Source: Planctomycetota bacterium (GTDB lineage Bacteria; Planctomycetota; Phycisphaerae; UBA1845; UTPLA1). From it: 64,000 nt of DNA. Each line of letters begins with the position of its first letter. Position 1 is the stretch's first letter. This document shows, piece after piece, positions 1 to 64,000 of this stretch. The notes under the pieces are model-generated. The model saw only the letters and a program-made list of their open reading frames with translations, was not told the DNA's origin and made no database searches. The translations under genes and the position numbers were made by a program. The stretch covers positions 1 through 64,000 of the forward strand of contig JACRIM010000054.1 in assembly GCA_016235815.1 (NCBI GenBank), written 5' to 3'.

Positions 1-1
1 C

Positions 2-118
2 GTGGCCATCGAGGACCTGATTGATGCCTTTCGTCGCGGCGTCGGCCGAATCAACGGCCATCGAAACCAAATGGGATTCATGTTTGACCATGACGATGTC
101 CAGAAAAAAGCCGCATGA
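2..118 (+). CDS. C-terminal end of an unrecognised protein (cut by window edge)
   Basis: An open frame runs from the window edge to a TGA at 116-118, giving 38 residues that begin VAIEDLIDAFRRG and end DDVQKKAA. Nothing in this fragment identifies a family. It converges on the dNTP triphosphohydrolase gene, whose stop lies 32 bases further on. The short length means coding status rests only on the clean open frame and the protein-like composition. Confidence 0.45.
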   Translation: MAIEDLIDAFRRGVGRINGHRNQMGFMFDHDDVQKKAA

Positions 119-150
119 AAGATTCTGCGGCTCTACTTAGCCTGCTCTGC

Positions 151-1296
151 CTAGTCGAAATGAAACGGAGCGAAGAGTCGTCGGTGTTCTTCCTGACAAA
201 AGCGGTCCGTCATTCCGGCGATGTAATCGCAAATGACGCGGTGCGGGCCGTGGGTCGATAGCCGGGTGACATATCGTTCCGGCATCAGGTTCGGCTCCGC
301 GAGGTAAGCGTCGAACAGTTCGCGAATGAGCCGACGGGCCTTCGAGTCCATTCGGATAACACGGTGATTGCGATAAAGAGCCTGCAGAAGTATCGCCTGC
401 AATTCGTCGATTCCGTCCTGGACCGAACTGGAGAAACCGATGAGGTCGGCCGCGTTTACTCGGGCGTCATCGGGCGATTTTACGCCCGCGTCGTTGATTC
501 GCCGAAGGCTCTCCGCCGCGGCATCCTGGTGTAGTCGCGTGGCAATACGATCGAGGATTGGGCGACGTACCGCGGCAACGGGCGCGGCGGGATGAATCGC
601 ACGGACTTCATCGGCGGCGAGGCGCCAGATGCGACTCGGCGCGAGGATCTCTTCGGTGAGCGCTCCGTCAACCAGCCCGTCCTCCGTGTCGTGCAGTGTG
701 TAGGCCATTTGGTCCGCGAGATTCGCCACTTGTCCTTCTAGCGGACACTGAGGCCCGGAATCCATCAAGTCGCGATGGGATGAATCCGCGGCATCACCGG
801 CTGGATTGTCGAAGCGGGTGCGGTGCTTGAGCAGGGACTCGCGCAGTTCAAAGGTGAGGTTCAGCCCGCGAAATTCGGGGTACGGGTGCTCCAGAAAATC
901 AACGACTCGCAAAGATTGAAGATTGTGCTCAAAGCCGCCGTGGTTCTTCATGATCGCTGACAATTCGACTTCGCCGGCATGGCCGAACGGTGGATGGCCG
1001 AGGTCGTGTGCGAGGGCGATGGCGCCGGCGAGGCGGTCGTTGAGGTGAAGCAATTTGGCAAGCCGCTGAGCCTGTGCGACCACTTCGAGCGTGTGAGTCA
1101 GACGGGTGCGGAAGTGATCGCTGCTGTCACTGACGAAGACCTGCGTTTTGTGCATGAGCCGGCGAAAGGCCATGCAGTTCAAGACGCGCTGGCGGTCAAG
1201 CTCAAAAGGCGATTGAGATTGGGCGAGGGCGTCGGCATGGCGTCGGCCTCTCGAAGAGTCGTCGCGGACGGCATAGGGGGCGAGCGTCGCACTCAT
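151..1296 (-). CDS. dgt: dGTPase-like deoxynucleoside triphosphate triphosphohydrolase
   Basis: This 381-residue HD-domain hydrolase should cleave dNTPs to deoxynucleoside plus triphosphate, a cytoplasmic housekeeping reaction. Metal ligands typical of HD proteins are visible: H68 in RLTHTLEV, then the H97-D98 pair in ALAHDLGHPPFGHAGE, with H101 and H106 nearby. Length fits the Dgt-like family. The ATG at 1296 is preceded by GGGAG at 7-nt spacing and overlaps the stop of the upstream HIT gene by 4 nt (ATGA), so the two are translationally coupled. It is the last gene of a minus-strand run. Substrate choice (dGTP or broad dNTP) cannot be read from sequence. Confidence 0.92.
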   Translation of the reverse strand: MSATLAPYAVRDDSSRGRRHADALAQSQSPFELDRQRVLNCMAFRRLMHKTQVFVSDSSDHFRTRLTHTLEVVAQAQRLAKLLHLNDRLAGAIALAHDLGHPPFGHAGEVELSAIMKNHGGFEHNLQSLRVVDFLEHPYPEFRGLNLTFELRESLLKHRTRFDNPAGDAADSSHRDLMDSGPQCPLEGQVANLADQMAYTLHDTEDGLVDGALTEEILAPSRIWRLAADEVRAIHPAAPVAAVRRPILDRIATRLHQDAAAESLRRINDAGVKSPDDARVNAADLIGFSSSVQDGIDELQAILLQALYRNHRVIRMDSKARRLIRELFDAYLAEPNLMPERYVTRLSTHGPHRVICDYIAGMTDRFCQEEHRRLFAPFHFD

Positions 1297-1832
1297 GACG
1301 TTGCTCCCGCAGTTCGGGTGGGCAGTCCGAGCTTTGCCGCAATGGCTTGCAGATTGGCGTGCATTTTGGCGAGCGAATCGGGTATGACGCGCACATCTCC
1401 GAGGACGGCCATGAAGTTCGTGTCGCCGTTCCAGCGGGGGACGACGTGAAGATGCAGGTGGTCGGGGACGCCTGCGCCGGCGCAGAGACCAAAGTTGATG
1501 CCGATGTTGAACCCGTGCGCTCCGACGGCCTCGGTCAGCAATTTCTTGGCATCGCGTGTGGTTCGCATAAGCGAGGCGAGGGCGACGTCTGAGAGGTCGT
1601 CCAGTTCACCGCCGTGTTTGATGGGGGCGATCAGCAGATGGCCGTTGGTATAGGGGAAGCGATTAAGCAGCACGACGTTGTCGTCGTTTCGCCATAGGAC
1701 GTGATGTTGGACGTCTTTTTCGGGGTGGTGGGCGTAATCGCAGAGAAAGCACCCCGCTTCAGATACTTCGGCGAGCGAGCGGATGTACTCCATTCGCCAA
1801 GGGGCCCAGAGGTTTTGACGGAACTCGCTCAT
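1293..1832 (-). CDS. HIT-family nucleotide hydrolase/transferase
   Basis: A 179-residue cytoplasmic HIT protein. The histidine triad is H125-L-H127-L-H129 in the segment PDHLHLHVVPRW, with the middle and last His expected to act on a nucleotide alpha-phosphate. The N-terminal segment NLWAPWRMEYI and the CFLCDYA pair are typical of the galactose-1-phosphate-uridylyltransferase-like or AP4A-phosphorylase-like HIT branch. It overlaps dgt by ATGA at 1293-1296 and lies 28 nt after a lipoprotein gene. Natural substrate is unknown; a role in dinucleoside polyphosphate turnover is a family-level guess. Confidence 0.88.
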   Translation of the reverse strand: MSEFRQNLWAPWRMEYIRSLAEVSEAGCFLCDYAHHPEKDVQHHVLWRNDDNVVLLNRFPYTNGHLLIAPIKHGGELDDLSDVALASLMRTTRDAKKLLTEAVGAHGFNIGINFGLCAGAGVPDHLHLHVVPRWNGDTNFMAVLGDVRVIPDSLAKMHANLQAIAAKLGLPTRTAGATS

Positions 1833-1860
1833 AGCCTGGATTGTAACACTGGTCGAGCAG

Positions 1861-2493
1861 CTAAGGATTGGTAAGTCGTGCCGCAGCCGTCGTGCGACAA
1901 CGACTTATCTTTTGTTCGATCGTGGTGACGGCCAGCTTGTTTTCGCGAGCAGTGAACGACCCTTTGAGATGGCAGGGACCGAAGAGGTCGGTCGGATCAC
2001 CTATTACGTGCGCCGGCACAAGCGTCGAGGATTCGATCTGGCCGGTGACAGCTTTGCCGTCCCATGACTTGCTCATGTAGGCAAAGCCCGCCCCTTCGTA
2101 CGTGATGGAGTCCTTGCCGCTAATGAGGCAATAGGTGATGTTCGCATTGGTCTGCGAGCTGTCGGCGTAAGTGGTTCCGGGGCGTGGCTTCCAGAAGATC
2201 TCCACACGGACATATTGGCAGAACCGGGCGTCCGCGGACTTTGAGAGTTCCGATGATCCGAGTACCTCGCGCGGAGCGATTTGAAATGTGAACACCAGAT
2301 TGCGATTGGCGGCAATGGCGTAATGGCCGTCGGGAAACGACTCGCTGTAGCGCTCCTGCCCGGTGGGATTTTTGAAGGACAAAACGTCGAACCTGGTTGG
2401 TGTGGGGGCGCATCCCGCGAGAACCGTAACGATGGCAATCGATATGCCTCGGCGAGTGGAAGTCGTGTTGGCGGTTACGCGGGGCTTGGGCAT
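1861..2493 (-). CDS. Hypothetical lipoprotein
   Basis: A 210-residue protein with no recognised domain. The N-terminus has basic residues, a hydrophobic stretch and a lipobox ending LAGC around residue 28, so it should be exported and lipid-anchored. The mature part has four or more Cys and is rich in beta-type sequence. It starts 5 nt after the amidohydrolase stop and is probably in one transcript with it, the HIT gene and dgt. Function is not inferable. Confidence 0.72.
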   Translation of the reverse strand: MPKPRVTANTTSTRRGISIAIVTVLAGCAPTPTRFDVLSFKNPTGQERYSESFPDGHYAIAANRNLVFTFQIAPREVLGSSELSKSADARFCQYVRVEIFWKPRPGTTYADSSQTNANITYCLISGKDSITYEGAGFAYMSKSWDGKAVTGQIESSTLVPAHVIGDPTDLFGPCHLKGSFTARENKLAVTTIEQKISRCRTTAAARLTNP

Positions 2494-2498
2494 CGTAC

Positions 2499-3422
2499 TT
2501 ATGCCTCTGTCGATTCGAGCAGGCTTACGCTGGAGTCGCCGCGTTTGGTCACGGCCGTGTCAATGTCGAGCAGCCCGATCGCGTCGCGCTCGACGATGGC
2601 GACCAACTGCTGCCGAGGGACGGTCGGAAGATTCGTTCCGGTGACAAGTTGGTTAATACGGTAGAGCGATTCGATCGCGGCCGTGGCGTGCGTATAGGGG
2701 AAATCGCTTCCGAAGAGGAGCTTATCCATGACGCCATATTGATAGGCCGAGAGGAGAAACGTGTAGGCTTGCCAGGGGCGGTGCAGCAATGAGCTGACAT
2801 CCGCAAAAACGTTTGGATGTTTGCCGAGGAGAACGATGCACTCTTCGACCCAGGGATATCCCATGTGAGCGATGACGAGTTTCAATTGCGGCAGTTCGCG
2901 GGCGACTTCATCGAGAAGCGCAGGGCGGGCGAACTCCATTTTGCTGGCCGCGGTGAAGTGAATGCCCTGGTCGATGAGGACGGGCATCTTCAATCGTGCG
3001 GCCTCGGCAAAAACCTGCATGGCGCGGCTGTCGGCCGGGTGAAAATCCTGCGCGGCGGGTGAAACGGTGACGGCCTTCATTCCGAGATCGGCATGGGCAT
3101 GGCGAAGGTCTGACAAGGCTTCGGTGAGGTTGGTTGGGTCGATACCGGCAACACCGATGAGTTTCTCCGGGTGCTGGCGAATGTAGCGCGAAACAAGATC
3201 GAGCGGAATTTCGACGCCGAGATAGCGGCTCTTGAAACCAAGAACGAGGCTCTTGTCCACGGGTTCGCTTGCGAGCAGATGTTGCTCCATCGAGGCATCC
3301 GGAATGGCCCCGCGACCAAGTGCGGACTGGGGCATCCGGTGGGTGGAGGCTGTCTTGTCCTGAAGGGACTGGCCAAGCTGCTCGGGAGAATCCCAGATGT
3401 GCGTGTGGCAATCAACGATCAT
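2499..3422 (-). CDS. Amidohydrolase family 2 (TIM-barrel metal hydrolase)
   Basis: The 307-residue protein begins MIVDCHTHIWD, the HxH metal-binding start of the amidohydrolase_2 (PF04909) family, and later shows the conserved strands VIAHMGYPWVEE and LLFGSDFPYTHA, which carry the C-terminal His and Asp ligands. Family members are decarboxylases or hydrolases of carboxylated substrates; the substrate here is unknown. The frame is open 120 nt further upstream, but the ATG at 3422 puts HxH at the normal place and leaves room for a promoter shared with the divergent SulP gene. Confidence 0.82.
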   Translation of the reverse strand: MIVDCHTHIWDSPEQLGQSLQDKTASTHRMPQSALGRGAIPDASMEQHLLASEPVDKSLVLGFKSRYLGVEIPLDLVSRYIRQHPEKLIGVAGIDPTNLTEALSDLRHAHADLGMKAVTVSPAAQDFHPADSRAMQVFAEAARLKMPVLIDQGIHFTAASKMEFARPALLDEVARELPQLKLVIAHMGYPWVEECIVLLGKHPNVFADVSSLLHRPWQAYTFLLSAYQYGVMDKLLFGSDFPYTHATAAIESLYRINQLVTGTNLPTVPRQQLVAIVERDAIGLLDIDTAVTKRGDSSVSLLESTEA

Positions 3423-3527
3423 ACGGCGTCGAAGGATACCGATGAAAAGCGTCGATGACAAGCGTAGCGGCGGGATGGCCGCGCGATTAAAGTGCGATCG
3501 TCGGCATGGAAGGAGTCGTGCACAAAC

Positions 3528-5294
3528 ATGGCGGAACGGCATCGGGCCGCGGTGGCAATGTTGGGGGATCAGCGTTTTGTCGTCGCTGCGGCGTTAAGGC
3601 GGACGTTGCGTGCGGGCTATGCGCTGCGTGATCTGAAGGGGGACTTGGTTGCCGGCATGATTGTTGGCGTGGTGGCTTTGCCACTCTCCATGGCGCTGGC
3701 CATTGCGTCGGGAGTTCCACCGCAGCATGGGTTGTACACGGCAATCGTGGCGGGCGGAGTGACAGCCCTGCTTGGTGGTTCAAGCATGCAGGTGACGGGG
3801 CCGACTGCGGCATTTGTTGTGATTCTCGCTCCGATTTCGGCGAAGTTCGGCCCGGGGGGGCTGATGGTGGCCACGCTTCTGGCAGGGGTGATGCTGGTGA
3901 TTGCGGGAATCGCGAGACTCGGCCGACTTATTGAATTTATTCCCTATCCGGTGACCACAGGATTCACGAGCGGTATCGCGGTGGTGATCGCGACGCTTCA
4001 ACTGAAGGATTTTTTCGGGCTGCAAGTCGGGGCGATGCCGGAACACTTCGTCGCTAAGGTCGGAGTGCTTGCCGGGGCGTTTCCGACAATGCGGGTGAAT
4101 GACCTTGCGATCGGCGTTCTGACACTTTGCATTCTTGTACTGCTTCCTCGCGTGACGCGGCGCGTGCCGTCGCCGCTGGTGGCGTTGCCGGTTGCCGCGA
4201 TTGTCGGCTATGTGCTGCATCGCGTGAACCCGTCGTTCGATATTGCGACGATCCAAAGCCGGTTCAGCTATGTGCGCGACGGTGTTACGCATGGCGGCAT
4301 TCCGCAATTGCCGCCGATGCCGGTGCTGCCGTGGAATTGTCCCGGACCGAACGGCGCGCCGCTGATTATGACGATGGCTATGCTGCGAGATTTGATCCCA
4401 TCGGCGTTTGCGATCGCCATGCTTGGTGCGATTGAGTCGTTGTTGTCCGCGGTGGTCGCCGATGGAATGACAGGGTTGAAACACGACCCCGATGCGGAGC
4501 TTATCGCACAGGGCGCGGGAAACATGGCGGCGCCATTCTTTGGTGGAATAGCTGCAACCGGGGCCATTGCTCGCACGGCGACGAACATTCGTTGCGGCGG
4601 GCGCTCGCCGATGGCGGCGTTTTTTCACTCGGTGTTCATTCTCGCAGCCGTCCTGGTGCTGGCGCCAGTGCTGGGGTATTTGCCGATGGCGGCAATGGCG
4701 GCGCTCCTCCTCGTCGTTGCGTGGAACATGAGCGAGTCAAAGCATTTTATGCATTTGCTACGCGTCGGCCCCGGCAGCGATGTCCTGGTGTTGGTGACGT
4801 GCTTTGGTTTGACCGTCGCGTTTGACATGGTTATTTCCGTAAGCGTGGGCGTGGTGTTGGCGGCGTTGTTGCTGATGCGACGGATGGCGGACCTGTCGTC
4901 CGTGCGGCTCGTGGATTCGCATCCGATTGCACCGGGGGAGGCGCTGCCGGAAGGGTTGGTCGTGTATGAAATCGCCGGGCCACTCTTTTTCGGCGCAGCA
5001 CAGAAGGCCATGAGCAGCCTGCGAACGGTACAACGAGGAATTCGTGCGGTTGTATTGGACATGCAGTCAGTGCCCGCCATGGACGCGACGGGTTTGGTGA
5101 ATCTGGAATCGGCAATTGATCGCCTGCGCAAATCCGGCGTTTTTGTGGTGCTCGCCGGCGTACAGAAGCAGCCGTTGCGAATTCTCGCGAAGGCGGGGTG
5201 GAAGGATCGCCAAAGTTGGGTGGCGGTGCATGGAACAATGGTGGCGGCGATGGATGCAGCGAAGCGCCGGCTTGATGAGGGGCCGAGGAGCTGA
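3528..5294 (+). CDS. SulP-family anion transporter with STAS domain
   Basis: A 588-residue SLC26/SulP membrane protein: about 12 to 14 hydrophobic segments from residue ~28 to ~430, including the family start DLVAGMIVGVVALPLSMALAI, followed by a cytoplasmic STAS domain (~450-585) with the motif MDATGLVNLESAI. It probably moves sulfate, bicarbonate or another inorganic or organic anion by H+ or Na+ symport. ATG 3528 has AAGGAG at 12-nt spacing; a GTG at 3492 is the only longer option. It diverges from the amidohydrolase and converges on topA. Confidence 0.9.
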   Translation: MAERHRAAVAMLGDQRFVVAAALRRTLRAGYALRDLKGDLVAGMIVGVVALPLSMALAIASGVPPQHGLYTAIVAGGVTALLGGSSMQVTGPTAAFVVILAPISAKFGPGGLMVATLLAGVMLVIAGIARLGRLIEFIPYPVTTGFTSGIAVVIATLQLKDFFGLQVGAMPEHFVAKVGVLAGAFPTMRVNDLAIGVLTLCILVLLPRVTRRVPSPLVALPVAAIVGYVLHRVNPSFDIATIQSRFSYVRDGVTHGGIPQLPPMPVLPWNCPGPNGAPLIMTMAMLRDLIPSAFAIAMLGAIESLLSAVVADGMTGLKHDPDAELIAQGAGNMAAPFFGGIAATGAIARTATNIRCGGRSPMAAFFHSVFILAAVLVLAPVLGYLPMAAMAALLLVVAWNMSESKHFMHLLRVGPGSDVLVLVTCFGLTVAFDMVISVSVGVVLAALLLMRRMADLSSVRLVDSHPIAPGEALPEGLVVYEIAGPLFFGAAQKAMSSLRTVQRGIRAVVLDMQSVPAMDATGLVNLESAIDRLRKSGVFVVLAGVQKQPLRILAKAGWKDRQSWVAVHGTMVAAMDAAKRRLDEGPRS

Positions 5295-5441
5295 TGGGGT
5301 CCATTGCAAATTGTTGCAACGCGCTATGGCAGGTCGACGCGCGGTTCACGCTCAAACCGACTAAAACCAGACCGGCCTCACTGTCGCCTGATCAAAGTGG
5401 GTGTATGTGAGTTGCCAAGCGTCGGCGGGCACGCGTCGCTG

Positions 5442-8400
5442 CTATACGCCGGCCGTTTCAGCGACCTCGCGGAGAAGTCCCGGCGGGGCTTCCATCGTCT
5501 TTTTGCACTTGGGGTAACCGCTGCAGCCGAGAAACCGGCCGGTGCGGCCCATGCGAAGCAACATCTTCGAGCTGCAGTCGGGGCATTTCACGTCGGTTTC
5601 GATCGGCTTCGCTTTGGCCTCTTGCGGCATTTCCTCTTCGGCGCGTTTTTTGGCGTCGCCGCGAAGGTTGGCGACGGATCGGCACTTGCCGCAACTGTAG
5701 AAATGGCCAAAGCGGCCGGTACGAAGGCTCATGTCGCCGCCGCAGTGGAAGCACTTCAGACCATTGGCAGGCCAGTTCTCAACGACAGGGCGACCGGTTC
5801 GGGTCCATGCAAAGCCGGCGGGGGGAGTGCCGAGGGCGGAGACCTGCTCGTTGGTGAGTCGAACGCTCTTTCCCCTTGTCGCGGCTTTGCCGGCCTTGCC
5901 TTTGACGGGGGCGATGGGTGCATCGGGGATTTGGCCATCGGCGTCGAGTTTTTTGAGGTGATCGAGCTTTTCCATCGGCATCGCGTTGCGGCAACGCGGG
6001 AAGCCGGAACACGAAAGGAATGGTCCGCGTCGGCTCTTGCGAATGACCATTTTTCGTCCGCATTTGTCGCAGCGCGCGCCGGCATCCTCAGGCTTTGGTT
6101 TTTCGATGTAGATGTCCGCGGGCACCTGGCTCGTGGCTTTGCACTCGGGATACTTTGAGCAGCCGAGGAAGGAGCGGCCACGCGCGAATTTCACCTGCAT
6201 CGGCGCACCGCAATCAGGGCACGATTCCTTGATGTCTTCGGGCTTCACGCGGCGGAGCGGGATGCCCACGTCATTGCAGGGCATCGTGCTGCTGCATTCG
6301 GGATAACCGGTGCAACCGAGAAACGGGCCCATACGACTCTTGCGCAGGGCCATGGGTTTGCCACACGTTTCGCATTTCGCATCGACATGAACCGGTTCGA
6401 CGATCTTGCCGTCTTTGTCGACGTTTTTGGCAACCTTGCAATCGGGGTAACCGGTGCAGGCCAGGAAACGGCCGTTTTTCCCGAGGCGGTAGACCATCGC
6501 CTTGCCGCATAATTCGCAAACGTAGTCGCTCGGCTCGGCGCGAACGGCGTCCATTTCTTCGTGCGCTTTGGCGAGTGCTTCCTTGAAGGGGTCGTAGAAC
6601 TCATGGAGGACGTCGTGCCATTCCATGTGCTCTTCTTCTATTTTGTCGAGGTCCGCTTCAATGTGGCTCGTGAAGCGGATGTCCATGATCTTCGGAAAAT
6701 GCTCCACGAGTTTGCGGGTCACGATCTCGCCACGGGAGGTCGGCTGGAATTTTCGATCTTCCTGTTCGACGTAGCCGCGGTCCTGAATGGTCTTGATGAT
6801 CGCGGCGTAGGTGCTGGGGCGGCCGATGCCTTCGGCTTCGAGTGTCTTAACCAGCGATGCTTCGGTGAATCGCGGTGGGGGAGAGGTGAATTTCTGCTGC
6901 GGCGTTATGGCGATGGGGCCGACTTTCTGGCCTTCTTTCATCGCGGGGAGGAGTTGATCCTCGCTGCTCTTGGGGACGCCTGTCACTTTATAGAAACCGT
7001 CAAACGCCAAAACGCGGCCGCTGGCTTTGAAAACGACTTCGCCCTTTGGCGTCTTCGCGGAGATAAGGACCGTGGTGGAATCCCACTCGGCGGGGGTCAT
7101 CTGGCAGGCGACGAAACGGTTCCAGATCAATGTATACAACTTGTGCTGCTCGGGTGTCAGATGGCCGACGAGGGAGTCCGGAGTACGGGTGACGTCGGTG
7201 GGGCGGATGGCTTCGTGGGCTTCCTGTGCTTTCTTACTGCTGGCGTAATAGTTGGGGGATTCAGGCAGATAGTTGTCGCCGAATCGTTTGCCGACGAAGT
7301 CGCGAGCCGCGGCGATGGACTCCTTGGAAAGATTCGTCGAGTCGGTACGCATATACGTGATAAGTCCGACGCTTCCTTCACCGTTTTTGATGTCGACGCC
7401 TTCGTAAAGCCCCTGGGCAATCTTCATTGTCTTGGAAGTCGCCATGCGGAGTTGATTCGCCGCCGATTGCTGAAGCGTGGCGGTCGTGAACGGAGCGGAC
7501 GGCTTCGTTTTGGATCGCTTGGTCTCGATGGACTTAACAATGAAATCGGGTATGCCGGATGAGCGAAGCCCGCCGACGAGTTGGATCTTTCTGAGTCCGA
7601 AACGCTTGTACTCCTCCCACGCGGTTTCATTTACTTTCTGTGTCTCGAATCCGATCGATTCGGCGAGAGGCTTGACACGGTGGACCGCGCTTTCGAAGTG
7701 CGATTCACCCGGCGACTTGGTATTGATGGATCCTTCTTCTTTGAAGGGTGCGCTGTTGACCTCGACGAGTTCGGCTTCGAAGCAGCCTCGTTCGCCGAGC
7801 CAGGCGCGTTGTTCTTTTTGAGTCGATTCACCAGCGGTCTCGCCGCCCGATTTCAGATAGGCCGTCCACTCGGCGCGGAGCTTGGTCACAGCAGCAGGGT
7901 CCGGAGAGAAAACGCCGTCGATGGCCCAATACTCCTGTGGTTCGAAGGCGCGGATTTCATCCTCGCGATTGACGATCAGTCGCACGGCGACGGATTGCAC
8001 GCGGCCGGCGGAAAGCCCCTTGGCGACCTTCTTCCATAGCAATGGAGAAAGTTCGTAACCCACGACGCGATCGAGAATGCGGCGGGCCTGTTGGGCCTCG
8101 ACCTTGGGCATGTCGATCTGATGCGGGTTCTTGAACGCGTCGGTGATGGCGGACTTGGTGATCTCGTTGAAGACGACGCGCTGAGTCTTGTTCGGTGAAA
8201 GCTCGAGCGCTGTGGCGAGATGCCAGGCGATGGCCTCGCCTTCGCGGTCCAAGTCAGTCGCGAGATAGACCATGTCGGCCTTGTCCGCGAGTTCGCGCAG
8301 TTCCGAGACGACTTTTGCATGGCTTTCGAGAATCTCGTATTGCGGTTCGAAATTCCTGCCGGGATCGATGCCGTAACGATGTTGGGGCAGGTCGCGGACG

Positions 8401-8549
8401 TGCCCTTTCGAGGCGCGGACGACGAAGCGATCCCCAAGATACTTGTTGATCGTTTTGGCCTTCGCCGGCGACTCAACAATGACGAGGGACTTGCCCTTGC
8501 CACCAGGCGCGTCGGGCGATTTGGATTTCGAGTCGGTCTTCTTTGCCAT
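5442..8549 (-). CDS. topA: DNA topoisomerase I with six C-terminal zinc ribbons
   Basis: A 1035-residue type IA topoisomerase that relaxes negative supercoils. The TOPRIM domain opens with SLVIVESPAKAKTINKYLG and carries the acidic DLDREGEAIAWHL motif; the catalytic Tyr is in SVGLITYMRTDSTNLS. After residue ~640 there are six zinc-ribbon repeats of the form CxxC-x17-20-CxxxxC (the fifth is shorter, CxxC...CGKC), separated after the fourth by a Lys/Ala-rich linker. E. coli TopA is about 865 residues with three Cys4 units, so the DNA-binding tail is enlarged. The Lys-rich start MAKKTDSKSKS is accepted because upstream sequence is non-coding. No clear terminator is seen before the convergent SulP gene. 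Confidence 0.96.
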   Translation of the reverse strand: MAKKTDSKSKSPDAPGGKGKSLVIVESPAKAKTINKYLGDRFVVRASKGHVRDLPQHRYGIDPGRNFEPQYEILESHAKVVSELRELADKADMVYLATDLDREGEAIAWHLATALELSPNKTQRVVFNEITKSAITDAFKNPHQIDMPKVEAQQARRILDRVVGYELSPLLWKKVAKGLSAGRVQSVAVRLIVNREDEIRAFEPQEYWAIDGVFSPDPAAVTKLRAEWTAYLKSGGETAGESTQKEQRAWLGERGCFEAELVEVNSAPFKEEGSINTKSPGESHFESAVHRVKPLAESIGFETQKVNETAWEEYKRFGLRKIQLVGGLRSSGIPDFIVKSIETKRSKTKPSAPFTTATLQQSAANQLRMATSKTMKIAQGLYEGVDIKNGEGSVGLITYMRTDSTNLSKESIAAARDFVGKRFGDNYLPESPNYYASSKKAQEAHEAIRPTDVTRTPDSLVGHLTPEQHKLYTLIWNRFVACQMTPAEWDSTTVLISAKTPKGEVVFKASGRVLAFDGFYKVTGVPKSSEDQLLPAMKEGQKVGPIAITPQQKFTSPPPRFTEASLVKTLEAEGIGRPSTYAAIIKTIQDRGYVEQEDRKFQPTSRGEIVTRKLVEHFPKIMDIRFTSHIEADLDKIEEEHMEWHDVLHEFYDPFKEALAKAHEEMDAVRAEPSDYVCELCGKAMVYRLGKNGRFLACTGYPDCKVAKNVDKDGKIVEPVHVDAKCETCGKPMALRKSRMGPFLGCTGYPECSSTMPCNDVGIPLRRVKPEDIKESCPDCGAPMQVKFARGRSFLGCSKYPECKATSQVPADIYIEKPKPEDAGARCDKCGRKMVIRKSRRGPFLSCSGFPRCRNAMPMEKLDHLKKLDADGQIPDAPIAPVKGKAGKAATRGKSVRLTNEQVSALGTPPAGFAWTRTGRPVVENWPANGLKCFHCGGDMSLRTGRFGHFYSCGKCRSVANLRGDAKKRAEEEMPQEAKAKPIETDVKCPDCSSKMLLRMGRTGRFLGCSGYPKCKKTMEAPPGLLREVAETAGV

Positions 8550-9145
8550 ACTGAATGGCCTGCTTTCATTGCGGCCGGCGGTGCCGCGTGTGATCGGGTG
8601 CTATATCGGCCCCGACTCAGGTGATCTCAACGATCAAACGGGCAATCTCCCGGCTGAAGGGCGCGGGAACCTAGCACGATGAAAAATGCGTGTCAAATTG
8701 GCGCGAGATCCGCCGGGCCGCTTCATGACATTGAAAACGAGGTTTTGGAGAGGTGGCCGATCAGAAATTGTTGACCCACGGTGCTCTAGGCTATGGCTGG
8801 TGTAAGTCTCTTGTTTTTGGCATGTTAGGTCGTCCTGGCCAAGCAGGAATCGCTGTGTTTTCTTTGCGTCGCGGCCGGGTTTGCCTGTGAATTGTTAAAA
8901 AATGCCGGAATCGATGGCATCGAGATATCTTTCCGAGGAAGGTCGAATCGCAAAAGGCGGGTCGCGGGGGCCGCCGATTCCAATGGGCCGGTCCGTGAAG
9001 ACGGTCGCCGAAATCCGGTAGAAACCTCGGGTGGTCTAACGCGTATCAGACACTGTCCCCGTCACTGAGGCCCGCGCCTCAGGATGCGCACGCTTTCACG
9101 ATTCCACGTTGTTGGAGTACCGCAATTCGGTTCCAGGAGAACATT
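8550..9145. other. Intergenic region between divergent topA and protease genes
   Basis: These 596 bases hold no convincing gene on either strand. A perfect hairpin lies at 9065-9082, and AGGAG sits just before the protease ATG at 9146. A TTGACC at 8771 has no good partner at the right spacing. Promoters for both divergent genes must lie here but cannot be placed with confidence. Confidence 0.6.
9065..9082 (+). repeat. Perfect inverted repeat in the protease leader
   Basis: CTGAGGC at 9065-9071 and GCCTCAG at 9076-9082 pair perfectly over a 4-nt loop, 64 nt before the start codon of the secreted protease gene. No T-run follows, so it is not a simple terminator; a leader hairpin or protein site is possible. 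Confidence 0.5.
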
Positions 9146-11971
9146 ATGTTTGCTCGTTTGCGATTCGCCGTGGCGCTAGGTGTCGCCGTAGTGATTCCCA
9201 GTTTCTCATTGACTGAGGTGCGCGCACAGGCCGGTCCGCCGCCGGGCGTGCCCCAAGTGGTTCCTCCCGGTGCGGGTGCGCCGGCCGAGCGACCGGAATT
9301 CCCCAAGTTCGAAGAGGTGATGAAGGACTATGCAGAGGTGCAAACGTCGGAGCCGCCTTTCTTTGAGTTGTATCACAACAAGAAGTCGGACTCGTTACGT
9401 GCCGCCATTCCATCGTCGCTGGTAGGGCAGAAGTTTCTGATCGCCACAAGCATGGCGGGCGGCCCGGTGGCAACGGGGTTCCAGCTCGATCACAACCTGG
9501 TTTATTTTGACCGGATGGATAAGAACCTCGTGCTGATGCAGGTCGATCCGCGATACGTCGAAGGGGGAAATGAACCCGTCGCGGACGTCATCAAGCGCAG
9601 CTACGGTGGCGATGAGATTCTTAAAGTCGTACCGATTGTCACGACAAAGGGCGCTGATCTGATCATTGATCTCGATCAGCTCTTCAAAGGTGACTTTGCG
9701 GGCATCAGCGGCTGGGGCGGCGGCATGGTGAACCCCGCGCTTTCGAAATGGGCGAAGTTCAAGGCCTTTCCTCAAAACATCGAACTGACAGCGGACCTCG
9801 CGATGATGCGCGGTAGCAGCGGCCGTCGCGTTCTCTTTCATTACAGCATTTCGAAGATTCCCGAATCGTCGGCGAGCTACAAGCCACGCGCCGCGGATGA
9901 TCGAATCGGTTATTTCATGACCGTTCGCAAGGATTGGGCAAAGCCCCACAACGCGCCGACGCTGTTCAATCGCTACATCGAACGATGGAATCTTGAGAAA
10001 CGCGACCCGTCGGCGGAAGTCTCAGCACCGAAGAACCCAATCATCTGGCATATCGAGAAGACGGTGCCGCTCAAGTTCCGACGATGGGTCAAGGAAGGCA
10101 TTCTCGAATGGAACAAGGCGTTTGCCCGCTGCGGCTTCCTCGATGCGATTGAGGTCAAGCAACAGGAGGACTATGACCGGGAGACGAAAGACCTCGACCC
10201 TGAAGATGTGCGCTACAACTTCTTCCGCTGGATCGTAACGGGCCGTGCATTTGCGATGGGGCCGTCACGGGCGCATCCGTTGACGGGACAAATCTTTGAC
10301 GCAGACATCGTGTTTGATGATTCGATGCTTCGGTATTACGTCGCCGACTACGAGCGACTCACCGGCGGGAACAATGCGGGATTCGGCTACAACCCGGCCG
10401 TAGAGGATTTTTTGAAGACGCATCCTCAGTGGGACTTCCGAACCTCATGGCAGCGATTGATGCCGAACATTCAATTGCAACGCGATCCGGATGATGAGTT
10501 CCGCCGCAATCTGATGAAGCACATGTCGCAACGGGGAAAGCCGCTTTGCGAGTGCGCGGCGGGCATGGCGGATCAGATGTTCTTCTCGGGAATTGCGCTC
10601 GAGGCGGCGGGTCTTGGCCGGGACAACGATGAATTCATTGGTCAGGTCGTCAAGGAAGTGGTGATGCACGAAGTTGGGCACTGCCTCGGACTTCGCCACA
10701 ACTTCAAAGGCAGCACGTGGATGCCGATGGACGAAATCGAAAAGCACCAGGCGACCGGCGATCCAAACATCGGCTCGGTGATGGACTATAACCCGGCCAT
10801 TGTGTCGCCGCGCGGCACGTCGCAGGGATCCTTTACGACGCGGTCCATTGGTCCTTATGACTACTGGGCGATCGAATACGGCTATCGCAATCAGGGCAAA
10901 CCGTACAACAGTGAGGATGAAATGCTCGGCAAGATCGCATCCCGCGTCGCCGAGGCCGGGCTGGACTACGCGACAGATGAAGACACCTTCGGCTTTATCT
11001 CGCCCGATCCGTTGTCGAATCGGTTCGACTGCGGACGCGATGTCATGGCGTACGCGCGGCGGCAGTTCACGCTGACCGATTCGCTTCTGGAAGACATCAG
11101 CAAATGGTCTGTGAAGGACGGACAGTCGTACACCATGCTGCGCCGGGCATTCATGCGAATCATGGGTGAGCGAAGCCGGGCGGCGAACTTCGTGGCCCGC
11201 TTTGTTGGTGGACAAATCATTAACCGGGATCACAAGGCCGACCCGGACGGCCGGACTCCGATCGTCATTGTAGATGCCAAGAAGCAGCGCGATGCGATGA
11301 AGTTCGTGTGTGACAACGTGTTCGCAGAGAAGGCGTACGACGTCAGCCCCGATCTCTTGGCGCACCTCGCGCCTGGCCGCAATTGGCACTGGGGTTCGGA
11401 TGATTTCGATTTCCAGGTCGAGTTCAACATCCATGACTACGTCGCGAATTCGCAATACAGCTGCCTCATGACGTTCATGAATCCGTTTACCGTGGCCCGT
11501 GTGCATGACAATCAGGTCAAGTTTCCCAAGGGCCAGGAGATCTTCACACTCAATGAACATCTCACGTCTCTGACCGATGCCATTTGGACGGAGTTGAACG
11601 ACAGCGATCGCACCGGAACTGACGCGAAGCCGTTTATCAACGGATATCGCCGCAACCTGCAACGGATGCACCTTGAGATGTTGATGAACCTGGTGTTGAC
11701 CGATCCGGACGGAACGGTTCCCGCCGATGCGAATGCTATTGCCCGGCGAAATGTCGAGCGGTTGTCGCGAAAGATCGGCAAAGTCGTGGAACGCGACGGC
11801 ATCGATGAGACGACGCTGGCACACCTGACGGACGTAAAGAAGCGAATCGACAAGGCGCTCGAGGCCAATTACACCGTCAACGGATTCCGCGGATTGTCGA
11901 ATCTGTTGATGTTTTTCCGCGAGGCGAGCCATGATCCGGATCGCTCAGTCCCCATACTGCCGGATCGATAA
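9146..11971 (+). CDS. Secreted zinc-dependent metalloprotease (DUF5117/DUF4953 type)
   Basis: A 941-residue exported protein with a signal peptide over residues 1-28 (hydrophobic core, cut near VRAQA). The metal site is H508-E-x-x-H512-x-x-G-x-x-H518 in the segment HEVGHCLGLRHNFKGS, a metzincin-like pattern found in the DUF5117-DUF4953 zinc-protease family common in Planctomycetes and Bacteroidetes. Glu509 would be the general base. Start is fixed by AGGAG 6 nt before ATG. It is monocistronic and ends in a terminator shared with the convergent M2 peptidase. Substrate unknown; probably degrades exogenous or periplasmic protein. Confidence 0.9.
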   Translation: MFARLRFAVALGVAVVIPSFSLTEVRAQAGPPPGVPQVVPPGAGAPAERPEFPKFEEVMKDYAEVQTSEPPFFELYHNKKSDSLRAAIPSSLVGQKFLIATSMAGGPVATGFQLDHNLVYFDRMDKNLVLMQVDPRYVEGGNEPVADVIKRSYGGDEILKVVPIVTTKGADLIIDLDQLFKGDFAGISGWGGGMVNPALSKWAKFKAFPQNIELTADLAMMRGSSGRRVLFHYSISKIPESSASYKPRAADDRIGYFMTVRKDWAKPHNAPTLFNRYIERWNLEKRDPSAEVSAPKNPIIWHIEKTVPLKFRRWVKEGILEWNKAFARCGFLDAIEVKQQEDYDRETKDLDPEDVRYNFFRWIVTGRAFAMGPSRAHPLTGQIFDADIVFDDSMLRYYVADYERLTGGNNAGFGYNPAVEDFLKTHPQWDFRTSWQRLMPNIQLQRDPDDEFRRNLMKHMSQRGKPLCECAAGMADQMFFSGIALEAAGLGRDNDEFIGQVVKEVVMHEVGHCLGLRHNFKGSTWMPMDEIEKHQATGDPNIGSVMDYNPAIVSPRGTSQGSFTTRSIGPYDYWAIEYGYRNQGKPYNSEDEMLGKIASRVAEAGLDYATDEDTFGFISPDPLSNRFDCGRDVMAYARRQFTLTDSLLEDISKWSVKDGQSYTMLRRAFMRIMGERSRAANFVARFVGGQIINRDHKADPDGRTPIVIVDAKKQRDAMKFVCDNVFAEKAYDVSPDLLAHLAPGRNWHWGSDDFDFQVEFNIHDYVANSQYSCLMTFMNPFTVARVHDNQVKFPKGQEIFTLNEHLTSLTDAIWTELNDSDRTGTDAKPFINGYRRNLQRMHLEMLMNLVLTDPDGTVPADANAIARRNVERLSRKIGKVVERDGIDETTLAHLTDVKKRIDKALEANYTVNGFRGLSNLLMFFREASHDPDRSVPILPDR

Positions 11972-11993
11972 TCGGGCAGTGAAGTAGGAAAAC

Positions 11994-12035
11994 AAAAACC
12001 GCGGAGTGTGCATGTAGCAGGCTCCGCGGTTTTTT
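11994..12035. terminator. Bidirectional rho-independent terminator
   Basis: AAAAACCGCGGAG at 11994-12006 pairs with CTCCGCGGTTTTTT at 12022-12035. The GC-rich 8-bp core is flanked by A5 on one side and T6 on the other, so it can end transcription from both the protease gene (+) and the M2 peptidase gene (-), which converge on it. Confidence 0.93.
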
Positions 12036-12054
12036 CCTGCGCTTCGATGGCCGA

Positions 12055-13737
12055 TTACTTTACGTACTGCGCCGCGAAATACTTTGCCGTCAGTTTCTCG
12101 CCGGTGGCCCGCTCGATCAGATCATTCCACGAATACAAGTTGCCCGGGCCGAACACGTTTTTGCGAAGGTAGTCGCCCGCTTTCTTGTCATTCCAGAAAC
12201 ACGTCGTGGTCGGGTCGATCCCGCCGGCCAATGTCATCGCCATCTTCGCCTGCAATTGGCACGCGAACAGGTCACCCATCATGTAGCTGTGGTAATACGC
12301 CGGATTCAGCACGACATGAATCTTCGCACCGTAATCGGGCCGGCTCACGTCGTCCGGTGGATTCAACATCTGATACTTTTGCTTGAGGCTCCACCATAGC
12401 TTGCCCAGGTCCTGTTCCGGGTTCGAATACATGGCGTACTCAAACCGCACCATCACCTGTGCCCATCGACTGAAAATCAGCTTTTCAGTCCGCAGGTGCT
12501 TTCGCGCCGCCTTGGCCGCCTCCGCTGCTTTGTCTGGGGGCAGCTTCACCGCCTTCGTCAAATAATCCTCATTCTTCGCCATTGCCCCCATCATCATCGC
12601 ATAGCCTTCGGTCAGCAGGCTGTGCGCCGGCTCATGCAGGAGAAACGGCACGTCGGTGCTGATGTATTTGTCGTAGACGGCATGGCCCAGTTCGTGGAGT
12701 GACGTATCCGCCCAGAAGAGATTGGTCTTCATGTTGCAGAGCACGCGTACGTCGTCGCCACGATTGAGATTCGTTGAGAAGGCGTGCGGGCTTTTGCCCG
12801 GCTTCTCATAGAGATCGCTTCGGGCGATGATGTCGTCAATCCCCATCCCCAAGCCGCCGTAATACTCGCGGGCTAGCGCCAGCAAGTCTTGTTCTTTGTA
12901 AATGTCGTCCAGGTTGACGCCTCCGCCTCCGCCCGCCGGAGCTTCCTGGAAAAACAGATCACCAAAGTGCCATGGTCGAAGTTCCGTCGGCTTCAAGTTG
13001 AATCGGGCGGCCCGAGACGTGTCGATGTCCTTTTTGATCTGCGCGAACGGTTCGCGTGTAAGCGCGTCCAATTCGTCAAAGAGCGACAGGAGTTGCTGTT
13101 CGCTGATCTCATCCAACGAGAGCCTCATCACGTAATAGTTTTTGTACCCGAGGCTTCGCGCCATCTCGTTTCGCATTGCGACGAGCTGCTTCAATCGAGA
13201 CTCCACCTTGGCCCCGACCTCCATATAGCCCTTCCACGCCTTTTCCACTGCGGACGAGTCGGTCGATTCGCCGACGATTTTGCGCACATCGTTCTCGGTC
13301 AGTTCCTTCCCGTCGACCTTGGAGCGGTGCGTGTTGAAGATCTGCTCAACCTCCGTCTCCATGGCGATGATCTTCTTCTGCAACGCCGGGTCAGCCTGAT
13401 TCGGGACGCACATTCGATACATCACATCAAGCTCACGGGCCAGTGTCGGGTCCGCGATCTTGCCGCATTTCTTGCATCCTGTGATTTTCGCGAAAAACAT
13501 CTTGTCGCTTTTGAGATCGGCGAGCGCCCCCTCCGCCTTCTCTTTTCGCTTGAAGGCCTCCTCTTTGCCGGTGGTGTTCGCCTCCCACCAAGCCGTCGCG
13601 CTCTCAATGAATAGCGGTTTGAATTTTGTGACAAAGTCATCGCGGAGTTTGATGAAGTCTTTCACGGCGTCTTCGGCCATGACGTTGGATGAAAGTAGTG
13701 TAATGAGTGCAATGATGATCTTGATGTGTCGACACAC
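12055..13737 (-). CDS. M2-family (ACE-like) peptidyl-dipeptidase, exported
   Basis: The 560-residue product has the gluzincin site HELGH in SLHELGHAVYDKYI, with the third ligand Glu in LLTEGYAMMMG about 25 residues later, as in peptidyl-dipeptidase A (angiotensin-converting-enzyme family, M2). It would release C-terminal dipeptides in the periplasm. The GTG at 13737 is chosen over the upstream frame because GGGAG lies 9 nt before it and it opens directly onto a signal peptide (CRHIKIIIALITLLSSNVMA). A promoter-like element lies just upstream, and a terminator is shared with the facing protease gene. Two CxxC-like Cys near residue 85 are unusual but of unknown meaning. Confidence 0.9.
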   Translation of the reverse strand: MCRHIKIIIALITLLSSNVMAEDAVKDFIKLRDDFVTKFKPLFIESATAWWEANTTGKEEAFKRKEKAEGALADLKSDKMFFAKITGCKKCGKIADPTLARELDVMYRMCVPNQADPALQKKIIAMETEVEQIFNTHRSKVDGKELTENDVRKIVGESTDSSAVEKAWKGYMEVGAKVESRLKQLVAMRNEMARSLGYKNYYVMRLSLDEISEQQLLSLFDELDALTREPFAQIKKDIDTSRAARFNLKPTELRPWHFGDLFFQEAPAGGGGGVNLDDIYKEQDLLALAREYYGGLGMGIDDIIARSDLYEKPGKSPHAFSTNLNRGDDVRVLCNMKTNLFWADTSLHELGHAVYDKYISTDVPFLLHEPAHSLLTEGYAMMMGAMAKNEDYLTKAVKLPPDKAAEAAKAARKHLRTEKLIFSRWAQVMVRFEYAMYSNPEQDLGKLWWSLKQKYQMLNPPDDVSRPDYGAKIHVVLNPAYYHSYMMGDLFACQLQAKMAMTLAGGIDPTTTCFWNDKKAGDYLRKNVFGPGNLYSWNDLIERATGEKLTAKYFAAQYVK

Positions 13738-13785
13738 GATGGTGATCTCCCTTCGAAAATGGGTAAGGGCTTGAAACGTACGAGA

Positions 13786-13838
13786 ATCATATCGCGAATT
13801 GGACCGTTTATCGAGGTGGATTGGCAAACGCGTTTGCC
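13786..13838 (-). promoter_or_regulatory. Promoter with upstream palindrome for the M2 peptidase gene
   Basis: On the minus strand TCGATA (13814-13809) and TATGAT (13791-13786) are spaced by exactly 17 nt, matching 4/6 and 5/6 of the sigma70 boxes, about 50 nt before the GTG start. Eight bases further upstream is a perfect 16-nt palindrome GGCAAACGCGTTTGCC (13823-13838), a plausible operator. Both parts are read from sequence; the function is inferred. Confidence 0.5.
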
Positions 13839-13869
13839 CATTTGAGACTTGCGACTGGGGATGCCGTCG

Positions 13870-14646
13870 TCAATTACGAATTCGGCGAATCGTCCAATCG
13901 TCACCCCGGTACTTGCTTTCGATGTTGGACGCGATGGCGAGTTCTTCTTCTGACCAGGGATCTGTTGCCAACGACACATTCATGGCCTGTTCAAAGCAGG
14001 GAATCAAACGCTGTACGGCGTCGTCAAATGAGATTGGGCCGGCCAACGACGACCACGTCGCCACCGGCTGTTGGGGATGCTTATTGTCGAGCATGATCGA
14101 TCCGTGCTGGAGAATGGCCGTCGTTGTGCGTCGTTGGGCCGAACCGGCGAGTTTCGAATAGCCCGCGATACCGAACTCATCGGGCACCAGCACATCGAGG
14201 GCATGACGGCGTGCAAAGCAAAAGAACGGCCCGCGTTGGATGGATTCCCCACAGGGCGGAAGTTGGTGGCACCAAATCATTTGAGCGCCATGACCGACCG
14301 CAGCGATGATGGCGCGGTGCGCGGCGGAGTAAAGGTGATTGGGCTTTTCGTTGACCAGGGAATGCGCAATGGGAATGACAATTGAATACGTGACTTCGAG
14401 ATCGTGCAGAATTGCCCCACCGCCGGTCGTACGCCTCACGACGCCTAAATCGCGTGCCGGGCTTTCGAGTCGCGTGTATTCGGCGTGATCTTGAAAGTAT
14501 CCAAGGGAGATCGTGGCAGGGGACCATCCGTAGAAGCGAATGGTAATCGGCGAATCCGCACGACAATTTGCCAGCAGCGCCTCATCGCGCGCCATGTTAG
14601 TAGCGCCGTCGAGCGGGCCGTCGATGATAAGGCGGGCATTGGCCAT
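13870..14646 (-). CDS. Lipoyl/octanoyl transferase of the LplA-LipM family
   Basis: A cytoplasmic biotin/lipoyl-ligase-fold protein of 258 residues. The conserved RRTTGGGAILHDLEVTYSI loop binds the lipoyl-type substrate, and KLAGSAQRR with ILQHGSIML is the family's Lys and strand motif. A Cys in FFCFARR lies where LipM octanoyltransferases carry their acyl-enzyme Cys, so amidotransfer or octanoyl transfer is as likely as ATP-dependent ligation. ATG 14646 is used; another in-frame ATG at 14661 adds five residues and neither has a clear ribosome site. It lies downstream of the DegT aminotransferase on the same strand, 82 nt apart. Confidence 0.85.
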   Translation of the reverse strand: MANARLIIDGPLDGATNMARDEALLANCRADSPITIRFYGWSPATISLGYFQDHAEYTRLESPARDLGVVRRTTGGGAILHDLEVTYSIVIPIAHSLVNEKPNHLYSAAHRAIIAAVGHGAQMIWCHQLPPCGESIQRGPFFCFARRHALDVLVPDEFGIAGYSKLAGSAQRRTTTAILQHGSIMLDNKHPQQPVATWSSLAGPISFDDAVQRLIPCFEQAMNVSLATDPWSEEELAIASNIESKYRGDDWTIRRIRN

Positions 14647-14727
14647 TCGATGAACACCCATGCCGCATGATCGAGTCGTTGAATCCGGCGGCGTACCTTG
14701 ATTGTAATTGGCCGCGGAGCGGTGTTC

Positions 14728-15837
14728 TTACAGCAATTCTTGGAGCGTTTTGACAACGTGGTCGACGTCGGCCTCGGTGATTGCGTTGTGGAAGGGGAGG
14801 GCGATCGTTCTGGCCGCGACGCGCTCGCAGACGGGGAAATCACCCGGCTTGAATCCGAATTGGCGTCGGTAGAAGGCCTGCAGGTGAATCGGTGCAAAGT
14901 AGTTGCTGCAGCCGATGCCGCGTTCGCGCAGGGCGGCGATGATGTTGCCGCGATCGGTCTCGGTGTAGTTGTCGCTAAGCTTGATAACAAAGACGAACCA
15001 GCTCATGTCGCAGTCGGGGCTGAACTTCTGAAACGTCACACGTTTTTCGTTTGAAAGGCGTTCCTGATAGAGACGGGCCACGCGATCTCGTTTGGCAAGT
15101 ATTTCCTTAATGCGGGTCATCTGCACGTAGCCGATCGCGCAGGCGACGTCCGAGAGACGGTAGTTGTAGCCAAGGCGTTCGTGAGACAGCCAACTCATGC
15201 CGGTGTCTCGGCCCTGATTTCGCATGGACCGGCACAACTCGGCGATAGAGTCATCATTGGTCACGATCATGCCGCCTTCGCCCGTCGTGATTTGCTTGTT
15301 GGGGTAGAAGCCGAAGACGCCCGCATCGGCAAGGCTGCCCGCCGGTTTGCCTTTGTACTTGCTGCCAAGGGCCTCGCAGGAATCCTCAATGACACGGAGC
15401 TTGTGCTTAGCCGCGACACGGAGAATTGTTTCCATGTCGGGAACCTGTCCAAACGCATCAACAGGAATGAGTGCCTTCGTCCTGGAGGTGATCGCCGATT
15501 CGATCTTGGCCGCGTCGATGTTCCACGTATCGGGGTCGATGTCAACAAAGACCGGTGTGGCGTTCTCGAAGAGAATGCAGTTTGATGAGGCGATAAACGA
15601 AAAGGGGGTTGAGATGACCTCGTCTCCAGCGCCGACACCGAGGGCGCGAATAAGAAGGTGCAATCCGCACGTACCGCTACAGACCGCAATCGCGTGCTTG
15701 ACGCCGACATAGTGACCGACCGCTTCCTCAAACTTAGGGACCATAGGCCCCAAGGACATCCGGCCGGAGCGAAGGACGGAGGCAACGGCGTCTATTTCGG
15801 CCTGGGTAATGTCCGGGCCGGAGAGTTCAATGGGCAT
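14728..15837 (-). CDS. DegT/DnrJ/EryC1/StrS-family sugar aminotransferase
   Basis: A 369-residue PLP enzyme. The Schiff-base Lys lies in FGFYPNKQITTGEGG; VIEDSCEALGSKYKG holds the PLP-binding Asp; NYRLSDVACAIG is the family loop. Members transfer an amino group to keto-sugars for surface polysaccharides. The start is supported by GGAG 10 nt upstream. No other sugar-nucleotide genes are nearby, so the sugar substrate is unknown. Confidence 0.92.
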   Translation of the reverse strand: MPIELSGPDITQAEIDAVASVLRSGRMSLGPMVPKFEEAVGHYVGVKHAIAVCSGTCGLHLLIRALGVGAGDEVISTPFSFIASSNCILFENATPVFVDIDPDTWNIDAAKIESAITSRTKALIPVDAFGQVPDMETILRVAAKHKLRVIEDSCEALGSKYKGKPAGSLADAGVFGFYPNKQITTGEGGMIVTNDDSIAELCRSMRNQGRDTGMSWLSHERLGYNYRLSDVACAIGYVQMTRIKEILAKRDRVARLYQERLSNEKRVTFQKFSPDCDMSWFVFVIKLSDNYTETDRGNIIAALRERGIGCSNYFAPIHLQAFYRRQFGFKPGDFPVCERVAARTIALPFHNAITEADVDHVVKTLQELL

Positions 15838-15974
15838 GTGAAATCCGCTCCGTGGAGTGTTGGGCCTCGGGGGCCGGTTTTTCGAGCCTCGTAGTGTACG
15901 CCGAAACCTCGTAAAAGGCTGTGATGTAAGGACGAACGGGAGTTATTTCGGTTCGACGGGAGGGTCAATTCCGC

Positions 15975-16003
15975 TTGACATTGGACCCGACTCTCCGAAT
16001 AAT
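15975..16003 (+). promoter_or_regulatory. Near-consensus sigma70 promoter of the respiratory operon
   Basis: TTGACA at 15975-15980 is a perfect -35 box; 17 nt later AATAAT at 15998-16003 matches 5/6 of the -10 box. Transcription would start near 16010, leaving a leader of about 140 nt before ATG 16152. It is the best promoter match noticed in the window. Confidence 0.75.
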
Positions 16004-16103
16004 CTCTTCGCTTTACGGACGCTGGCAGCACCCCGCTGAGGGGCGCCTGGTTTCCGACGAGAAGAGGGCGCTGGCATTCGCGCCTTATTTTGTTGCCGCA
16101 CAT

Positions 16104-16119
16104 TGTGAATTATTTCACA
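16104..16119. promoter_or_regulatory. Perfect Crp-type binding palindrome
   Basis: TGTGAATTATTTCACA fits the Crp consensus TGTGA-N6-TCACA with both half-sites exact. It lies about 94 nt after the predicted transcription start and 33 nt before the first start codon. A Crp/Fnr-family protein bound here could block elongation or serve a second, unseen promoter. No regulator gene is in the window. Confidence 0.6.
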
Positions 16120-16151
16120 AGACTGTTCGCGGTCAACACGTGGTGTTCGGG

Positions 16152-17228
16152 ATGATTGAATCCGCAGCCAACAAAAAGGACGCGACCGGTGCGTCGCCCG
16201 CGCCCATGACCGGGACGTTAATGGCGCGTCTCTTTGTGGTCCCGGCGATCATCGTGTGCTTACTACTCGGCGTTGCGGTGGTGGTGGTGCTGTTCGGAAG
16301 CACGTCGATCGACAAACCGGAGACGATCGTCGATCTGCTTGCGAGGATTGAGTCTGATACGGGCGAGCGAACGGCGGGGGTGTTGCTTGCACCTCATGCC
16401 AAGGAAACATGGCAGGCATCGCAGGAGTTGGCGCAGCGGCTTCAAAACAAAGAAAAATTCCTCGCCGCAAATGAGATCGAGCCAACCGCGACACGAATCG
16501 CGAGACTACTGGAGAAATTCCCGTCTGGTCAGGACGTGGCCGAACCCGGTCCGGGGCAGCAGTATTTTTTGATGTTGGCGTTAGGGCGCCTGGGTTCCGA
16601 GTCGGCGGTGGCGCCCCTGACAAATCTTTTGAAAGATCCGAACGGCACGACGCGGCGGACGGCGCTCCAATCCCTCGCCGAACTGCGTGGGACACCCGCG
16701 GCCAAGGCGGCGTTGCCGAGCGTGCTTCCGCTGTTGAATGATGCGCGGCCGGAAGTGCAGATGGTCGCCTGTGCGACGGTGGCATCGCTGGCCGAACGCG
16801 GTGATCCAGCGGCCATCAAGGCGGTCGCCTCTCGGTTGGAATCGGACCGCGAGATTCAGTGGAACGCGGCGATGACGCTTGCCCGTTTGGGCGACCTTCG
16901 TGGCAAGATGGTCCTGCTCAACATGTTGGAGCGAGGCTATTGGGAAAAGCTCGATTTGGAGTATCTCGAGGGGAACTCAACAATCCGCCGAAAGTTCACC
17001 GACGTCGAGGTTTCCAATAACCTACGCAGCGCGATTGAAGCGGCCTCCCATGTTAAGGACGCGGACCTGGCCGCGTTGGTGGGGCGATTAAAGAACGATT
17101 CATCGGTGCAGGTGCGTGACGCGGCGCGGGTGGCGTACGAGAAAATGGGATTGCAAAAGGCGGAATGGACTCGCCGAGACGCGGATGGAACCGCGGTTCG
17201 GCTGCAGGAAGGTGGCGAGGTGTCGTAA
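16152..17228 (+). CDS. HEAT-repeat membrane protein heading the respiratory operon
   Basis: A 358-residue protein with one strong transmembrane helix at about residues 25-50, then HEAT-like helical repeats (for example GRLGSESAVAPLTNLLKDPNG and ATVASLAERGDPAAIKAVA) to the end. HEAT repeats are protein-binding scaffolds; the domain faces one side of the membrane. Its stop overlaps the next start (TAATG at 17226-17230), coupling it to the ferredoxin-Rieske gene, so a scaffold or assembly role for the bc-type complex is a fair inference. ATG 16152 is used because the longer frame would begin inside the -35 box. Confidence 0.75.
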   Translation: MIESAANKKDATGASPAPMTGTLMARLFVVPAIIVCLLLGVAVVVVLFGSTSIDKPETIVDLLARIESDTGERTAGVLLAPHAKETWQASQELAQRLQNKEKFLAANEIEPTATRIARLLEKFPSGQDVAEPGPGQQYFLMLALGRLGSESAVAPLTNLLKDPNGTTRRTALQSLAELRGTPAAKAALPSVLPLLNDARPEVQMVACATVASLAERGDPAAIKAVASRLESDREIQWNAAMTLARLGDLRGKMVLLNMLERGYWEKLDLEYLEGNSTIRRKFTDVEVSNNLRSAIEAASHVKDADLAALVGRLKNDSSVQVRDAARVAYEKMGLQKAEWTRRDADGTAVRLQEGGEVS

Positions 17229-18280
17229 TGCCGACCATCGAAATGGTAACGAAGGTGTGGATCGCCCCGGGATGCATCGTTTGCGATGCGTGCGAGACGA
17301 CCGCGCCGAGCGTGTTTGAGGTGCAGCACGACAATGAGACGTGCATTATTCGACCGGCCGCGTTGGATATGGAGTTCACCAAGCCGCTCACGAAAGACAT
17401 TATTCAGTCCGCCGAAGAGTGCCCGGTCAACGTCATCAAGTTTGATCTGACGCCTGTTGAAGTGAGCGAGGCTGAGGCTGCGGCATTTGCATCAAAACCG
17501 TCGGCTCCTTCTGCTCCGGCTGCATCGCATGGTGAACCGACAGGGGCGACGGCAAAGGGTTCACCCGCAAAGGCCGCCACCCCCGCGAAGCCGAAGGTGA
17601 TGGACCCGGCGATTCAAGCGTTGCTTGCGGCGACCACGTCGCGCGGCGGCCATGCCGTCCTGCAACAGGGCTTGCCCGAGGGGATGAAGCATCTGCCCAA
17701 GCTTTCACCGGATCAGCTTCCTCCGGATGGTCGGCAACAGAAAGTCCTCGAAAAGACAAAGGCGGAAGCGACAGAACCGACACGGCGCGACCTCATGCTC
17801 GGCATCGGCTGGGCGGCGACGGCCGTGGCGTTTGGCGCAGTGCCGCTTGCAGCATTCAACCGATTCATGGCGCCCAATGTGCTCGAACAAGAAGACCCAA
17901 AGGTGCGCTGTGGGTCGATTGCGAAGTATCGAGCCATGGCGCCGGGCGATGTAAACGAAGACTTCAAACCCGTGAAGCCGAGCGGCTTCTGGATCATCCG
18001 CGAGGAGGATCGCATCTGCGCCGTGTCGATTATCTGCACGCACCTGGGTTGCATTCCCTCATGGCTGCCGAATGATCGAAAGTTCAAGTGCCCCTGCCAC
18101 GGAAGCGGATTCAAACCGGATGGTCGTAACTTCGAAGGCCCCGCGCCGCGGCCGCTGGAGCGGTTCAAGGTGTATCTTGACGGCGATGAAGTGATCGTGG
18201 ATCGTTCCCGCAAGTTTTTGGCCATGGGTCCGACGGACACGGCGGTCTGGAACGACCCCGATGCAAGCATTCCGGCGTAA
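17228..18280 (+). CDS. Ferredoxin-Rieske fusion protein of a bc-type complex
   Basis: A 350-residue protein. Residues 1-75 form a single-cluster 4Fe-4S ferredoxin domain: C16-IV-C19-DA-C22 and C65-P. A Pro/Ala-rich linker (~80-180) leads to a twin-arginine-like RRDLM at 186-190 and one transmembrane helix (~191-212). The C-terminal Rieske domain binds 2Fe-2S through C270-T-H272-LG-C275 and C288-P-C290-H291. The helix would place the Rieske domain outside, as in all bc complexes, and the ferredoxin domain inside. Start ATG 17228 overlaps the HEAT gene stop. Rieske function is certain; the ferredoxin part is an added electron entry or exit, by inference. Confidence 0.93.
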   Translation: MPTIEMVTKVWIAPGCIVCDACETTAPSVFEVQHDNETCIIRPAALDMEFTKPLTKDIIQSAEECPVNVIKFDLTPVEVSEAEAAAFASKPSAPSAPAASHGEPTGATAKGSPAKAATPAKPKVMDPAIQALLAATTSRGGHAVLQQGLPEGMKHLPKLSPDQLPPDGRQQKVLEKTKAEATEPTRRDLMLGIGWAATAVAFGAVPLAAFNRFMAPNVLEQEDPKVRCGSIAKYRAMAPGDVNEDFKPVKPSGFWIIREEDRICAVSIICTHLGCIPSWLPNDRKFKCPCHGSGFKPDGRNFEGPAPRPLERFKVYLDGDEVIVDRSRKFLAMGPTDTAVWNDPDASIPA

Positions 18281-18331
18281 AGGTGCGAGTGGAATCAGCC
18301 GGGACTACCAACTCCTAGAGACGGACGTGAC

Positions 18332-19117
18332 ATGAGTTTGTTTAACGCGGTCGGGGACTATGTACGCGAGAGCCAGGTATGGGGCTCGATCTTTCGTCAT
18401 GGCGTTCCGAAGGATCGCCGGACGCGGGCCATGGCGATCCTCAGCAACGTGTTCCTGCACTTGCACCCTGTGGCGGTGCGCAAGAGCGGCATTCGCCTGT
18501 CATTCACGTGGTGCATGGGCGGTCTGACGTTTTTCCTGTTTCTGGCCGAGACGATTACGGGCGTTCTGCTCATGTTCTACTACCGGCCGGTGGTGGAGTA
18601 TGCATACGCCGACATTATTGCACTGAGAGCGCATGTAACGCTGGGCCTTCTCCGCGAGATTCACCGGTGGGGGGCGCACGCGATGGTGATCGCGATCTGG
18701 CTGCACATGCTGCGCGTGTTTCTGACGGGCAGCTACAAGCCGCCGCGGGAATTCAACTGGGGTGTCGGTGTCGTGCTGCTGACACTGACGCTGCTGCTCT
18801 CGTTTACCGGGTATTTGCTCCCCTGGGATCAACTGGCGATGTGGGCCATCACGGTCGGATCAAACATGGCACGTGCGACACCCGTTGCGGGGCATGAAGG
18901 GCCGGGTGCAGCGCTCTTGCAGATATCCGGAGTTCCGCTGATTCACGCCGGATCGGATGCCCGGTTCAGTCTGCTCGGCGGAACGCTGGTCGGGCCTAAT
19001 GCGTTACTGCGGTTCTATGTATTGCACTGCGTATTTATTCCTGTGGTGGTGACGGTGCTGATCGCCGTTCACTTCTGGCGCATCCGCAAGGATGGGGGCA
19101 TCTCGGGGCCGCTGTAA
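18332..19117 (+). CDS. petB: Cytochrome b6-like subunit with haem c_i cysteine
   Basis: A 261-residue integral membrane protein with the four-helix core of cytochrome b6. Haem b ligands are H111 and H125 (IHRWGAH...WLHMLR, 14 apart) and H232 and H247 (15 apart), the b6 spacing. C61, in [12 protein letters not shown], aligns with the Cys of cytochrome b6 (FYCLGGIT) that covalently holds haem c_i (c_n) near the Qi site. It forms the quinol-oxidising core with the split subunit encoded next. The symbol is by homology to b6; this is not a photosynthetic gene cluster. Confidence 0.93.
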
Positions 19118-19158
19118 TGCTGCGTGACGATGTGAGTCAAGGATAGAGACGAACCACG

Positions 19159-20340
19159 ATGCCGATGAATCCGATGCGATCAATGCTGGCGACGAGCGAA
19201 GCGATAGCGGCCGAACATGGGCCGCTCGACGCGCTGAAAGAGACGATCAATCATCTCTGCGCTCCCTATTACTTCGTGCCGCTTACCACAATCATCCTGA
19301 TGGTCGGCCTGCTGACGTATCGACGATGGACGAAGCCGCGAATGGCTCTGACGCTGCTGTTCGCCTTCACCGTTTTCTATGTCGGCAGCATGCTCGATCA
19401 TGCGTTTTTCCTCATTATCAAAAAGCCCGACAACGTCCCGATCACCATCATGATCTTCTCGACGTTGTTCTGCATCTGGCTCGCCTTTCGCCAGGCCGCC
19501 ATCAACGATGAGCGAATGACGCGCGGTTTACCGCTCATCGAAAGCGGCGCGGATGACAAGGTCCTGGTGTGGCCCGACCTCGTTTTCACCGAGCTAATCT
19601 GCCTCATCCTCTGCACCGCCGTGCTTATTGTGTGGGCCATTTTGCTGAAGGCCCCACTGGAGCCGCCGGCGAACCCTACGAATATCCCCAACCCGTCGAA
19701 GGCCCCGTGGTACTTCCTCGGCCTGCAGGAGCTACTCGTCTATTTCGATCCGTGGATTGCAGGTGTGTTGCTACCCGGCCTGATTATCGTGGGCCTGATC
19801 GCACTTCCATACATCGATAAAAATCCGCGCGGCAACGGGTATTACACATTCAGCCAGCGGCCCATGGTCATCACAACCTTTATGTTCGGCTTCGGCATCA
19901 TGTGGATCGTGCTCATCGTCCTCGGCACCTTTCTACGCGGGCCGAACTGGAATCTGTTCGGGCCATACGAGACGTGGGATCCGCACCGGCCTGCGGCGCT
20001 CCTCAACATTAACGTTGCCGAAGTGTTTTGGGTGGTTCTGCCGGAGAAGACGGGCCTGTGGAAGCCCGGCGTTCCGACCCAGGCATCCTTTGGTCTCCCG
20101 GTTTATCTAATTCGCGAAGCCCCGGGGTTGTTCATCCTCGGCGGCTATTTCTTTGTGCTGCCAGTCCTGCTTGCGAAGTCGGTCTGCAAGAAGATTTACG
20201 CGCAGATCGGGCTGATTCGTTATGCAATCTTCTGGCTGCTGATGTCGTGGATGATGTTCGTTCCGATCAAGATGGTCTTGCGATGGTTGTTTAACCTGAA
20301 GTACTTCGTGGCCATCACGGAGTGGTTCTTCAATATTTAG
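19159..20340 (+). CDS. Cytochrome b C-terminal (subunit IV-like) membrane protein, extended
   Basis: A 393-residue membrane protein with roughly nine hydrophobic segments. The middle carries the subunit IV / cytochrome b C-terminal motif PSKAPWYFLGLQELLVYFDPW; the usual PEWY of the quinol-oxidation site is here APWY, so the catalytic Glu is absent at that spot, as in several bacterial split-b complexes. It is more than twice as long as b6f subunit IV (~160 residues), with extra helices on both sides. It lies 41 nt after the b6-like gene. Complex membership is firm; the roles of the added segments are unknown. Confidence 0.88.
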   Translation: MPMNPMRSMLATSEAIAAEHGPLDALKETINHLCAPYYFVPLTTIILMVGLLTYRRWTKPRMALTLLFAFTVFYVGSMLDHAFFLIIKKPDNVPITIMIFSTLFCIWLAFRQAAINDERMTRGLPLIESGADDKVLVWPDLVFTELICLILCTAVLIVWAILLKAPLEPPANPTNIPNPSKAPWYFLGLQELLVYFDPWIAGVLLPGLIIVGLIALPYIDKNPRGNGYYTFSQRPMVITTFMFGFGIMWIVLIVLGTFLRGPNWNLFGPYETWDPHRPAALLNINVAEVFWVVLPEKTGLWKPGVPTQASFGLPVYLIREAPGLFILGGYFFVLPVLLAKSVCKKIYAQIGLIRYAIFWLLMSWMMFVPIKMVLRWLFNLKYFVAITEWFFNI

Positions 20341-20364
20341 CGGGGTAGCCCGAGAGAGTTCGAC

Positions 20365-23300
20365 ATGCCCGTCACTACGGACACGCTGTATTCCCCACGC
20401 CGTTTGAACCGATGGTTCGCTGTCTCGGCGGTGTTTTGCCTCGTGGCATCGGGTTGGATGCTTTGGCATGATTTCAACCGGCCCTGGCGGCATACGCAGC
20501 GGGAGTATTTCAATTTGCGATCGGCCATGGCGCACTTTGACGCGCTGAGCTATCAGAACCCTTCCGAAAAGGAAAAACACGCGAAGTTGAAGTCCGCGGT
20601 CGATGAGGCTCAGAAGGAACTCGATTCCCCGGAGTTGAAAGCCCGTGAACGCGAATTGCTCGCTGCGGAAAAGCTTCTCACCGGCCAGTCACAGGCGGTG
20701 GCACTCGATTATGGCAACCGCAACGCGGAGTTGCAGGTCAAGCTGTTCAACGTGGAAGAAGCCAAGACGCTGCATGGCCCGGACGATCCGAAGACGGTTG
20801 CCCTTAAGGCCGATTACGACGCAAGCGTGAAGGTCACCGCCGCTCTAAAGAAAAAGCAGGATGCGCTGGAAGATGACATCCGCGACAAGAAATCGAAGCT
20901 GAAAGAGTTGTACCGAAAGCGCAGTGAAGCACAAAAAGTGCTTTCGGCCTATGAAAAAGGGCTGGCGGACGCCGAGCGTCTCGACAGCATGTACGGCCCG
21001 GGGCTTGCTCGCATGGCGTTCAATATTCCCGGCCTGGATTATCTCGCCCCCAAGGGCGTGCCAGGCCGTGAGGAAGTTCAGCAGGTGTTCATGAAGGGCA
21101 TCCGCTTCAATTACAACTTCCTGGATTCATACGTTACGGACCGGTGCATTACCTGCCACGTCGGCATCGATAACCCGGCCTTTACGATGGAAGCCTTCGT
21201 AAAGAAGACGGAGACTGCGATTGCATCGCAGGCCGTGCAAACAGTGCTCGAGCAGGAAAATCAGCGGCTCATGAAAGTGCTGACCCGCCGTCTTGCGGAC
21301 GTTGACGTTGCGGAGTTCACCAAGAGCGGTGTGACGTTGGACGACGCCGGCAGGGCGAAGTTCGTTTCGGCGATGGTGAGCGGTGCAAACGATTATCTCA
21401 CCGAGATCAATCGTCCGGAGATCAAGACCGCCGATGTGTTGCCGCTGTTGAAGGACAAACCGCTGACGCGTGGGGTAATCGAAGATCAGCTCAATCAAAT
21501 CGTTCGCGACATTCTATTCGCCACCGCTCCAAAGGCGAGTGACGGTAAGTCGGCTTTGAGGTTCGATCAGTTGGATGAAGCGCGTCGCATCACTTATTTC
21601 ACAAGCCTCCTGGCCGCGATGAACACGTACCTGGAACACGAAGGTCGCCCGAAGGTCGATCTTAAGAGCGAGCTGCGGGCTCACCCGCATTTGGATTTGT
21701 ATATCGCGCCAACGTCGGCGCACCCGATGAAGACCATGGGATGCACCGTTTGTCACGAGGGCAGCGGCCAGGAAACGGATTTTGTCTTCGCGGCGCACAC
21801 GCCGAAAGACAAAGCGGAAAAGAAACACTGGGAAGAGCAATATTACGTCCGCGAATTGGGCGTGCCCTTGGCCACGTTCCACCTCATTGAGGAGTTCTGG
21901 GAACGGCCCATGCTGCTGCCGGGTTACACGTCGGCCAGTTGCCGAAAGTGCCACCAGCAAACCTATGACCTTGAGCGACGCAAGACGGAACCGCTCGAAT
22001 CGGCCCATCGCGTTGTTGAGGGTCGCGATCTCTTCACGACGGTCGGTTGCATCAACTGTCACGCGGTTGAAGGTTTGAACGATTCACGGCGCGTCGGCAC
22101 TGATTTGACGCACGTGGCCAGCAAGCTGTCCGCCGGTTTTATGGAGCGATGGGTCGAATACCCGAAAGAATTCCGGCCATCGACATGGATGCCGCACTTC
22201 TTCAAACAGGAGAACAATCTCCCTTCGAGCGCCAATGAGTTCGATCCTGATCCGGTCGTCCGAACTGAGACCGAGATTCAGTCCATCGTTCAATATCTGC
22301 GGACATTCTCGAAACCGTTTGACGCGGTGCCGGTCCCATCCGGCATGACCGGCGACGCAAAGCGAGGCGAGGAACTCTTTACTTCAATTGGCTGCCTCGC
22401 CTGCCACGCGAATCTCGATGCCAAGGATCCCCTGGATGATTCCGGTCGTACCCTGGGTGAGCGGTGGATCGTCACGGATCTTGTTCACGTACAGGGACTG
22501 GCCAACGACGACGCAAAGAAACGGTATGACGGCTTGAGCAAGAACGACCGTATCCGTTATGCAATGCACAACTTCACAAAAACGCGACGCGAAAAGGCGA
22601 CCGAGGCAAAACGCCAGGAAGAACTGGCCGCCGACCGGGAAGGGCGCGACCCCGATCCAAAGAAGACGTATGTGCCGCCGGTTTATACACGCGTGGCTCC
22701 CGATCTTTCGGGTCTTGGAACCAAGTTTGTCCCCGACGCCGGCGACGAGAGCCAACGGAGCAAGGCAGGGCAGTGGTTGTACAACTGGCTCAGGGAGCCG
22801 CGTCACTATTCGTCCTACACGCGGATGCCGCGTCTCTTCCGTGATAATGTCTACTGGGCCGATGACGAGGCAACACGCAAGAAAAAGACCGATCAGGATA
22901 TTCTCGACGTCGCCGCATACCTGCTTACGCTTCGAAACGATGATTTTTCATCGCAGCCCATCGCCGACGACGCAAAGCATCAGGACATGGCCCGAAGCCT
23001 GATTCTCGATCTGCTCAGCGGACAGAACACCGCGGCCGTCAGCCAGCGCATTCTCAACGATGAAAAGAACAGCCCTGATGATCCATACGGCCGGCTGACT
23101 TCGTCGATCGTGGCCCAGACGTATCGGAGTTTTGGCGACGGCGACAGTGGTCGTAATCAAGTTGCCGCCCTGCTCAGCCAACACGCACCGACGCTTGCTG
23201 ACCGGCAACGCCTCTTCCTCGGCATGAAAATGATCGGCCATTACGGCTGCTATTCGTGTCACACCATTGCCGGTTTCGAAGATGCAACGCGGCCCGGCAC

Positions 23301-24816
23301 GGAATTGACACTCTGGGCCGACAAATTCATGAGCCAGCTTGACTTTGCCTTCTTCTCGCCGCCCTTCGAGGAGGAGCTGGAAAAGCAGCACGACGTGTTC
23401 GGCAACCTGTTCATGAACACGCCGGAGTTTGCACACCTTGCCCGCGACGCCGCCGGAAATCCACCGAATGAAATTCTGCACAACCATGCATCGTTCGCCT
23501 ATCACAAGCTGCGAAACCCGCGCATCTGGGATCGCAAGAAGATCAAGAAGCCGTATGAAAAGCTGAAGATGCCGAACTTCTTCCTCAGTGATGAGGAGGC
23601 CCGTTCGCTGGTGTCCTATGTCCTGAGCTTGCGTCAGGCAAATGTGGCAAAGGACGTGCAGATTCCCTATGAGCGCACCCCGGCCGGAAAGATTGCGAAG
23701 GGCCGCGCCTTGGTGCGGGAATTGAACTGCATCGGTTGCCACACGATCGAAGGCAACGACGCGAACATTCACCAGTATTATTCGACCGACACCGGCTTGT
23801 CGGATTCCGATCCGCGCAGCCTGCGGTTCAAGCCGCCCCTGCTCTGGGGGGAAGGCGCGAAGGTACAGTTCAATTGGCTCTTCTCGTTCTTGAACAATGT
23901 CGAAATGCTGCGTCCCTGGCTCAAGGCGCGAATGCCGAGCTTCTATCTGACGAAAGAGCAGACTACGACGCTGGTGGAATACTTCGCCGGACTTGCGCAG
24001 GATGAATCGCGGATCCTAAAGAGGGATCTCGACGGGATTATCAAGCACCTGCGGGAAGTTCACGGCAACGACAAGGCGGCCGCGGCGACCTCGCAGTGGT
24101 TCACCGATGAGAAGTTCGCCGATCAGGCCGCGTTTTTGAAGCGATATGCCCTGGCCAAGCAGCAGACCGGCCCACTCGATTTCCAGCCGAGCGCGAGTAC
24201 TCCCGATGACATAAACAAGTCGCTGGCCGGGGTGTACGACCGCGTGGTGAATCGCGGCAGCTTCATGGCAAGCGTCTTCAACGTGGAGTACCCATTCACC
24301 GATCCGAATCTGCACACCACAGGCGATGCGGAGTTCAAGCTCGGCGAGGAGTTTTTCCACAACTTGCGATGCCTGTCGTGCCACGTTGCCGGCGACCCAA
24401 AGGCCCCCGGAACAACGACGGATATTAAGGCTCCAAACTTTGCATTGACCTCCAAGCGGCTTCGCTATGACTGGGTCGTGGCGTGGCTGCAAGACCCGCA
24501 GGCCATCCAACCGGGTGCCAACATGCCGCAGATCTTCCAGGGCGGCAGCGCCTTTTCGGCGTCCCCGGCTGAGGATCGTGCGAAGATGGAGGCCAAGTTT
24601 GGTAAGTCGACAGACGAACAGGCCAAGCTGCTGGTCGATTTCCTTTACACGCTTGGTGCAAGGAACTACACGTCGATCCAGCCTGGTGGAGCAGTTGCGG
24701 CCCCTGCCGCGGCGGAACCAGCCAAGGGCGGCGACTTTGATTTTGACAGCGGTGGCGATGCGAAAAAGCCCGGCCAGGCTACGAGCCAGCCGGCCAAGCA
24801 GGAGTTTGATTTCTAA
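20365..24816 (+). CDS. Giant octahaem cytochrome c of the bc-type complex
   Basis: A 1483-residue membrane-anchored protein. One helix at residues ~13-34 anchors it; residues ~60-205 are Lys/Glu/Ala-rich predicted coiled coil. Eight CxxCH haem c sites start at residues 261, 460, 526, 562, 677, 962, 1122 and 1336. The tail is Ala/Pro/Gly-rich with DFDF and EFDF acidic-aromatic repeats. No known cytochrome c1 or f is encoded nearby, so this probably receives electrons from the Rieske protein and passes them on toward the cupredoxin and oxidase. It starts 24 nt after the subunit IV-like gene. Family assignment (cytochrome c domains) is certain, role inferred from position. Confidence 0.93.
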   Translation: MPVTTDTLYSPRRLNRWFAVSAVFCLVASGWMLWHDFNRPWRHTQREYFNLRSAMAHFDALSYQNPSEKEKHAKLKSAVDEAQKELDSPELKARERELLAAEKLLTGQSQAVALDYGNRNAELQVKLFNVEEAKTLHGPDDPKTVALKADYDASVKVTAALKKKQDALEDDIRDKKSKLKELYRKRSEAQKVLSAYEKGLADAERLDSMYGPGLARMAFNIPGLDYLAPKGVPGREEVQQVFMKGIRFNYNFLDSYVTDRCITCHVGIDNPAFTMEAFVKKTETAIASQAVQTVLEQENQRLMKVLTRRLADVDVAEFTKSGVTLDDAGRAKFVSAMVSGANDYLTEINRPEIKTADVLPLLKDKPLTRGVIEDQLNQIVRDILFATAPKASDGKSALRFDQLDEARRITYFTSLLAAMNTYLEHEGRPKVDLKSELRAHPHLDLYIAPTSAHPMKTMGCTVCHEGSGQETDFVFAAHTPKDKAEKKHWEEQYYVRELGVPLATFHLIEEFWERPMLLPGYTSASCRKCHQQTYDLERRKTEPLESAHRVVEGRDLFTTVGCINCHAVEGLNDSRRVGTDLTHVASKLSAGFMERWVEYPKEFRPSTWMPHFFKQENNLPSSANEFDPDPVVRTETEIQSIVQYLRTFSKPFDAVPVPSGMTGDAKRGEELFTSIGCLACHANLDAKDPLDDSGRTLGERWIVTDLVHVQGLANDDAKKRYDGLSKNDRIRYAMHNFTKTRREKATEAKRQEELAADREGRDPDPKKTYVPPVYTRVAPDLSGLGTKFVPDAGDESQRSKAGQWLYNWLREPRHYSSYTRMPRLFRDNVYWADDEATRKKKTDQDILDVAAYLLTLRNDDFSSQPIADDAKHQDMARSLILDLLSGQNTAAVSQRILNDEKNSPDDPYGRLTSSIVAQTYRSFGDGDSGRNQVAALLSQHAPTLADRQRLFLGMKMIGHYGCYSCHTIAGFEDATRPGTELTLWADKFMSQLDFAFFSPPFEEELEKQHDVFGNLFMNTPEFAHLARDAAGNPPNEILHNHASFAYHKLRNPRIWDRKKIKKPYEKLKMPNFFLSDEEARSLVSYVLSLRQANVAKDVQIPYERTPAGKIAKGRALVRELNCIGCHTIEGNDANIHQYYSTDTGLSDSDPRSLRFKPPLLWGEGAKVQFNWLFSFLNNVEMLRPWLKARMPSFYLTKEQTTTLVEYFAGLAQDESRILKRDLDGIIKHLREVHGNDKAAAATSQWFTDEKFADQAAFLKRYALAKQQTGPLDFQPSASTPDDINKSLAGVYDRVVNRGSFMASVFNVEYPFTDPNLHTTGDAEFKLGEEFFHNLRCLSCHVAGDPKAPGTTTDIKAPNFALTSKRLRYDWVVAWLQDPQAIQPGANMPQIFQGGSAFSASPAEDRAKMEAKFGKSTDEQAKLLVDFLYTLGARNYTSIQPGGAVAAPAAAEPAKGGDFDFDSGGDAKKPGQATSQPAKQEFDF

Positions 24817-24844
24817 TTTGGCTTGGGCGACAGTCCGAGTCCAT

Positions 24845-24863
24845 CACCGGTTGAAAGCCGGTG
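24845..24863 (+). other. Hairpin in the gap between octahaem and cupredoxin genes
   Basis: CACCGG (24845-24850) and CCGGTG (24858-24863) form a 6-bp stem with a 7-nt loop, 29 nt after the octahaem stop. There is no T-run, so it looks like an RNA-stability or pausing element in the 208-nt spacer rather than a full terminator. Nothing else clear is seen in the spacer. Confidence 0.35.
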
Positions 24864-25024
24864 CATAAGCAGAGGTAACTCGCGGTGAGCCTTGCGGTTA
24901 GCGTCAGGCTATCGTAGGATTCCGCGAACTGTCTAATGTAATGAGGGTGCCCCGTTCCCGGCGAGATCCGGTTGCTCGGTTGGCTCCCGATATTTAGGCG
25001 CCCTTGGCGTCAGGAGCAGATGTT

Positions 25025-25885
25025 ATGTGTAAGAAGGCGGCAGTATGGGTTCTGGCGGGCTTTGTAAGCCTCGCGATTGCGACGACCGGCGCGAAGGCCG
25101 ACAACGAGAAGGGGACAGCCGTCGTCAAAGGCAAGGTCGTTTTTGAGGGTGATGCGGCCGATCCGAAGCCGTTGCCCCCGATGAACGCTGATGCCGTCTG
25201 CGCGAAGGCCCATGCCAAGACTCAGCCCGATCAGGGCACGATTGTGTATAAGAAGGACGGCAACACGATTCCGTATGTGTTCGTGTACGTCAAGAGCGGT
25301 CTAAAGGGCAAGTATGACGCGCCCACCGAGCCGGTCACGATTGATCAGCAGGGTTGTATGTATCACCCGCACATCCTCGGGATGGTCGCCGGCCAGACGA
25401 TCCAGATCAAAAACAGCGACCCGACCAACCACAACATTCATTCGCTTGCCAAGAAGAACTCTCAGTTCAACTTCGCCCAGCCCAACGCCGGCATGGTGAA
25501 GGAGCTCAAGAGTGGCGACACCTTCAACAAGCCGGAAATCATGGTCAAGGTCAAATGCGACGTTCATGCCTGGATGTCGTGCTTTGTCGGTGTTTGCACG
25601 CACCCGTTCTTTGACGTCACCAAGAGCCATGAGAATGACGGCGGCGACAAGTCCAAGCGCGGCACGTTTGAGCTGAAGAATCTGCCGGCCGGCGAGTATG
25701 AGATCGAGGCCTGGCACGAGAACTTCGGCACTGTCACGCAGAAAGTGACGATTAAGGATGGCGAGACCAAGGACATCGAGTTCAAGCTCGGCCCCAAGAA
25801 GTCGAGCGACGCCTCCGACAAGATGAAAGAAGTCATCGTCAAGGAAAACGGCACGCTGGCCAATCAGGCGAACGCCGGTAAGTAA
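25025..25885 (+). CDS. Exported cupredoxin-like copper protein
   Basis: A 286-residue protein with a signal peptide (residues 1-25, MCKKAAVWVLAGFVSLAIA). Type I copper ligands can be read: His in H136-NI-H139, then C178-DV-H181-AW-M184, the Cys-x2-His-x2-Met loop known from amicyanin. A carboxypeptidase-regulatory-like beta domain follows (RGTFELKNLPAGEYEIEAWHE). Start ATG 25025 has GGAG at 8-nt spacing. Placed between the octahaem cytochrome and cytochrome oxidase subunit II, it may carry electrons between them, in place of a small cytochrome c. Confidence 0.85.
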   Translation: MCKKAAVWVLAGFVSLAIATTGAKADNEKGTAVVKGKVVFEGDAADPKPLPPMNADAVCAKAHAKTQPDQGTIVYKKDGNTIPYVFVYVKSGLKGKYDAPTEPVTIDQQGCMYHPHILGMVAGQTIQIKNSDPTNHNIHSLAKKNSQFNFAQPNAGMVKELKSGDTFNKPEIMVKVKCDVHAWMSCFVGVCTHPFFDVTKSHENDGGDKSKRGTFELKNLPAGEYEIEAWHENFGTVTQKVTIKDGETKDIEFKLGPKKSSDASDKMKEVIVKENGTLANQANAGK

Positions 25886-25956
25886 TTTCAGGACGCATCA
25901 CGCCTCGCTTCCCGGGTGCGGTCCCGGGAAGCGCGGGCGAAGAGTGGGAGAACTTC

Positions 25957-26955
25957 GTGAATTTGCTGCTCGCCTCCACCCATTACGGGGCGTGGACCCC
26001 GCCGCTCTATTCACAGCACGGCGGTTCGATCGACAAGTTGATCGACGTGGTTCACGTATTCATGTTCGTCATCTTCATTCCGTGGGCGATTTTCTTCGTC
26101 TATTGCCTCATGAATTTCCGCGCCCGGCCGGGGCATAAGGCGACGTACACGCCGATCAAGGCGAAAGTTTCCAAATATGCCGAGGTCGGCGTCGCGATAT
26201 TTGAGGCCTTCCTGCTTCTGGGCATGTCGATGCCGGTCTGGGCCGACTACAAGAACAATCCTCCGGCGCCCGACCAGCGGCTTGAAATGCGAGTCGTTGC
26301 GGAACAGTTCCAGTGGAACTTCCATTATTCCGGCCCGGATGGCAAATTCGGCGCAACAAGGTCCTCGCTGATTTCCGCGAGCAACCCCATCGGCTTGGCG
26401 GAGGACGATCCTGCGTCGAAGGATGACATCGTTCGTGTAAATGAGTGCCACCTGCCGGTAGACAAGCCGATTTATCTGCGCCTTACATCCAAGGACGTCA
26501 TTCACTCCTTCGACATCCCCACGATGCGTGTGAAGCAGGACGTGATTCCCGGTATGGAGATTCCGATCTGGTTCACGATCGACAAGAATGCGACGACTGA
26601 TTCCATTCGGCCGCAAATGAAGACCGTCGTTCCGATGGATAAGGCCGAGTGGTACAAAGTTCGGCATCTCGTTGCCGCGGTCGATCACAAAGTGAAGGAT
26701 GAAGTCGTCCTCGCGAAAGGGGCCGACCTCGGCGCGGATTTGACAAAGGGTAAGGAACTCCTCGAACAGCTTCGTAAGAAGGGGCTGACCGAACTTACCC
26801 TGGAGCCTCGTAATCCGCTTGAGATCGTCTGTGCCCAGCTTTGCGGCAACAGCCATTTCAAGATGAAGGCCCAGGTCATGACCCATACGGCCGAGGACTT
26901 TGCGAAGTGGCTCACCGAGTCTTCCAAAAAACCCGAGATGCAAACGGACTTCTAA
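25957..26955 (+). CDS. coxB: Cytochrome c oxidase subunit II (CuA subunit)
   Basis: A 332-residue protein with two N-terminal helices (~25-50 and ~72-95) and an outside cupredoxin domain. CuA ligands are the His in DVIHSFDIP and C292-x3-C296-x3-H300-x2-M303. No CxxCH is present, so this is not a caa3-type subunit. About 80 extra residues, including a Lys/Glu/Leu-rich helix, separate the core strands from the CuA loop. GTG 25957 is preceded by GGGAG at 6 nt. First gene of the oxidase block. Confidence 0.94.
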   Translation: MNLLLASTHYGAWTPPLYSQHGGSIDKLIDVVHVFMFVIFIPWAIFFVYCLMNFRARPGHKATYTPIKAKVSKYAEVGVAIFEAFLLLGMSMPVWADYKNNPPAPDQRLEMRVVAEQFQWNFHYSGPDGKFGATRSSLISASNPIGLAEDDPASKDDIVRVNECHLPVDKPIYLRLTSKDVIHSFDIPTMRVKQDVIPGMEIPIWFTIDKNATTDSIRPQMKTVVPMDKAEWYKVRHLVAAVDHKVKDEVVLAKGADLGADLTKGKELLEQLRKKGLTELTLEPRNPLEIVCAQLCGNSHFKMKAQVMTHTAEDFAKWLTESSKKPEMQTDF

Positions 26956-27016
26956 TCGGCGCGGCGTCGCTTGACTGCGACCCGAATTCACGATTCTTCA
27001 ACAAGGTTTGTCGGAT

Positions 27017-28774
27017 ATGAGCGGACATCACGATCACTCACACGGCCATCACGACCACGGGCACGATTTGCCCTTCTGGCGGAAGTACATCTTCTCCGTC
27101 GATCACAAGATGATCGGCTGCCAATACACCGTGACGGCTCTTTTGTTTTTGTTCTTCGGTTTCACGCTGATGATGATCATGCGGTGGCAGTTGGCCTACC
27201 CCGGCCAGGCCATCCCCTTCATCGGTCAGTACCTGAGCAAGGACATCGCCGCGGACGGCGTGCTCGTCGGCGACGGCTACAACGCCTTCGGCGCGATGCA
27301 CGGCACCATCATGGTGTTTCTTGCCATCGTGCCCCTCGCGGTCGGCGGTTTCGGAAATTATGTGCTGCCGCTTCAGGTCGGTGCTCCCGATATGGCCTTC
27401 CCCAAGCTCAACATGATGAGCTATTGGGTCTATTTTTGCGGCGGCGTCACCATGCTCACCAGCTTTTTTATCAAAGGTGGTGCGGCTGCGTCCGGGTGGA
27501 CGTCGTATCCACCACTCTCCGTATTCGCATCGAGCGGGCAAACCGTCTGGCTTTTGGGCATGGTGCTGTTGATCACGTCGTCGCTGCTCGGCTCGGTGAA
27601 TTTCATCGTGACCACCGTGCAAATGCGGGCCAAAGGGCTGAGTTTCTTCCGGCTGCCGTTCTTTGTCTGGGCCCAGTTGGTGACGTCATTCCTGTTGCTG
27701 TTGGCATTTCCTCCGCTGGAAGCGGCCGGCGTGTTGCAATTAATGGATCGCTTGGCCGGTACAAGTTTCTTCATGCCGTCCGGCCTCGTGTTTTCCTCCG
27801 AGCCACAAACCCACATGTCGGGCGGCGGCAGCCCACTGCTGTGGCAACACCTCTTCTGGTTTCTCGCCCACCCCGAAGTCTATGTGCTCATTCTGCCTGC
27901 CATGGGCATCGTCTCGGAGGTCATTGCCACCAACACACGCAAGCCGTTGTGGGGCTACAAGTCGCTGGTCTATTCTGTCATTTTCCTCGGGTTCATGTCG
28001 TTCATCGTCTGGGCGCACCACATGTTCATGACGGGCATGGGTACGACGCTCAGCACGTTTTTCCAGGCGACGACCATGGTCATTTCGGTGCCCTCGGTCA
28101 TCGTTCTGACCTGTCTGATACTCAGCCTGTACGGCGCATCGATTCGCTACAACACACCGATGCTTTTCGCCCTCGCATTCCTGCCAATGTTTGCCATCGG
28201 CGGCTTGACGGGCCTCCCGCTGGGTCTGACCGCCTCCGACATCCACCTGCACGATACGTACTACGTCATCGGCCACTTCCACTATGTTGTGGCCCCCGGC
28301 ACGATCTTTGCCATGTTCGCGGGAATCTACTATTGGTTCCCGAAGGTCACCGGCCGCAAGATGAGTGAGTTCCTCGGCAAGCTGCATTTCTGGCCGAGCT
28401 TTGTGTTCATCAACGTCGTCTTTATGCCCATGTTCTTCCAGGGTATGGCCGGGCTGCTGCGTCGCCAATATGACCAAACCGAGCAGTTGCACGGCTCCAT
28501 TGCCCATGGATTGACGAAGATGTCGTCCTACGGCGCGTGGTTGCTGGCATTGGCTCAGCTCCCGTTCATCATCAATTTCTTCTACAGCATGTTCAAAGGC
28601 CGCAAAGTTGATGCGAATCCGTGGGAGTCGACGACGCTCGAATGGGCGGCCCCGTCGCCTCCGCCGCACGGCAACTTCGATAAAACACCGGTCGTCTATT
28701 GCGGCCCGTATGAATACAGCGTCCCCGGTAAAAGCAAAGACTATTGTCCTCAACACGTTGCGATGGAGGCCTGA
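27017..28774 (+). CDS. coxA: Cytochrome c oxidase subunit I (haem-copper catalytic subunit)
   Basis: A 585-residue, 12-helix A-family haem-copper oxidase subunit that reduces O2 and pumps protons. Signature ligands are present: the haem a His in MHGTIMVF, HPEVY with the Cu-linked Tyr and the D-channel Glu, the WAHHMF His pair, and H412DTYYVIGH420FH422 for haem a3 and haem a. The start MSGHHDHSHGHHDHGHD has eight His in 17 residues on the inner side. ATG 27017 is used rather than a TTG at 27008. Follows coxB by 61 nt. Confidence 0.97.
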   Translation: MSGHHDHSHGHHDHGHDLPFWRKYIFSVDHKMIGCQYTVTALLFLFFGFTLMMIMRWQLAYPGQAIPFIGQYLSKDIAADGVLVGDGYNAFGAMHGTIMVFLAIVPLAVGGFGNYVLPLQVGAPDMAFPKLNMMSYWVYFCGGVTMLTSFFIKGGAAASGWTSYPPLSVFASSGQTVWLLGMVLLITSSLLGSVNFIVTTVQMRAKGLSFFRLPFFVWAQLVTSFLLLLAFPPLEAAGVLQLMDRLAGTSFFMPSGLVFSSEPQTHMSGGGSPLLWQHLFWFLAHPEVYVLILPAMGIVSEVIATNTRKPLWGYKSLVYSVIFLGFMSFIVWAHHMFMTGMGTTLSTFFQATTMVISVPSVIVLTCLILSLYGASIRYNTPMLFALAFLPMFAIGGLTGLPLGLTASDIHLHDTYYVIGHFHYVVAPGTIFAMFAGIYYWFPKVTGRKMSEFLGKLHFWPSFVFINVVFMPMFFQGMAGLLRRQYDQTEQLHGSIAHGLTKMSSYGAWLLALAQLPFIINFFYSMFKGRKVDANPWESTTLEWAAPSPPPHGNFDKTPVVYCGPYEYSVPGKSKDYCPQHVAMEA

Positions 28775-28777
28775 TCC

Positions 28778-29605
28778 TTGTCCACGACGGTCATCCCACA
28801 CGATCTTGAGCCGCATCCGCTTACGGGGATGTACAACGGCAAATTCGGAATCTGGCTGTTCCTGGCCTCCGAAATCATGCTGTTCGGCGCGTTGTTTTCG
28901 ACCTATGTACTGCTCCGCGTGGGTGCGCCCCCGGGGCAATGGCCCGCGCACGGCTCCGAGATACTAAACGTCCCGCTGGCCACATTGAACACGGCCGTGC
29001 TGATCAGTTCGTCGGTGACGATGGTCATGTCATGGGCGGCATTGAAGATGAAAAAGTTCGGCTCCGCGCAGGTTTGGCTGACGATCACGTTTCTCTGTGC
29101 CGGCGCGTTCCTTGTGGTGAAGTACTTCGAGTACACCGACAAGTTTCATCACTATCAGGTCTGGTTAAACGATCCGATGCCGGTCGGCGGACATGAAGTG
29201 ACCACGATCAAAGGCCACCTGACGGCAGACAGCCCCAAGCTGGAGTGCAGCGAAAAGACCGGTGCTTTCAACATCCCCGAGTACGTCATAATCACACCCG
29301 ACGGAGATCACGGCAGTTCGGGCCATGGCGAGGCCGTCCGCGTGGAAGGCTCGAAGATCAAACGAATCTCCAACTTCGGCCCGCGCCACAGCCCCTATCT
29401 GGCGACCTATTTCACAATGACCGGCCTGCACGGTCTGCACATCGTCGGCGGTATGGTGGTGATTCTCTATTTCATGCTGGTCGGTGGTGCGATCTGGAAG
29501 CGCAGCCCGGAGAAATACACCAATCGCATCGAATGCACCGGCCTCTATTGGCACTTTGTCGACTTGGTGTGGATCTTCCTGTTCCCGGTTCTCTATCTGC
29601 TCTAG
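28778..29605 (+). CDS. coxC: Cytochrome c oxidase subunit III, with hydrophilic insert
   Basis: A 275-residue membrane protein starting with TTG at 28778, 8 nt after GGAGG. It has helices near residues 22-45, 65-85 and 90-112, an unusual polar stretch (~115-205) rich in His, Asp and Gly, then the conserved YFTMTGLHGLHIVGG and WHFVDLVWIFLFPVLYLL helices. Subunit III stabilises subunit I and supports proton uptake. The insert is not usual for the family. Confidence 0.93.
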   Translation: MSTTVIPHDLEPHPLTGMYNGKFGIWLFLASEIMLFGALFSTYVLLRVGAPPGQWPAHGSEILNVPLATLNTAVLISSSVTMVMSWAALKMKKFGSAQVWLTITFLCAGAFLVVKYFEYTDKFHHYQVWLNDPMPVGGHEVTTIKGHLTADSPKLECSEKTGAFNIPEYVIITPDGDHGSSGHGEAVRVEGSKIKRISNFGPRHSPYLATYFTMTGLHGLHIVGGMVVILYFMLVGGAIWKRSPEKYTNRIECTGLYWHFVDLVWIFLFPVLYLL

Positions 29606-29615
29606 GAGTTTGGCA

Positions 29616-29939
29616 ATGAGCCATCATGAGATGTCAGTGGAAGATGTGAAGAAGCATGTGCGAACGTACATCGCCGTCTTTGTCGCGCTTCTCGTTTTCA
29701 CGGGAATAACGGTCGGCGTCTCGATGCTGGGCCAGAATCAGGGTTGGACCGTTACCACCGCCGTACTGATTGCATTGTTCGTCGCCAGCATCAAAGGATC
29801 GCTGGTCGCGTGTTATTTCATGCACCTGATCTCCGAAAAGTCCATGCTTTTTGGCATACTCGCGCTCTGCGCCTTCTTCTTCCTTGTGTTGCTGCTCATT
29901 CCAGTGATCACGGTCAGTGACAACGTGGGGGTGCATTAG
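29616..29939 (+). CDS. coxD: Cytochrome c oxidase subunit IV (prokaryotic)
   Basis: A 107-residue protein with three helices and the family signature ALFVASIKGSLVACYFMHL (COX4_pro). It is the small structural subunit of the aa3 oxidase. ATG 29616 has AGGAG at 7-nt spacing. Ten nt after coxC. Confidence 0.9.
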   Translation: MSHHEMSVEDVKKHVRTYIAVFVALLVFTGITVGVSMLGQNQGWTVTTAVLIALFVASIKGSLVACYFMHLISEKSMLFGILALCAFFFLVLLLIPVITVSDNVGVH

Positions 29940-29941
29940 CG

Positions 29942-30148
29942 ATGTCGCTCAAGGGGGTTCACATTGCGTTCATTGCCGTCTCGTTGCTGCTCTGCGCCGG
30001 TTTCGGCGCCTGGGCCATCACGGATTGGCGAGAGACTGGTGTGTCCGTTTCCTTTTATATGGGTGTCGGCTCATTTGTGAGCGGCATCGTGTTAGCGGTT
30101 TATGGTGTCTGGTTTTTGAAGAAACTTCGCGGTATCAGCTCTATCTGA
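29942..30148 (+). CDS. Small two-helix membrane protein in the oxidase operon
   Basis: A 68-residue protein with two transmembrane helices (residues ~5-26 and ~37-60) and a basic C-terminus (KKLRGISSI). It starts 2 nt after the coxD stop. It has no recognised family; the position suggests an extra oxidase subunit or an assembly factor. Confidence 0.68.
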   Translation: MSLKGVHIAFIAVSLLLCAGFGAWAITDWRETGVSVSFYMGVGSFVSGIVLAVYGVWFLKKLRGISSI

Positions 30149-30208
30149 TACCAGATGCCTTCGGCCCCGGCTTGCCGATTGGCGGTCCGTTCGAGATCGA
30201 GTGAACCA

Positions 30209-30475
30209 ATGAATCGCCTGAGAATTATTCTCGTGAAGGCAGTGTTTTTGATCTCCGTAACTGCGCTACCCGTTCACGCCTGCGCCGTCTGCGGCGGCGA
30301 CAAGGATTCCGACATGGTCAAGGGCGCCCTCTCCGGTGTCGTGGTTATGGTCGTCGTTACCTATGGCGTCCTGCTTTGCTTCGCCGGCATGATTGCCACC
30401 TTCGTCGTTCGGGCAAGGCGATTGGCCCGCGCCGAGGCAACCGGTCGCTCCGAGGGAGACTCCGCGTCATCATGA
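30209..30475 (+). CDS. Small exported membrane protein with CxxC motif
   Basis: An 88-residue protein: signal sequence (~1-22) ending in HACAVCGG, then one transmembrane helix (~40-65) and a basic tail. The C-A-V-C pair just after the signal peptide could bind copper or act as a thiol pair. Its TGA overlaps the ctaA ATG (30472-30475). Similar CAVC-type small proteins are known from oxidase clusters, but the function is not established here. Confidence 0.68.
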   Translation: MNRLRIILVKAVFLISVTALPVHACAVCGGDKDSDMVKGALSGVVVMVVVTYGVLLCFAGMIATFVVRARRLARAEATGRSEGDSASS

Positions 30476-31548
30476 CCGCGCCGCAGACGACGGATTACGC
30501 CACGTCAGGCTCGCGCGCCGGCCGCGTGAACCATTGGCTGCATCGCTATTGCATTCTCCTTGCCGGTTGCACGCTCTTCCTCATCGTCGCCGGTGGCATG
30601 GTCACCAGCACCGGCAGCGGCCTCGCCGTGCCCGACTGGCCCACGACGTATGGTCAAAACATGTTCACTTATCCGCCCTCCAAATGGGTCGGCGGGATTT
30701 TCTATGAGCATGGCCACCGCCTGATTGCATCGACGGTCGGCTTCATGACCATCATTCTGGCCGTGTGGATTCAGCGGGCCGAGGAACGCCGTTGGATGCG
30801 AAGGCTGGGTTGGCTTGCCCTCGCAGCAGTGATTGCACAGGGAATCCTCGGCGGGCTAACGGTTCGCTACCTGTTGCCCGCTCCAATCTCGGTTTTCCAC
30901 GGATGTCTGGCGCAGAGCTTCTTTTGCCTTGTGGTCTCCTTCGCGGTGTTCACGTCGCCGTGGTGGAACAGTGATGCCCGCCCCGTGGTGTCGTCCGCTG
31001 CGTGGCCGGCAAAGCGGTTGTGCATGATTCTCACCGGCGTCGTTTTCCTGCAGTTGATCCTTGGCGCGGTCATGCGACATACTGAGAGCGGCCTGGCAGT
31101 GCCCGATTTCCCGCTGGCCTATGGCAAGGTCGTTCCAGATCTGTCCGCTTCCTCCGTCGAACAATACAACTACGATCGCCGCTGGACGTGGCAGTATGAG
31201 CAAGTCACGGTCGAACAAGTCGCGTTTCACCTCGCACATCGCGCGGGCGCGATCCTTGCGACAGTGACGCTCCTCGCCGTGACGATCACGCTCCTCCGCA
31301 GGCACGGCAATTTAGAGGCGATTCGTCGCCCGGCCGTAATCGCAATTGTGCTCCTCCTCGTTCAATTGGGGCTTGGTGCATGGACAGTCTGGTCCGGCAA
31401 GAACCCGCGCATCACGACGGCGCATGTCGCCGTCGGAGCGAGCCTGCTCGGCACGGCGTGGTTCATGACGCTCATGTCGATTCGATGCGTGCGATCCGTT
31501 GCTCGGGAAACAGAGCCATCGTGCGCATTGGCGGGGGTGGCCGCATGA
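30472..31548 (+). CDS. ctaA: Haem A synthase
   Basis: A 358-residue, eight-helix membrane enzyme converting haem O to haem A for the adjacent oxidase. Typical motifs are TSTGSGLAVPDWPTTYG and its repeat HTESGLAVPDFPLAYG, with haem-ligand His in EHGHRLIAS, VFHGCLAQ and HLAHRAGA. Start overlaps the previous stop by ATGA, and its own stop overlaps ctaB the same way, so synthesis is coupled. Confidence 0.94.
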   Translation: MTAPQTTDYATSGSRAGRVNHWLHRYCILLAGCTLFLIVAGGMVTSTGSGLAVPDWPTTYGQNMFTYPPSKWVGGIFYEHGHRLIASTVGFMTIILAVWIQRAEERRWMRRLGWLALAAVIAQGILGGLTVRYLLPAPISVFHGCLAQSFFCLVVSFAVFTSPWWNSDARPVVSSAAWPAKRLCMILTGVVFLQLILGAVMRHTESGLAVPDFPLAYGKVVPDLSASSVEQYNYDRRWTWQYEQVTVEQVAFHLAHRAGAILATVTLLAVTITLLRRHGNLEAIRRPAVIAIVLLLVQLGLGAWTVWSGKNPRITTAHVAVGASLLGTAWFMTLMSIRCVRSVARETEPSCALAGVAA

Positions 31549-32495
31549 GAATGCAACCCCTTGAAAAGAGCGACATCGGAGGCGCAATTGGAACTGTGCC
31601 GCCGCTGATCGCACAGAGCCTTCCCGCACTCCTGCGAATGCGTTTCGCCGACTACTGCATCTTGGGCAAACTGCGGATCAGCGTGCTCGTGCTCATCGTG
31701 ACCGCCATCGGTTTCTGTCTCGGCACCCGCGGCGATGTTGGTTTGCTCGCACTTGCCAACGCAATCATTGGAACCGCGCTGGTCGCGATCGCAGCGAACA
31801 CGCTCAATCAATACATGGAGCGCGAGTTTGACCGCCTTATGATTCGCACCGCGGACCGGCCAATCCCCGCCGGCCGACTGACGCCTGCCGAAGCGATGGC
31901 GTTTGGCATTGTCTGCGGGGTCGTGGGCTTGGCGTACCTTTGGATTGCCACGAATCCGCTCGCTACTGCGTTAGCAGCGTTGACGCTCTTCCTTTACCTG
32001 TTCGCCTATACACCGCTCAAGCGGCGTACGGCGTGGAACACCTGGGTCGGGGCTGTCCCCGGCGCCCTCCCACCCATGATCGGGTTCGCTGCAGCGCACA
32101 ACGGCCTCGCAACGCCGGCGTGGCTGCTTTTCGCAATTCTGTTTGTTTGGCAGTTGCCACACTTTTTCGCCATCGCGTGGATGTACCGCGAGGACTATGC
32201 CCGGGGCGGCTATCAAATGCTCTCCACGGTCGATCCATCCGGCCGCGCGACACGGGTGCAAACCGTCACGCTGACCATGCTCATGATCGTCGTGAGCCTT
32301 GCGCCGTCCATGTTGGGGTTTGCCGGGCCCTTTGCAGGGATTGGTGCGGTGCTGTTGGGCGCGGGGCTGTTTGTGGTCGCGGTGCGAATGGCGAAGGACT
32401 TGTCTCATGCGACGGCGCGGACAATGCTCCTCGCCACGGTCATCTATCTACCGCTCCTCATGACGCTTCTCGTGCTGGATCGTTCCACGCCATAG
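31545..32495 (+). CDS. ctaB: Protohaem IX farnesyltransferase (haem O synthase)
   Basis: A 316-residue UbiA-family membrane enzyme attaching farnesyl to haem B. The Asp-rich motif NTLNQYMEREFDRLMIRT and the second loop YREDYARGGYQML match CtaB/CyoE. ATG 31545 overlaps the ctaA stop; the frame is open upstream but only inside ctaA. With ctaA it supplies haem A to coxA. Confidence 0.94.
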   Translation: MRMQPLEKSDIGGAIGTVPPLIAQSLPALLRMRFADYCILGKLRISVLVLIVTAIGFCLGTRGDVGLLALANAIIGTALVAIAANTLNQYMEREFDRLMIRTADRPIPAGRLTPAEAMAFGIVCGVVGLAYLWIATNPLATALAALTLFLYLFAYTPLKRRTAWNTWVGAVPGALPPMIGFAAAHNGLATPAWLLFAILFVWQLPHFFAIAWMYREDYARGGYQMLSTVDPSGRATRVQTVTLTMLMIVVSLAPSMLGFAGPFAGIGAVLLGAGLFVVAVRMAKDLSHATARTMLLATVIYLPLLMTLLVLDRSTP

Positions 32496-32509
32496 GCGGG
32501 GGGTGTACC

Positions 32510-33442
32510 GTGTCCGATGTCGTCGCGGTTGAGGGCTTGCGTCACCAGTACGGCGAACGCGTAGCGCTCGATGGCATTTCCTTCAGTGTCGCCCCGGGTG
32601 AAATCTTCGGCCTCCTTGGCCCCAACGGCGGCGGCAAGACGACGCTCTTTCGCATACTTACGACGCTTCTGCCTCCGACCGGCGGCCGGGCAACGATTTG
32701 CGGACACGATGTCGTGCGCGAGCGATCGCAGGTTCGTTCCAAGCTCGGCGTTGTATTTCAATCACCCAGCCTCGACATTCACTTGCGCGCTCGCGAAAAC
32801 CTCCGCCACGGCGGCAATCTGTATGGCCTCAAGGGTCGCGACCTTGAGAATCGCATTGAGAATTCACTCGGACGGCTGCGTGTGGCGGATCGGGCAGACG
32901 ATTTGGTGAAGACGCTTTCGGGCGGCTTGAGACGGCGCGTGGAGATTGCCAAGTGCATGCTCCACCGGCCTGCGTTGCTCATCCTTGACGAGCCAAGCAC
33001 CGGACTCGATCCGGGCGCTCGATTTGACTTATGGCGCAATCTACAGGAATTGGTGGAAGCGGAAGGCACTACGATCCTTATTACGACACACTTCATGGAT
33101 GAGGCCGAACGGTGTGGCCGCGTCGGTATTCTGGATCGGGGGAAACTGGTTGCATGTGGGAGTCCGTCGGAATTGAAATCACGACTGGGTGGAGACTGCA
33201 TCACGATCGTAACGGAGGACGCCGTTTCCCTCCGTGATTTGATTGAGGCGAAGTTGAATTGCATCACGATGGTCGTAGGACAGACGCTTCGAATCGAAAC
33301 ACCCGATGCGGGTCGCATGATGTCGCTCGTGCTGGAATCGTTCCAGGATCGCATTCGCAGCATGACCATCGGCAAGCCGACCCTGGAGGATGTCTTCATG
33401 CACCATACGGGCCATCGATTCGATGGAGGGTTGGAGGGATGA
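32510..33442 (+). CDS. ABC transporter ATP-binding protein
   Basis: A 310-residue ATPase of the ABC-2 exporter type. Walker A is GPNGGGKTT (37-45), the signature is TLSGGLRRR, Walker B ends ALLILDEPSTGLDPGA, and the switch His is in ITTHFMDEA. The C-terminal ~80 residues are the accessory domain of this class. GTG 32510 is 6 nt after a G-rich ribosome site; the frame continues upstream through ctaB but that part is a shadow. It pairs with the permease that overlaps its stop. Confidence 0.93.
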   Translation: MSDVVAVEGLRHQYGERVALDGISFSVAPGEIFGLLGPNGGGKTTLFRILTTLLPPTGGRATICGHDVVRERSQVRSKLGVVFQSPSLDIHLRARENLRHGGNLYGLKGRDLENRIENSLGRLRVADRADDLVKTLSGGLRRRVEIAKCMLHRPALLILDEPSTGLDPGARFDLWRNLQELVEAEGTTILITTHFMDEAERCGRVGILDRGKLVACGSPSELKSRLGGDCITIVTEDAVSLRDLIEAKLNCITMVVGQTLRIETPDAGRMMSLVLESFQDRIRSMTIGKPTLEDVFMHHTGHRFDGGLEG

Positions 33443-34245
33443 TCGCAGGAGATGCCGATACGGTTGGATGGTGGCTGCCGACATGGACGCTGTGGAAGCG
33501 CGAGATGGTGCGTTTCGTTCGCCAGCGTAGCCGCGTAATCGGCGCATTCGGCACCCCACTCGTTTTCTGGCTCATCATGGGCTACGGCGTTGGAAAATCG
33601 CTTCGCCTGCCGGGGGCCGCGGAGTCAACCCATTATCTGGAGTATTCGTTCCCCGGGGCCATCGCCTCGATCCTGATGTTCACCGCAATCTTCTCGACCA
33701 TTTCGATCATTGACGATCGCAAGGAAGGATTCATGCAGGGTGTGCTCGCCGCACCAGTGCCGCGCACGTCAATCGCGCTCGGAAAGGTCCTCGGCGCCAC
33801 GACGCTTGCGGTGGGGCAAGCGATCCTTTTTCTTTTCTTTGGCAGAGCAGCGGGGATACACCTTCACGTGGTGACATTCATTGCGTCGTTCGCTGTCATG
33901 GTGATCGTCGCGTTTTCGGTTACGAGCCTCGGTTTCCTCATTGCCTGGCAGATGGAAAGCACGCAGGGATTCCACGCCGTGATGAACCTCTTCCTGATGC
34001 CGATGCTCATCCTCTCCGGGGCCTTTTTCCCGACGAGCGGCGCTGCAAAAGGCATGTACTACCTGATGATGCTCAACCCAATGACGTATGGCGTTACGCT
34101 CCTTCGCGCTGCGGTCTACTCAGGCGGAACGGTACCGACGGAAGGGTGGGGAACGGCCTTGGTCGTCTCCGTCGCCTTCGCGGCTATCATGTTCTGGTCG
34201 CTCATTCGCACGGTGACGCGCGAGAGCACACAGGCCATGCACTGA
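33439..34245 (+). CDS. ABC-2 type permease
   Basis: A 268-residue membrane protein with six helices and the ABC-2 membrane core (WKREMVRFVRQRSRVIGAF start, MNLFLMPMLILSGAFFP helix). ATG 33439 overlaps the ATPase stop. Inside an oxidase-assembly operon it may export a factor for copper or haem delivery, as NosFY does for nitrous oxide reductase; drug or lipid export is equally possible from sequence alone. Confidence 0.9.
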   Translation: MIAGDADTVGWWLPTWTLWKREMVRFVRQRSRVIGAFGTPLVFWLIMGYGVGKSLRLPGAAESTHYLEYSFPGAIASILMFTAIFSTISIIDDRKEGFMQGVLAAPVPRTSIALGKVLGATTLAVGQAILFLFFGRAAGIHLHVVTFIASFAVMVIVAFSVTSLGFLIAWQMESTQGFHAVMNLFLMPMLILSGAFFPTSGAAKGMYYLMMLNPMTYGVTLLRAAVYSGGTVPTEGWGTALVVSVAFAAIMFWSLIRTVTRESTQAMH

Positions 34246-34254
34246 TTCACTGAT

Positions 34255-35013
34255 ATGAGCGAACACCCAACGAGCGACGCACCATCCGCCGAACCACCTC
34301 CGATGGATCCCCATGCCGCGCCGGGACGAGGATTCTGGATCTTGATGCTCCTGACGCTTGTCGGCGTAGGCGGCGTGGCGTACGTTCAATATGCGCGGGT
34401 TGACGCGGCTCGCACGCGCGGTGTGATGGGCATGGGGCAGCAAAGCGAGTTACCCATCGTGGCCGAATTGCCGGAGTTCTCCCTGACCGAGCGCAGCGGC
34501 AAAACGGTGACGCTCAACGACCTTCGTGGAAAAGTGTGGGTGGCCGATTTCATCTTCACGGGCTGCGCCGGTCCGTGTCCGGTCATGTCGAAACGAATGC
34601 AGACGCTTCAGGCGGAGCTGCTGCGGGATCGGAAGGACTCGGTGCTGTGCGTTTCGATCAGCGTGGATCCGGAAAACGACACGCCGGCCGTGCTTCGCGA
34701 TTACGCCGAAACGCGCGGGGCCGACCCCAAACGGTGGCTGTTTCTGACCGGCGAAAAGAAGATCGTGCGTTCGCTGGTGGCCGATGGGTTCAAGCTGACG
34801 GTTCCGAAGACGCCGGAGGAGGAAGAGGAATTGCTTCACTCCACCCGCTTCGTCCTCGTGGATCGCAAGGGACGCATCCGTGGTTACTACTATTGCCTCA
34901 ATGAGGCCGACGAATACGACATGATCGGCGCGATGGACCGACCCATGGACCCCGACGAGAAAAAGAAAATGATGCGAGACATGGAATCCCTCATCCGCGA
35001 GGGCAGCCGGTGA
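34255..35013 (+). CDS. SCO1/SenC copper chaperone
   Basis: A 252-residue protein with one transmembrane anchor (~27-45) and an outside thioredoxin-fold domain. Copper ligands C104 and C108 (FTGCAGPCPVM) and H195 (LLHSTRF) are all present. SCO proteins load or reduce CuA of oxidase subunit II, matching coxB upstream. The stop overlaps the DUF420 start (GTGA). Confidence 0.93.
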   Translation: MSEHPTSDAPSAEPPPMDPHAAPGRGFWILMLLTLVGVGGVAYVQYARVDAARTRGVMGMGQQSELPIVAELPEFSLTERSGKTVTLNDLRGKVWVADFIFTGCAGPCPVMSKRMQTLQAELLRDRKDSVLCVSISVDPENDTPAVLRDYAETRGADPKRWLFLTGEKKIVRSLVADGFKLTVPKTPEEEEELLHSTRFVLVDRKGRIRGYYYCLNEADEYDMIGAMDRPMDPDEKKKMMRDMESLIREGSR

Positions 35014-35441
35014 CCGTTCGCGACTTGCCGCACGTCAATGCCCTTCTCAACACGGCGGCGACGATCCTGCTCATCGCGGGCTATTTCTTCATTCGGCAAA
35101 AGCGTATTGCCGCGCACAAGACGTGTATGATCGGCGCGACCATCGTCTCCACCGCGTTTCTCGCTTGCTACTTGATTTATCACTTCGAGGTCGGCTCGGT
35201 GAAATTTACGGGGCAGGGAGCGATTCGCACGGTCTATTTTTCGATACTGCTGTCGCACACCATGCTTGCGGCGACGGTGCCCGTTTTCGTCGGGATCACG
35301 CTCGTCCGCGCCTTTCGCGGCCTGTTCGAGAAGCACCGCCGCGTCGCCCGGTGGACGCTGCCGATTTGGCTTTACGTTTCGGTGACAGGCGTGCTCGTTT
35401 ATCTGATGCTGTATCAGCTTTATCCGTCGGGCCAAACGTGA
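35010..35441 (+). CDS. DUF420 membrane protein (oxidase assembly, CtaM-like)
   Basis: A 143-residue, four-helix protein with the DUF420 pattern PHVNALLNTAATILLIAGY, IAAHKTCM and YHFEVGSVKF. DUF420 proteins (CtaM in Firmicutes) are needed for maturation of aa3/caa3 oxidases. GTG start overlaps the SCO stop. Its last 146 nt lie opposite the 3' end of nth. Last gene of the respiratory run. Confidence 0.9.
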   Translation: MTVRDLPHVNALLNTAATILLIAGYFFIRQKRIAAHKTCMIGATIVSTAFLACYLIYHFEVGSVKFTGQGAIRTVYFSILLSHTMLAATVPVFVGITLVRAFRGLFEKHRRVARWTLPIWLYVSVTGVLVYLMLYQLYPSGQT

Positions 35442-36111
35442 ATGCCGACGGACAATCGTTCGTGAGCGAGCATTGCTCGCAGAGTGGCTTGCGCGCGGCA
35501 CAGACCTTTCGCCCATGCCAGATGAGTGCGTGACCGACATACGTCCACTCGTCGCGCGGCAGCACCTCCATCAGATCCTGCTCGATCTTCACCGCGTCCT
35601 TGTCGTCCTTGGATCGCCACGTGAGCCTGAGCCGGTGGGCCAGTCGGCCAATGTGCGTGTCGACGACCACGCCCTCGTTCTTCTTGAACCATGTTCCAAG
35701 GACCACATTCGCCGTCTTGCGGGCGACGCCGGGTAGCTCCAACAGTTCCTCCATCGTGTCCGGTACACGGCCGCCGAATCGACCGACGATGGTCTTCGCC
35801 GCGCCGATGATGTTCTTCGCCTTGTTTCGGAAGAAGCCGGTGGACCGGATGATTCCCTCAAGTTCCGACGGATTCGCCTTCGCCAGGTCGGCCGGCGTCG
35901 GATAGCGTTTGAAAACGTTGGGCGCGACCATGTTCACCCGCTCATCGGTGCATTGAGCCGAGAGAATGGTGGAGATAAGAAGCTCCATGGCGGACTTATG
36001 TTCCAATGCGCAGTCTGCTGATGGATAGAGTCTCTTCAACGCTGCGGTAATCCGTCCCGCCCGTTCCGCGCGTACCTCTGGTGTTTCGGCCGTGGGCTTC
36101 CTGGGTTTCAT
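35296..36111 (-). CDS. nth: Endonuclease III with long basic tail
   Basis: A 271-residue base-excision-repair DNA glycosylase/AP lyase for oxidised pyrimidines. The helix-hairpin-helix LPGVARKTANVVL holds catalytic K132, D151 is in VDTHIGR, and the 4Fe-4S loop is C204-x6-C211-x2-C214-x5-C220. E. coli Nth ends near this loop (211 residues); here about 50 extra residues, rich in Arg, Lys, Ala and Gly, extend antisense into the DUF420 gene. Start overlaps the DUF4149-like gene stop by 4 nt. Confidence 0.94.
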   Translation of the reverse strand: MKPRKPTAETPEVRAERAGRITAALKRLYPSADCALEHKSAMELLISTILSAQCTDERVNMVAPNVFKRYPTPADLAKANPSELEGIIRSTGFFRNKAKNIIGAAKTIVGRFGGRVPDTMEELLELPGVARKTANVVLGTWFKKNEGVVVDTHIGRLAHRLRLTWRSKDDKDAVKIEQDLMEVLPRDEWTYVGHALIWHGRKVCAARKPLCEQCSLTNDCPSAFTFGPTDKADTASDKRARLSPKRKAKSAASTGRRGGASRTGRERRGRA

Positions 36112-36596
36112 AGATTCACTTTCTTCCCTTGCGGCCAGGCCATTTCAAGCACGATCGCCAGAACGAACAGAAGGCTTGCCTGCGATAGCCGCACGGCCGT
36201 TTGATGAAACTCGTCGAAGGCAGCCTTCACGGCGGCGTCAGATTCCGCACTGCTGAGCGTCGGTTGCAGCGCGACGATCTTCGGCGTCATGTACAGCACG
36301 CTGACCAGCATGAGTGTGACCGCCGCGGCAATAAGCACCGTCCGTCCGATGTCGCGCTTGCTGCGTTGCCCCGCGAGCAGCGCAACAGCCTGCCATGTCC
36401 CGAGGATGCCGCCGCAGGCGAGTTGCACACGGTCAAACCGCTCGAAGTTCTTTGCCATGACCTTGCCGGCGATTGTGTTGGGGTGCGATACGTCGGTCGT
36501 TCGCAGTACGCCGAAGGTCGTCGACGCCACAATGGCAATAACAATCATCCCGCCGAGCCACACGCCTGCGGCAGCGGAGGCCAATGTTCGCATCAT
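36108..36596 (-). CDS. DUF4149-like membrane protein
   Basis: A 162-residue protein with four hydrophobic helices (~4-25, ~58-75, ~85-105, ~140-157) and the conserved start AAAGVWLGGMIVIAIVAST, KNFERFDRVQLACGG core, as in the DUF4149/TMEM205-like family. Function unknown. ATG 36596 overlaps the moaE stop (ATGA), the junction favoured here; an ATG at 36623 would add nine residues. Confidence 0.72.
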   Translation of the reverse strand: MMRTLASAAAGVWLGGMIVIAIVASTTFGVLRTTDVSHPNTIAGKVMAKNFERFDRVQLACGGILGTWQAVALLAGQRSKRDIGRTVLIAAAVTLMLVSVLYMTPKIVALQPTLSSAESDAAVKAAFDEFHQTAVRLSQASLLFVLAIVLEMAWPQGKKVNL

Positions 36597-37021
36597 TCGG
36601 AGGACCATGCGGGGTTCACCCATTCGGCAGAGCCGTCGGACCAGACATCTTTCTTCCAGATCGGAACGTCAATCTTGACTTGATCCACGATCCATCGGCA
36701 TGCATCGAACGACGCAACACGGTGCGCCGAGACCACGCCTACCACGATGGACGCCTCGCCGAGTTTCACGCGCCCAAGGCGATGCGCGATAAACACATCA
36801 AGTACGCCAAGCTTCTCAATTGCCCGGTCGCGAACGCACCGCATCATGGAAAGGGCCATTTCTTCATACGCCTCGTAATCCAACGCGATCAGTTGTCGAT
36901 TGCAATCGTCTTCGGCGCGAACGGTCCCCGCGAAAGTCGCCAGTGCCCCCGCGTCGTACCGCTTCAACATCCCCGCGAGTGAAGCGTCAAGCGGTTCACG
37001 TGTCAGTATGACCTTGTCCAT
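36593..37021 (-). CDS. moaE: Molybdopterin synthase catalytic subunit
   Basis: A 142-residue cytoplasmic MoaE: GALATFAGTVRAEDD, YEAYEEMA, IAHRLGRVKLGEASIVVGVVSAHR and the C-terminal Lys-rich KIDVPIWKKDVW, all family signatures, with the active Lys pair at the end. Adds sulfur to precursor Z using MoaD thiocarboxylate. Three nt after moaD; moaA and moaC are not in the window. Confidence 0.94.
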   Translation of the reverse strand: MDKVILTREPLDASLAGMLKRYDAGALATFAGTVRAEDDCNRQLIALDYEAYEEMALSMMRCVRDRAIEKLGVLDVFIAHRLGRVKLGEASIVVGVVSAHRVASFDACRWIVDQVKIDVPIWKKDVWSDGSAEWVNPAWSSE

Positions 37022-37024
37022 CCA

Positions 37025-37279
37025 TCAGCCCCCCGAAACCGGTGGAATCACCGCCACTTCATCGCCCGGCTTGATCACCGTTGCGAGCGGAACGAACGCC
37101 TGATTCACCGCGAGTCGCACGCCGCCGATCGTGGCGAGCTTCGGAAAACGCTCCGTCAGCATCCCGGCGACGGACCCCAGTGTCGCGTTGGACGCCATCT
37201 CAATCTGGGCGTCGTCACACCCGGCCCACTCTCTCGCAGGCCCGAAGAATCGCACGTGTATTTCATTCGTCATCGTCAA
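37025..37279 (-). CDS. moaD: Molybdopterin synthase sulfur carrier subunit
   Basis: An 84-residue ubiquitin-fold protein (RFFGPAREWAGCDD start, VNQAFVPLATVIKPGDEVAVIPPVSGG end). The terminal Gly-Gly is the site of thiocarboxylation. Start overlaps the stop of the upstream thioesterase gene (37276-37279); moaE follows directly. Confidence 0.92.
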   Translation of the reverse strand: MTMTNEIHVRFFGPAREWAGCDDAQIEMASNATLGSVAGMLTERFPKLATIGGVRLAVNQAFVPLATVIKPGDEVAVIPPVSGG

Positions 37280-37698
37280 TACCGCGGCACTTTCGTCAGC
37301 ATGATATACGTAACTTGTGCAACCGCGACTTTCGTCCCTTCCGCGTCGAACAAGTCAATCGCCACGGGGCAAAGTGTTCGCCCTTGTTTTATTACTGTCG
37401 CCACGGCCGTCACGTCGCTCCGACAAGGGGCGAGGAATCGGATGTTCATGTCGGTCGTAGTCATGGCTTGGTCAGGCCCGGTGACCGTCATAATGGCAAA
37501 ACACGCGACACTGTCGGCGATCGTCATCAACAGGCCCCCGTGGAGCGAGCGGTAGATCCCGTCGTAGCGATCGTCGCGTGGCACACGCAACGTCGCCGTA
37601 CCCTCGCCAAAGTCGATGAATTCAAAGCGAAGCGTTGAAACGATGGGGATGTCGCGTACGCGGTCGAGGATCGCTTGCGTGGCGTCTGGTGAAAACAT
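37276..37698 (-). CDS. PaaI-type hotdog thioesterase
   Basis: A 140-residue hotdog-fold protein with the PaaI motif SLHGGLLMTIADSVACFAI and TTDMNIRFLAP. It probably hydrolyses an acyl-CoA; the substrate is unknown. ATG 37698 is chosen; a TTG at 37734 would add twelve residues. Four-nt overlap with moaD, possibly incidental to molybdopterin synthesis. Confidence 0.82.
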   Translation of the reverse strand: MFSPDATQAILDRVRDIPIVSTLRFEFIDFGEGTATLRVPRDDRYDGIYRSLHGGLLMTIADSVACFAIMTVTGPDQAMTTTDMNIRFLAPCRSDVTAVATVIKQGRTLCPVAIDLFDAEGTKVAVAQVTYIMLTKVPRY

Positions 37699-37748
37699 GG
37701 GCGTGACTGTAGTGGGCAGGTTAGGTCGATTCAAGGAGCTGCGCGTAT

Positions 37749-38801
37749 TCAGGAACCGTCGGCGCTTAGCGTGATTTCTTCGCGATGGTCGTTGAGCCAG
37801 TTGATCTTCTTAAGCATGACGCAGAGAAATGCAAAGCCTTCCAGCCCGGCGAACGTTGCCGTCTTCAGGATCGGCGGCACGGCCTGCGCAATCAGTGCCT
37901 CCTGCATCAAATAAGGAATCGCCGTGATCTCGGCCTTGCTGATGACATTCAAGTCGTCGTAGCCCTGCAGGAATTTGCATGATCGTGCCGTGTCCGTCTG
38001 CTCCGGCCATGTCTCCAGATTTCGCCCGCCGGTCAACATGGAAAACTGGAGGCACCCGTTGGCGATGTCCGTGACGCGCGGGCGAATGCGAGCGGCGTCG
38101 TAGTCGATCACCGCCACCACATTGCCCTTGTCGAAGATCATATTGCCGGGATGCCAATCGGAATGCACGATCTGTGTCTCCCATTGTTTGAAGCCCAGTT
38201 CATTGACGCTCGCGGCAGCGTTGTCATACGCATTGGCAATGGCATCGACGGTTGCCATGACGACCGGCTCCTTGCCAGCGTTTGCGTCACGCCTGGCAAG
38301 CAAGATCGCAATCTTCTGAAATGCCTCGCGGACTGAATTAGAGTCGTGATACTGCCCGCGCGGCGGCTGCCACTCCGGGTGATAATCGCGGACCAGTCGA
38401 TGGTAGAGTGCCAGCGTTTTCCCGGCCTCCATCGTCGCCCCGGGGCTTGCATCGTAGGGCCCACCGTCGACATACTCGAAGACCTCGTAGATCGCATCGC
38501 CGAGTTTCAGCATCGAGTTGTTTTGTTCCTTGGTGCCGATCAGGTGGGGGAGGGGGAAGTTTTTCCCGGCGAGGTAGTTTTGCAAGGCATGTGCAAAGGC
38601 CACTCGAAACGGATCATCCTTGCCGCGCGGTCGGCGTTTGACGAGATACTTCCCCCGATCGGTGGTGACCACGATTTTGGCGGATGCGTGCGAACCGCGC
38701 GGGAATTCGGCGGCTCCATGCACGATGCCGAGGTCGTAGTGCGAGAGCACGATCGCCAATTCCTGCGACGTGAACTGTTCCCGCGCGTGGACCATGGCCA
38801 T
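37749..38801 (-). CDS. Aminoglycoside-phosphotransferase-fold kinase (homoserine kinase II-like)
   Basis: A 350-residue protein-kinase-like phosphotransferase. Catalytic loop IVHSDWHPGNMIFD and metal-binding IDYDAARI are intact; the N-terminal lobe has YLVKRRPRG with the ATP-binding Lys. Family members phosphorylate small amines, choline or homoserine; the substrate here is not clear. It precedes the PaaI gene by about 50 nt on the same strand and diverges from mtnP. Confidence 0.8.
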   Translation of the reverse strand: MAMVHAREQFTSQELAIVLSHYDLGIVHGAAEFPRGSHASAKIVVTTDRGKYLVKRRPRGKDDPFRVAFAHALQNYLAGKNFPLPHLIGTKEQNNSMLKLGDAIYEVFEYVDGGPYDASPGATMEAGKTLALYHRLVRDYHPEWQPPRGQYHDSNSVREAFQKIAILLARRDANAGKEPVVMATVDAIANAYDNAAASVNELGFKQWETQIVHSDWHPGNMIFDKGNVVAVIDYDAARIRPRVTDIANGCLQFSMLTGGRNLETWPEQTDTARSCKFLQGYDDLNVISKAEITAIPYLMQEALIAQAVPPILKTATFAGLEGFAFLCVMLKKINWLNDHREEITLSADGS

Positions 38802-38901
38802 AGTGTAGGACGGGTAAGCGATTCACGCATCCGGTTTGACCCGGCGCGGCGAGTCGGCGATAGTCAGGCATCGAAGCTCAGTCGAAAAGGGAGCCTTGTG
38901 C

Positions 38902-39783
38902 ATGGCAATTGTCGGACTAATTGGCGGGACGGGACTCGGGCAGGTGTTGCTTTCTGAAGTGAGGGGCGACGTCCATCATGTGGACACCCCCTTCGGCAAG
39001 CCCAGTGGACCGATCACGCGCGGAAACTGGGAAGGCGTCGAAATTGCATTCCTTCCGCGTCACGGCCCCGGACATGTTTTCTCGCCGACAGCCGTACCGT
39101 ATCGGGCGAACATTTATGCCCTCAAGCACCTCGGCGTTACGCACATCATTGCCAGCGGCGCGACCGGCAGCCTGCGCGAGGAAATCCGCCCGCGCGACCT
39201 GGTGATTCCCGATCAGGTCATCGACAAGACGCATCGCCGTGCAGCGACGTATTTCGACGAACAAGGAGTCGCCGCGCACATCGAGTTGTCCGAACCGTTC
39301 TGTCCCAAGTTACGCAAGTCGTTGCTCGCCGCCTCCGGTGCGGTGAAATGCACGGTTCACGACGGCGGCACCTATGTGTGCATGGAAGGGCCTGGTTTTA
39401 GCACGGTCGCCGAAAGCCGGATGCACCGCTCGTGGGGCGGCGACTTGATCGGAATGACCTGCATGCCCGAGGCCAAACTCGCCCGTGAGGCCGAACTCTG
39501 CTACGCCCTCGTCGCGTTGCCCACCGACTACGACTGTTGGCGGCCGCATGATCCGAACATGGACAAGCGTGCCTTGCTCGCCGAAATTATTCACAACGTC
39601 GAAGATGCGACGGCCAACTGCATTCAACTTATTAAGGCCGCCCTTCGTTCAGTGGCCGGCAAGTCCCTGCCTGAATGCGAATGCCACACCGCGTTGGACA
39701 TGGCCATCTGGACCAAGCGAGATGCCATCACGCCCGACGTAGCTCGGCGTTACGGCGTCATTCTGGAGCGATACCTCAAGTGA
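38902..39783 (+). CDS. mtnP: 5'-methylthioadenosine phosphorylase
   Basis: A 293-residue purine nucleoside phosphorylase family 2 enzyme. GLIGGTGLGQ binds phosphate, GPGFSTVAESRM and GMTCMPEAKLAREAELCYA are the nucleoside/MTA motifs, and TDYDCW matches MTA rather than inosine/guanosine specificity. It starts methionine salvage. ATG 38902 has GGGAG at 8 nt. GTGA overlap with pgpA. Confidence 0.92.
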   Translation: MAIVGLIGGTGLGQVLLSEVRGDVHHVDTPFGKPSGPITRGNWEGVEIAFLPRHGPGHVFSPTAVPYRANIYALKHLGVTHIIASGATGSLREEIRPRDLVIPDQVIDKTHRRAATYFDEQGVAAHIELSEPFCPKLRKSLLAASGAVKCTVHDGGTYVCMEGPGFSTVAESRMHRSWGGDLIGMTCMPEAKLAREAELCYALVALPTDYDCWRPHDPNMDKRALLAEIIHNVEDATANCIQLIKAALRSVAGKSLPECECHTALDMAIWTKRDAITPDVARRYGVILERYLK

Positions 39784-40283
39784 CGACCGCCCAGACACCG
39801 CCGCGCGATCGATTACTGCTTTTCGTCGGGTCCTTGTGTTACCTTGGATTCGTTCCGGTGGCGTCCGGCACCGTCGCAGTCGCAGTGGCCGGAATTCCAC
39901 TTTACTTGTTGCTGGTCAAAGTCGCGCAGCTGGGGTGGCCCGCCTATATCGCCTTTACGTCGGCCTTCACGCTGTTTTCCATTTACATCGCCGGTCAGGC
40001 CGACCGGGTGCTCAACGAAAAAGACAGCAAAAAGAATGTCATTGATGAATTGCCGGGCTATCTAATCGCGCTCGTAGGGCTGCCGGTGACATGGCAGATC
40101 ATCGTCGCCGCGTTTTTCCTGGAACGGGCAATCGACATCGCAAAGGTTCCGCCCGCAAACTGGATCGAGAAAAAGCTCCCCGGCGGCTGGGGGGTGGTGC
40201 TCGATGACGTTGTTGCGGGGCTTTATACGCTTGGAATCCTGCACGTCGCGGTTCGGTTTTTTCCGGCGCTGTTCGGGGCCTAG
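39780..40283 (+). CDS. pgpA: Phosphatidylglycerophosphatase A
   Basis: A 167-residue membrane enzyme making phosphatidylglycerol from its phosphate. VASGTVAVAVAGIPL, NVIDELPGYLIAL and LDDVVAGLYT are the PgpA motifs, with the catalytic acidic residues in DE and DD. GTG 39780 overlaps the mtnP stop; its stop overlaps the convergent dxs stop by 4 nt. A terminator is not visible. Confidence 0.9.
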   Translation: MTTAQTPPRDRLLLFVGSLCYLGFVPVASGTVAVAVAGIPLYLLLVKVAQLGWPAYIAFTSAFTLFSIYIAGQADRVLNEKDSKKNVIDELPGYLIALVGLPVTWQIIVAAFFLERAIDIAKVPPANWIEKKLPGGWGVVLDDVVAGLYTLGILHVAVRFFPALFGA

Positions 40284-42280
40284 CCCGCGATCTTGGTTAT
40301 GCCGGTACCCAACACCGCGCTGCCTGCGACAATGCCGGCCGCCCCATCCAACGCCTCACGGACTGCGGAAGCGATCCCGGCTGCGTCGATCCCGCATTGG
40401 GCCAATTGGCTCGCCCGAGGCCCGTGTGGCACAAAGTCGTCGGCAGGCATGCCTCGCAGGATCACTTGCGTCGTCGGAAGGCCTAGCTCCTGCGCCACTT
40501 CCAATACGGCCGATCCGAATCCGCCCAAGACGGAATGATCTTCAACGGTAATCACCGGTGTGCCGCGCGACAGCGCCTCGGCAACCATCTCACGGTCGAT
40601 CGGTTTGGCGAATCGAGCATTCACAACGCGAGTCTCAATGCCTTCCGCCGAAAGCGCGGCAGCGGCATCGAGTGCGGCACGGCACGGTGCGCCATACGCG
40701 AGAATCGTCGCGTCCGCCCCTTCACGCAAGAGCACCGAGCGGCCGAGTTCGAATGCCGGCGGTGCGATCTTTCCATAAAGCGAATCGGGGACGCTGTCGC
40801 GCGGATATCGAATCGCGCACGCAGTGTCGAGGGTTAACGCCAATCGAAGGGCGCACTCGATCTCTTCGCCGTCGCCCGGCGCCATCAACACCATCCGCGG
40901 CAACGCCCGCAGGTATGCAATATCCATGAAACCGTGATGCACCGGTCCGTCTCCCCCGACCATGCCCGCCCGGTCCAGCCCGAAGATCACGGGCAGGCCC
41001 TGCAACGTGACTTCCTGGAAGATCTGGTCAAACGCCCGCTGCAGGAAAGTCGAGTAAATCGCCGCAACCGGCCTCATGCCCGCCTTGCACATGCCAGCGG
41101 CGATATCAACCGTCGCACTCTCCGCAATTCCGCCATCGAGGAACCGATCAGGGAATACCTGTTGAAACTTGTTTAGCCCGGTCCCATCCGGCATTGCGGC
41201 CGTCAGCGCGAACACGCGCTTGTCCTCCATCGCCACACGGATAAGAGCATCGGCAAACGCCGCGGTGTAACTTCGTCCGCCGCTCTGAATCTCAACGCGG
41301 CAGCCCTCTACCTTAAATGGCTTGGGGCTGTGGAATTTCGTCGGCTCGGCCGTTGCCCATTCGGCGCCTTTACCCTTTTGCGTATGGACGTGCAGCAGGA
41401 TCGGATGATCCGCGTCTTTCAGTGCTTCCATCAGCTCGATGAGGTGATGTACGTCGTGGCCATCACTCGGCCCGACATAGACAAAGCCGAGTTGTTCGAA
41501 GATTTGGTGCGGTGAAATCGTCGCCTTAAGCGCTTCCTTGACGTGATCCAGCGCGCCGAACGCAGCCTTGCCGATCAACGGCACTTGCGGAAGGTATCGC
41601 TTCACACCGCGCTTCAGTTCTTCATAAACCGGACTGACTCGGAATTTCGCGAGGTACTCCGCCATGCCGCCCTGCGTCGGGGCGATGCCCATCGAGTTGT
41701 CATTGAGCACAATAAGCAATTGTCGCCGCAGCACGCCGGCCTGATTCAACCCCTCAAATGCCACGCCGTTAAAAATGCTCGCATCGCCGACCACTGCCAC
41801 CACGCGCCGCGTCTCATTCATCAGGCTCGCGCCGCGGGCCATGCCGACGGCCGTTGGAATCGCCGTTCCGGCGTGCCCGACGTTGAAAAGGTCGTATTCG
41901 CTTTCGTCAATGTTTGGAAATCCGCTGATGCCGCCCGCTTTGCGCAACGTGTCGAACCGCTCATTGCGTCCGGTCAAAAGCTTGTGCACGTAGGCCTGGT
42001 GCCCGACATCCCAGAGCAGGCGGTCGTATTTGAAATCGAACACATAGTGCAATGCCATCGTCAACTCAACGACGCCGAGGTTGCTGGCGAGGTGCCCACC
42101 GTTCTTTCCCACAACATCAATAATTCGCGAGCGAATCTCCTCGGCCAAGAGCGGCAACTGGCCGTGGTCGAGCTTGCGCAGGTCGGCAGGGGACTTGATC
42201 GTCGGGAGCAACTTTGTCATTCGTATGGTTCCATTCGCGTTTCCGGGTTCGCTTCCGTGCGAGCCTTCGATCGTCATCAT
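40280..42280 (-). CDS. dxs: 1-deoxy-D-xylulose-5-phosphate synthase
   Basis: A 666-residue thiamine-diphosphate enzyme condensing pyruvate and glyceraldehyde-3-phosphate, first step of the MEP isoprenoid path. GHLASNLGVVELTMALHYVF, WDVGHQAYVHKLLTGR, VVGDASIFNGVAFEGLNQ (cofactor site) and HHGFMDIAYLR are characteristic. ATG 42280 overlaps the ispA stop; an internal ATG at 42220 would remove a 20-residue leader and is the more usual family start. Confidence 0.96.
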   Translation of the reverse strand: MMTIEGSHGSEPGNANGTIRMTKLLPTIKSPADLRKLDHGQLPLLAEEIRSRIIDVVGKNGGHLASNLGVVELTMALHYVFDFKYDRLLWDVGHQAYVHKLLTGRNERFDTLRKAGGISGFPNIDESEYDLFNVGHAGTAIPTAVGMARGASLMNETRRVVAVVGDASIFNGVAFEGLNQAGVLRRQLLIVLNDNSMGIAPTQGGMAEYLAKFRVSPVYEELKRGVKRYLPQVPLIGKAAFGALDHVKEALKATISPHQIFEQLGFVYVGPSDGHDVHHLIELMEALKDADHPILLHVHTQKGKGAEWATAEPTKFHSPKPFKVEGCRVEIQSGGRSYTAAFADALIRVAMEDKRVFALTAAMPDGTGLNKFQQVFPDRFLDGGIAESATVDIAAGMCKAGMRPVAAIYSTFLQRAFDQIFQEVTLQGLPVIFGLDRAGMVGGDGPVHHGFMDIAYLRALPRMVLMAPGDGEEIECALRLALTLDTACAIRYPRDSVPDSLYGKIAPPAFELGRSVLLREGADATILAYGAPCRAALDAAAALSAEGIETRVVNARFAKPIDREMVAEALSRGTPVITVEDHSVLGGFGSAVLEVAQELGLPTTQVILRGMPADDFVPHGPRASQLAQCGIDAAGIASAVREALDGAAGIVAGSAVLGTGITKIAG

Positions 42281-43173
42281 GCCTCGCGTTCAATCACGAA
42301 GCACGCCAAATCTTCCAAAAGCCGCGCCTCTGGCCCCAAAGGCCGGATCGCATCTACCGCCGATCGTGCGGCCGCCTCCGCCAGCCGCCGACTCTCCTCA
42401 ACACCTACGGCCCGCGGGTAAGTTTGTTTGCCTGCAGTCCCGTCTTTTTGCACGGCCTTTCCCATAATCGCGCCACTACCGAGCACGTCCAGTAGGTCGT
42501 CCGATGCCTGAAACGCCATACCGAGTCGATGGCCGTATTCACCAACAGCGGCCAGCACGTCCGGCTTGGCACGGGCCGCGATCGCACCCAGTCGACAACT
42601 GGCCTGAATCAGCCGTGCAGTCTTTGCGGCATGAATCTCAGCAACAAGCCCTGCACTTGGCGGCATCCGCTCTCCTTCGATATCCGCGACCTCGCCGCCA
42701 ATCAAACCGGCCGACCCGGTCGCCGACGCCAATTCCTTGGACAACTCCCTCGACATTTCCGCGTCGGCGACATCGCAGGCGAGTATCTCGAACGCAAGCG
42801 TCAACAGAGCATCACCCGCAAGGATCGCCAAGGCTTCGCCAAACTGCTTATGGCTCGTCGGTCGCCCTCGGCGTAGGTCATCGTTGTCTATCGCCGGCAA
42901 ATCATCGTGAATCAGGCTGAATGTATGCACGCATTCAACGGCCAAAGCCGCCGGTAGCGCCGTCTCGGGTTTTCCCTTGCATAACGCTGCACACCACAGC
43001 ACCAGTGCCGGCCGTAATCGCTTACCTCCTGCCTCAAGGCTGTATCGCATGGCGGTGAGCAGGCTCGGCGGCGTCCCGGTGCAGCGTCTCAGCCGGGCGT
43101 CGAGCGCTGAATTGATAGCGTCTGCGTTCCGCCGTAGCTCCGCCTTGATTGCATCGTGGGAGGTGATTTGCAT
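42277..43173 (-). CDS. ispA: Polyprenyl (farnesyl/geranylgeranyl) diphosphate synthase
   Basis: A 298-residue prenyl synthase. First Asp-rich motif LIHDDLPAIDNDDLRRGRPTSHK and second QASDDLLDVLGSG bind Mg-diphosphate. Length and motifs fit the short-chain bacterial IspA type. It is coupled to dxs by ATGA and lies 167 nt after xseB, the common xseB-ispA-dxs order. Confidence 0.93.
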   Translation of the reverse strand: MQITSHDAIKAELRRNADAINSALDARLRRCTGTPPSLLTAMRYSLEAGGKRLRPALVLWCAALCKGKPETALPAALAVECVHTFSLIHDDLPAIDNDDLRRGRPTSHKQFGEALAILAGDALLTLAFEILACDVADAEMSRELSKELASATGSAGLIGGEVADIEGERMPPSAGLVAEIHAAKTARLIQASCRLGAIAARAKPDVLAAVGEYGHRLGMAFQASDDLLDVLGSGAIMGKAVQKDGTAGKQTYPRAVGVEESRRLAEAAARSAVDAIRPLGPEARLLEDLACFVIEREA

Positions 43174-43340
43174 TCAGATTCGTCGGCTCGCAAGCAGATT
43201 ACCACAGGTCGAAGTCGGCGCAAACCTCTGTCCTCGCACGAATTAGGCGAAACTAGTCTAATTGAAAATGGGTTCTGATTCGACCATGAAATGTCGATGG
43301 TTCGGAACTTTCAAAAACTGCGAAAAGTCGGGTCGCCCGG

Positions 43341-43580
43341 TCATTGTTCGCTCAATCCGCGTCCCTCCGATGCCTTTACCCCGCTGTCCCCGGATGCCTG
43401 CAACTGTTGGATCTTCATTTCGGCTTCGGAAAGGACCTTGCGGCATCGAGCAATAAGCCCCATCCCCTCCTCGAAGTAGGTTACCGAGTTCTCAAGCCCG
43501 ATCGTCCCCTGCTCCATCGCGTCCACGATCTTCTCCAGCCGTGTGACCGCCTGCTCAAAACTCAACTGCTCCTTGGCCAT
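43341..43580 (-). CDS. xseB: Exodeoxyribonuclease VII small subunit
   Basis: A 79-residue helical protein: SFEQAVTRLEKIVDAMEQG, LENSVTYFEEGMGLIARCRKVLSEAE. It forms the regulatory part of ExoVII with XseA, whose gene is not in the window. ATG 43580 follows GGAG at 9-nt spacing; the upstream open frame is non-coding. Confidence 0.93.
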   Translation of the reverse strand: MAKEQLSFEQAVTRLEKIVDAMEQGTIGLENSVTYFEEGMGLIARCRKVLSEAEMKIQQLQASGDSGVKASEGRGLSEQ

Positions 43581-43713
43581 AAACTGGATCTCCGCTTTCA
43601 TGTAATCATAACAATGGGCGGGAGTTATGGCGAGCCGGCGGCTCGCTTGATGCCGCGGGCAGTAGTTCATACGATGGACGTTTGCGATCCACACCCTTCG
43701 GCGAGGCGACATA

Positions 43714-45102
43714 ATGCGGATTCATGACAGCGTACTGGAGTTGGTCGGGAATACCCCCTTGGTGCGGCTTCGTCGCGTGGCTGCGGGCATCAAATGCACC
43801 GTCGCCGCGAAAGTCGAGTACTTCAACCCCGGCGGTTCAGTAAAGGACCGCCCTGCCGTCCGAATGATCGAAATGGCCGAGAAGGCCGGCAAGCTGAAAC
43901 CCGGTGGCACCATTATTGAGCCGACCAGCGGGAACACCGGTGCTGCGCTGGCGATGGCCGCCGCGATCAAGGGCTACCGCTGCATCCTCGTCATGCCCGA
44001 CAAGATGGCACCAGAAAAGTTCGCCCTGCTGCGAGCGTACGGCGCGGAAACCGTCACCGTACCAACAGTGGGAGCCAACAACCCCGAGAGTTATTACAAC
44101 GTCGCCAATCGACTGACCGCCGAGATTCCCGGTGCATTTCAACCGAATCAATTCGAAAACCCCGAAAACCCGCACGCACATTACCTGACGACCGGCCCCG
44201 AAATCTGGGAACAGACCGACGGCAAGATCGACTACTTCGTTGCCGGCATGGGCACGGGCGGCACGATCAGCGGCACGGCCAAGTACCTCAAAGAGAAAAA
44301 TCCCAACATCAAGATCATCGGGGCCGACCCAGAGGGTTCCATTTACACGCAGGGGAATATGCCCAAGGGGTATCTTGTCGAGGGCATCGGCGAAGACTTC
44401 ATGCCCAACACGGTGGACCTCAAGTGTGTCGATCAGGTCATCGCCGTTTCCGACAAGGACAGTTTCATGATGGCGCGTCGGCTCTCGCGCGAAGAGGGCC
44501 TCCTCGTCGGCGGTTCATGCGGCACGGCGGTCTGCGCCGCTCTGCGCGTCGCATCGACATTGCCCGCGGACAAACTGGTCGTTGTCCTCCTTCCGGATAG
44601 CGGCCGTGGCTATCTCAGCAAGATTTACAACGATGAGTGGATGCAGGCGAAGGGCCTGATCCCGCTTCCGGGCCATGGCATGACCGTCGGCGATGTAGTG
44701 AGCGCCAAGGGCGACATCTCCCACATTATCACCGTCAGCCGTAAAGACACGGTTCACAAAGCCGTGGGGTTAATGCGAAAAAACGGCATTTCACAGTTAC
44801 CGGTGGTTGGCGACGATGGAGATGTGATTGGGTCCATCCAGGAGATCACCGCACTTCAACTCGTGTTCGATCATATCAATATTGCGACCAAGTTGGTCGG
44901 AGAAGCAATGGGATCACCATTCCCCAAGCTGGAGAAAAACGTTGAGGTCGAGAAGGGCATCAAAGCCCTGTCGCTCGGCGCATCGGCGGTCATCGTTTGT
45001 GACGACAACAAACCGATCGGCCTGCTGACAAAGACGGATTTCATCACGTATTTGTCCGGCGGCCCCGAAGGCGTCGCAGCGGTCAAAGGGGCACAAGGTT
45101 AG
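43714..45102 (+). CDS. Cystathionine beta-synthase / cysteine synthase with CBS pair
   Basis: A 462-residue fold-type II PLP enzyme (K44 in [18 protein letters not shown] phosphate-side loop; [13 protein letters not shown]), then a C-terminal CBS-domain pair (~335-455, e.g. [19 protein letters not shown]) as in bacterial cystathionine beta-synthases. It should join serine and homocysteine, or O-acetylserine and sulfide; the CBS pair may bind an adenosyl ligand. Ten nt before the thiolase gene. Confidence 0.9.
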
Positions 45103-45112
45103 CGAACGACGT

Positions 45113-46318
45113 ATGACTCGAACCGCCTGCATTGTTGAATACGTTCGTACGCCGATCGGTCGCTATCGCGGCGGACTTGCGCCCGTGCGGCCCGACGATC
45201 TCGGTGCGGTGGTCATTCGCGAACTCGTTTCCCGTACAAAGATCGACCCAGCGCTGATCGATGATTGCTATTGGGGCGCGGCCAATCAAGCCGGCGAAGA
45301 CAACCGCAATGCAGCGCGCATGGCCGTGTTGCTCGCCGGATTGCCGGACAGCGTGCCGGGTACGGCCGTGAATCGCTTATGCGCCTCGGGGTTGGAGGCC
45401 GTGGCGATTGCCGCACGCATGATCGAGGCAAATCACGGCGATGTGTTTATTGCCGGTGGGGCAGAGTCGATGAGCAGAGCGCCCCTGGTGCTTCCAAAGC
45501 CCGGCGAACCGTGGGTGCGCGGAAATCAGACCATGTACGACTCGACGCTCGGATGGCGCATGACGAACCCAAAGCTCGCCGCGAAATATCACCCGTTTAG
45601 CATGGGCGAGACTGCGGAAAACGTCGCGACCAAACACAACATCTCGCGCGAGGCACAGGATCGCTTCGCGTGTGAAAGCCAGCGACGCTGTGGCGAGGCG
45701 GCAAAGCGGGGCACATTTTCGGAAGAGATCATTCCGGTCGACGTGGAGGGCGAACGTGGCAAAAAGACGACCATCACCGCCGATGAGCACCCACGACCCG
45801 AAACGACGATGGACGATCTTGCCAGGCTGAAGCCGGCCTTTCGTGAAGGCGGCACCGTAACCGCCGGAAACAGCAGCGGTCTGAATGACGGGGCGGCAGC
45901 GCTGCTTGTCGTCGAAGCGCAAACCGCGAAGAACCTGGGATTGACACCAATCGCGATGGTACGAGCCTCGGCATCGGCGGGTGTTGATCCAAGTTGCATG
46001 GGTCTCGGTCCGATTCCGGCGACGCGCAAGGCGCTGGCCCGTGCCGGGTGGAACGTCGGCGATCTCAATCTGGTGGAATTAAACGAGGCGTTCGCAGCGC
46101 AGGCCCTGCCGTGCATGAGCGAACTTGGTCTTGATCCAGCCCTTGTAAACGTCAACGGCGGCGCGATCGCGCTGGGGCATCCGCTTGGCTGCACCGGTGC
46201 ACGTCTGGCAGGAACGCTTGTACGAGAAATGCGACGACGCAGCGCGCGGCGCGGATTGGCAGCATTATGTGTCGGCGTGGGACAGGGATTGGCGGTTCTC
46301 TTCGAGCGTGCCGAATGA
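45113..46318 (+). CDS. Acetyl-CoA acetyltransferase (thiolase)
   Basis: A 401-residue thiolase. C90 ([11 protein letters not shown]) is the acyl-forming nucleophile, NEAFAAQ and [17 protein letters not shown] hold the other catalytic groups. It interconverts acetoacetyl-CoA or 3-ketoacyl-CoA and acetyl-CoA. The stop overlaps the DUF547 gene start (ATGA). Biosynthetic or beta-oxidation use is not decided by sequence. Confidence 0.94.
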
Positions 46319-47220
46319 TTCGTTTTGGGTTCCTGTTGTTGGCCCTGCTGATTTCGTCGGGATGCATTGCCCGCACCCTGCGGCCGACGGTGAACGCCGC
46401 CTCGCTCCCGAATCCGCAGAAGATGGATTATTGCGACTGGGGCGCGGTGCTCGGTCAGGCCGTGGTCGGCGATCGCGTGGATTACGATCGACTACGCGAG
46501 GATCCCCGACCGCTTGAGCGGTTCCTGGCTCGCGTGGCCGTTGTGGGGCCGAATTCCACGCCGTCAGAGTTTCCCACCAAGTCTCATTGTCTTGCTTATA
46601 CCATCAATTGTCATAACGCAACCGTACTCCGTAGTGTGCTCGCACTGTCCGGCCGCGACGGCATTCCCGCAACACTGCCCGGTCACTTTGACACCATGTA
46701 CGCCTTTCAAATCGATGGCCGCACCGAGACCCCGCAATCGCTTCGCAACCGCGCGATGGTGCTTGGCGATGGAGATTGGCGCGTCGCCCTCGTATTGACC
46801 GAAGCCAGGCTGATCGGTCCACCCCTGAATCGCCGGGTTTTCTTGCCCGAGTTGCTGGATGGGCAATTGACGCAGGCGGCAGACGTGGCGCTTGCCAGCC
46901 CCGGTGTTGTTGCGCTGTCCCACGGCGAACACAAACAATTGCAGCTATGTCGCGCGCTCTTTGATCTGAAGGAAAAACTCGTCGCCGACTATCGCGCGAA
47001 GACGCATTCGACCGATGCGTCCGTACTTGCAGCGCTGCTGGACCGCTCCGATCGGGCACGCCGCGAACAGTTGAACGCAGCCGTCGGATACGACATTGCG
47101 ATGATGCCGGACCTCGGGGCTGTGAACGCAGTCACGCCGCCAATGACGGCGGACCAACAAAGCGTGTTTTCACGGATTGGCTCATTCTCAATCATCAAGC
47201 CCGCCAGGCAGCCGGAATGA
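46315..47220 (+). CDS. DUF547 lipoprotein
   Basis: A 301-residue exported protein with lipobox LISSGC at residue 17 and a DUF547 domain ([39 protein letters not shown] with the conserved Cys/His/Asn). DUF547 has a papain-like, transglutaminase-related pattern, but its activity is unknown. Translation is coupled to the thiolase gene (ATGA at 46315-46318). Confidence 0.82.
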
Positions 47221-47227
47221 GGACCGA

Positions 47228-47258
47228 GGAGTTCGAAGGGTGCGGCCTTCGAATCTCC
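47228..47258. terminator. Hairpin between convergent DUF547 and Flp genes
   Basis: GGAGTTCGAAGG at 47228-47239 pairs with CCTTCGAA (47246-47253) and, after one bulged T, CTCC (47255-47258). The 12-bp stem lies between two convergent stops. There is no T-run, so termination strength is unsure. Confidence 0.55.
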
Positions 47259-47303
47259 CCGGCGGGCGGACAAGAGACGTGAGAAGGGAGTGGAGAGGGG
47301 TGG

Positions 47304-47477
47304 TTACGGCAACTGTGCCGTGACGTTGGCAAACGTGCTGGAGACCTTTTCGCCCAGTGCGGTGATCGCGCCGAGGGCGATGACAATTATCAGAGCGAGC
47401 ATCACGGCGTACTCAGTGGCCGTGGCGCCTTCTTCCTCGCGAACAAACGACCGCAGATAGTTCACAAACGACTTCAT
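47304..47477 (-). CDS. Flp/Fap-type pilin
   Basis: A 57-residue prepilin: short basic leader, then EEEGATATEYAVMLALIIVIALGAITALG, the Flp/Fap (Tad type IVb) pilin core with the Gly before Ala as cleavage site and the conserved Glu-Tyr. GGAGG lies 7 nt before ATG 47477. No tad assembly genes are in the window, so it is a lone copy here. Confidence 0.9.
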   Translation of the reverse strand: MKSFVNYLRSFVREEEGATATEYAVMLALIIVIALGAITALGEKVSSTFANVTAQLP

Positions 47478-47913
47478 GTTCCAACCTCCGATGACGGGCC
47501 GTATCCGGGCCCTTTGGTTTGACGTCGACGCCTCCAGGGTGGGCATCGGCTCGCGGCGACATGCATCGGCCGCGTTCACGTGGACAAACGAGGGATGAGC
47601 GGAGGAATTGCAAACGCCATCGGAGTGTGTGGCAGTTATCCGCGATGCCGCTAATCATGCGGGCGAATCGCGACAAATCGGATCATAAAGTCCGCAAACC
47701 GCCTGCGAGTGTCCGCTGCAAAACAGGCGGACCCAGGTTAACGGGCGTGTCCTAAGTAGAAGGCCATGAGATCGGCCCAAGGCTCCTTGAACAACGCATC
47801 GGTCATTCCAAATTGAGTAAACGATTTGTCCTTGATAGCAGGGCTGGTAAAACGTTACCATTGCGCGTTCGGGAATAGATCCACCACACAAGTTCGACGG
47901 AGTGGACTGAGCA
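47478..47913. other. Intergenic region upstream of Flp and ATP-grasp genes
   Basis: These 436 nt hold promoters for two divergent genes but no credible gene. A short hairpin (GGGCC 47496-47500 with GGCCC 47508-47512) lies in the pilin leader. No clear -35/-10 pair was found; short open frames lack start signals and protein-like composition. Confidence 0.55.
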
Positions 47914-49350
47914 ATGGCTGCCGCAAGCGGATTTCAATTGGCCGTTCCGTATAATGAATCCGTTACGGCGGAAGGCTCGCCTCGCACGCATTATTCACTT
48001 CTAAACTCGCGACTTGCCGAACTCGGCCCGGAGGAAATCTCCAAGAGGCAGCAAGCAGCCGACGCGTCCTTTCTTCAGCAGGGAATCACGTTCACGGTCT
48101 ACGGCGCAGAGGAGGGGACGGAAAAGATCTTTCCGTATGACGTCCTGCCTCGTTTGGTGACGGCGTCGGAGTGGGACACGCTCGAGCGCGGGTTGGCCCA
48201 GCGGATTACGGCGCTGAATCTCTTCCTCGGAGACTTGTATCACGACGCAAAGATCCTCTCGGATGGGGTCATACCGGCAGACCTCATCTACAGTTGCAAG
48301 CACTACCGTCGCGAAATGCGCGGCGTAAATGTTTCCAACGGTGCCTATCTCACCGTCGTGGGCTCCGATCTGATTCGGATGCCGGATGGGAAATTCGCCG
48401 TTTTGGAGGACAACCTGCGCGTGCCCAGCGGCGTGTCCTACATGCTGGCCAATCGGCAGGTGGCCAAACGGACCTTCCCGATGATCTTTCGCGATTACGG
48501 CGTTCGGTCGATTGACCATTACAGCCAGGATTTGCTTGCGTGCCTTCGCGAGATTGCTTCCGTTCCCCCGGCCGATGCAAACGTCGTGCTGATTACGCCC
48601 GGCGTTTACAACTCGGCATACTTCGAGCACGCCTTCCTTGCCCGGCAAATGGGGATTCAGCTTACCGAAGGCCGCGATCTCGTGGTGCACGACAATTTCG
48701 TCTACCAGCGGACAACCGCGGGGCTGCGACGCGTGGATGTCATTTATCGCCGAATCGACGACGACTTCATTGATCCCGTGGCATATCGGCCGGATTCGAT
48801 GCTCGGCGTCCCCGGCATCATGAACGCCTATCGCGCCGGTAACGTGGTCATGGCGAATGCCCTGGGCACCGGCGTCGCGGATGACAAAGCCGTGTATGCC
48901 TATGTGCCCGAGATCATCAAGTATTACCTCCAGCAGGATCCAATCATCGAAAACGTGCCGACGTATGTGCTGGAGCGGCCAAAAGAGCGTGAACACGTGC
49001 TGCAGAATCTGGACAAGCTCGTGGTAAAGGCGGTGGGGGAGTCGGGCGGCTACGGAATGCTCATCGGCCCGCATTCCACCAAAGCGCAACAAGACGAATT
49101 CCGCGAGAAGATTCTGGAGAACCCGCGGAATTACATCGCCCAACCGACGATCTCGCTGTCGGTTGGTCCGTGCTTTCTGGATGGCGGCGTGGATTCGCGG
49201 CATCTCGATCTTCGTGTGTACGTGCTAAACGGAAAAAAGGTGCGTATCACGCCGGGCGGATTGACACGCGTGGCGCTTAAGAAAGGCTCGCTCGTAGTAA
49301 ATTCGTCGCAGGGCGGCGGCAGCAAGGATACCTGGGTACTTCACCGATAG
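47914..49350 (+). CDS. Circularly permuted ATP-grasp protein
   Basis: A 478-residue CP_ATPgrasp_1 protein (former DUF404/407): [23 protein letters not shown] start, [21 protein letters not shown] core, [17 protein letters not shown] and [26 protein letters not shown], with ATP-binding Lys and acidic residues. Such proteins should form a peptide-like bond, and nearly always sit with alpha-E and transglutaminase-like genes, as here. GGAG precedes the start by 11 nt. Confidence 0.92.
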
Positions 49351-49363
49351 GACGTATGGACGC

Positions 49364-50344
49364 ATGATGCTTTCGCGTGTGGCAGATTGTCTGTACTGGA
49401 TGAGCCGGTACCTGGAGCGCGCCGAACACACGGCGCGGGCGCTCGATGTTCAGTTAAATGTCGCCCTCGACGAATCGCCCTGGGCGGCGTCGATGGGGTG
49501 GATGTCGCTCTTGGGCGGACTTCGGGTCGATCTGCCGATGGAGGTGTGCGCCGATCCGCAAGCCGTTACGAATGCGTTGGTGTTTGACAAGTCCAACCCG
49601 TCGTCAATTGTCTCGTGCATCCGCAATGCGCGGGAGAATGCCCGGCAGGTGCGAGATTCCGTCACGTCGGAATTGTGGGAAGAGCTGAATCACCTGCACC
49701 TTTCCATGCAAAGCCAGACAATCGACCGGATTTGGAGCGTCGGGCCGCACCCATTCCTGAAGTCGATCCACCGCGGCAGCCAGATGATCGCCGGAATTGT
49801 CGACGCGACATTCAGCCATGGTGAAGGGTGGCAGTTCATTCAACTGGCGAGGTACCTTGAGCGGGCGATGGCCACGGCCTGGCTTCTGGAATCGCACTTC
49901 GGAATGAAGGGGACCAGTCTCTCGGAGGACCCCAACCCGGATGAATTTATCGCATGGGCGGCGCTGCTGAGAATGTGCAACGCCTATGAGCCATATTGCA
50001 AGATTCACACTGTCGAACTCCGACCGAAGTGGATTTTGCAGTTTCTCTTGCTCGAACCGAGTTTGCCGCGGTCGATCCGATTTGCCGCGGATCAGATTCA
50101 GTCGGCCGTAACGGCGATCACCCATTCAACGGGTGCGACGGACGCCGCTCATGTTCGACGGCTTGCCGGCCGGCTGGCGGCGGACCTCTCGTTCGTCAGC
50201 ATTGACGAGGTCCTTGGCGACGACTTCGCGGATTATTTCAGCGGAATCGTGACGCGATGCGTGGAGATTCACAACGCCATGAATGACCGGTTCATCACCT
50301 ACACCGTTGCGGCGGCGCTGCGGGATTTTGCTGCACGAACTTGA
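49364..50344 (+). CDS. Alpha-E domain protein (DUF403)
   Basis: A 326-residue, nearly all-helical protein starting MMLSRVADCLYWMSRYLERAEHTAR, the hallmark of the alpha-E/DUF403 family, with FSHGEGWQFIQLARYLERA repeated later. No catalytic site is evident; it probably works with the upstream ATP-grasp protein (14-nt gap) in peptide-tag or small-peptide synthesis, a proposal based on gene neighbourhoods. Confidence 0.9.
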   Translation: MMLSRVADCLYWMSRYLERAEHTARALDVQLNVALDESPWAASMGWMSLLGGLRVDLPMEVCADPQAVTNALVFDKSNPSSIVSCIRNARENARQVRDSVTSELWEELNHLHLSMQSQTIDRIWSVGPHPFLKSIHRGSQMIAGIVDATFSHGEGWQFIQLARYLERAMATAWLLESHFGMKGTSLSEDPNPDEFIAWAALLRMCNAYEPYCKIHTVELRPKWILQFLLLEPSLPRSIRFAADQIQSAVTAITHSTGATDAAHVRRLAGRLAADLSFVSIDEVLGDDFADYFSGIVTRCVEIHNAMNDRFITYTVAAALRDFAART

Positions 50345-50362
50345 GGCAGGGAGAGGATTCGC

Positions 50363-51214
50363 TTGCTTTATTCGATTCGACACGAAACGCGATTTCATTA
50401 CTCGCAGCCGATCCGCGAGAGCTATCTGGAGGTGCGCAAGCGACCGCGATCAGACGACGGACAACGATGTCTTGAGTTTTCGCTGAAGGTTTCTCCCGAC
50501 GCCCGGGTCCATTCCTATTCGGATGTACTTGGCAATACCGTGCATCACTTTGATGTGGCGGCCTTGCACGATGATCTCCGAGTCATGGCGACATCACTGG
50601 TCGATGTCGCCGCCCCCCGGGCCATACCACAGCGGTTGTCTGCCGACGAGTGGAATGGAGTCGATCAGTTGGCCGGTGATTCCCGAAACTGGGATTGGCT
50701 CCACCCAAGCCATTTCGCCAAGCCGTCGGAAATGCTTAGCGCCGCGGCCGAAGCGTGGAAGATTGGCAGACGCGACGATCCACTGAGTGTGCTTCGTGAA
50801 TTGAACGCGTCGATTCACAAGTCGCTTGCATATGTCCCAAAGAGTACGCGCGTGGATTCACCGATTGATGATTGCCTGAAAGCGAAAAAGGGAGTCTGCC
50901 AGGATTTTTCCCACGTATTCATTGCCATGGCGAGACAATTGCGAATTCCCTGCCGATATGTAAGCGGTCATCTTTTCCATCGGGAAGGCGATTCCACGCC
51001 GGTCGTGCCCGATGCGAGCCATGCCTGGGCCGAAGCCCTGTTGCCCGAGTTGGGCTGGGTTGGCTTCGATCCGGCGAATGATTCGCTGGCCGGCGAACCA
51101 CATATCCGCATCGCGATCGGCCGCGATTACGCCGATGTGCCGCCCTCGCGTGGCGTGTTCAAGGGATTTGCCGATTCGGAATTGTCGGTTCATGTCGAAG
51201 TGAAGCGGATATGA
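50363..51214 (+). CDS. Transglutaminase-like cysteine protease
   Basis: A 283-residue protein: N-terminal beta-domain (YSIRHETRFHYSQPIRES) and a transglutaminase core with C179 (GVCQDFSHVFIA), H220 (ASHAWAEAL) and D236 (GFDPAND), a complete Cys-His-Asp triad. It starts at TTG 50363 with GGGAGAGG upstream, the only reasonable start. Third gene of the ATP-grasp cluster; likely cleaves the product or tag made by it. Confidence 0.91.
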   Translation: MLYSIRHETRFHYSQPIRESYLEVRKRPRSDDGQRCLEFSLKVSPDARVHSYSDVLGNTVHHFDVAALHDDLRVMATSLVDVAAPRAIPQRLSADEWNGVDQLAGDSRNWDWLHPSHFAKPSEMLSAAAEAWKIGRRDDPLSVLRELNASIHKSLAYVPKSTRVDSPIDDCLKAKKGVCQDFSHVFIAMARQLRIPCRYVSGHLFHREGDSTPVVPDASHAWAEALLPELGWVGFDPANDSLAGEPHIRIAIGRDYADVPPSRGVFKGFADSELSVHVEVKRI

Positions 51215-51262
51215 TGTGGCTGGTCTGAGCGAGCCTTGCAGCCGGTTTATTAGGAGTCCGCG

Positions 51263-51601
51263 ATGAGTGATTTGCGATGCGATGTGTCGGAAGAGGCAGG
51301 CGGACTCGTACTGAAGCTTGCGGGGCAGATCACCTTTGCCGAGATGGACGAATTGGAAAAGCACATCGCCCGTGTGACAGCCCGAAAACCGGCTCGGCTG
51401 GTTCTGGATCTCGCCGACCTCTCGATGATCACCAGTGCAGGGATCGGCGCCCTCCTGAAGCTCCACCGCCGCGCTACGGAGCAAAAATGCGACCTCCGCC
51501 TTGCGGCCCTTCAAAGCGGAATTGAAGACGTCTTCCGCAAGGCCCGACTGGATTCAATCTTCAGCATCGTGCCGACGCTGGGCGAGGCGTTGGTGAACTA
51601 A
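51263..51601 (+). CDS. STAS-domain anti-sigma factor antagonist
   Basis: A 112-residue SpoIIAA-like STAS protein. The loop DLSMITSAGIGALL carries the Ser usually phosphorylated by an anti-sigma kinase. ATG 51263 has AGGAG at 7 nt. It follows the ATP-grasp cluster by 48 nt, so may share its transcript; no anti-sigma factor gene is in the window. Confidence 0.9.
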   Translation: MSDLRCDVSEEAGGLVLKLAGQITFAEMDELEKHIARVTARKPARLVLDLADLSMITSAGIGALLKLHRRATEQKCDLRLAALQSGIEDVFRKARLDSIFSIVPTLGEALVN

Positions 51602-51636
51602 CGACAACGCAACTTGCCGGACGCGTCCGTCGAAAC

Positions 51637-53253
51637 CTAAAACACCTGCCCCGTATCAAACCGCCCCAGTGCCGCCTCAAGGGCCGTCATCATCTCGCCC
51701 ACCGTGCAATAGGCCTTGGCGCCTTCGATCAACGCCGGCATCACGTTCTTCTTCGCCCGGGCGTCGTCCGTGATTTGCTTGAGCGATGCCTTCACCTTCG
51801 CTGCGTCGCGCTTCGCCTTCAGAGCCTTCAGACCGGCGACAACCTCATCCTCGACCGCAGCCTCGATCTTCAATAGGTCAATCCCCGGGCCGTCGTCCTC
51901 GGTGTAATCCGTCACGCCGACGAGCTTCTTGTCGCCGCGCTCCACGGCCGCGTTGTATTTGTACGCCGCATCGGCAATCTCCCGCCGAATGTAGCCGTTC
52001 TCAATCGCGCCGATCATGCCGCCCATTTCGTCGATCGTCTCGATGTACTCGCGGGCCTCAGCCTCCAACTGGTTCGTAAGCGCCTCGATGTAATAGCTGC
52101 CGCCGAGCGGATCGACCACATTCGCCACGCCCGTCTCGCAGGCCAGCACCTGCTGTGTTCGAAGCGCCAGCGTCACGGCGTGCTCCGTCGGCAGGCAAAC
52201 CGTCTCGTCCATGCTGTTGGTGTGCAGGCTCTGGCAACCGCCAAGCACGGCCGCCATCGCCTGATACGCCACGCGCATCAGGTTCACATGCGGCTGCTTG
52301 CTATAGAGGCTGCAACCGGCCGTCTGAGCGTGGAAGCGCAGCCACATGGATCGTTCGTTCTTCGCCCCAAAACGTTCCTTCATGTACCAAGCCCACAATC
52401 GGCGCGCGGCCCTGAACTTGGCGATCTCCTCGAAAAACTCATTGTGACTGTTGAAGAAGAAGGAGAGTCGCGGGGCGAATGAGTCAATGTCCATCCCGCG
52501 ATCGACGCAAGCCTGGGCATAATGCAGCCCATCGCCGAGCGTGAACGCGAGTTCCTGTCCCGCCGTGCTGCCGGCCTCGCGGATGTGATAGCCGCTGATG
52601 GAGACGGGGTTGTACTGTGGCAGTTCTTTCGCGCAGAATTCGATGGTGTCGGTGACGAGGTTTACGCTCTCAGCAGGGGGAAAGACGAATTCATTCTGCG
52701 CGTGGAATTCCTTAAGGATGTCATTCTGACAGGTGCCGCGCAGCTTGTTGCGAGGCACACCCGTCTTGTCAGCCGTGGCGATGTAGAAGGCAATCAGAAT
52801 CGCGCCCGGTGCGTTGATCGTCATGGAGACGGAGACGTCGCCGAGGTTGATCCCGCCGAACAGCACCTCAAAATCCGCCAGCGACGAAATCGCCACGCCG
52901 CACCGGCCAACTTCACCCAGCGAAAGCGGATCATCGGCATCGCGCCCCATGAGCGTCGGCAAGTCAAACGCCGTGGAAAGCCCGGTCTGCCCGCGGGTGA
53001 GGAGAAACTTGAATCGCTCATTGGTCTGTCGCGCACTGCCGAACCCGGCAAATTGCCGCATGGTCCATTGCTTCGTGCGATAGAGGTCGGGGTGCACGCC
53101 GCGCGTGAACGGGTATTGGCCGGGGTCGCCAAGGTGCGAGTCATAATCGACCTCGACGACGTCCTCGGGCCGATAGACCGTCTGCAACGGCCGGCCGGAG
53201 ATGGTGGTGTGCGGGCCGATTTCACCGGGATGAATGCCGATATCCTGCTTCAT
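51637..53253 (-). CDS. Methylmalonyl-CoA mutase large subunit, catalytic (TIM-barrel) part
   Basis: A 538-residue mutase alpha domain (PF01642): YRPEDVVEVDYDSHLGDPGQYPFTRGVHPDLYR start, TRGQTGLSTAFDLPTLMGRD and NVVDPLGGSYYIEALT. The B12-binding domain is absent, so a separate small subunit with the DxHxxG motif is needed and is not in the window. It interconverts methylmalonyl-CoA (or a related acyl-CoA) and succinyl-CoA in propionate metabolism. Confidence 0.92.
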   Translation of the reverse strand: MKQDIGIHPGEIGPHTTISGRPLQTVYRPEDVVEVDYDSHLGDPGQYPFTRGVHPDLYRTKQWTMRQFAGFGSARQTNERFKFLLTRGQTGLSTAFDLPTLMGRDADDPLSLGEVGRCGVAISSLADFEVLFGGINLGDVSVSMTINAPGAILIAFYIATADKTGVPRNKLRGTCQNDILKEFHAQNEFVFPPAESVNLVTDTIEFCAKELPQYNPVSISGYHIREAGSTAGQELAFTLGDGLHYAQACVDRGMDIDSFAPRLSFFFNSHNEFFEEIAKFRAARRLWAWYMKERFGAKNERSMWLRFHAQTAGCSLYSKQPHVNLMRVAYQAMAAVLGGCQSLHTNSMDETVCLPTEHAVTLALRTQQVLACETGVANVVDPLGGSYYIEALTNQLEAEAREYIETIDEMGGMIGAIENGYIRREIADAAYKYNAAVERGDKKLVGVTDYTEDDGPGIDLLKIEAAVEDEVVAGLKALKAKRDAAKVKASLKQITDDARAKKNVMPALIEGAKAYCTVGEMMTALEAALGRFDTGQVF

Positions 53254-53386
53254 GGCTGCACCTGCAAGGGCCGGGGGTTGTGCCCGGCGCGGGACGAATG
53301 GCGATTGGTCCGGGGTATCCGAGACGGGGGTATGATAACGGGAGACTTATAACCTGTCCTGTTGACCCTCTGGAGGCAGGGCATGT

Positions 53387-53875
53387 GTGCGGTGGCCCAT
53401 GGCAGACGTGTATTTGGAAACCAGTTTTATCAGCGCGTGTGTGTCAGATCGATCAGATCTGTCAAGCGCCTATCGTCGCCAGTAAAGCCATTCCTGGTGG
53501 ATCAGCCAACGCCACCTGCATACATTGTTCGTGTCGGCGGAAGTTCTTCGGGAGCTATCTGCACCAAATTATCCGAAAAGAGCGGAAGCCCTTGCTCTGG
53601 CGTCATCGTGCAGCTTGGTTCCGATGACGTCTATTGTGTCTGAATTGGCCCGTTTATTCGTCCGAGAGAAGGTCATGCCCGGGCCGGAGGAGGCAGGAGA
53701 TGCCTTACATGTCGCGTTTGCGGTGGCAAATGGGCATCCTTACATGCTATCATGGAATGTGAGGCACTTGGCCAATCCAAACAAGGTTGCGCATCTACGG
53801 GCGACCTGAGTCAAGGCCGGCTATCGTGCTCCGGAAATCGTGACGCCGGATGTTTTTTGGAATGATGATGTCTGA
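53387..53875 (+). pseudogene. PIN-domain toxin gene broken by two in-frame stops
   Basis: One reading frame from GTG 53387 (GGAGG 9 nt upstream; alternative ATG 53399) encodes a complete PIN protein: MADVYLETSFIS start with the first acidic residue, then TAA at 53483-53485, SHSWWISQRHL, SAEVLRELSAP, the EEAGDALHVAFA Asp, YMLSWNVRHLANP, a TGA at 53807-53809, and VKAGYRAPEIVTPDVFW before the final TGA at 53873. All homologous parts remain in one frame, so only two point changes broke it. VapC-like RNase activity is presumably lost. Confidence 0.8.
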
Positions 53876-54137
53876 TCGAACATACATGCAAGACGACCCG
53901 GTGGTTTCCGAAGTCCGAGCCATTCGGCGGGAAGTGTGTGAGTCCGTCGGCAACGACGTGGGTTTACTCTGTGAACATCTTCAAGAGGTCGAGCGTGACT
54001 TCCAGTCGCGAACGGGTGTTTTCTCCACGATCGCTCAACCAACCCTCGATTCGGTGATCGCAAGCTGGGAACGGGATGCAACTCATGCCGATCCTCTCAT
54101 TGACGACGTTCGCAAAGCGCGACGGTCCGTCGGATGA
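53868..54137 (+). CDS. Partner (antitoxin-like) of the PIN protein
   Basis: An 89-residue protein starting MSDRTYMQDDPVVSEVRAIRRE, the DPIVEEVR-type start of small proteins that accompany PIN toxins. ATG 53868 overlaps the ancestral PIN stop, as expected of a coupled pair; ATG 53886 is an alternative. Its C-terminus (ADPLIDDVRKARRSVG) echoes the start motif. Whether it is an antitoxin is inferred from pairing. Confidence 0.65.
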   Translation: MSDRTYMQDDPVVSEVRAIRREVCESVGNDVGLLCEHLQEVERDFQSRTGVFSTIAQPTLDSVIASWERDATHADPLIDDVRKARRSVG

Positions 54138-54175
54138 ACGTGCCCGGTCAATCTCTAATAACAACAAAGCCTACG

Positions 54176-54544
54176 TTAATTGTTAACGTCTGTGCCGCAT
54201 TCCGGGCATCGGCCTGAGACGTTGCCGGTGAGGTTGTAGCCGCAGGATTGGCAGCTTCCTCGCGGAAAATTCAGTTTCTTGTCTGCCCGTTTCATCAGCC
54301 ATTCAGCAATCGAAATGCCAAAGATCGGACCTAATGAAAACAGAGTCATTGCGAGCATGGCCAGAATCGGAAATGCGAAAGCCGCCCAGAAGTTTAGAAT
54401 GGGATGGCCGCTCGATGGTCCATGATCGGCAATCGAAAGGCTCGCGTTGCAAAGCAAATAGCTGAGTGCATAAGTCGAGGTTAATCCAATGGCGATGGCG
54501 ACCAGCCATGCGATGAAACGACGCCAGCCTCTAAGTGGTTCCAT
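54176..54544 (-). CDS. Small membrane protein with planctomycete-type zinc ribbon (copy 1)
   Basis: A 122-residue protein: two hydrophobic helices (~10-32, ~48-75) and a C-terminal zinc ribbon CQSCGYNLTGNVSGRCPECG (Cys4). This ribbon recurs in many planctomycete proteins of unknown role. It lies 2 nt after the next gene, which carries nearly the same ribbon. A 7-bp hairpin (54173-54189) overlaps its stop codon. Confidence 0.75.
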   Translation of the reverse strand: MEPLRGWRRFIAWLVAIAIGLTSTYALSYLLCNASLSIADHGPSSGHPILNFWAAFAFPILAMLAMTLFSLGPIFGISIAEWLMKRADKKLNFPRGSCQSCGYNLTGNVSGRCPECGTDVNN

Positions 54545-54546
54545 TG

Positions 54547-55143
54547 CTACTCGTTTCTCGTATGCCTTGATGCGAGTTCGCCTGTAGCGTCGCTACGCGG
54601 AGTGCCACACTCCGGGCATCTACCGCTGACATTGCCAGTGAGGTTGTAGCCGCAAGTTTGACAGAATCCTTTTTGTTTGCGACTTAAATTACTGCGAATC
54701 CACAAAGTGGATACAGACAAGAGAAGGGGCAGCCATAGAGGGCACCGGGCAGTGGCAGTAACGCTGCAGCAGTATCGTCCTCGGGCAAACTCCGGTAACG
54801 TCAAACCGATTCTCTCTCTCCAAGAATTGCACCGTAGGTACTCGTTATCGTACGTGGCAAGCTGGGCGTGCTTGCAAATGAATTCAAAATTGTAGTCGAG
54901 AGAGTGAGAGTACATTACATCATATTCAATAGAATGATAGTAAAACCAAGCTTCGCCTCGTTCAAGCCCGATCCAGTATCTGTCGTCGCCTAGCCGGAAT
55001 GACACCGCGAATATTAGCGAGAATAGGTAGATGCCAATTTGCAATCGCACACATCTTGCGGCCAGCCGACGGAATCGACTCGGAGGAATCTGAAATGTAG
55101 AACCGGTTGATTCGATTGGCACTTCATTGGATGATATGCACAA
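54547..55143 (-). CDS. Membrane protein with planctomycete-type zinc ribbon (copy 2)
   Basis: A 198-residue protein with helices at ~38-55 and ~145-160 and the ribbon CQTCGYNLTGNVSGRCPECG at ~168-187, followed by a polar tail. The TTG at 55143 abuts the divergent dehydrogenase start; a GTG at 55122 is an alternative that would leave promoter room. Ribbon-coding DNA is clearly similar to that of copy 1, so the pair arose by duplication or domain spread. Function unknown. Confidence 0.7.
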   Translation of the reverse strand: MCISSNEVPIESTGSTFQIPPSRFRRLAARCVRLQIGIYLFSLIFAVSFRLGDDRYWIGLERGEAWFYYHSIEYDVMYSHSLDYNFEFICKHAQLATYDNEYLRCNSWRERIGLTLPEFARGRYCCSVTATARCPLWLPLLLSVSTLWIRSNLSRKQKGFCQTCGYNLTGNVSGRCPECGTPRSDATGELASRHTRNE

Positions 55144-56252
55144 TGAGCACTACAAAGTCAAACGCCGCCGTCATGTCCGCCTTCAATCAACCAATTGAAG
55201 TCCGCCCTCTCCCCCTCCCCGCCACCCTCGCCCCCGGTGACGTCCTCGTCCGCGTCACAATGGCCGGCGTCTGCGGCACCGATGTCCACCTCCACAAAGG
55301 CCAGCTCAACGTCCCCCTCCCGCTCATCATGGGCCACGAAACCATCGGCGAGATCGCGGCCGCGGGCGGCGAGGTCAACGACTGGCTCGGCAACACGCTC
55401 AACGTCGGCGACCGCGTCTCCTGGACCGTCGGCATGCCCTGCGGTACGTGTCGCTACTGCCGCTTTCACCGGCTACCCTCGCGCTGCCTGAATCGCAAGG
55501 CCTACGGCGTCAACACGCCCTGCGACTGCCCGCCACATCTGCTCGGCGGCTATGCCCAGCATCACCACCTCCGCGCCGGCACTGCGATCTTCAAACTGCC
55601 TGCCGACCTTGCCAGCGAGTCGCTCATCGGCGCGGGCTGCGCACTGGTCACGATGATTCATGCCTATGAGAAAATGCCGATCCGCTGGGCTGAGTCGTGC
55701 GTCATCCAAGGCGCGGGTCCGGTCGGCCTGGCCGCGCTGGCCATCGCCTCCGACGCCGGCGCACGACCGATCATCGTCATCGGCGGCCCGAAGGATCGGC
55801 TGGATCGGTGCAAGCGGTTCGGCGCGGATGTGCTGATCAACATCGATGAAGTGAAAGACGCCGACAAACGCCGCGGCATCGTGCTCGAACACACCAACGG
55901 CCTCGGCGCCGACGTCGTCATCGAATGCGTCGGCATCCCCACAGCCGTGCAGGAAGGCTGGCCCCTCGCCCGCGACGGCGGTCGGTACATGGTCCTCGGG
56001 CAGTACTGCGACGCGGGGCCGGTATCGCTAAATCCGCACCTCATCACGAAAAAAGAACTGGAGGTCTACGGTTCCTACGGCAGCGAGCCGCACCACTGGG
56101 CACGAGCGATCGAGTTCCTCCGTGCCCGAAAGGACCGCTACCCCTTCCACGAACTAATCACCCACCGCTTCAGCCTTGAACAAGTGAACGAAGCCCTCGA
56201 CGCAGTGGCAAGTTGGCGAACAGGCAAGGCCGTGATTTGCCCGAATGGTTAG
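55143..56252 (+). CDS. Zinc-dependent alcohol dehydrogenase family protein
   Basis: A 369-residue MDR protein: catalytic zinc motif GVCGTDVHLHKG and GHETIGEI, structural-zinc-like Cys cluster CGTCRYC...C, and the Rossmann GAGPVGLAALAIA. It should oxidise an alcohol or polyol with NAD(P); the substrate is unknown. ATG 55143 is used; ATG 55173 is possible. Codon use is more C-rich than its neighbours (for example runs of CTCCCC), hinting at a different origin. Confidence 0.88.
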   Translation: MSTTKSNAAVMSAFNQPIEVRPLPLPATLAPGDVLVRVTMAGVCGTDVHLHKGQLNVPLPLIMGHETIGEIAAAGGEVNDWLGNTLNVGDRVSWTVGMPCGTCRYCRFHRLPSRCLNRKAYGVNTPCDCPPHLLGGYAQHHHLRAGTAIFKLPADLASESLIGAGCALVTMIHAYEKMPIRWAESCVIQGAGPVGLAALAIASDAGARPIIVIGGPKDRLDRCKRFGADVLINIDEVKDADKRRGIVLEHTNGLGADVVIECVGIPTAVQEGWPLARDGGRYMVLGQYCDAGPVSLNPHLITKKELEVYGSYGSEPHHWARAIEFLRARKDRYPFHELITHRFSLEQVNEALDAVASWRTGKAVICPNG

Positions 56253-56896
56253 ATGCCTGGCGCGGGCATGGGTCGTCGTCCAAACCGTGTGACGAACCTC
56301 TTGTTAGTAGCCGGAATGAGATAATCAGAATTATCACTCCGAACTGCATACAGTTTATCAAATGTAGGACTGCAATACATTATTACCGGGCGATTCAATT
56401 GAAGCACACCATCGGCAAACGTTGCGGTGCGTTGCAAACGCCACCTGGACAGGCAGCCGCTAGTGTAGAATTCCACTCTATAAGAATTACCTGTCGCACG
56501 GCTCATTCTAAAGGTCGCTTGACAAAGTACGTCCCCAGGAATCCACACCTCATCAATAAGTGCATCTCCGTACAACCATTCTCCAGCGATGTCTAGCTGC
56601 GGATTGAGCTCGGCCACTTCAGGGGCGAACTCATTTTCCGGTTGCGACTCCCATTTGGATAATTCGTTTTCCATTTTTTCGGAAGCACGTCGCTCCATGG
56701 ATTTCACCCAATCCTCATCGCAACGTTTTGTCGTCGGAGCCGTGGACTGCGATTGTGGAACCGCGAGGCAGACAGGCGGTGGTTCTTGCTTAACTGTAGC
56801 CGGGCGAGTCGCGCATCCCTGCACTAGGGCGATGGCAGTGAGACAGGTGCAGAGAGTGATGATGCGGTGATTTCGTCGTGAAGTGAATGAGGACAC
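56249..56896 (-). CDS. Hypothetical lipoprotein
   Basis: A 215-residue protein with signal sequence and lipobox LVQGC near residue 28, a Pro/Gln-rich linker, a helical segment (~65-85) and a beta-rich end. No family recognised. It starts with GTG 56896 inside the DUF2442 gene (73-nt same-strand overlap) and its stop overlaps the dehydrogenase stop by 4 nt. Confidence 0.62.
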   Translation of the reverse strand: MSSFTSRRNHRIITLCTCLTAIALVQGCATRPATVKQEPPPVCLAVPQSQSTAPTTKRCDEDWVKSMERRASEKMENELSKWESQPENEFAPEVAELNPQLDIAGEWLYGDALIDEVWIPGDVLCQATFRMSRATGNSYRVEFYTSGCLSRWRLQRTATFADGVLQLNRPVIMYCSPTFDKLYAVRSDNSDYLIPATNKRFVTRFGRRPMPAPGI

Positions 56897-57096
56897 AGGT
56901 CAATTCCTCCCGGCCAGCAGACCGCCCCAGTCGTGGCATCAATCGACACTTGCTCAAAAAAACCGGGCTGTGTCCATGCAGAAAAGACACCTTGCCCCAG
57001 GAGGTCGGACAAATCCACCACGCCGGCTACCCCATCGCCGAAGTGGAGTTGCAGGCGGAATCCCGGTAATGGTGTTGCTTTCACGATACGGTACAT
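56824..57096 (-). CDS. DUF2442 protein
   Basis: A 90-residue protein matching DUF2442: FRLQLHFGDGVAGVVDLSDLLG, FFEQVSIDATTGAVCWPGGIDLCPHSL. DUF2442 and DUF4160 genes are commonly adjacent and resemble toxin-antitoxin modules, but activity is not proven. It follows the DUF4160 stop by 11 nt. The last 13 residues extend beyond the usual family end. Confidence 0.85.
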   Translation of the reverse strand: MYRIVKATPLPGFRLQLHFGDGVAGVVDLSDLLGQGVFSAWTQPGFFEQVSIDATTGAVCWPGGIDLCPHSLHDEITASSLSAPVSLPSP

Positions 57097-57107
57097 AGGC
57101 GAATATT

Positions 57108-57368
57108 CTAGGGCAGTGGGGTAATCCGATCCAAGGGAAGGGCTTCGTGTGCCTGATTCCAGGCCGCCATGAGTTCAGTCGCGTGCAATCCTGCCCACTC
57201 TCGAACCATTGCCATCGCCCGCGGAGGAAGCCGCCCGACAAGAACTTCCCCATTGTCGATTCGTATTTCGGCCTCGTCGCCGCCATAGAGCGCGTGAAAG
57301 TGTGGCGGAGAATGATCGCGGTAATACAGGTAGATCGAAATACCGTAAAAGAAGCTGACCTGTGGCTT
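57108..57368 (-). pseudogene. DUF4160 gene lacking a start codon
   Basis: An intact 86-codon frame encodes a full DUF4160 protein: PQVSFFYGISIYLYYRDHSPPHFHALYGG, DEAEIRIDNGEVLVGRLPPRAMAMVREWAGLH. Where relatives start with Met-Pro, the codon at 57368-57366 is AAG, and an in-frame TAA lies 12 nt further upstream (57383-57381), with no ATG, GTG or TTG between it and the conserved FYGI motif. Either the ATG has mutated to AAG and the gene is silent, or a rare start codon is used. Operon partner is DUF2442. Confidence 0.75.
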
Positions 57369-57390
57369 GGTGGTATTACCTTATGACCCT

Positions 57391-57414
57391 TTTATATCGG
57401 GAGATAGTACTATC
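57391..57414 (-). promoter_or_regulatory. Promoter-operator of the DUF4160-DUF2442 pair
   Basis: On the minus strand TATAAA (57396-57391) is a good -10 box about 23 nt before the lost start. Just upstream is a perfect 12-nt palindrome GATAGTACTATC (57403-57414) placed where a repressor could cover the promoter, as in autoregulated toxin-antitoxin operons. No matching -35 at 17 nt was found. Confidence 0.4.
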
Positions 57415-57568
57415 AACCCCGCCCGATAACTTGCCACAACCCCATTCACGCGCCAGACCGATCCCCCTGATTTATTCAGACGCACCCCGGCCGTGCCGAA
57501 GGAGAGGATGCATTGCATCGGGCGCGTTCCTCGCCGAGCGCGACTCCGTGACGTAAGGGGCGTGCATC

Positions 57569-58276
57569 GTGAAAAACTCCGTCAAGCTCGACGCCGACGC
57601 GGCCAACCAAACACTCGATTCCGCTATTCGCACGCAGGCGCAGATCGTGCTCGAATCGCCGCAGTGGGATAGCGTCACCCTGAACGGCTACCTCATCTCC
57701 GGCGACGACAAAGCCCTGCTGATGGAGCTGACCGGCAAGCCAAAGATTCGCCTTGGCGCGCTTCCAAACTCCTCCTGTCAGGCCCAGCTTTATGCCGAGC
57801 AGCGGTACGTCTTCGAAACGAAGATTAGCGCCACGCCGCAGTGGGGCGCAACCCAGGCCATTGCCATCGAACGACCGACGACGCTGCGAGTCCTCGATCG
57901 ACGGCAGTTCGCCCGGGTACGGCTCGCCCCGTCGTCCACGGTGAAGCTCGAGTGGACAAGCGACGGGCTTGCACGCCGCTACACAGCGACACTCCTCAAT
58001 ATCAGTCCAGATGGCCTGGCCTGCCGCGTGGAGGCACCGGTCGCAGAATCCATTGAAGCCGGCGGCATCCTGACAAGTCGATTCACGCTGCCGCAGACAG
58101 AATCCACATTCAACGTGGAGTCCAGCGTTTTGAACAAGACGCCCACAGGTGAAGGCCCGTTCATTCTTGGGCTGCAGTTTGTGCGGTCGCAGCGAAACAA
58201 TGAAGAGTTGCTGCGACTGCGAAAGACCTTGGCTGGCCGGTCGCCGGTTGCGACTGCCGTGGAGACCTTCGCGTGA
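57569..58276 (+). CDS. PilZ-domain c-di-GMP-binding protein 1
   Basis: A 235-residue protein with an N-terminal YcgR-like beta domain (~30-110) and a C-terminal PilZ domain (~112-235). RRQFARVRL supplies the RxxxR c-di-GMP motif and NISPDG the (D/N)xSxxG motif, so ligand binding is likely. It may control motility or surface processes. Coupled to the next gene by a GTGA overlap at 58273. Confidence 0.86.
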   Translation: MKNSVKLDADAANQTLDSAIRTQAQIVLESPQWDSVTLNGYLISGDDKALLMELTGKPKIRLGALPNSSCQAQLYAEQRYVFETKISATPQWGATQAIAIERPTTLRVLDRRQFARVRLAPSSTVKLEWTSDGLARRYTATLLNISPDGLACRVEAPVAESIEAGGILTSRFTLPQTESTFNVESSVLNKTPTGEGPFILGLQFVRSQRNNEELLRLRKTLAGRSPVATAVETFA

Positions 58277-59046
58277 CACCCGCCCCCGCATCGTCTTCGT
58301 CAACGCAAATCAGCGCCATCGATTGGGCCGTCGCGAACGAGGCAGCGCTTAACGTGAGCGTTCTAACCGAGGACCGGTTCAACAACATGCGCTCGCAGTT
58401 GGTGGGGCAGGATAATGCGAAGGGCCTTCTTCAAATTCTGTATCCAATATCGAATGACCATCAGACGCCGCCGGAGTTCACCGTCGGCACCGAACTGGGA
58501 ATCTCCTTCCGACGCGGTCACAAGAAGTGTCTCTTCGTATCATGTGTGATGACGCGACAGTCGGCGACGCTCCCCGATGGCCGAACGGTTGATACGCTGG
58601 TGGTGAAAACGCCCGGCGAGATTCGGGAAATGCAGCGACGGCTGTACCAGCGCGTCACCGTGCCCGATGATCGACTCGTGCCGTGCAAGCTTTGGCAGGG
58701 CGAATGCCACCGCGGCGTCGGCTGGCCGGTCTGCGCGGGGCGGGTGAGCAACATTTCCCTCGGCGGCGTTTTGTTGGACATCCGGGCCGTACACAATCCG
58801 CGCCTGACCGTTGGCGAGGTGGTGGGCGTCGAATTCACGGTTCAGACCAATGCGACTCCGTTGGTTGCGACCGGGCAGTATCGCCATTGCTCGCTCTTGG
58901 GTACCGATCGGCTCGGCATTGGCGTTCAGTTCATCGGTTTGGAAAAGGAAACCTCGGGCCGGGCCACGCTTACCCAGATCGCCGAGTTCATCCGCGAACT
59001 TCGAAAGCCTTCATCGTATTCACATCCGGCTCCGTATGCCGAGTAA
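58273..59046 (+). CDS. PilZ-domain c-di-GMP-binding protein 2
   Basis: A 257-residue protein of the same layout: N-terminal YcgR-like region, then PilZ with RRLYQRVTV (RxxxR) and NISLGG (NxSxGG). It starts at GTG 58273 overlapping the first PilZ gene. Two coupled PilZ receptors suggest a heteromeric or antagonistic pair, which is inference. Confidence 0.84.
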   Translation: MTPAPASSSSTQISAIDWAVANEAALNVSVLTEDRFNNMRSQLVGQDNAKGLLQILYPISNDHQTPPEFTVGTELGISFRRGHKKCLFVSCVMTRQSATLPDGRTVDTLVVKTPGEIREMQRRLYQRVTVPDDRLVPCKLWQGECHRGVGWPVCAGRVSNISLGGVLLDIRAVHNPRLTVGEVVGVEFTVQTNATPLVATGQYRHCSLLGTDRLGIGVQFIGLEKETSGRATLTQIAEFIRELRKPSSYSHPAPYAE

Positions 59047-59372
59047 ACCCGGTCGCGCAATCTCCGCGCGAGCCGCGCAGACATGGCATGCCAAAACACG
59101 GCCATAGGTTGGATTGAGCAGGATGGGGGAGAAATGTGCGCGCAAAAAAAGAGGATCCGAGCTCGCCGTTACTCGGACCCTCCAAGCCAGGCTGGTGCGC
59201 CTAACGGCGCAAGACCCACAGCCTCGGGTTAACTATCGGCGGCGGTCTTTACGCTCTTGAACCTTCTTATCGCTCGATAACAATGCGCGGTATTTTGCGG
59301 ATTTACTCGGACCTGCGCGCTTATCGGAGCGCAATTTGACGCGCACAATTCGGCGCGGCAGACTGCACCTCC
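59047..59372. other. Intergenic region after the PilZ pair
   Basis: These 326 nt have no credible protein gene. They hold a minus-strand terminator (59144-59182) and a nested hairpin: AGGCTG (59189-59194) with CAGCCT (59219-59224) enclosing TGCGCC (59196-59201) with GGCGCA (59206-59211). Together they could mark a small RNA on the minus strand or a structured plus-strand 3' end. Confidence 0.5.
59144..59182 (-). terminator. Minus-strand rho-independent terminator without a gene
   Basis: Bases 59151-59161 pair with 59172-59182 (11-bp stem, one mismatch, 10-nt loop). Read on the minus strand it is followed by seven T (59150-59144). No minus-strand gene lies to its right before glmS, so what it terminates is unclear. 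Confidence 0.6.
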
Positions 59373-59966
59373 ATGTCGCATATCCGCCGTGCATCCGGCT
59401 TGTACCTTTATGCAGTGCTCACCTCGTCTACAATTCTTTCATCCTGCGGCGATGACTCAGAAATGCCGCCGCCGCCCGACGAGCCGGCCGCGAAGACCAC
59501 AGCGGAAATGGCCGGCATCAAGCCCATCGAGTTTGATCCGAGACGATGCATCGTCATCAAGGCCGATCGCACGATTACGCTGGCAAACCTCATCTTCGTG
59601 ATACAGGGCGATCCGCGGGACGGTGAATCGATCGGCGTGACGCTGACCGTTTCCCGTCCTGCACCCGATGGTTCTCGGATGACGTTTGGAGCCATCGAAA
59701 ATGTGGCAAGCCCGGAGGATTTGGTCAAGATTCCGCTCCGCTTCGGCGGGGCGTCGATTCTCGATCCGATGGGCGACGGAATCTTCACGACGATGGCGTT
59801 CTATCAGCCGAAATTCGCAACGATCAAGGTCACGTCGGTGGAAAAAGACGAGGTTCGCGGCGTGGTGAGCGGAGAGTTCTATCGATTCAGCCTGGCAACG
59901 CCGTTGGCGAAACCATCGGTGATCAAGCTGTCGGGCGACTTTGTTGCTGCTCGAATCGATCGGTAA
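59373..59966 (+). CDS. Hypothetical lipoprotein
   Basis: A 197-residue exported protein with lipobox ILSSC around residue 25 and an acidic Pro-rich spacer (DDSEMPPPPDEP). The rest is a single beta-rich domain with no recognised family. It stands alone between the PilZ pair and a VOC-family gene. Confidence 0.72.
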   Translation: MSHIRRASGLYLYAVLTSSTILSSCGDDSEMPPPPDEPAAKTTAEMAGIKPIEFDPRRCIVIKADRTITLANLIFVIQGDPRDGESIGVTLTVSRPAPDGSRMTFGAIENVASPEDLVKIPLRFGGASILDPMGDGIFTTMAFYQPKFATIKVTSVEKDEVRGVVSGEFYRFSLATPLAKPSVIKLSGDFVAARIDR

Positions 59967-60016
59967 TCGGTGGGGGGCACGGGCTGCGGTTAATATTGCG
60001 CGAAGGGAGGCAATAA

Positions 60017-60418
60017 ATGAGTGCGAGGCTATTTCGTGTCATCGTGCCGGTGTCCGACATTGATCAGGCCGCCTCGTTCTATTCACGGGTGCTCGGAGTG
60101 TCGGGCATGCGAGTATCGAATGGGCGACACTATTTTGACTGCGGAGGCGTGATCCTTGCCTGCTTTGATCCCGCAGCGGACGGCGATGGCTACACCCCGG
60201 CTCCGAATCCCGAATGGCTGTATTTCGCAGTGGATGACATCAAGGCGACGTTTGCGTCTTGCCAAGCGGCCGGGGCAACGTTCTGCAAGGAAGAAGTCCA
60301 CGGGGCGGCATCCGGCGAAATCGTCACCCGTCCATGGGGCGAGCGATCGTTTTACATCCACGATCCGTTTGGCAACAAGATTTGCTTCGTGGACAGTGCC
60401 ACCGTGTTTCGCGGTTAG
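60017..60418 (+). CDS. VOC-superfamily (glyoxalase/bleomycin resistance-like) protein
   Basis: A 133-residue vicinal-oxygen-chelate protein: VPVSDIDQAASFYSRVLGV start, YFAVDDIKATFASCQAAGA, and the end ERSFYIHDPFGNKICFVD. Metal-site residues are incomplete to judge; the role could be lyase, dioxygenase-like or binding. GGGAGG precedes ATG 60017. Converges on glmS. Confidence 0.85.
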   Translation: MSARLFRVIVPVSDIDQAASFYSRVLGVSGMRVSNGRHYFDCGGVILACFDPAADGDGYTPAPNPEWLYFAVDDIKATFASCQAAGATFCKEEVHGAASGEIVTRPWGERSFYIHDPFGNKICFVDSATVFRG

Positions 60419-60433
60419 CGCCGGTGCGTTTGC

Positions 60434-62257
60434 CTATTCGACCGTCACGCTCTTCGCCAAATTACGCGGCTTGTCCACGTCGCATCCACGCAGCACCGCG
60501 GCGTGATAGGCCAGCAATTGCAGCGGGATTATCGTGACCAGCGGTTGCAGCGGCTCGGGCACATCGGGAACGTAGAAAACATGCTCCGCGAGGCTTGCGA
60601 TGTCCTTGTCGCCTTCCGTGGCAACGGCAATCACGCGACCGCTGCGCGCCCGGACTTCCTCGATATTGCTGATGACCTTGTCATACTGGCTGTTCTTCGT
60701 GGCGATAAAGACGACCGGCATGTCCTTGGTGATAAGTGCGATGGGGCCGTGCTTCATCTCGGCGGCAGGCATGCCCTCGGCGTGGATGTACGAGATTTCC
60801 TTAAGCTTGAGCGCGCCCTCCAGTGCCGTCGGGTAGTTGTAGCCCCGGCCAAGATACAGCCAGTTCTCAGAGTCCTTGAACTTGTCAGCAACAACGCGGA
60901 TTTCGGCGCTTTGCTGCGTGATTTGGCGCACCTTTTCAGGAATGGAGTCGAGGGCCTCGATGTAAGCCTGAAGGTCCGGCTGCGAGAGATGCCGTCGGCG
61001 GCCCAGATAAAGTGCGATCATGGTGAGCACTAGCACCTGGCCGATGTAAGCCTTCGTGCTGGCGACGCCGATTTCGGGTCCGACGTGCAGATATACGCCG
61101 GCGTCGGTTTCTCGTGCAATCGTCGATCCGACTACGTTGACCGCACCGATGGCGAGCGCTCCCTTGTCACGCGCCTCGCGCAGTGCAGCGAGGGTATCAG
61201 CCGTTTCGCCCGATTGACTAATTGCGATGACAACGGTCCCCGGCTCAATGATCGGATTTCGATAGCGAAACTCGGATGCGTATTCGACTTCCGCCGGGAT
61301 GCGGGCAAGGTCTTCAAACAGATACTCGCCGATCAACCCCGCGTGCCATGCGGTGCCGCAGCCGGTAAGGATGAATCGCTTCGTGCGTACCAACTCGCGC
61401 GTGAGATTCGCCAGGCCACCGAGGTGGATGCGGCCATCGCTCACCGTAACGCGCCCGCGCATGCAGTCGGCCATCGCCGCGGGCTGCTCGAGGATTTCCT
61501 TGAGCATGAAGTGCTCATGGCCGCTGAGTTCGATGTCCTCAAGCGTGATCTCAAGCTCGGTGACTTCCTTATTCACCGGCATGGCGTCGAGCGTCGTCGT
61601 CTTGAAACCATCATCCCACACCACGGCCATTTCCCCATCGTTGAGGTAGATGACCTGCGTGGTGTGTTGCACAATCGCTGCCGCATCGGACGCAACAACG
61701 TATTCGCCGTCACCGACGCCGATGATCAGCGGGCTGCCCTTGCGTGCCGCAACAATCTTGCCTGGCTCCTCAGAACAGACGACGGCAATGCCATAGGTGC
61801 CGCGAACGTCCTGAAGGGCGGTGCGAACCGCTGTCTCCAAATCCTTCGTGTAGAAGTGCCCGATCAGCTGGACCAGCACTTCGGTGTCGGTTTCGCTCTT
61901 GAACTCGACCCCGCGATGTTCGAGGTACGTTCGCAGGGCCTTGTAGTTTTCGATGATGCCGTTGTGGATTAATGCAATGCGGCCGGATGCATCCGTATGC
62001 GGGTGGGCGTTGACGTCGTTGGGCGCGCCGTGAGTGGCCCATCGTGTGTGGGCCATGCCGCAGGTGCCGCGAAGGTCATCATGGGTGATCAAATTCTCAA
62101 GGACGCTGATTCGTCCAGCGGACTTTCTGACCTTCAGACCATTATTCACAATAGCGATACCGGCGGAGTCGTAGCCGCGGTACTCAAGACGCTTGAGACC
62201 TTCGATCAGGATGGGCCGGGCGTCTCGAAAACCGGTATAGGCCACAATTCCACACAT
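60434..62257 (-). CDS. glmS: Glutamine-fructose-6-phosphate aminotransferase
   Basis: A 607-residue enzyme making glucosamine-6-phosphate for cell envelope sugars. After Met removal Cys2 (CGIVAYTG) is the glutaminase nucleophile; RRLEYRGYDSAGIA-type and HTRWATHGAPNDVNAHPH are glutaminase motifs; two SIS domains follow (GCGTAWHAGL, SQSGETADTLAAL) and the end KPRNLAKSVTVE is canonical. GGAG lies 6 nt before ATG. No glmS ribozyme is evident in the leader. Confidence 0.97.
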   Translation of the reverse strand: MCGIVAYTGFRDARPILIEGLKRLEYRGYDSAGIAIVNNGLKVRKSAGRISVLENLITHDDLRGTCGMAHTRWATHGAPNDVNAHPHTDASGRIALIHNGIIENYKALRTYLEHRGVEFKSETDTEVLVQLIGHFYTKDLETAVRTALQDVRGTYGIAVVCSEEPGKIVAARKGSPLIIGVGDGEYVVASDAAAIVQHTTQVIYLNDGEMAVVWDDGFKTTTLDAMPVNKEVTELEITLEDIELSGHEHFMLKEILEQPAAMADCMRGRVTVSDGRIHLGGLANLTRELVRTKRFILTGCGTAWHAGLIGEYLFEDLARIPAEVEYASEFRYRNPIIEPGTVVIAISQSGETADTLAALREARDKGALAIGAVNVVGSTIARETDAGVYLHVGPEIGVASTKAYIGQVLVLTMIALYLGRRRHLSQPDLQAYIEALDSIPEKVRQITQQSAEIRVVADKFKDSENWLYLGRGYNYPTALEGALKLKEISYIHAEGMPAAEMKHGPIALITKDMPVVFIATKNSQYDKVISNIEEVRARSGRVIAVATEGDKDIASLAEHVFYVPDVPEPLQPLVTIIPLQLLAYHAAVLRGCDVDKPRNLAKSVTVE

Positions 62258-62636
62258 AAACTACTCCAAGCGGGCAGGCAATCGGCCTACATCCGCGATA
62301 GGTCTATCGGCCGACCTTAGGCAGGCGCGAGCACCCGATTCTAGGGCATTCCTCAATAGGCGTAGACATTGGATGCGCTGTGCGAGTTGGTACGAACGAC
62401 GCGATTCCGAGGTTCCGATTGCTTTCGTTCGAATCCTCAAGCCCCTATAGTCGGAATGTTGCCGTAACTCACGGCCTGACAGTAAGTTATGCGCAATCGT
62501 CGAAAAGCACAAAGTACGGGTCATTGGTTTTTTGCCTCAGGATTCATTTTCGGTCGCGATTGATAGCGTCTCGTTCAGTGCGCATTCACGGACGATGCGT
62601 GATTTGACGGCCATGCTAGAATCCGCATTCCGACTT
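62258..62636. other. Intergenic region between glmS and tRNA-Arg
   Basis: A 379-nt spacer with promoters for glmS (minus) and the tRNA (plus). Only an extended -10 element next to the tRNA can be named. No protein gene is credible here. Confidence 0.6.
62614..62622 (+). promoter_or_regulatory. Extended -10 promoter of tRNA-Arg
   Basis: TGCTAGAAT combines the TGn extension with TAGAAT (5/6 of TATAAT), 14 nt before the mature tRNA 5' end, the usual place. An upstream TTGACG (62604) is only 7 nt away and cannot be its -35. Confidence 0.5.
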
Positions 62637-62710
62637 GCGCCTGTAGCTCAATTGGACAGAGCATCAGACTTCGGATCTGAGGGTTGGGGGTTCGACTCCC
62701 TCCGGGCGCG
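62637..62710 (+). tRNA. tRNA-Arg (anticodon UCG)
   Basis: Full cloverleaf: acceptor GCGCCTG/CGGGCGC, D-arm GCTC...GAGC, anticodon stem TCAGA/TCTGA with loop CTTCGGA (anticodon TCG), T-arm GGGGG-TTCGACT-CCCTC, discriminator G at 62710. CCA is not encoded. It reads CGA and, by wobble, other CGN codons. Confidence 0.96.
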
Positions 62711-62713
62711 TTA

Positions 62714-62741
62714 CGACTCGTTTCGCGAGTCGACTTTTCTT
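62714..62741 (+). terminator. Rho-independent terminator after tRNA-Arg
   Basis: CGACTCG (62714-62720) and CGAGTCG (62726-62732) form a 7-bp stem with a 5-nt loop, followed by TTTTCTT (62735-62741). It ends the single-tRNA transcript. Confidence 0.87.
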
Positions 62742-62781
62742 CGTTTGCGTGCACAGATTTGGCTGGACCCTTGGGCGCGCG

Positions 62782-63930
62782 ATGACGAATTACCCACTAC
62801 AAAAAGCCACTCGCGTCGGCCGACTTGGGATCGCGGCGTCGATGCTGGTTTGTTGCTACGGCCGTCCCGCCTTTGCACACGACGTCGAGATGACAAAGGT
62901 CGTCGTTCGATTTGATGCCCAGGGTCGGTATGAGGTTCAGTTTCATTACGATGTGAATGCATGGATGCTTGGGGTCCGTCCGGAACATTTAACTGTCCAG
63001 GAAATGGCGCGGCTCGCAACAATGCCGTTGGACGCGCGGGATGCCCGGCTTGCAGAACTCAGCGAACACGTCCTTCGAAACGTTCGCATTCGTTTCGATG
63101 AACAGAAAATCGCGCCCGCCTTTGACGTAATGGACAATCCCGATCGACCCGCCTCGCAGCCGACTCACGGCTCCTCACTGCTGCGCATCGTGCGGCTCTC
63201 GGGCGATGTGCCGGCCGGGGCGCGCATGTTTGATTTCTGGGCCTCACGATCCTTCGGAAACATCGTGCTTTTTGTTTCGACCGAGTCGTCTGACGCGACG
63301 GATCAGCAGTTATTGGAGCGCGGCGAGCGAAGTCGCCCATACACGCTGGGCGCTGGAATGCCACCGGCTTCAGCCATTTCGGTCGCACGGCAATACGCAG
63401 TCCTCGGCTTCGAGCACATCCTCCCCAAGGGTCTCGATCACATCCTCTTCGTGCTGAGCCTGTTCCTCCTGAGCACAAGGCTTGGTCCGCTCCTATGGCA
63501 GATTACAGCCTTCACACTGGCCCACTCGGTCACCCTTGCTCTCTCGACCTACGGGGTAGTGACGCTTTCGCCGCGCATCGTGGAGCCGCTGATCGCCCTC
63601 TCAATCGCGGCTGTGGCCGTCGAGAATCTGTTCACCACAAAGCTGCACCCGTGGAGACCCATCGTCGTGTTTATCTTCGGGCTGCTGCACGGGCTTGGGT
63701 TTGCAGGCGTTCTGTCAGAGCTTGGATTACCACGCAATCAGTTCGCCACTGCGTTGATCTCGTTCAACGTCGGCGTCGAACTTGGGCAACTTTCCGTCAT
63801 CGTGCTCGCGTTCGCGGCCGTCGGTTGGTTGCGGTCCCGCGTGTGGTACCGTCCGCGCGTGGTTGTCCCTTGTTCGTTGCTGATCGGCGCAACGGGGCTT
63901 TTTTGGACCGTCCAGCGAATTGCGTCGTAA
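62782..63930 (+). CDS. HupE/UreJ-type membrane protein with exported N-terminal domain
   Basis: A 382-residue protein: signal peptide (~1-32, ending PAFAHD), an outside beta-rich domain (~35-195), then about six helices of the HupE/UreJ_2 family (PF13795) with HILPKGLDHILFVLSLFLL, AHSVTLALSTYG and FGLLHGLGFAGVL. Conserved His and Asp in the helices suggest metal or proton binding; HupE relatives are nickel permeases, but this subgroup's cargo is not established. ATG 62782 is preferred to GTG 62749. Confidence 0.85.
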   Translation: MTNYPLQKATRVGRLGIAASMLVCCYGRPAFAHDVEMTKVVVRFDAQGRYEVQFHYDVNAWMLGVRPEHLTVQEMARLATMPLDARDARLAELSEHVLRNVRIRFDEQKIAPAFDVMDNPDRPASQPTHGSSLLRIVRLSGDVPAGARMFDFWASRSFGNIVLFVSTESSDATDQQLLERGERSRPYTLGAGMPPASAISVARQYAVLGFEHILPKGLDHILFVLSLFLLSTRLGPLLWQITAFTLAHSVTLALSTYGVVTLSPRIVEPLIALSIAAVAVENLFTTKLHPWRPIVVFIFGLLHGLGFAGVLSELGLPRNQFATALISFNVGVELGQLSVIVLAFAAVGWLRSRVWYRPRVVVPCSLLIGATGLFWTVQRIAS

Positions 63931-63953
63931 GTGAATTCACGGTGCGGTGCCGT

Positions 63954-63998
63954 TTAAGCAGCGCCTTCGTCAGCGGTCGCGGGGGACTTGACCGGCAG
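63954..63998 (-). CDS. C-terminal end of a convergent gene (cut by window edge)
   Basis: On the minus strand a frame entering from the edge reads LPVKSPATADEGAA and ends at TAA (63956-63954). The charged, Ala-rich ending and convergent layout suit a gene end, but 14 residues cannot show what it encodes. Confidence 0.35.
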   Translation of the reverse strand: MPVKSPATADEGAA

Positions 63999-64000
63999 TG

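Follow-up and report, generated by a model that had tools for sequence, protein, structure and literature searches.

Results

The octahaem gene and its neighbours

The window analysed here is a stretch of 64,000 nucleotides from a planctomycete genome that is about 95% complete. On its forward strand, a Rieske/cytochrome b gene cluster runs into a gene for a long multihaem cytochrome c, and genes for an aa3-type oxidase lie downstream in the same operon:

17228..18280, +, Rieske subunit with an N-terminal [4Fe-4S] ferredoxin domain (Pfam Rieske and Fer4_13; best PDB match 9rk3; motifs, membrane segment)
18332..19117, +, b6-type cytochrome b, haem cN cysteine at C61 (Pfam; alignment to PDB cytochrome b6; conservation)
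19159..20340, +, subunit-IV-like membrane protein, SUIV (PF00032)
20365..24816, +, octahaem cytochrome c, 1483 aa (open reading frame; eight CxxCH sites; homology and synteny with Kuenenia Kustd1485)
25025..25885, +, exported cupredoxin-like protein with a C-terminal CarboxypepD_reg domain (conserved copper-site residues), a candidate electron relay
25957..26955, +, CoxB, with CuA motif CAQLCGNSHFKM (Pfam COX2; motif)
27008..28774, +, CoxA, haem-copper oxidase subunit I (Pfam COX1)
28778..29605, +, CoxC (Pfam COX3)

The Rieske, b6, SUIV, and octahaem genes follow one another with gaps of 51, 41, and 24 nt, and this order is retained in most homologous loci. The octahaem gene stands apart from Rieske/cytochrome b in L045 and L047, both same-order genomes, and in some others, and certain relatives have no oxidase genes close to it. 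The partner cytochrome b is of the b6 type, as it is split into b6 and SUIV and carries the haem cN cysteine. The cupredoxin gene begins 187 nt beyond the octahaem gene, so cotranscription of the two is not certain; its open frame runs from 25004, with a likely ATG at 25025. It occurs as a single copy in the genome and is fused to the octahaem in the relative L093. Across 41 sequences, H143, C185, and H188 are invariant (41/41) and M191 is nearly so (40/41).

An earlier note on this DNA held that the operon encodes no cytochrome c1 or f. This is right and extends to the whole genome: neither PF02167 (cytochrome c1) nor PF01333 (cytochrome f) matched the octahaem or any part of the source genome, and control genomes did match. 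A search of open frames shorter than 332 aa in the genome found no class-I cytochrome c domain. Larger dihaem class-I cytochromes are encoded elsewhere and could serve as alternative oxidase donors.

Haem sites and modules of the octahaem

The octahaem open reading frame starts with ATG. Its eight CxxCH sites lie at aa 261, 460, 526, 562, 677, 962, 1122, and 1336 (spacings of 199, 66, 36, 115, 285, 160, and 214 residues) and take up 16 of the 17 cysteines. Only 0.005 such sites are expected from the composition, and 2000 shuffles of the sequence gave at most one each. All eight sites are invariant in 42/42 full-length sequences from Planctomycetota and Marinimicrobia, Kuenenia included, which excludes a chance origin of the motifs. 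Hydropathy indicates one hydrophobic segment, near the N terminus at about aa 17-35. The reading frame, the motif positions, and this segment agree with the earlier description of one anchored 1483-residue protein with eight CxxCH sites spaced 36 to 285 residues apart. The features of the protein are as follows, with the conservation of each haem motif in brackets:

20410..20472, +, membrane anchor at the N terminus, roughly aa 16-36 (hydropathy maximum at aa 17; the homologue model has a helix at 11-37)
20500..21000, +, long helical segment, about aa 46-212, probably an antiparallel helical hairpin (AF2 model of the Marinimicrobia homologue)
21007..21984, +, trihaem module, haems 1-3, putatively bis-His with H440, H453, and H478 (conserved CxxCH and distal His; weak c7/c3-type Pfam matches)
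21145..21159, +, haem 1, CITCH (42/42)
21196..21666, +, inserted stretch, aa 278-434, separating haem 1 from its module (alignment gaps; lacking in the homologues of Kuenenia and Marinimicrobia)
21742..21756, +, haem 2, CTVCH (42/42)
21940..21954, +, haem 3, CRKCH (42/42)
21997..22344, +, haem 4 domain, class-I cytochrome c (PF00034 and FixO matches)
22048..22062, +, haem 4, CINCH, candidate Met ligand M609 (motif and MP each 42/42)
22342..22989, +, haem 5 domain, class-I cytochrome c, containing the insertion aa 687-772 (PF00034; alignment)
22393..22407, +, haem 5, CLACH, candidate Met ligand M821 (42/42; domain similar in fold to SoxX and class-I cytochromes c)
23182..23679, +, haem 6 domain, class-I cytochrome c (PF00034)
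23248..23262, +, haem 6, CYSCH, candidate Met ligand M1069 (42/42)
23677..24024, +, haem 7 domain, class-I cytochrome c (PF00034)
23728..23742, +, haem 7, CIGCH, candidate Met ligand M1190 (42/42)
24316..24699, +, haem 8 domain, class-I cytochrome c (PF00034)
24370..24384, +, haem 8, CLSCH, candidate Met ligand M1387 (42/42)

The alignment of the 42 sequences points to three histidines and five Met-Pro pairs as the sixth haem ligands. The distal histidines H440, H453, and H478 are conserved in 42/42, 41/42, and 42/42 sequences, respectively, and Met-Pro is invariant at the other five haems. We infer from these sequence patterns that haems 1-3 form one bis-His trihaem module and that haems 4-8 each sit in a class-I monohaem domain of their own. 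With ligand candidates this strongly conserved at all eight haems, there is no obvious open haem for catalysis. The earlier proposal that several mono- or dihaem modules had been joined together was thus correct as to modularity but not as to dihaem units. Insertions that compact relatives lack account for most of the uneven spacing and of the long haem-free stretches, and the one at aa 278-434 has no Pfam match. The same eight haems occur in a 1011-aa version from Marinimicrobia, a group outside the planctomycetes, and the compact homologues of Marinimicrobia and Kuenenia hold all eight in about 950-1010 aa.

Predicted fold

In the AF2 model of the full-length Marinimicrobia homologue, a membrane helix leads into two long helices, 40-133 and 139-205, an arrangement consistent with an antiparallel hairpin. 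The ~145-residue coiled coil suggested earlier is thus predicted to be helical; heptad periodicity over aa 47-212 of the octahaem, a weak test, does not rise above that of shuffles and gives no proof of a coil. The haem region (1200 aa) is predicted as one confident unit (mean pLDDT, 87.7; pTM, 0.85).

Foldseek searches with the window model and the homologue model returned no match at an E value of 0.001 or better, and a PDB sequence search with the whole octahaem gave weak matches (best E value, 0.0019). VIA-align placed the haem 5 domain with the class-I cytochromes c (Z scores against the SoxX/class-I fold of 12.4 for the homologue model and 7.5 for the window model) and returned nonspecific long-helix matches for the hairpin; no fold was assignable to the trihaem module from either Foldseek or VIA-align. 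The haem 5 domain thus resembles SoxX and other class-I cytochromes c in fold, with His/Met ligation in common. Those proteins, unlike the octahaem, are single modules, and the sequence match per module is weak. The whole octahaem passes the cut-off of the SoxX model TIGR04485, but it does so through summed repeats, and no single module reaches the cut-off; we therefore take this score as generic class-I similarity.

Homology to a known octahaem subunit

The octahaem of Kuenenia stuttgartiensis, Kustd1485, has been described as a substitute for cytochrome f (Hauser et al. 2025, PMC12954380). We recognised the corresponding locus, L087, because it encodes a Rieske fragment that is identical to PDB 9rk3. 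In blastp, its octahaem aligns with that of the window in three segments (E values of 5e-25, 2e-21, and 1e-13), and the two proteins share eight haems with aligned order and ligands. This homology bears out the earlier view that the octahaem takes the place of c1 or f in a Rieske/cytochrome b operon. Homology to an unrelated enzyme family, named beforehand as a refuting outcome, did not appear.

Discussion

We consider it likely that the octahaem serves a b6f-type Rieske/cytochrome b complex as its cytochrome c subunit and relays electrons to the cupredoxin or to CuA. The direct basis is the gene order, the homology to Kustd1485, the invariant haem sites and ligand candidates, the lack of c1 and f, and the conservation of the copper site; from these we infer that the complex exists physically, in which direction and order electrons move, and that the cupredoxin is one of the steps. 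The protein would occupy the position of cytochrome f or c1, held by its one N-terminal helix, with the helical hairpin leading to the trihaem bis-His module and then to the five class-I His/Met domains. It would act as a fixed multihaem relay, in which a haem close to the membrane accepts electrons from the Rieske cluster and these travel along the haem chain to an exit near the C-terminal haem 8. The small copper protein probably relays them onward, so that the path would run from quinol through Rieske, octahaem, and cupredoxin (or directly CuA of the aa3-type oxidase) to oxygen.

Bis-His haems usually have lower potentials. Three of them are therefore unexpected on a high-potential branch, which counts against a relay of this kind. 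Their conservation beside five His/Met haems, as well as the octahaem genes without adjoining Rieske/cytochrome b in L045 and L047, would fit a trihaem module that is a side entrance from periplasmic dehydrogenases into the oxidase branch, making the octahaem a hub and not only a replacement for cytochrome f. However, no donor gene was identified, and the module comes after the membrane anchor and is present in every complex-associated homologue; we think such an entrance unlikely. It is possible, if doubtful, that the octahaem docks on the oxidase and passes electrons straight to CuA in a III-IV supercomplex, as the actinobacterial dihaem cytochrome cc does, leaving the cupredoxin with another role. 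The shared operon with CoxBAC speaks for docking, as does the search of the genome that found no small soluble class-I cytochrome c, and several class-I domains could form a built-in carrier. On the other hand, a cupredoxin with an invariant copper site stays beside the octahaem, even fused to it in L093, and the oxidase genes lie elsewhere in some relatives.

The earlier note had envisaged a wire spanning the wide planctomycete periplasm. Although great length, eight haems, and a long helical segment might suggest a wire to distant or extracellular acceptors, we now regard this as very unlikely: the haem region is modelled as one packed unit, the added length consists of haem-free insertions, the Marinimicrobia and Kuenenia homologues keep all eight haems in a compact protein, and the published AF3 model has the Kuenenia octahaem wrapping its own complex. 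That the octahaem is a catalytic enzyme akin to hydroxylamine oxidoreductase or nitrite reductase is highly improbable. Eight haems are common to both, and HAO-like octahaem proteins have been reported in Planctomycetota, including Phycisphaerae, but these are a different family. The octahaem has no HAO-family match in Pfam or NCBIfam, and its five invariant Met-Pro pairs and three invariant or near-invariant histidines leave no obvious open site.

The ferredoxin domain raises a further prospect for the b6f-type complex that we favour. Quinol oxidation might be bifurcating in a combination that would be new, with the high-potential electron passing through Rieske, octahaem, and cupredoxin to oxygen and the low-potential electron exiting towards the cytoplasm. 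The latter would move by way of haem cN and the predicted Kuenenia interface haem, whose ligand and charge residues are conserved here, to the Rieske-fused [4Fe-4S] ferredoxin domain. We hold this to be quite unlikely; if true, oxygen respiration would drive the making of reduced ferredoxin or NAD(P)H.

Comparison with known systems

With the cytochrome b6f complex, the locus shares the split b6/subunit IV, the haem cN cysteine, and a b6f-type Rieske protein; it differs in that cytochrome f is absent, an octahaem replaces the monohaem protein, and SUIV is longer. In the actinobacterial III2IV2 supercomplex, a dihaem cytochrome cc stands in the place of c1 and the partner is an aa3 oxidase. That system likewise pairs a multihaem c1 substitute with an aa3 oxidase, and the two would work alike if transfer here is direct. 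The likeness would be one of function, with two haems there, eight here, and a supercomplex that is hypothetical for this locus.

The closest counterpart is Kuenenia Kustd1480-1485. Both loci have the order Rieske, b6-like, SUIV-like, octahaem; the PDB Rieske protein closest to that of the window is 9rk3, from Kuenenia; and His62, Arg266, and Lys267 of the Kuenenia cytochrome b, at the predicted interface haem, correspond to H43, R252, and K253 here. The potential of the Kustd1480 Rieske protein is +335 mV, and the purpose of the eight haems was left open (PMC12954380). The Kuenenia octahaem has 948 aa compared to 1483 aa here, about 50% more. Operon L087 includes a gene for an NAD(P) oxidoreductase, a cytoplasmic-side subunit of that complex, that is not among the genes of the window operon, a difference that bears on the Kuenenia-type complex as a whole and not on its octahaem subunit. 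Unlike Kuenenia, the window has a ferredoxin domain on the Rieske protein and an operon that continues into cupredoxin and aa3-type oxidase genes.

The core idea, an octahaem instead of cytochrome f, is thus already known from anammox bacteria; our literature search, which covered papers available without subscription, found no description of the octahaem in aerobic planctomycetes or Marinimicrobia. What differs here is the aa3-type oxidase operon, the ferredoxin-Rieske fusion, the lack of an NAD(P) oxidoreductase gene in the operon, the longer octahaem, and the conserved cupredoxin gene. Replacement of cytochrome f by an octahaem emerges as a conserved family across Planctomycetota and Marinimicrobia, aerobic-oxidase operons included, with a copper protein as the likely next carrier. 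Compared to Kuenenia, the oxygen-respiring setting allows the purpose of the eight haems to be tested, and the ferredoxin-Rieske fusion makes testable the existing proposal that electrons leave such complexes on the cytoplasmic side.

An octahaem cytochrome c in place of c1 or f

The octahaem protein claimed in an earlier note is real: a single open reading frame (ORF) of 1483 aa carries eight CxxCH motifs, located by motif scan at residues 261, 460, 526, 562, 677, 962, 1122, and 1336. This is far above chance (composition predicts 0.005, and none of 2000 shuffles gave more than one). The protein has a single strong hydrophobic segment, near its N-terminus, and its gene lies in the following order.

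~16188-17228: HEAT-repeat protein
17228-18280: ferredoxin-Rieske fusion
18332-19117: b6-like cytochrome b
next: subunit-IV-like protein
20365-24816, + strand: octahaem cytochrome c
downstream: cupredoxin-like gene, then CoxB, CoxA, and CoxC

The HEAT-repeat protein that heads the operon has an N-terminal membrane segment and is kept in many homologous loci. That the octahaem protein replaces cytochrome c1 or f, as had been proposed, is borne out by its Rieske, b6-like, and subunit-IV-like neighbors and by a whole-genome profile search in which PF02167 (c1) and PF01333 (f) had zero matches; control genomes gave matches.

Of 41 close genomes, 25 have an octahaem homologue, as do 77 of 294 genomes sampled from the phylum, Planctomycetota; relatives are found in Neomarinimicrobiota too. 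Eight CxxCH motifs are present in each of the 41 full-length homologues that were examined. A quick tree groups them mostly by taxonomy; Marinimicrobia form one branch and Brocadiae another. At two loci in related genomes (L045:6714-10382 and L047:6430-9882), the eight-haem gene lies between dihydroorotase-like and DNA-ligase-like genes, and nearby genes for Rieske, cytochrome b, or cupredoxin are lacking; the partner genes may be elsewhere in those genomes.

Haem modules and fold

Across an alignment of 42 octahaem sequences, CxxCH is invariant at all eight sites. H440 and H478 are also invariant and H453 is present in 41 of the 42; we infer that these histidines are the sixth ligands of haems 1 to 3. 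M609, M821, M1069, M1190, and M1387, invariant and every one within an MP motif, would be those of haems 4 to 8. The modules of haems 4 to 8 each match PF00034 separately, the trihaem module (haems 1 to 3) has weak c7/c3-type matches, and by fold the haem 5 domain falls among SoxX and class-I cytochromes c (Z 7.5 for the model of this protein, 12.4 for that of the Marinimicrobia homologue). The earlier idea of several joined modules is thus partly right, in the form of one trihaem and five PF00034 modules, but the uneven haem spacing behind it comes mostly from insertions: residues 278-434, 687-772, 860-925, and 1220-1321 are largely absent in Kuenenia and mostly absent in Marinimicrobia octahaems. 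The AF2 model of residues 210-1409 (mean pLDDT 87.7, pTM 0.85) predicts that the haem modules form a single packed unit, and a wire spanning the periplasm is not supported. The model of a full-length Marinimicrobia homologue has a membrane helix, then long helices at 40-133 and 139-205.

Electron route to oxygen

In the best-supported reading, the Rieske cluster would pass electrons to a membrane-near haem of the octahaem protein; they would then travel its haem chain and exit near haem 8. All haems seem to lack an open site, a point against a catalytic role. The gene 3' of the octahaem gene encodes an exported cupredoxin-like protein, the sole copy in the genome. Among 41 of its sequences from homologous loci, H143, C185, and H188 never vary, and 40 have M191. 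Its CxxHxxM loop resembles that of amicyanin. In a genome of the same class, an 1865-aa octahaem ORF (L093:4962-10556) has a fused C-terminal cupredoxin/CarboxypepD domain, which suggests that the copper protein accepts electrons adjacent to haem 8. An additional free cupredoxin copy lies downstream of that fusion. Direct transfer from the octahaem protein to CuA is a serious alternative. Oxidase subunit II has the CuA motif and no cytochrome c fusion, and a genome search found no class-I cytochrome c domain in open frames of <332 aa. Elsewhere the same genome encodes three class-I cytochromes with two haems each, 332-585 aa long (L102, L103, and L105, on contigs C54, C23, and C27); one ends in SFEF, resembling the octahaem terminus QEFDF.

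Cytoplasmic side

The cytochrome b belongs to the b6 type, and C61 is its haem cN cysteine. For the Kuenenia complex, a new dimer-interface haem using His62, Arg266, and Lys267 has been predicted in a model (PMC12954380). These residues align with H43 (34 of 35 rows, the sole exception being a gap), R252, and K253 (both 35/35), and the unproven site may be general to this family. The Rieske protein has an N-terminal [4Fe-4S] ferredoxin domain (CxxCxxC...CP, residues 16-66). Because no export signal precedes this domain and an RR membrane segment follows it, near residue 189, its cluster should be cytoplasmic. The domain is present in 15/15 Rieske ORFs recovered whole within the same taxonomic order and absent from the Rieske proteins of Kuenenia, Marinimicrobia, and other sampled Planctomycetota. 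Together, the b6 traits, interface-haem residues, and ferredoxin-Rieske fusion make a cytoplasmic electron exit to ferredoxin possible.

Comparison with the anammox complex

The same-phylum set includes a genome with a Rieske fragment whose sequence is exactly that of the Kuenenia protein in PDB 9rk3, which identifies the phylum as Planctomycetota. The Kuenenia locus recognized by this fragment (L087) encodes Rieske, b6-like, NAD(P) oxidoreductase with FeS domains, subunit-IV-like, and 948-aa octahaem proteins, in the layout of Kustd1480-1485. Its Rieske protein lacks the same Tyr that Kustd1480 lacks (Hauser et al., PMC12954380); given this and the layout, we treat its octahaem protein as Kustd1485. 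The 1483-aa protein matches it over three segments (E values of 5e-25, 2e-21, and 1e-13). Octahaem replacement of c1/f has already been described for anammox bacteria, where Hauser et al. place Kustd1485 in the position of cytochrome f; what is new here relative to that case is the aerobic setting, the fusion of ferredoxin to Rieske, and a probable relay through copper.
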